Shown: piece after piece, positions 1 to 23,995 of the stretch | Position numbering within the stretch: position 1 is the stretch's first letter | Layout of the letters: each line of letters starts with the position of its first letter | NCBI GenBank assembly: GCA_032358255.1 | Contig: JAULBX010029091.1 | Span: forward strand, 1-23,995 | Length of the DNA stretch: 23,995 nt | DNA from: Heterotrichella gracilis | Lineage: Eukaryota > Sar > Xanthophyceae > Tribonematales > Xanthonemataceae | Direction of reading: 5' to 3' | Translations under genes and position numbers: made by a program | Notes under the pieces: model-generated | What the model was told of the DNA's origin: nothing | What the model saw: the letters and a program-made list of their open reading frames with translations, nothing else | Database searches by the model: none

Positions 1-464
1 AGGGGGGGAGGCACCGGTCGTGGAGGGGCCCTTTGCAGGGACAGACCAGGTGCGCTGGGGATTGGTACCAAGCAGGCGCATGCTCGAGAATTTGGCCAAT
101 GTTGTATAAGTTTTGAAATCACGTGGTGAGAAAGAAGTATAGTAATAGGGAGCTTTTGCATTTTCAGTGAGATTAGAATAAGATGGGTCCTTCCCAGTCA
201 TACCCTTTCCAAGTAATACATTGTTGTCCTGCAACCTCGCATCCGCACAATTGATGCGCAGCCAGGGCGTCGTCAGAAACCCCATACCCTAAATTGCATG
301 GCTGCATCTGCAGAATGCTCATGCGCCACACCCTACACATGCTTTTGCCATGCTTCCCTGCTCCTTGACGAGTCCATGTGACGCTCCCCCTTGCGCACAC
401 ATCCCTCTCCCTTGGCGCATCCCCACTCACCTGGTGCTGTGCATTATGTCATCATTTCCCCTAG

Positions 465-566
465 GCCCAGATGCACGCCCTCTTCTACCTGCCCACACAT
501 CTCATGGTCAGAATGTAATCCCACCTGTGACTCCCTGCCCCCACCCCAGGCCAAGATGCACGCCCT
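465..566 (+). repeat. Tandem duplication of an acceptor and exon start (85 bp apart)
   Basis: GCCCAGATGCACGCCCT at 465-481, preceded by CCCTAG, and GCCAAGATGCACGCCCT at 550-566, preceded by CCCCAG, differ at one of 17 bases. Both sit directly behind an AG acceptor. Use of the upstream copy would encode AQMHALFYLPTHLMVRM and stop at TAA 516-518. Use of the downstream copy gives the 31-residue end ending at 645. Whether both are spliced is inference. Confidence 0.6.
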
Positions 567-645
567 GTCCCAAGTGGCTGGGCTCAACTATGCCTACGTG
601 GCGCGCAAGAGCATCAGCGGGAGCCAGGGGGTGGGAGGCATGTGA
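550..645 (+). CDS. Terminal exon of an unidentified gene (partial, enters from left)
   Basis: A strong acceptor (pyrimidine run ending CCCCAG at 540-549) is followed by an open frame that encodes 31 residues, beginning AKMHALSQVAGLNYAYVARK and ending in GGM, with a TGA stop at 643-645. The strand is set by the acceptor and by G/C-rich third positions. The rest of the gene lies to the left or in 1-460, where I could not place an exon with confidence. The peptide is too short to assign to a family. A near copy of the exon start and its acceptor lies 85 bp upstream (465), so two different C-termini are possible. A TGTAA motif at 993-997, 348 bases after the stop, could serve as its poly(A) signal. 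Confidence 0.5.
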   Translation, partial: AKMHALSQVAGLNYAYVARKSISGSQGVGGM

Positions 646-1535
646 AGCCGGGAGGCAGAGAGTGCCGGCGTCGGCGACGGTGTGGTAGTCCGCTGGGATA
701 GTGCAGGCGGTTGCTGCTACAGGGCTTGGACGGGTGGTGCCTGTGGGTTGGTGGGTGCATGGTGTGGGGAGGACAGGGCGTGGGGTGTGTGGAGGATGGT
801 GCACAGTGGCGGGTGTGCGTGTGGATGGGACACAGGGTCAGCGCTGGTGCTGGTGCTTGATTGGATGACATACGTGGTTCACACCATTAACTGTGGTATA
901 CGTGTAGGACCACCTACCACACTCCACACTGTGCGTCCAGTTCTTTGCCTTCAGACCTCGTTTGCTGCACCACAAAGGCACCTCGCACACCGTGTAATAT
1001 TCTTATCTATCCTTGTGCCATTGTGTGCTCACCACCATGGTGCCTCGCAAGCGACGCGTAAGAAATACCCATCATTTTCCTGCAAATTCCCTGTGTTTTC
1101 GAATGTAAAATGGGGACAGCATAGCGTCGATCGGGGATGCACAAACATTTTTTTAACTTTGGACTAAAAACAACCACCACAGAGAAAATGCTGTCAAAGC
1201 TGCAAAATACCGTATTAGTTCTTGCACTGCAGTCAATGACTGAGTCAGGACACCAAGCTGGCGGTGGTGCATGCGTCGTGGTGTCTTGGGGCGTTGTCTG
1301 AAGCTGCTGTCACCCACATTTGGGTCTCTCGATACGTCTCGCCACAGGCGCTTGATACCATCCACACGGCACTTGCTCCAACCCACCGTTCCCAGCGCAA
1401 CTCTCAAACACCTTCAAATTCTGGGTATCTTCGTTTGGTTTTCTCGCAAGCATACAACGTACCGTCTCACTGCGTAGTGTACTCCAGTCGGAGGGACATA
1501 CCCCCACAATGCATGCATAACCCACAACTCGAGAC
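646..1535. other. Spacer between two + strand genes
   Basis: No supported gene is seen in these 890 bases. The first part should be the 3' UTR of the left gene. It holds a GT/TG-rich stretch (about 680-860) and a TGTAA motif at 993-997. The part just before 1536 should contain the promoter and 5' UTR of the PHAF1-like gene, but I see no clear TATA box. Confidence 0.5.
993..997 (+). terminator. Candidate TGTAA polyadenylation signal
   Basis: TGTAA is the usual poly(A) signal in volvocalean green algae. This one lies 348 bases after the stop at 645. The motif is short and could occur by chance. The same motif follows two other genes in the window. Confidence 0.3.
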
Positions 1536-4500
1536 ATGTTGCTGACGTTGGAGCTTCGGCCGGGGACAGGGCTGGGCCCGTTCACGCTGGGTAAGCTGCA
1601 GCTCGTTTTCGTATTTGTGGTGTTGTTGCGTGCAACTCGCGGGCCTTGGACGGGCATTCCTTATTCACGATCTGGGGTGCAGGTTCCTCGCTGACCGCTG
1701 TGCTCAGGACGCTCCGGGGCAGCAAGGCGCAATACCGCTGCGTGGAGATCAAATACTGCGAACAGGTAATAAACCCCGTTCCTATCAGTCGCAATCCCCG
1801 CCCATACACGCGCTGCTTTCCAAGTTGGAAACCCGACTTGGGTTTTGAACCCCACAAGGAGCATACTTGTGTACCCGTCTATGCAGTGGCTACAACTCAC
1901 GTTGGTCCCCACAGGCACTGTTCGATGAAGACCTTATCGTCAACTTCCCGGAGCACGGCCTCCAGCTGCGGTTCGAGCCGCGGTCCCAGCGGCTGAGACT
2001 CCTGGAGGTGTACGACCCGTCACGCATGCAGGTAGCTGTCCCAACCCCCCGTATCCACCCCCCCGCACCACCCTCCCACTTACCCTTGTGTGTACCCTTG
2101 TGGCACCCCGCCTTGCCCACAATGTTCAACCTTGCCCGCCGCCCCGCCCCCCGCCCTCACCACCCCCCGTGTGTGGCCAGGTCAAGTTTGGTCAGCTCGT
2201 AGTGGGGGGTGCTTCGTATGCTGCAACGCTGGCCAAGGTATACGACCTCTTCGGGCCCACGTACGCAGGTAAGGGGGCTGAAAACACGCATGAAATGTGT
2301 GCAGGTCCATTCCAATGGGGCAAGCCACCATCTGGCGCCATAGCAGTGCTTGTGCCACTCACCCTGGGCAGTGCGCCAAAGCAGCGTTTCAGCCACTGCT
2401 GGGCGCTCGCCAGAGGCTACTGTGTGCACACTGCAGGTCCATCCATACTGCGTTGTGCATTCAAGCGTGCGCCCACGTGCAAGGCGTTTGAGGGTGCCCT
2501 GGGTGGTGCGGGCACCCCACCCCTCCCCACTCGACCCCACCCTCATACACCAGCGGCGCAAGCCCTTACCCACGCGTCCCACACCCACCCATCTCCCCTA
2601 CAACCCATGCACCAGAGGATTACACCAGCTTGCCTGCCACCGCCACCCACCCCCCTCTCCCCCTTCCAGGCACCTACGACCCTGCCCCAGGGGAATATTG
2701 GCTGCAATACCCTGGCCTGCTGGTTGTATTCCCAGTGGCCCAGGCGCACGCGGCGCAGTGGCAGGGTGCGGGGGGGGAGCTGCCACTGCAATTCCCAGAC
2801 GGGAGCGCACCCCTGGCCTCGCGGATGTACATGTTTGCGGGCCTGGCAAGTACGTGCGGGCAGGGTGGGCAAGGGTTTAGGGTTTTGCCTGGTGGTGGTG
2901 GGCCACTGTAAAAATTATTGCTTTTTTCTATGAACCTTTGTTGGGAATAATGGGGTAGCACGGAAGTGCGGTAAGCGGCACGGCTGGTTGGCCACCATCT
3001 GCCACACTGGAAACGACGACTGACAAGCCTTGGCTCATGGACTGGGGTGAGACATACCCAGCCGTGCTAATCTGGCTTCAAGCTGGAACGCAAATACTTA
3101 CTTAAAACTGACTTATTAACTGTAGACAGAATTTCTAGTATCAAAACGAAATTCAACAAAGATTGAGATGTAGTTTCTTTCTGACCAAACCCCTCCTCTT
3201 CCCCCCGCAGGACCCCCCTCCGCCCTCCCCTCCATCCCCCCCCCGCCCCCCCGCGAGGACGCCCACCCCGAGCTGGTTGAGGCTGTGGTGGGACAGGGGG
3301 TGTGCTTCACCCGCCAGCGATGTGAGCTGCGGTTTGGGGACCACCCGCAGGACGTGCTGGCGCTGCTGGGGCCCCCATCAGCCACGTCAGCAAAGGAGCA
3401 GGGGGCAGCGGTAAGGAGGGGGTGGGCTGGTGGTGTCTGCCGGGCAAGTTATGATTCATGGTCGTTTGCACTGCAATATTACATGTGCAGTTCCCCATAC
3501 ACCGCAATGCCACCCTTATGCTGTGCAGGGCCCGCGTTGTGTATGCCATGCATGTGCAATTCCGTCTACGCGATGCGCTGTTCAGTGTGGGAATGTAATG
3601 CACCATGCCATGCACCATGCCGCGCAGTATCAGAGCGACGCCGTGCACTGGCCTACCAATCCGCTACCACCACCCCCTGCCACCCTCCATCACCCGCCTC
3701 CCTCCCCTCCCCACCCACAGGTCATGTTCTCCCCCTGCCCCCCCCACGCCGCCCCCGACTACACCTACCACTACCAGGCCAAGGGGGTGGACTGCGTGTT
3801 CTGCGGGGCCACCCACCGACTCAGGCGCCTGGTGCTGCACACAAACGTGCCTGGCCATGCGGAATTCGACATGTATGCGAAATGCAATTTCAAGCTGGTT
3901 CAGGCTGCCGAGGTGGCGCAGGAGCGGAGCAGCAGCGGGGCGCTCAGCTCAAGCCCTAGCCTAGGGTTTGACAGCGGGCCTGGCCTGGGGGTGGTCAGCA
4001 GCCCCCGGCTAGGGCTTGGCAGCGACCCTAGCCAAGGGTTTGACAGCAGCCCTAGCCTAGGGTTGAGCGCTGCGCCGTCAGCGGATTGCGAGCTCATGCG
4101 GTTTGACGACCAAGAGCCAATGGGGACCGAGGAGATCCTTACAGCAGCCAGCCACACGCCCGCACACCCTCCGCTAGGGTTTTCCAGCCACCTATCAGCA
4201 AACCCTCCGCCAGGGCATGCCAACCGCACACACCCACACCCCGGGGTAGGTTCCACTTCCTCACAGCCTGCCTTGGGCGAAACTGGCGTCCCCACTAGCA
4301 ATCCCAATCTCAATCCCGGGGAGGAGCCTGTTGGGTTTGCCAACCTGGCATACAGCATGGGCAGCATGTTCTCCAACCTGCTTGAGGATGTGGTGAGCAT
4401 AGGGGAGGCGATGTCACCCAGCGCAAAGGGGGGGGCAGGGGGGGGGCAGGGGGGCGACGCGCAGGGGAGGGAGGGTGGGGGGGGCAACATGTCGCTCAGC

Positions 4501-5472
4501 GTGCTGTTTTCAGGCTTGGACTCCAAGCCGGAGCCTGAGGAAGCACAGGGTCCCTTCCTCCCGCCGGACACCCCACCCACCACCCACCACGTGCCAGCTG
4601 GCAGTGAATCCACCACCACCACCACCACCAGTGCCGACAGCGCGCCACTTGGCGATCAGGGACACGCCACAAGCAGGTGGGCTGAGAACTCGCATGTACA
4701 GAACCCTGATGACCTTAATTTGATCAGTGCCATGGGTATGCTATCCAAACCCTAAACCCTAAACAGAGATCAAACCCACCCTAGGTAGAACGCGTGGCCG
4801 TGGCTCCTTTCCGCATTGATCACATGACCATGTTCATCCATTGGCAGGTGGGCTGACAGCGCTGCAGGCGGCGGGGACACACGCTCTGACATCGCACCAG
4901 GTGGCGCCTTCCCACGGCTGTCTGTCGCCGTGCCAACACCTGGCGCTGACCTGCCCCGCCAGGCATCGGAGGGCAGCGAGGCGGCATCCCCATTGGACGG
5001 GTGGGAGGCGGACGAGGATCTGGCATTGGGCACGGCGTGGGGCGCGGAGCCTGGGCCCGAAGTGCAACCCACTGCCACGGCGCAGGACTGGACGCTGCTC
5101 GAGGGCAAGGATTCGACTCCAGAGCCACCCGAACCGGTCCCAGCGGTAGCGGCGACGCCACCCGCATCCCCGCTGCCGCCCCCAGCGCTCCCCATCGACC
5201 CCCCCCCAGCCCCCGCACCCCCACGCGCCCCTTCCGCCCTCGACCTGGTCGCCCCCCACCCCCCACCCACCCCACCGCTCACCGCCGACAGCACCTGGCC
5301 CGAGATTGAGGCTGCCCTGGGCCCCGCCAGCCGAGCGGTGGTGCACGCCAGGGGCCCCGCCCCTGCCCCCGTCCGCGCCACCTTTGTGTATGCCTACAGT
5401 GGGGTGACCTTTGAGGTGCTGCGCAGCGGACACCTGGCGTCGGTCACCCTGTTTGACACCCGCAGAGGGTGA
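1536..5472 (+). CDS. PHAF1/UPF0183 (C16orf70-like) family protein with long internal insert
   Basis: The model has eight exons: 1536-1590, 1683-1765, 1915-2031, 2181-2268, 2670-2849, 3211-3410, 3721-4735 and 4868-5472. These total 2343 nt (780 aa), every phase matches, and the stop TGA is at 5470-5472. The family is recognised from the N-terminal ELRPGTGLGPFTLG, from FPEHGLQLRFEPRSQRLRLL, from VYDLFGPTYAG, from LPLQFPDG, from LRRLVLHTNVPGHAEFD followed by KCNF, and from the C-terminal block at residues 721-780 (STWPEIEAALG, FVYAYSGVTFEVL, ending VTLFD). Mammalian PHAF1 acts with BCAS3 at the phagophore in autophagy; the algal role is inferred from that. Family members are usually near 400 aa. 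Here about 420 Pro/Gly/Ser-rich residues (about 303-720) separate the core from the C-terminal block. The last intron is the least certain: donor 4677 with acceptor 4847 also keeps frame. Confidence 0.88.
3952..4071 (+). repeat. Five 24-bp in-frame coding repeats in the PHAF1-like insert
   Basis: Five adjacent 24-base units encode SPSLGFDS, GPGLGVVS, SPRLGLGS, DPSQGFDS and SPSLGLSA. The best-preserved units contain the palindrome CCCTAGCCTAGGG followed by GTTTGA, which looks like two telomere-like motifs (CCCTA and TAGGGTTT) in opposite orientation. The units diverge from one another but none breaks the frame. A related CTAGGGTTTT occurs further on in the same exon near 4173. Confidence 0.8.
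4747..4763 (+). repeat. Telomere-like AAACCCTAAACCCTAAA inside the last PHAF1-like intron
   Basis: Two and a half plant-type units (CCCTAAA) lie a few bases after the predicted GTATGC donor at 4736. They also supply the TAA (4753-4755) that would end the protein if the intron were kept. Confidence 0.75.
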
Positions 5473-6668
5473 GGGGATGGGACTACGGGGTTGTGCTGAA
5501 TGGTCAGGAGGGCAGGGGCCATGCTGAGGGACTCATTGAGCGCAGGATTTCTGACATGAAGCATGTGTCTTCACTTCAGCAGCTGGGGCTGTATTGTTAG
5601 CTGGAGCACGTTGCCCCTGCTGGGTTGGTTGTTGGGAGGAGTTGATGCCCTGGCGTGGGCAGCCCATCCATGTGTGCCTGCTGCAATTGTTGTATATTGC
5701 AGCAGGCAAATTATACTATTTCTCAGGCCTCCATGTGCGGGCAGCGCTGTTGTGTGATTCGCTTGAAGCTGCTGTGGCCATTGCCGTGGGGCGTGCAGTG
5801 CTCCGAGCAGTGTTGTGGCTTGAACTACCAGCCAATTGGCAACTGACGTTGTGACCGTGTATCATAGCCTAACTTGTACAGTACTTTATTCCATGGGTGT
5901 GTATCATAGCGACTGTACATGTAACTATGCTCAAGCAATTACCAACTGGTGTCCAATGGCTATTTCTGGCTGAGTGCAGCTGGTACTGCATGCACTGAGT
6001 CCAAAGACCATTGGTGCCATGACTCTGAGAGCCTCAGGCCCTAGGCAAGGGTAAAGCAGGTAGAGTTGCCAACAGTGTCAGGCAGAAAGAACGGCACGCC
6101 GTCGGACCAAGGCGGAGTTACCGGGCCACTGGCTCGCACAAATTTGACAGCACGTTTAAAGGCACCGCCCGGCATTGTCAACCATGGTGGCCAATTGCTG
6201 CAGCAGTGGTATGTTGCCAATTGCTCACATGCAAGCAGCACGACGTGCTAAATAGATTTAAATTGATGTTGTCAATTCATTATCATGGGGGGTGGACGAT
6301 GGCCCAGGGACGATGTCCCAATTCATTAAAAACCTAGGAATTCAACTTCTGTAGACTCCATTAACTTGTGACAATGATCCGTTTGTGACAAATCAAGGAA
6401 TATCGTGCCTTTAGTAAGTTAAACTTAGTCTAGTTCCACTGCAGTTCGTGAACTCTCGAGTGCACTGCACCTGTCAAGGAGGCAGCACACCATGTACCAG
6501 CAGCTGGCTAGCAACGTTCAACGTGAGTTATATTGGCATATAACAACACCTCAATACTCATGTCAGGGGGCCCTGGCTACCATGCCGTAGCGTGCGCGAT
6601 TTTATTGTGTACTTCTCCCCCAACACGGCCCACATCTCAGTAGTACTGTACCCGTGGCCGTGACCCCA
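5473..6668. other. Tail-to-tail spacer
   Basis: This lies between the stops of the PHAF1-like gene (+) and the FtsH-like gene (-). It should contain both 3' UTRs. A TGTAA lies at 5920-5924 on the + strand, and a TTTATT near 6601 reads AATAAA on the - strand, about 65 bases past that gene's stop. GC content falls after about 6240. No gene is supported. Confidence 0.5.
5920..5924 (+). terminator. Candidate TGTAA polyadenylation signal for the PHAF1-like gene
   Basis: TGTAA lies 448 bases beyond the stop at 5472, within the range of algal 3' UTRs. The assignment rests on the motif and its position only. Confidence 0.35.
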
Positions 6669-9477
6669 TCACACATCCTCCACCCCTCGCAGCGCCTCCT
6701 CTATCACCCCCACGCACGCCCCCACGCTCTCCCCCCTGGCCATGGCCCCCGCCAGCTCATCCTGCACCCCCCTGTGGCGCCGCAGCAGTGTGACGCACGC
6801 AAGCACAGCCCAACGCACCTGGGCGTCGGCCTTGGCCTGCGCACCAGCAAGGGGTTTGTTAGTAATCATAATTCTTCCAAGAAGCATTTCCTGTTTGGTT
6901 CTTGGGCTTTTTGCAAAGAACAAAAGCTTTACTGAAGTAAAATATATTTGTCTATAATAATAGCAACGCGCTGCATTACATCTCCATCACCCCCTCACCC
7001 CACCATCCCCCATTACACCCCCATCACCCCTCACCCCCATTCCTGTTTTGTGAGCTTCTCTTTTATTCCTAATACACGAAAAGTAATATAATATGTATCC
7101 ATTTACCTGCGTGAAGCTCAGCGCCCTCAGTAGCTGATCCAGCTGCGCCACATCCCCCATGCCGCCCTCAGCTCCGCCAAACCGCTCGTACTCGGTTGCC
7201 ACCCCCGCCAGCGCGATGCAGCAGAAGGTGTCCAGGCTGGCAGCTGACAGGCGCCCGCTGGCCACCTCGGACTGGAACGCGCTGTCGCACAGCTGGGTGC
7301 CCCCCTGGAGGGTGAGGGAGCCCTGCCTGCAGGGTGAGACCGGATTTGAGTTTACCGTAATAGGTGTGCATTTGTTTGAGTGTGCCCCTTGGAGGGTCAG
7401 GGAGCCCTGTCTGCAGGATTAATTATAAAAAAAATCCAAAGTTCATTAACAGAAATAGGAAAATATAAATAGTTGGGTGTCCTATACTTACCACAGGAAT
7501 AGTAAAGAACTAATTAGACATATTATTATATAAGCATGATTAGCATTCATTAAATTTGTAAAAATTTAAAAATAAATGGTTTCACAAATATATACATCCC
7601 CCCACCTGCGCAGCGCCCCCAGCGTGTACCCCCGCGGCAGCACCCCCAGCAGGTATGCCACCATAAAGTGGCCCGCCTCGTGCACCGCCACGCGCCGCGC
7701 ATAGCTAGGGCTCAGCACGCGACCCGCACTGTCCACAAGCAGCGCCTCCACACTGCCGCCGCTGGCAACCTGGGGATGGGTGGGGGGTGGGGGGTGGGGT
7801 TTCAAGCGCTTGGCACCACATGTGCATGGCCGACGGTCAAATCTGACAGCGTCGGTGACTGTCAGGCTGTCTAATCTTACAGGTGTCTGCATTACGGAGC
7901 GGTGAGCGGCTGTGCAAATGCGGTGTGTGACAAGCCATGTAGGGCGGGCAGTTGTCTTCCACCCCACCCCACCGATTCAGCCATTGGCCCCTCACCTGAT
8001 CCACTGTCAGCACCAGCGATGCCAGGAACAGCACCACTGTTAAGGGTTCAAGGTTTAGGGTTTTGGCCCATCACCTGATCCACTGTCAGCACCAGCGATG
8101 CCAGGAACAGCACCACTGTTAGGGTTAAGGGTGTAGGGTTTAGGGTTGGCGCCCCTCACCTGATCCATTGTCAGCACCAGCGACGCCAGGAAGAGCACCA
8201 CTGTTTAGGGTTTAAGGTTTAGGGTTTAGGGTTTTGACCCCTCACCTGATCCACTATCAGCACCAGCGACACCAGGAACAGCACCACTGTTAAGGGTTTA
8301 GGGATTACAGCTGAGGGTTTGCGCCCCGCACCTGATCCACTGTCAGCACCAGCGATGCCAGGAACAGCACTATCAGCAGCTGGCTCACGCTGAGGTCATA
8401 GGCAACAAAGGCCGCCAACAGACCCGTCAGCGCCGCCACCTGGTGGCGCAAGGGGGAGAGAGGGTGAGTGGCGCGGCAGGTTGGGCTGGTGGTGGCGTGC
8501 GGGGGCGTGGCGGTAGGGGTATTGTGGGGTGGGTCACATGAGGCTTGCAGTGTGGTGAGGCGATGGCAATGGAACCAGTATTGGAATCCGTGATAAAAGT
8601 GGAATCCGTGATAAATGGAATTGGAAATGCAATCCATGATAAAAGTGGAATCGTAGATAATATCATGGAACCAGTGACGGAAATGGAACCACAGGCAGCG
8701 CAGTACAAGAGAGCGCGTCCCTCTCCCCCTACCCCTACATCCCCGCACTGTCCCCCTCACCTGCAGCTTTGTGCGCACGCCGTTGAGCGTCTTGTCCTCT
8801 GGCGCCAGGAACTTTGACGTGTCAATCTTGTTCAGGCGCAGCTCCTCAAGGGAGTAGATGCGCTTGGGGACCTGGGGGGGGGGGGGGATGGGGGTAGGGG
8901 GGATGTCAGTAACAGGTGGAGTAAGTAAGTAAAAGGGGTATCTGCATTCCAATTTTGAGCCAGATAACCAGGCACCATGCCTGTGTATGCCTCACCCCTA
9001 GGTGGTGGGCCCCATCTAACCACCCACCCACCTGTCGCGCGCCCCCAAACCCCTTCACCACCCCCTGCTCCTTCAGCCTGGCCATCAGCTCAAGACCACC
9101 CGCCTCACCCTTGGGGCCTTCCACAGCCTGCAAAGGGGGGGATTATATCAATGCAGGGGATGGGGAGGAAACACTGGCGCATGCTACCCTGCGCAGGTTT
9201 GTTGTGGGTTATGCACTGCAGAGAGGTGGTGCGCCACAATGAGGCTATGCAGTACTTGAGCTCCCATGTGTGCGCCGCCGTCATGAGGGAGGCTTATTTT
9301 CAGGGGACAGCGTGATCGCACCAGCCGCTTGTCCAGCTCCTCCAGTGCCTGGCGCAAGGGGGGGGCAGCCACCGGGGGAACACCCTGCGGGGAGGAAACC
9401 GGCTTTGCCATTGCTGGGTGGACCCTGTTGCAGCGTGAGGCCATGCGCCATGCCATGTGCCATGGCTGCCCCATCAT
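6669..9477 (-). CDS. FtsH-like M41-type zinc metallopeptidase-related membrane protein lacking an AAA domain (VIR3/At5g27290-like)
   Basis: The exons in transcript order are 9477-9322, 9127-9032, 8871-8761, 8439-8332, 7769-7606, 7326-7107 and 6836-6669. They total 1023 nt (340 aa) with matching phases, and the stop TGA is at 6671-6669. The N-terminus from Met at 9477 (internal MAWRM, basic, free of acid residues) resembles a plastid transit peptide, so this start is preferred but unproven. FGGARQVPKRIYSLEELRLN leads to FLAPEDKTLNGVRTKLQ, then a hydrophobic segment at residues 122-157, then VAVHEAGHF with the zinc motif HEAGH at 187-191, LPRGYTL, and AGVATEYERFGGAEGGMGD, where Asp270 may be the third ligand. 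The layout matches plant plastid FtsH-related proteins without an ATPase, which are linked to chloroplast development. Proteolytic activity is unproven. The splice junctions of exons 4 and 6 are tandemly duplicated. Confidence 0.85.
7297..7417 (-). repeat. In-frame 84-bp duplication of the exon 6 acceptor and exon start
   Basis: On the + strand, a GTGCCCC..GGAGGGT(G/C)AGGGAGCCCTG(C/T)CTGCAGG block occurs at 7297-7333 and again at 7382-7417. On the coding strand each is a CTGCAG acceptor followed by codons for QGSLTLQG. The real family sequence is at 7326 downward. Use of the upstream acceptor (exon ending at 7410) adds exactly 84 bases with no stop, inserting 28 residues that begin QGSLTLQGAHSNKCTP. 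The donor phase (AG + A or G = Arg) works for both. Confidence 0.75.
7418..7600. other. AT-rich intron segment
   Basis: Most of the intron upstream of exon 6 is strongly A/T-rich (runs such as ATAAAAAAAATCC and TATTATTATATAAG) and sits between exons that are mainly G/C. The intron at 6837-7106 of the same gene is also A/T-rich. No coding frame or terminal repeats are seen. Confidence 0.7.
7996..8370 (-). repeat. Five-copy array of an exon 3' end plus donor, separated by telomere-like sequence
   Basis: A 39-bp piece that encodes VLFLASLVLTVDQ, followed by a GTG donor, occurs at 8370-8332 (the end of the real exon 4), 8284-8246, 8198-8160, 8113-8075 and 8034-7996. The starts are 86, 86, 85 and 79 bp apart. 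The real exon has donor GTGCGG, three extra copies have GTGAGG and one has GTGATG. Each extra copy is preceded on the coding strand by CCCTAAA/CCCTTAA-type repeats ending in AACAG and TG, so each has the form of a 41-nt mini-exon with both an AG acceptor and a GT donor. Point differences between copies (for example TMDQ at 8160, LVLIVDQ at 8246) show they are not an assembly stutter. Confidence 0.85.
8571..8690. repeat. Degenerate minisatellite in intron 3 of the FtsH-like gene
   Basis: GGAATCCGTGATAAAAGT at 8583-8600 is followed directly by GGAATCCGTGATAAA at 8601-8615 and by a variant AATCCATGATAAAAGT ending at 8645. GGAACCAGT flanks the array at about 8571 and 8667. The stretch is A/T-richer than its surroundings and has no coding role. 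Confidence 0.6.
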
Positions 9478-10821
9478 GCGTTTACGCTGTCACTGAATGG
9501 ATGGTCAGTGTCTCCACATCGAAGGTGATGCATATGCCTGGCTGTAGGACCAGGTGATGGTAGGGGGGGGTGTACCTGTGAGGTGCCTGAGCAGTGGGTG
9601 GTGGTGGTGGTGCGGTGGCGTGTACGGGGTAGTCGCTGGCTGGTGGCATGGTGTGGGGACTGGAAGGGTGCCCGGTGGTGATGTGGGTGTGTGCGGTGCT
9701 GGCACCTGTGGCGACATATCGTGGGATGGGGGTCATTTTACATGTGGGGTAGGGGTGTTGGGGGGATTTGGGCAACGGCCCCGCCCTGAGACTAGTTTTG
9801 TAACAAGAAGTCTCTCTCTTTGACATCCCTGCAGAGCACACGGGGGGACGACACCAGTCTGGCTGAGCTAGTAGATGGTTGGCTCTCTTGGTGTTGGTTG
9901 TGACACGACCTTGAGTCACAGGCTTCAAGGTTAAAGGAGGACTAGTACACCGGTAATATATGCATACGGAAGGCACTGCCTGGCCCCTGCCGGGGCTCAG
10001 AGCGAGGGAGTTGAACGCATTCGCGCATGCATGCATGTGCATGCATGCATGCATGGGTTCATGGGAGTGGGAGTGGCTATGCTGGGGTTTGGACAGGTTA
10101 CCTGAGCAGGGCGGGACAGGGCGTAACCTGCACTTTCCACAGCCCCAAGCGCAGCGACATGGACGAGTGCTGCAGGCGTGGGCTTGAATGGAGTTGTGGC
10201 GGGAAAGGTGCTATGGTAGCCGGGGAGCAGCTGATACGGGAGTCTGCGCTGTTCCTCTTTTACTGCAGGAGAAGGTCCTACGATACGGGTCAATAACGTT
10301 ATGTGCACGCTCGGCTCTTGGCTCAGTCTGATGCCCCGAGGGCTTCCGGCTCAACGGGGATTGCAGGTTTTATTCGTAATCCCACATATGTGATTTGGGG
10401 ATTGTGTCACCTTGTCAAGGTGCATTCTCAAAACTTGTCCAAACACCTTATTTGTCCAAAACACACAGCTGGAAACTTTGTTCAGGCTGTAACCACTTCA
10501 CGCCTGTTCAAACTCCAAGCATCCCTGCGTTCTCTGACCATCCCTGCGCTCGTGTCCAACCTGGGATCATTCGACAGCCTAAGGGGCCACTACCAATTTC
10601 CCCTTGGCTGAAAGAGGAAGTGCTTCCAGTTTGAAGCACACCACTTCCTTTGTGTGCAGAACAACGGGTGTTTTCAAGCGTGGATCATGCGTGAACGCTG
10701 TTAGTTTCACCCGATCTGAGCCCCTCTCTCCCAGCCGTGGGCTTCGTGCCAGGACTAGCGTATCGCCATGAGGGGGTGATAGCCATTTTATTAGGGCAAT
10801 TGTTTGATACAAGGGTGGACG
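9478..10821. other. Head-to-head spacer, possible divergent promoter region
   Basis: This separates the likely start of the FtsH-like gene (-) from the start of the transporter-like gene (+), so it should contain both promoters. Missing 5' exons of the - strand gene could also lie here, since I did not find independent evidence that 9477 is the true start. It contains a GTGG-rich run near 9595-9625 and the (GCAT)n tract at 10025. No convincing exon was found. Confidence 0.45.
10025..10054. repeat. Self-complementary (GCAT)n tract
   Basis: GCATGCATGCATGTGCATGC and the following repeats form a 30-base palindrome-rich microsatellite with one break. Such tracts can form hairpins or cruciforms. 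It lies in the presumed divergent promoter region. Confidence 0.8.
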
Positions 10822-13714
10822 ATGAGCGACGTGGAGGCAGCGGACGGGTCTGATGGCAGCCAGCGGCGGCAGGCGTTACGGAAAGCTGGCGAGGAGTACT
10901 TTGAGAAGGTGTTGGCCAAGACACACAAGCCCCCCCTCCATCCCAAGGGCTCAAGCCCGGGCAGCAAGCTCCCCAGGCTCGACTCCGCCACCTCTGAGAA
11001 GATAGACAGCGACCTGGAGACAGTCGGCCTAGTGGTTGAAAGCAGCAAGCCCTACTTCATCGGAGCCCTCTACTTTGCAGCCCAGTCCACCTCCCTGATC
11101 CTCATCCAGCTCAGCCTGCAGTTCCTGCCCTTGCCTGGGGTCCTCACCTTCTTCCACCTCACCGCCGCAGCACTCACCCTGTGGCTGCTGTCAGCTAACG
11201 CCACCTTCACGCTATCCCCCTTGACGGGGGACCTCCTCAAGGCAGTGCTGCCAGGCGTGGTGCTGTCAGCCATTGAGGTGGGGAGTGGACACTGCTTTGC
11301 AAGCACAACCTTGACCCGCACAGCCAAAGGCACCGCATGCCAACCTCTATGCAGAGGGCTCCCTGCATCCTGTCTGCAGCAGCCATCCACACCCTCACAA
11401 CCCATCCACGCTCCGCACTCTCACCTTGTGTCGCTGCACCTTTAACCCATGCCATACCTTGGGCTCTTCACCACACCCACTCCACTAGTCAGCTACACCA
11501 CCTGAGGTATGCACCCATATGGGTGTGACCCACACAACCCGGCATGCTCCAGCAGTACAGCCGGAGCCGCTTCACCGGATCCCCAGCACTGCTCTTTCCT
11601 TGCCCATGACCACCCGTCACACCCACTCTTCCCCTGTGCCGCAGGTGTGCCTGGAGTTCCGGTTGCTGTCCAGCTGCCAGGTGTACCTAGTGCTGGGGGT
11701 GAAGGCCATACTGCCGGGCCTGCTGGGGGCGCTGTTTGAGCGCGCGGTGACGGGCAACGCACCCAGCCTGCCAAAGCTGGCGGTGGCCACAGTGGGGGTG
11801 GCAATACTGGGTGCGCAGCCTCCCCCGCCCCCGCCTCCATACCTGCACTTGCCCCACGCCCCCCTACACAAGCAACCAATGCCCCGCGGGGTGCACACGT
11901 ATTGTGCACAGGTCACAGACCCCGCTCGCCTGCTTCGCCATCATGGTGCATAGTCACACAGCCTGTGACGGGGGAGAAGCGCACACTAGGTATCCCTGCG
12001 TGGCGGTAGCCTCCCCTATCCTGCAAGATAGGGCAGGTATAGCCCTATAGGGCAGGTACAACCTCCCCTATAGGCCCTGGCACCAGGTGAGCGCGGGTAC
12101 ATGGTGTGCCACCTGTCTCACGGCTTGCCCCCCACCCACCGCCTGTAGGTTCGGCCACTGCCCTGCTGTGGCTGCCTGACCTGGTGAGCGCCATCCTGCT
12201 GGCCGCCTGGGTGGCAACCTGCGTGCTGCACTTTATGTGGGCGCACCTGGGGGAGGCGATAGGTGAGGGCTGCACGGCTGCGTGTTTTATGTGATGGGCT
12301 GTGTGCCACCTTGTACACGAGGCGTTGTGTGTGACGGAGTACATGGGTGCCTGCCTGCCTTGTACTCTCTGCTCTGGAGGGGTGCTTGGGGTAGGGGTGG
12401 GGATAGGGGTACCTGGGATGCCAACCATGGCCGCTCGACAGCATGGACCCACTGCAGGCCTCCACATCCCGATTGCTGATCGGCTGGCTGGATGGATGGA
12501 TGGCTGATTGGCTGTGTGGCTGGATTGCATGTATCCAGTAACCAACCAGTTACTTACACGCCGCCAGGCTGTGCACCCGCGCGCACCCCTCACCCCGTCC
12601 CCCCACCCCATTCCTGGTTCAGGCTCCCGCTGGCCCGCACTGCTTGAGCTCAAGTCGAGTGAGGCCAGCGTTGACCTTGCCAGCGCCGCCTTCTACCGCC
12701 AGTGCCTGCCCGCGCTGCCTGTGCTTGCGCTGGGGCTGGTGCTCAAGGAGGGGAAGACAATGACAAAGGTGGGTGGGGAGGGAGTGGGAGAGGAGGGGGT
12801 GCATGAAGGGGAAGGGGGCGCATGTGGCTGCCAATCATCACAGGTGCATGTGCTTGGGGAAAGCAACTGCGTGGCCGCGCCTCACGCTGGTGTCATGCAT
12901 GCACCATCGTCCACATGGGCTTTGGCAGTTGCTCCCACTACTTGATCATTATATATGAAATCACACCACGATCCACACATACATTTTTTGGCTGCGCCCC
13001 CCTCCCCTTGACGACCCCTCCCCTTGCTCACCATCCGCTAGGTCGACCTGTCCGTCCCCTCGCTCACCATCTGCCTGCTGTCGCTCCTGTCCTGGTCGGT
13101 GGGCACCAGCAGCGGCGTGTTCCTGCACACGCACCTCACGCGCCTGCAGGAGACGCTGCTCAACTGCGCAGGCAGGGCGGGGGTGGTGGTGGCAAACATA
13201 GTGGTGAGTGGGGTGGGCGGCCCTACTGGGTTGGGCGGCAGTGGCATACATGGTGGCGAGGGTTGTGTTGGTGCCGACCAGGGGATGCATGGGGCTGTAT
13301 GTGGGTGGTCCAGTTGACAGACATGGGGGTGGTGCACGTGGTTGGTACTGGGCGAGGTGTGCAGCGCAGGTGCGGGTGATGCGTGGGCCTTGACCTTGGC
13401 TGCCACCCATGGAGGGTTGCGCCTGTGATGCATGTCAATGATGCAACACATGCTCATGCACATGCACACCACAAAGCACCAGGATGTACGCTGCTGCTTG
13501 TGGTGCAAAGACTGCAATGGCTGCGCTTGCTTATACCTGTAGCCGTGCATGTGCCTGTCCCTCAAAACACCCAGTAATGCATGGTTGTTGACCCCCCCCC
13601 CCCCCCTTTCCTCCGCAGGCGTACGCCGTGCCCTCTGTCCCCGCACTGCTGGCGGCCATAGGCATCGTGGCATGCGGCACAGCGGTGCAGCTGCACACGC
13701 CGGCAACCATGTGA
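10822..13714 (+). CDS. Drug/metabolite transporter superfamily protein, nucleotide-sugar-transporter-like
   Basis: The exons are 10822-11277, 11645-11810, 12149-12262, 12623-12768, 13042-13203 and 13619-13714. They total 1140 nt (379 aa) and all phases agree. The start is the first in-frame ATG, at 10822. Residues 1-75 are hydrophilic and probably cytosolic. After SSKPYFIGALYFAAQS come hydrophobic helices at about 79-103, 105-125 and 139-152, and further ones in every later exon (for example LVSAILLAAWVATCVLHFMW and VPSLTICLLSLLSWSVG), about eight to ten in all. Length, helix number and an FRLLSS segment about midway fit the NST/TPT families of Golgi or plastid membranes, such as GDP-sugar transporters. 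The substrate cannot be told: I see no clean GALNK-type signature. The predicted end, LHTPATM, is short. A TGTAA follows at 13976. Confidence 0.75.
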
Positions 13715-13975
13715 GCGGTGGGGGTAGTGGAGAGGGGCGCTGTGTATCACATGGTTTGTGGGGGGTGGGGAGCCATGTGGCGGCAACAGCGCTGGGCATG
13801 AATGGAAGGGGGCTGGGGCTGCCGTGCGGAGCCCTCACCAGGAGTTGTACAGTATCGATACTGCAAATCATTGATTTCCTGCGGATGCGCCGTGCTGGTG
13901 GGCGGTTCCTGGCATGTGGCTGCAGCAAAAACTGGGCGAGGGCATGGTAGAGCGCTGTGCAATGGTGGCAAAGGG

Positions 13976-13980
13976 TGTAA
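13976..13980 (+). terminator. Candidate TGTAA polyadenylation signal for the transporter-like gene
   Basis: TGTAA lies 262 bases after the stop at 13714. It is the third TGTAA found a few hundred bases after a + strand gene in this window. Confidence 0.4.
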
Positions 13981-14830
13981 ATGGGGATGTAGCAGCCTGC
14001 ACTTGGCCAGTGCATATCCACAGCAGGCAGCCGAGGGGTGAAGTCCAGCCCTGGTTGGACCAGGCTCCACGCATACCCAGGTAGCTGCGAATGAACGAAC
14101 GGGCAGCTTCCCAAGGGGTATGGCAGCGATGGTGGGGGATGTCACCCATGCGGTGTGGGGAGACGTACAGCGGCTATGGAGCAGACTCTGGAACGTGTCT
14201 GCCATTGTCACATGACATTCAACTTGCAAGTGACGTGTCAAGGCGGCACAGGACTTCAGGGCATGCCACCAATGCACTGTTTTTGCAGATAGCTCCAGTC
14301 TGGCCCTGTCAAGCAGCTGTGACAATGGCGCCATAGGCCGGCTGGTGTCTCCTGTTCACTCAGTGTGTACAGTCTGTAACCATGATGCGCAACAACTTGA
14401 TGGCACGAATAACTTTACAAAACTCTCCTTTACCACATAGGTGATGACTTTTGTCACAGCAAAGTAACCTGCGGTTCGGCTACTCGAAAAATCAACAAAC
14501 CCAGACCTGCATGGGTCAAACATCCTAAGGGGTTTTGCTGCCAACTGAAACCCTAACCCTAATTCTTAGGGATTTGCATGGGCAGGCCTGATTAGATATG
14601 CGCGCCACATGGCCAACAAGCAAACAAAGCGAGCACACCCAAAAAGCAGCACCACAGACACAGTCAGCACACACGGCCGACAGCTATATATTCACAGGCA
14701 TAGGACACACGCAACGAGATAGCAACCATGCAGACGTTTGCAAGCAGACTGGCTGGCAGCAAGCCAGCCAGCGCAGTTCTATCACCCAACTTTTTATACA
14801 ATGGGGTCTGCCAGTCAAAAAAGACCCAGA

Positions 14831-14861
14831 ACTGACTGACTGACTGACTGACTGACTGACT
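14831..14861. repeat. (ACTG)n microsatellite
   Basis: Nearly eight perfect ACTG units in a row. Reading frames through it give artificial SQSV or TD repeats, which were not taken as genes. Confidence 0.95.
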
Positions 14862-15319
14862 CATTTTTCCACCGCCCCTTCACCTTTGTTGACATCACCC
14901 CCTTGAATTGAAATGGGCAGTAATGGGCACAAAGTCCTATTCTGTCAGCCTTTCCCAACCTGTTTCAACATACAACGTGCCCAACTTCAAGACACGACTA
15001 ATTACATTGATTGCCATGATCCTATGCCCTATTAGGGGCTTGTTGTGGGTAGAAAGCCGTGAACTCGTGATACACTATTGAACCATGTCTTGGGTTGACT
15101 TGGTGTATGAGCGTTGAGACGCTTTCTTAACGCTTAACTTAAAGACCCAACTTGGTCAGTCATTCCTCGTGACCCCATCGTGACCCTCTGACTGCTGTTG
15201 AAGGCTTCGTAGCTTGTTATTGAACTAGGTAGACCCATGACCCCATCAGAATTATTAGGCTGAGCTTGAGACCTCAGACAACCCTTTCTGACCCTATTGT
15301 GACTCCTCAAGCCAGTACA

Positions 15320-15916
15320 ATGGGTGGTAAACGGACAAAAGAGCAACAGGCTGAGTACCGTAAGACACCACAAGGACAAGCTGCCACAAAAAGAGCAATG
15401 TTAGCCCGAAAGCTTAAACGTGATACACAGCCTGGATTCCGTGAGAAGACGAGAGCGTACGACCGTCAGTATCACCAGAAAGAAACAGAGGCAAACAAAG
15501 CACGGCTTGGCTTAGAGGTGGCACAAGGCAAGCATCAGCCACGCCCTGGCGCTGGTACAAGCTTGAACGAGAAAGCGCTGTCTGCAATGCACCACAGACC
15601 AGCATCTTCCTACCTCGAGGAAGCACAGCAGTTGTTCAACGACATCACCCTCCCAAAGAACAGCCGACACCTCCCCCCAAATCAACAGGCAGGCATCAAC
15701 AAGGCAAGGGAGGCAATTGCTGACGACCCCTCCAAATCCATCCACACCATGGCTGCACAGCGGTGCCCCACCACAGGCCACCCACTGTACAGCCATGGCA
15801 TATTCAACGGTCAGCTCCACAACCTGTGGGATGAGGCCATCAGGTATACCCGTCATGCTGGACCACCGGTTGCCGCCCAGGAGCAATTGGGTTTGACGTT
15901 CCCAACATGGTGGTGA
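15320..15916 (+). CDS. Hypothetical Lys/Arg-rich protein, possibly from a mobile element
   Basis: The ORF runs from ATG 15320 to TGA 15916 (198 aa). The first 70 residues are very basic and alpha-helical in character (MGGKRTKEQQAEYRKTPQGQ, then TKRAMLARKLKR and YDRQYHQKETEANKARL), which suggests nucleic-acid binding. A middle part (LEEAQQLFNDITLP) is milder, and the C-terminus has HGIFNGQLHNLWDEAIR. I do not recognise a family. Codon use is less G/C-biased than in the confirmed genes, and the flanks are repeat-rich, so a transposon-derived gene is possible. It may be spliced: CAG|GTATAC at about 15845 and GTGAGT at 15914 are good donors, and a good acceptor lies at 16179, but I found no junction that keeps both frames. 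Confidence 0.45.
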   Translation: MGGKRTKEQQAEYRKTPQGQAATKRAMLARKLKRDTQPGFREKTRAYDRQYHQKETEANKARLGLEVAQGKHQPRPGAGTSLNEKALSAMHHRPASSYLEEAQQLFNDITLPKNSRHLPPNQQAGINKAREAIADDPSKSIHTMAAQRCPTTGHPLYSHGIFNGQLHNLWDEAIRYTRHAGPPVAAQEQLGLTFPTWW

Positions 15917-16179
15917 GTGCAAACACTGATTCAGCTTGCAATGGCAAATATCAGCTTGCAATGGCAAATAAATGGAATTAAATCTTTTAAAGAATTATTC
16001 CAGCATCCCAGTAGTGCACAGTCACCCACACCTTTAGGTGCTTCATTGTCAAAACACGCAATGCCATTGAATATGTGTCAGATTCAGTTGCTGCACACCG
16101 TTCAGTGTACAACTTGCCAGCATCACCACCTGTGTGCATAATATGAGCAACACCTCTCATGCATTGTGTGTCGCTGCAG

Positions 16180-16407
16180 ACCTTCATCCTGGACAAATTC
16201 GACACTGCTGAGGAAGCCAACGCATACGAGAAAATGTGCCATATCATGGTGCGTGACATCCCAATCCCCTGGAGGCTCACCGCGCTGGAGGGCCATGGCG
16301 GCACATCAGAGCCCAAATCTGGTGGCAAGTGCAAATTCTACGTGGCTATCATCTTCAGGTTGAACGGCTTGCCTGCACACCTCTGGCCTGCAAACCTCCT
16401 GGACTAA
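16180..16407 (+). CDS. Exon of unknown gene (TFILDKFDTAEEANAYEK segment)
   Basis: Behind the acceptor GTCGCTGCAG (16170-16179) an open frame encodes TFILDKFDTAEEANAYEK, then CHIMVRDIPIPWRLTALEGH, then SGGKCKFYVAIIFR, and runs to TAA... TAG-free sequence ending at a stop near 16405. It has the charged/hydrophobic balance of real protein and G/C-ending codons at many sites. A donor-like CAG|GTTGAA follows the last conserved-looking residues at about 16358, so the exon may end there. It may belong with the ORF at 15320, but no phase-consistent junction was found. The function is unknown. Confidence 0.35.
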   Translation, partial: TFILDKFDTAEEANAYEKMCHIMVRDIPIPWRLTALEGHGGTSEPKSGGKCKFYVAIIFRLNGLPAHLWPANLLD

Positions 16408-16516
16408 GGTGGCTAAGGTGGCTAACAATGCTGGTGTCAAGGGGTGGGTGCAGCACTCATAAGCCTGGCCCACCACGGGAGCCCTTGGCACTACATGGCA
16501 GCAATCACCTGTTCCA

Positions 16517-16619
16517 GCAATCACATGTTCCAGCCTTGAGCACCGGCAAAGGTGCCACCAAACATGTTTCCAAAGCAATCACATGTTCCAGCCTTGAGCA
16601 CCGGCAAAGGTGCCACCAA
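16517..16619. repeat. Two-copy tandem repeat, 58-bp period
   Basis: A 45-base sequence starting GCAATCACATGTTCCAGCC and ending GGTGCCACCAA occurs at 16517-16561 and 16575-16619, essentially identical. A partial CAGCAATCACCTGTTCC lies just before the first copy. The near identity implies a recent duplication. Confidence 0.85.
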
Positions 16620-17499
16620 GTCTATACTGATCAGATGCATACAACTTAAACCCACCCATTTAGTGAACTTGAAGCAAGAATTCAGGCAATTGGGAGCATA
16701 CCATAACTGCAACCATACAGAATTATATTCCAGACAGTGTCAACCAAATCTTTTATGCTATGTACAATGAGTCGAAACAATTTCAGCAGTTTGATGCATG
16801 TACAACAATGTATACTGACTTTATTCACGTGGAAGCATTGGTGTTTCGTTCAATAGCTTTTCCCTGCGCAATTGCAATACGTTGCAACGTAGTGGAAGCG
16901 TGACTAGTGTATACATGATATTAACTGTATTTCCAATAATTGGGCGTGTGTAGACACACGGATGGTCTTCCCCCATGTAATACATTTGTGATGTTTCATC
17001 ACACTGCAGTCGTTGAGTCCCCAATCAGAATCACGATCCATGCTGTGCGCCAAGTGTTTCGAGTGCCAAAGCAGCCCATGCAGTTTCAAAAAAATCACAG
17101 ACCAAGTCGTTTGCCTTGCGTGGCCGCAGCCTGCAGAGCTCCTTCAAGTCCTTGCAGGGTGCGCCTCTGACCATCCGAGCAGCAAGGCGGGCTACTGGGA
17201 GGTTTGCCATATGCTCAGCTGGACCAGGGACCCCAGCGGTAACGACTACCGGACAGACAGACCGACAGCAAGCCCGATGACTCACGACCCAAGGTTGGTT
17301 TCTAAATTTTGTTCAAAAGGTTGGGGCCACCCTGCAGCCTTGGCACAAAACCTGCCCACAAAGGGGTGCTGACCTGCACCATATATAAACCTGCCCATGG
17401 GTGGCCACAAAGTGATGCTGACCTGCTGTTCACTTTTTTAAGTTGCTGACTGAAGCTTTCACTTCTCTAAGTTGCTGACTGAAGCTTTGCTGGTGGCAG

Positions 17500-17649
17500 A
17501 CCCTCAGATTTTGGCAGAAGTTCTGGAAGTACTTGTACCTCACCTTCGCCCTGCCGCTGGTCTTCTGGTTTTTCATGGGTCTGTTCATCATTGCAAACGC
17601 CATCATCACGCGCGGCGGGAGTTTCTGGAAGTATCTCTGGTGGTCCTAG
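17500..17649 (+). CDS. Terminal exon of an unidentified membrane protein
   Basis: After GGTGGCAG (acceptor ending at 17499) an open frame encodes 49 residues: TLRFWQKFWK, YLYLTFALPLVFWFFMG, LFIIANAIITRGG and SFWKYLWWS, with TAG at 17647-17649. It has one or two membrane helices, FWKYL occurs at both ends, and most codons end in G or C, as in the confirmed genes. The exon has no ATG at its start, so an upstream exon is needed; I could not find one. A perfect donor (AG|GTAAGT) directly overlaps the stop, so a different reading frame could continue, but the other two frames look like shadows. The family is not recognised. Confidence 0.45.
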   Translation, partial: TLRFWQKFWKYLYLTFALPLVFWFFMGLFIIANAIITRGGSFWKYLWWS

Positions 17650-17754
17650 GTAAGTTTCTGCTATGTGAGAAGCGTGCAAACCAGTGTATGTGTGGGTATG
17701 CACCTTGTACACGTTGATATGGACAAGCCACCTCGATACGGACAGCCTATGGTG

Positions 17755-17772
17755 TAGGGTTTAGGGTTTAGG
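17755..17772 (+). repeat. Telomere-like TAGGGTTTAGGGTTTAGG
   Basis: About two and a half TTTAGGG units stand alone in a spacer, in the opposite strand sense to the copy at 4747. Confidence 0.75.
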
Positions 17773-18068
17773 AGCTAGCTCTGCGCATTGCTCCATCCCT
17801 GGCAACTAGTACGGTATGCCAGTAACACGAGACATGTCATTGTTGGGTGACATATACTACTGCTGTCTGCAGGGCTCTTGCGTTCCTGACAGGGTGTTGC
17901 ACACACCTGGCAGCGGTGTTGGTGCGCGCTGAGGGGGAGCGCCTGTCTCATGGTTTATCTGCCTTCATTGTATCCACTGTGGACTACCACTTGGCGAGGG
18001 CCGCCTGCCACAAGACATGGACCCAGATTATGAGTAAACGCGGTTTAACTGTCACATTGGACATTTGA

Positions 18069-18305
18069 ATGAACAGTGTAGACACACAGTGCATGCAGCG
18101 TTTTTTCGCTTCCTTAGCGTGTGAGGCTGAGTTGCCCACAATTACATACGCTCACACTGAGCTTGATGCAAGCTTTGAATTTGACTTCAAGGTGTTAGAA
18201 TATTGCTTGCTCGTGCGCCGCATTGCCAGCGCCTGCCGCGGCAGCCTGAGAGTGACCAGCCTGAGCAATGTAGGCTGGCTGCATGCACCCAGACCTGCCA
18301 TGTAA
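18069..18305 (+). CDS. Hypothetical ORF, weak
   Basis: ATG 18069 to TAA 18305 (78 aa) encodes LACEAELPTITYAHTELDAS, then FEFDFKVLEYCLLVRRIASA, which has a protein-like composition. No start context, splice partner or family is seen. The preceding 17871-18068 stretch is also open in a different frame (LAFLTGCCTHLAAVLVRAEG). The whole 17.8-18.8 kb region could be a decayed mobile element. I give this low weight. Confidence 0.2.
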   Translation: MNSVDTQCMQRFFASLACEAELPTITYAHTELDASFEFDFKVLEYCLLVRRIASACRGSLRVTSLSNVGWLHAPRPAM

Positions 18306-19278
18306 AACCTATGCCGCATGCGGCATGATCAGCAGCGCACGCAAAGTGCTGTAATGAACCAACTGTCCTTGCATATGTCAGTGGCATTCAGTGGAAAAGG
18401 GTGGGGGGGGGTGGGGGCGAGCGTGCGGGTGATGCTGTTGTTTTACGCGCCCGGCTGTGCAACGTATTTGGCAGGTGCGTTGCACAGCAGCAGCAAAGAT
18501 CTCTTGGGCGAGATCACCCAAGATGCTGGTTTGCCTGGCCTGAAGACCAGGTTACCCATGAGTGCAGGCATGGTGGTTCCTTCAGCACTTGCATGCAGGT
18601 AAGGAGGCCAAAGCAAGTCGCGATGTCTGTTGCCCCCTTGCTGAACTTCACAGGATGGATTTACTTGACAGTGATATTCAGGGAGCCAACCTGGGCTCAC
18701 AAGATGATTGGAGGTGCTTGCTTAAACATTGTGAATACATGGAGACACACTGGCCCCACAACTACTACCAGATTTAGGAGACACTAAAATGGAGACACTA
18801 AAAATTAAAACGGTGATGCTATGTTATTATCTGCGTGCAGCATGAAATGCAAATTTTTCACAACCTCTACTTTAATAAACACGCCGCCATCTACCTGTTT
18901 CAACCTCAAAAGCATGACCACCCAATGTGAACCTGGGTACCTCAATCCTATAACTTTGGCACAAGTCTGAAGTCAAATATAATTGCCATCGTTCCCCAGT
19001 CACCGCCAATAGCATGGCATGTATGCAAACCCTTAACACTTTCCTCCTCCACTATATTGTGTGTGACGTCATGTAATGCCAGCCTCTTTGTTTTTCCATT
19101 AGCTCCTCAATCTCTAGCGCGTGTGGACTGGATTCTGCCCACCTGAGGACAGGTGTGCCACAAGGCTGGCTAGCTACCGCACTCCCCCACCCTCCCACCC
19201 CCACACCCCCACACCAACACCCCAACTGCACATCCAGCCACTCATTAATGTCATGACCACCCCCAGCTGCAGCGCCAG
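18306..19278. other. Spacer without a supported gene
   Basis: It contains a perfect 16-base palindrome ATGCCGCATGCGGCAT (18311-18326), a G-rich run near 18400 and an A/T-rich stretch at 18790-19000. Short open frames on both strands (around 18560-18780) have no splice or family support. The last part should be the 3' UTR of the - strand gene ending at 19279. Confidence 0.45.
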
Positions 19279-19344
19279 TCACAGCTGCGCCCCCTGCAGG
19301 TAGCCAATCAGCAGCAGCGCGGCAAAAGCGATCAGGCGCAGGGG
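19279..19344 (-). CDS. Terminal exon of a membrane protein gene
   Basis: On the - strand the frame reads PLRLIAFAALLLIGYLQGAQL and stops at TGA 19281-19279, giving one hydrophobic helix and a short tail. Upstream, at 19447-19387, the same strand encodes LKFMMSNKELQGLASVAATQ behind a CTTCC-poor region, in a frame that does not join directly (two bases off), so an intron or a frameshift lies between them. It probably ends the gene whose exons lie at 20.5-22.4 kb, by strand and character only. Confidence 0.35.
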   Translation of the reverse strand, partial: PLRLIAFAALLLIGYLQGAQL

Positions 19345-19399
19345 GTGCGCACAGCGCGTGCGGCAGGGGCGGTGCGGTGGGTGGACAGGTGCTGCGTCG

Positions 19400-19830
19400 C
19401 TGCCACACTGGCAAGGCCCTGGAGCTCCTTGTTAGACATCATGAACTTCAGGGTAATGGGGTTGATAAGCAGTGCTTCTGATCATTATAAGATGACAGGA
19501 TGCACCTTTCATGGCAAGATGAAAGTTGGTGGTACACTGGCGAGGTCGCAGAGCTCCTGCTGGAGGGGTTTTAGGGTTTTGTGGGGTAGGGTTGCTGGTG
19601 CTGTGTAGTGCAGGTTCTAAAGATTTGGGAGTAGGGTTTGGTTGTCAGGTGCTAGCACTGCCACGCTGGCTAGGTCCTGGAGCTCCTGCGGAAGGTGTGT
19701 AGGGTTTCGTGGTGTAGGGTTAAGGGTTTTTAAACCCTAATTGAGGTTGATGATCAGGTGCTAGAGCACTACCAACCTGGCACTCTCCTGGAGCTCCTGC
19801 GGAAGATGTAAAGGTTTAGGGTTGGGCAGA
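19400..19830 (-). repeat. Four copies of an acceptor plus exon start, with telomere-like spacers
   Basis: The + strand core (T/C)GGAGCTCCT or its variant AGAGCTCCT occurs at 19421, 19550, 19679 and 19790 (129, 129 and 111 bp apart), each preceded by a CACTGGCAAGG/CACGCTGGCTAGG-type sequence. On the coding strand, copies 3 and 4 read CTTCCGCAG|GAGCTCCAG, that is, an acceptor followed by codons for ELQDLASVAV. Copy 1, without this exact acceptor, reads KELQGLASVAA. TAGGGTTT-type motifs lie between the copies (about 19570-19600, 19632, 19700-19740, 19812-19840). Confidence 0.7.
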
Positions 19831-20495
19831 TAGGGTTTTTTGGGTGCGTGAAGTGGCACGGTTTGTAGAGTGCTACAGCTGGGATTGATGATAGGGCTTG
19901 TATACGCACGCAAATGAATGCAGAAAGGCATGCAAGTTAAACCACACCCAAAACCCTAACCTTGGGTCATGTCATTACCCTGCTTAGATGTAAGTGCGCC
20001 TAGGGACGATTCCCACCCACCCCCTGCCCACCCACCTGCTCCCTGACCTGCAGCCTGCCCTGCCCTCCCCCCTGTGCTTTAACACCAGGGGGGTGCGCCA
20101 GCGCTGTAACCCCCTTGCTCACCCTGCCAAGGTAGCAGTGCACATAGAGGGGCACAGTGCCAGCGCAGCTCAACCTGCACAGGGGTATGGGAGGGTTACG
20201 GTGTAGCATTGTTTTGCAGGGTAGGGGTGAGAGTAGGGTTTGGCTTAGGGTGTATGGTGATGCACCCTTGATGACCATGGCATCTGCAGCCTATTGAGTG
20301 TACAGTGATTTTGCTTTGATGTCTATGACATTGTACAGGAGTGCACGCAGATAGGGTACAACCTAACCCATAGCTGCATCTTGCCTAGGATATTTTGCAC
20401 TGCATTGTCCACCGGCAACAAGGGTGCGTATCATGCAACCTCCACATGTCATGCACCCCCGCTTTGACCACCACATGCAAGCGCTGCACCATCAC

Positions 20496-22378
20496 CTTGG
20501 GGGTGTTTGGCACCATCACCCTTTGCCGCCTTCCGTGCAACTGCCGATCTCAGCGCATCGTCAAAGCGGTACCCATTGAGGTTGCGCCCGATTTTGCAGA
20601 CAATGGTGTATGATGCGCCACTGCAACACCCCCCCCCCCCTGTATTGCCAATGGCCCTGTGATCAGCTGAGGCCAAGGGTTGGCTGGGTTGATGATCAAG
20701 TGCGGATTTGCCAGTGATCCAACATACTTCACGATGCCGGACAGCGCCAGGATTCCTATCCAAAGCAGCAGCAGCCTGCCTTCCGCATGTGAGCCTGGTC
20801 CCTTGTACCGGGCCTCTACCGCGGCTCTGAGGATCACTGCCCAGGTCCTGGTAGCTGCAATTGGATTGGAAGAGCATGTGACAACAAGGGTTGAACAAAA
20901 ATGAGCCACCGATGTGTGTAAGCAATGCTGGCATATCCAGGGGAGGAACCTAATCCAGGAGGTGAATACGATACCGGTGTCACAGAAACATGGCAGCTGC
21001 AAATGGATTGAGAGAGCTTGTGAGGACACATGGGTTGGATGGGAGAGCCACCAAAATGTCTACATTTGCAATGCTGGCATATCTAGCGCAGCAACCTGAT
21101 CCAGAAAGGGAGTAGAGTACCAGTCACAGAAATATACTTTAGAGCACAACTCACCCAGGAAGGGTACGGCAAACCCATAAATGGGACCAGTAACAGCTTG
21201 GAGGTTGATCACGCTGCAAAAGGCTGTGATCCCCACATACATTGCAAGGGTGATTCCCATGGCAGAGATGTAAGGGCCCATCTTTGCCACATCCTGCGCA
21301 GAACGTCCAGCAGTCAAGAGGGAATCCCGATGGCAAGGCATCTTGATCAGCCCAGTTGACGTTAAGAGGACGCAATGGGGCGTATACATGTCCATTCAAA
21401 TCCTGAGCGGAGCGTCATCCCCGCTTCTGTGCACCAGACTGCGCTGTCTCTGGATGAGGGCAATTCCCTGTACTTACCTGCTGGGTGTGCTGGCCTCGCA
21501 TGCGGTACATCTGAAATCTGGGCCAGGTGTCACAAAGAACCGTGTATGCAGCCATCACAGCTGTAACCACGGCTCCCTGAGTCACCAATGGCGCCTCCCT
21601 CAGCCTCTCAAGCTGGAGCTCAAAGGTGGATGCGCTGATGGCCATCTGCGGGTTTGCCAGAACTCCAACATACACCACGATGCCAGACAGCGCCAGGATC
21701 CCAATCCAAGACAGCAGCAGCCTGGCTTCTGCCTTGCGCCTGGTCCATTGTAGCGGACCTCTACCCAGGTTCTCAGCATCTCTGCCAAACCCAGGGCAGC
21801 TGCAATAGGATTGAAAGAGCTTGTGAGGGTTGTCACAAGGGTTGGATGAGAAGAGCCACCAACGTGTGCGTAAGCAGTGCTAGCAGCGTCTAGGGGAGTC
21901 AGCCAGATCCAGCAAAGTGAATAGGGTACCCGTGTCACAAAATATCTACTGCAGAGCAATCTCACCAAAAAGGGGCCAGACAATCCCAAAAAGTAGGGCA
22001 GTGTTAGTGGCCCACGATGCATCTTGGAGACCCAGTAACCTGGTGACGCCTGTGGCCAGCAAAAGGAATACAAGGATGGACAGCGCCCCATAGACGCCTG
22101 GGCCTATCTTTGCAAGATCCTGCGCAGACACGTCCAACAGTCAGAAGGGTGGCAAGACAACTTGATCAGCCCAGTTGCGATGGCTGGCGGGAGGGGAGTG
22201 CAAGTTTTTGATGTGCAAACAGGACACAATCGTACTTATATCACCCAAAGCTTACCTTCTGTGCAGCATCGTGCACTGTTTTTGGACGGGGCGCAGAGTG
22301 CTGGGCCAGGGGAGGTTTTGGGGACGCCTGGTTGGTTTGATCCCCATATGGATGCTCTCCACCCTGTGCCCTGCACAT
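20496..22378 (-). CDS. Multi-pass membrane protein exons with a tandem exon-pair duplication; possible pseudogene
   Basis: The supported exons in transcript order are 22378-22256 (possible ATG, ends HDAAQK), 22119-21966 (DLAKIGPGVYGALSILVFLL to VWPLFG), 21799-21478 (ALGLAEMLRTWVEVRYNGP, RLLLSWIGILALSGIVVYVG, ending RGQHTQQ), 21293-21155 (DVAKMGPYISAMGITLAMYV to VPFLG), and from 20854 (RTW, VEARYKGPG, RLLLLWIGILALSGIVKYVG). Exons 2+3 and 4+5 are two copies of one module with identical phases (0 into the first, 1 into the second). Exon 21799-21478 is one base short near 21733-21738 relative to its copy, which breaks the frame. A further exon-like frame, 20620-20496 (IGRNLNGYRFDDALRSAVAR), may follow. 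Each module has about three to four hydrophobic helices. I do not recognise the family. Confidence 0.5.
20850..21950 (-). repeat. Three copies of an intron module including its acceptor
   Basis: Related blocks start at about 20855, 20998 and 21800 on the + strand. Each has CTGCAA..GGATTG..AGAGC(T/A)TGTGA, then GAGCCACC, then GCA(A/G)TGCT(G/A)GCA and a CAGATCC/CTGATCC-type stretch. In the first and third, CTGCAA is the reverse complement of the TTGCAG acceptor of the duplicated exon. The middle copy (ending at 21130) has the acceptor but no exon behind it. The copies differ by many substitutions, so the duplication is old. Confidence 0.65.
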
Positions 22379-23995
22379 CTGGGCCTACTGCCTTGAGACC
22401 CTGCAAAAGATATAATCAGGGATGAGCGGGTCTGGTGTTCACTAGCGCTGGTTGCCTGAGCTGGCTAAAGGATGTACATGGGTTTTGGACCATGAGGCAC
22501 TGATGGTGACTTGAGGCTGCCATGGCTGCAGTTTGGAGGGGTGCATCGCAAAATTTAATGAGATGGGTGTTTGCAGGCGCCTTAGGTTTAAGAGTTTGGG
22601 GTTTGCCAATGGGACGCAGTAATGGTGGCAATATTCAATAAGCCCCGGCAGCATGCAGCGCACCAATGACTATGGGTACCAGCAGTGGCAACGCGCTGCT
22701 GCTCTCCATGCTGACAGTGTATCTAGTCACTAGTAACTGCAAATGCGTCAGCAATGCAATCATGCAATGTCAAGCCACAGCTTTCTTTACGGCAACTTGC
22801 TTCAGCATGATGCACTCTTTGAGCACTTTGACTTGAACAATGGACACAACAATACCTAGAATTCAGAGTTCCAGCTGGGGGTTCATGTTCAATTTCAACA
22901 TAACAAGGGTCCACTATCAGTACAGGTGAATAGACTTCAAACGCGGTAACCGTTGTATGTGCAAGCAGACAGGGGTAAACCACTCTTGCACCTGGACACA
23001 CTGCAGGGCTCAAAATCCATTTTGCGTGGCTGGTGGGGTATGCAATCGTGGTAACATCGGTGGTGGCAGTGCCAGAAGATCAGCAGTGTCATGGTGAGGT
23101 CACCTTGTGCTGTTGTTCAATACAGGCGTCTTGAGGACGGCCGAAGTCATTGTGGTCCCGGACAGTCAGACTGTGTATCCTCGCCACGGTAGTGCCGACT
23201 CTGGACAACAGTGGACTGCAGTAGAGTAGGATGGAGGTGTTGGGAACTTTGCTCTAGTACACGTCCAGACTGAACACGGAATAGCGGTGAAAGTGTCCTC
23301 TTCCTGCACAAAATATGCACTTATGAAGCGTTTCGCCCTCCTATGTTCATTTCCAGATAAGGGAAATCCAAAGCAGCACAAGCTGCCACATGGAAACGAT
23401 GGTTTGACTGGGGCTCTGGGGATCCCAAGTGGACGGGCAGGAGATTTGGTGGCCCACCATTTTAGTGGCTGTGGACTGCAATCCAGGTCATCCTTAGTCC
23501 CCACTGGCAGGTTATTTTTTTGTGACATGTCCTGATGACCTCATTGTGCCTGCGCAGTAACTGCACCCAAGCTACAGGAAGGATAGCAATGACACCACTT
23601 GCATTCACCCATGTTACCCTGCATCCCCTACTGCTAGTGGTCTTACGCCATCATGATGCCATGGACTGCACATGGCTAGGGCTTGGGGCCAGCAATTCAG
23701 GGTTTCAAGTAGCATATTTGCTTCCAAACTGCAGCGGGTGCGCCACTCAGCAGCTAGGGTCAACATTTAGGGTCAGCAGGCAGCAGTGCAGGCTGCCAGA
23801 TGTAGGGTTCGCGCCGCGGAGGGGTCCAGCACAGTTACATGTTTACCCAAGCCACTGCCCGCAGGCATGATGGCTCCATGTGACATACGAGCGCGTGTAA
23901 CGAGACAGCGCGTGCCCAAAAAAAAACGCGATCACTGCCGTCGTTGCAACGTAGGAGATGGTGGATGGTGGAATCCCAGGAATGCACGCCTGCGG
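22379..23995. other. No supported gene
   Basis: Several open frames of 60-120 codons occur on both strands (for example around 23166-23528), but they overlap one another, have no splice sites in phase and no recognisable protein features. Degenerate TAGGG motifs appear near 23677 and 23755-23805. Upstream exons and the promoter of the - strand membrane-protein gene may lie in the first few hundred bases. Confidence 0.5.

Follow-up and report, generated by a model that had tools for sequence, protein, structure and literature searches.

The five-fold array at the end of exon 4 in the window (the whole stretch of DNA analysed, 23,995 nucleotides, which is the entire contig C656 of the 68.5-Mb assembly) belongs to a class of telomere-like inserts spread across the genome. 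Judging from the sequence, the array is probably a telomerase repair scar at an exon/intron border that was later multiplied. The wider proposal, in which telomerase serves as a repair polymerase at breaks throughout the genome of this alga and creates splice sites in doing so, is a tentative one, and we regard it as doubtful.

Structure of the array and its host gene

The array consists of five copies of the exon-4 end and its donor (D) with four telomere-like spacers (T) between them (Table 1). TRF detects a tandem repeat at 7984–8370 with a period of 86, 4.6 copies and a score of 459, and the copies are spaced 79, 85, 86 and 86 bp apart, confirming the five-fold array at 79–86 bp spacing of the original prediction. 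The source of the copies is the last 39 nt (13 codons) of exon 4, positions 8332–8370, the exon ending at 8332 on the minus strand; extra copy 1 continues into the remainder of intron 4. An AACAG acceptor and a GT donor bounding a 41-nt unit had been proposed for every extra copy and are present in 4/4. It had also been claimed that the extra copies carry the donor GTGAGG and the real exon GTGCGG; this holds for exon 4 and for copies 1, 3 and 4, but not for copy 2, which has GTGATG. CTG opens each of the four spacers at the identical place after D, and an AAGG variant in the second unit is common to spacers 1 and 3.

Table 1. Features of the exon-4 array and neighbouring exons; positions are those of the window.
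Feature	Position	Strand	Description
Whole array	7984..8370	.	Five D copies (exon-4 end + donor, ~49-51 bp each) with four telomere-like spacers T between
Exon 5 (probable 3' end)	7606..7769	-	Translation with HEAGH; direct join to exon 4 in homologues
Extra copy 1	7996..8036	-	Potential 41-nt mini-exon; AACAG acceptor, GTGAGG donor; equals exon 4 over 39 nt
Telomere-like spacer T1	8037..8064	+	Begins CTG, then TTTAGGG-type units; read from sequence
Extra copy 2	8075..8115	-	Potential 41-nt mini-exon; AACAG acceptor, GTGATG donor; equals exon 4 over 39 nt
Telomere-like spacer T2	8116..8149	+	Begins CTG; read from sequence
Extra copy 3	8160..8200	-	Potential 41-nt mini-exon; AACAG acceptor, GTGAGG donor; 3 differences from exon 4
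Telomere-like spacer T3	8201..8235	+	Begins CTG; TRF: 8203-8234, period 7
Extra copy 4	8246..8286	-	Potential 41-nt mini-exon; AACAG acceptor, GTGAGG donor; 3 differences from exon 4
Telomere-like spacer T4	8287..8321	+	Begins CTG; most decayed of the four; read from sequence
Exon 4	8332..8439	-	108 nt, 36 codons; donor GTGCGG

A 256-aa protein, hand-joined from five exons, served as the query for the host gene and matched 207 proteins at E ≤ 0.001, the first with 64% identity across the entire query. Named matches near the top of the 120 listed are chlorophytes (Chlorella, Parachlorella, Nannochloris and Coccomyxa), with land plants further down, and the names among the matches listed include 'stress regulated protein' and 'peptidase M41 domain-containing'. 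The description of the gene as 'FtsH-like' is only loosely right: M41 names occur among the matches listed, the exon-5 translation contains HEAGH, and Pfam returned no family for the 256 aa submitted. Rfam gave no match in the window at gathering cut-offs.

All 12 aligned homologues (12/12) run without a gap across the junction between exons 4 and 5 (VDQ-VA, or DQ-IA in some). The conserved product is thus the one in which the exon-4 donor is spliced directly to exon 5, and default splicing most likely skips all of the extra copies. With codons numbered from the first of exon 4, the inclusion of any single one of the four extra copies would lead to a premature stop at codon 45. The frame shift that had been expected from one extra copy is thus borne out in a stronger form than claimed, with the stop inside the copy's own 41 nt. 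Copies 4, 3 and 2 together (the one three-copy combination tried) give a stop at the same codon, and intron retention brings an early stop as well.

A regulatory or splicing role for the array is possible. It could be maintained as a regulatory cassette that tunes the gene through nonsense-mediated decay whenever one of its poison mini-exons is included, and the acceptor and donor on every extra copy, with a stop in the unit upon single inclusion, are what such a cassette would need. Copies 1 and 2 are unaltered over 39 nt, but copies 3 and 4 have drifted; furthermore, arrays of like plan are present at many loci and the homologues have a direct exon 4/5 junction. We consider maintenance as a cassette unlikely, and the direct junction in homologues together with the many similar scars favours the array being a by-product rather than a means of expression control.

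Insert boundaries and a telomerase-RNA gene candidate

The sequence (TTTAGGG)3 has 834 matches in the 68.5-Mb genome, whereas the reversed control has 0. TTTAGGG repeats are also borne by the contig ends C173 and C717; at the former (L024) the terminal telomere tract follows directly after CTG, like many internal inserts, while at the latter (L111) it does not. From the first 100 of the 834 places listed we drew a sample blind to the flanks, comprising 65 distinct arrays and 68 loci. This sample spans contigs C2–C58 with 20 regions on C31–C46 missing, and several arrays in one locus were counted separately.

The inserts have preferred starts. Among the 100 listed of the 790 places with HHG before (TTTAGGG)2, CTG is the start in 45, compared to 18.3 expected from the HHG words in the retrieved loci (P 8e-10). 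Only 7 of the 65 arrays in the flank-blind sample begin with CTG, however, and therefore CTG is a preferred but not a universal start; the impression that it is universal came from loci selected for CAG and is ruled out by this count.

The right ends are not in random phase either. The numbers of arrays with 0, 1, 2, 3, 4 and 5 bases matching beyond the last perfect unit are 12, 19, 14, 16, 2 and 2, respectively (n=65), such that 49/65 inserts end 1–3 nt into TTT (27.4 in random phase) and 4/65 end 4–6 nt in (26.6 in random phase); only these 4/65 extend beyond GGGTTT. This first test included decayed units, and a recount minus the 12 arrays that possibly end in a decayed unit keeps the effect, with 37 and 4 of 53 arrays in the two classes against 22.4 and 21.7 expected. 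A further subset of 50 arrays is biased, as its extension rule absorbs long partial units, and we rely on the counts from 65 and 53 arrays.

A candidate for the telomerase-RNA gene agrees with both boundaries. Both U6 genes found have the arrangement CCCATAACT, 17 nt, TTGCAAG, 64 nt upstream of GTCCTTCGGGACATC near the RNA start. A search for this kind of promoter element together with a template (CCCATAAC then CCCTAAACAG at about 101–161 nt, a single distance range) returned two places in the genome. The candidate at C189:223444-223579 on the minus strand has a U6-like promoter (CCCATAACT, 17 nt, TTGCAAGTACATAG), and the template lies at offsets 123–136 from the first promoter element, so that a type-3 Pol III (U6-like) promoter is accompanied by a template within 200 nt. 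Pattern tests at the candidate found AACCCTAAACAG and the 13-nt AAACCCTAAACAG, and did not find TAAACCCTAAACAG or AACCCTAAACAGTG; a further repeat base (TAAACCC) is absent. The AAA pattern test was made after the end histogram had pointed to TTT as the place where inserts end. A template 5'-AAACCCUAAACAG-3' would make CTG-TTTAGGG-TTT, fitting both insert boundaries, and the insert ends thus fit the template of this putative gene. A template flank CAGTG, suggested by the CACTG junction in the window, was not found in the C189 candidate and is rejected, and the CA before CTG in the window is therefore unexplained by the candidate template. A TERT domain (PF12009) is present at C626, in two pieces. 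We found no paper on telomerase RNA in Trebouxiophyceae, the group in which the best named protein matches would tentatively place the alga, in the open-licence PMC literature.

These boundaries bear on a second alternative, in which end joining at breaks took up pre-existing pieces of telomere and telomerase did not act on site, an explanation also named for mammals (PMC2246262). Telomere repeats between duplicated flanks (see below) are equally expected from such capture, but it predicts that starts would vary and that ends would fall at any phase of the repeat, whereas the observed starts and ends are non-random and agree with the template candidate. The phase tests make such random capture unlikely, and we give it little credence as the source of the array.

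Duplicated flanks and other exon borders

Each array was tested for duplication by comparing the 80 nt to its left with the 80 nt to its right, with telomere words masked and a threshold score of 28. Direct duplications flank 30 of the 65 arrays, and 35/65 missed the threshold. Mismatched pairs were positive in 6/4160 cases and displaced pairs from the same locus in 25/384; the latter control reaches 6.5% owing to the frequent tandem repeats of the sampled loci. At a score of at least 24 there are 33 flank pairs (30 of them at least 28), with aligned lengths of 16–65, and at least three copies of the duplicated piece are present at 6 of these 33 loci (L069, L074, L075, L092, L101 and L108). 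In the window, the D copies correspond to a target duplicated on both sides of an insert, as for insertion at a staggered break. Outside the sample, L112 has a perfect 28–31 bp duplication either side of four CCCTAAA units, in which an acceptor and an apparent exon start are duplicated. At L018, L031 and L032 the inserts are head-to-head, TTTAGGG against CCCTAAA, which is the product expected if both ends of a break were extended.

The duplications are enriched for AGGT/ACCT, with 22 occurrences in 1153 bases across all 33 pairs scoring at least 24, compared to 10.8 expected (P 0.0005, 2000 shuffles); break position, G-rich priming or survival may each account for it. This enrichment and the length of the flanking duplications would also suit a mobile element of the introner type that ends in telomere-like sequence and duplicates its target site, yet besides the repeats the insertions have no sequence in common. 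With masking and the low-complexity filter on, flanks of different loci are unrelated in 2079/2080 pairs, and the sole shared match (1/2080) is one G-rich 17-mer; a first comparison, unmasked and unfiltered, had found 30/2080 locus pairs similar. A mobile element is rejected on this absence of a common element sequence, and is a very improbable source of the array.

Several other loci have arrays or duplications at exon borders, as judged from open frames and splice-like words. At L038 (1432-1572), three copies of an exon end and donor (ACAG/GT) with telomere-like spacers follow an open frame with a glycine-rich loop, and the next open frame has a protein kinase match (PF00069, E 1.5e-11). At L108, a gene with WD40 (PF00400, E 6.6e-8, above cut-off) precedes six copies of a WD40-like piece at 740-1420, all starting at a CAG-type acceptor and most of them with CAG/GCTGTGGCA, with telomere-like spacers between. 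L023 has an LRR-like exon end and donor (a sub-threshold Pfam match to LRR_8, E 2.2e-5), and L002 an exon-end-like array in a gene of which one peptide had no PDB match. The submitted pieces of L002, L112, L005 and L022 had no Pfam match. Tandem repeats are error-prone in assembly, but the copies in the window differ mutually at several sites and arrays of like plan with other D sequences are present at these other loci, which makes an assembly artefact scarcely credible.

The window contains three further features of note, all on the plus strand. A candidate 171-nt intron at 4677-4847 in the upstream gene has GCAGGTGGGCTGA at both ends and encloses CCAAACCCTAAACCCTAAACAG, and its removal leaves an open frame through the junction; it is possible that this intron was made by the same kind of event as the array. 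In the upstream gene, AAGGGTTTAGGGTTTTGCC at 2873-2897 lies near a probable donor (GTACGTGCGG) and may be what is left of a further insert. An open frame at 3952-4064 has tandem 24-bp repeats (AGCCCTAGCCTAGGGTTTGACAGC) with telomere-like words within them.

Proposed origin and relationship to known systems

We propose that the exon-4 end and its donor were hit by a staggered break, with some 50 bp (D) laid open, and that telomerase, with the RNA template given above, extended a 3' end, adding (C)TG first and TTTAGGG units next. Fill-in and joining would then leave D-T-D, and the D-T unit would have been multiplied to five D copies via slippage or unequal exchange. The shared CTG position of the spacers and the AAGG variant of spacers 1 and 3 favour one founding insertion followed by duplication of the unit. 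Each extra D would automatically be a 41-nt unit with an acceptor and a donor, because the opposite strand of a CTG-started insert reads ...CCCTAAACAG, the CTG start becoming the CAG of AACAG on the gene strand, and D itself carries the donor. That the array arose through repair involving telomere-like DNA, which was part of the original prediction, is well supported by the genome-wide inserts, the flanking duplications and the ends that fit the template candidate.

Extended to the whole genome, the more doubtful proposal of splice-site manufacture would work in the same manner: with a template followed by CAG, one strand of any CTG-started insert would end in an AACAG acceptor, while donors would come from the long duplications of the target with their excess of AG/GT. 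If this is true, telomerase keeps supplying decoy and poison exons and, at times, new introns, of which the candidate at 4677-4847 may be an example. Telomerase repair scars have already been described in mammals. The alga has many probable ones: roughly half of those sampled carry long duplications, several on exon borders build arrays of potential mini-exons, and their ends fit the flanks of the template candidate. The scars also led to the candidate gene for the telomerase RNA, and both the frequency with which telomerase acts at internal breaks and break repair as a source of splice sites and introns become testable in one organism. We found no title or abstract in the open-licence PMC literature that links telomerase inserts to splice sites in algae.

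The closest known parallel is with the interstitial telomeric sequences of mammals, which were inserted at double-strand breaks with retrotranscription of the telomerase RNA (PMC2246262). As in the mammalian loci described in that text, the algal inserts are internal telomere repeats between unrelated flanks with in-register junctions and target duplications, and at complex mammalian loci the repeats follow a handful of bases whose complement lies 3' of the template. The two differ in that target duplications are reported at 6/130 rodent and 4/25 primate loci (PMC2246262), compared to 30/65 arrays in the alga with aligned lengths up to 65, and in that the alga has secondary arrays, several of them on exon borders.

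There are also parallels with two routes of intron gain. In Daphnia, introns gained at staggered breaks have insertions ended by direct repeats, and repeated bouts enlarge them (PMC4202315); the array resembles these in having direct repeats at both ends of an in-gene insertion, read as staggered-break repair. The intron/exon repeats given for Daphnia in the same source are 4–12 bp, whereas the algal duplications are longer and the filler is a telomere repeat; the word 'telomer' is absent from the Daphnia intron-gain text (PMC4202315). A review describes intron gain via tandem genomic duplication of AGGT-containing exon pieces (PMC3443670), and here too the copying of an AG/GT segment yields new splice sites. 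Unlike in the system outlined there, the telomere insert between the copies supplies the AACAG acceptor in the alga, and the array lies in the intron beside its source exon.

The repeat and the candidate RNA gene also have counterparts. TTTAGGG is considered ancestral in green algae in the comparative genomics of Chlamydomonas (PMC8226300). The search for plant-type telomerase RNAs, as set out in a review (PMC12133305), looks for a species-specific upstream element with a template within 200 nt, and the C189 candidate has this arrangement, albeit with a different template: that of Arabidopsis is CTAAACCCT, whereas the candidate has AAACCCTAAA and then CAG.
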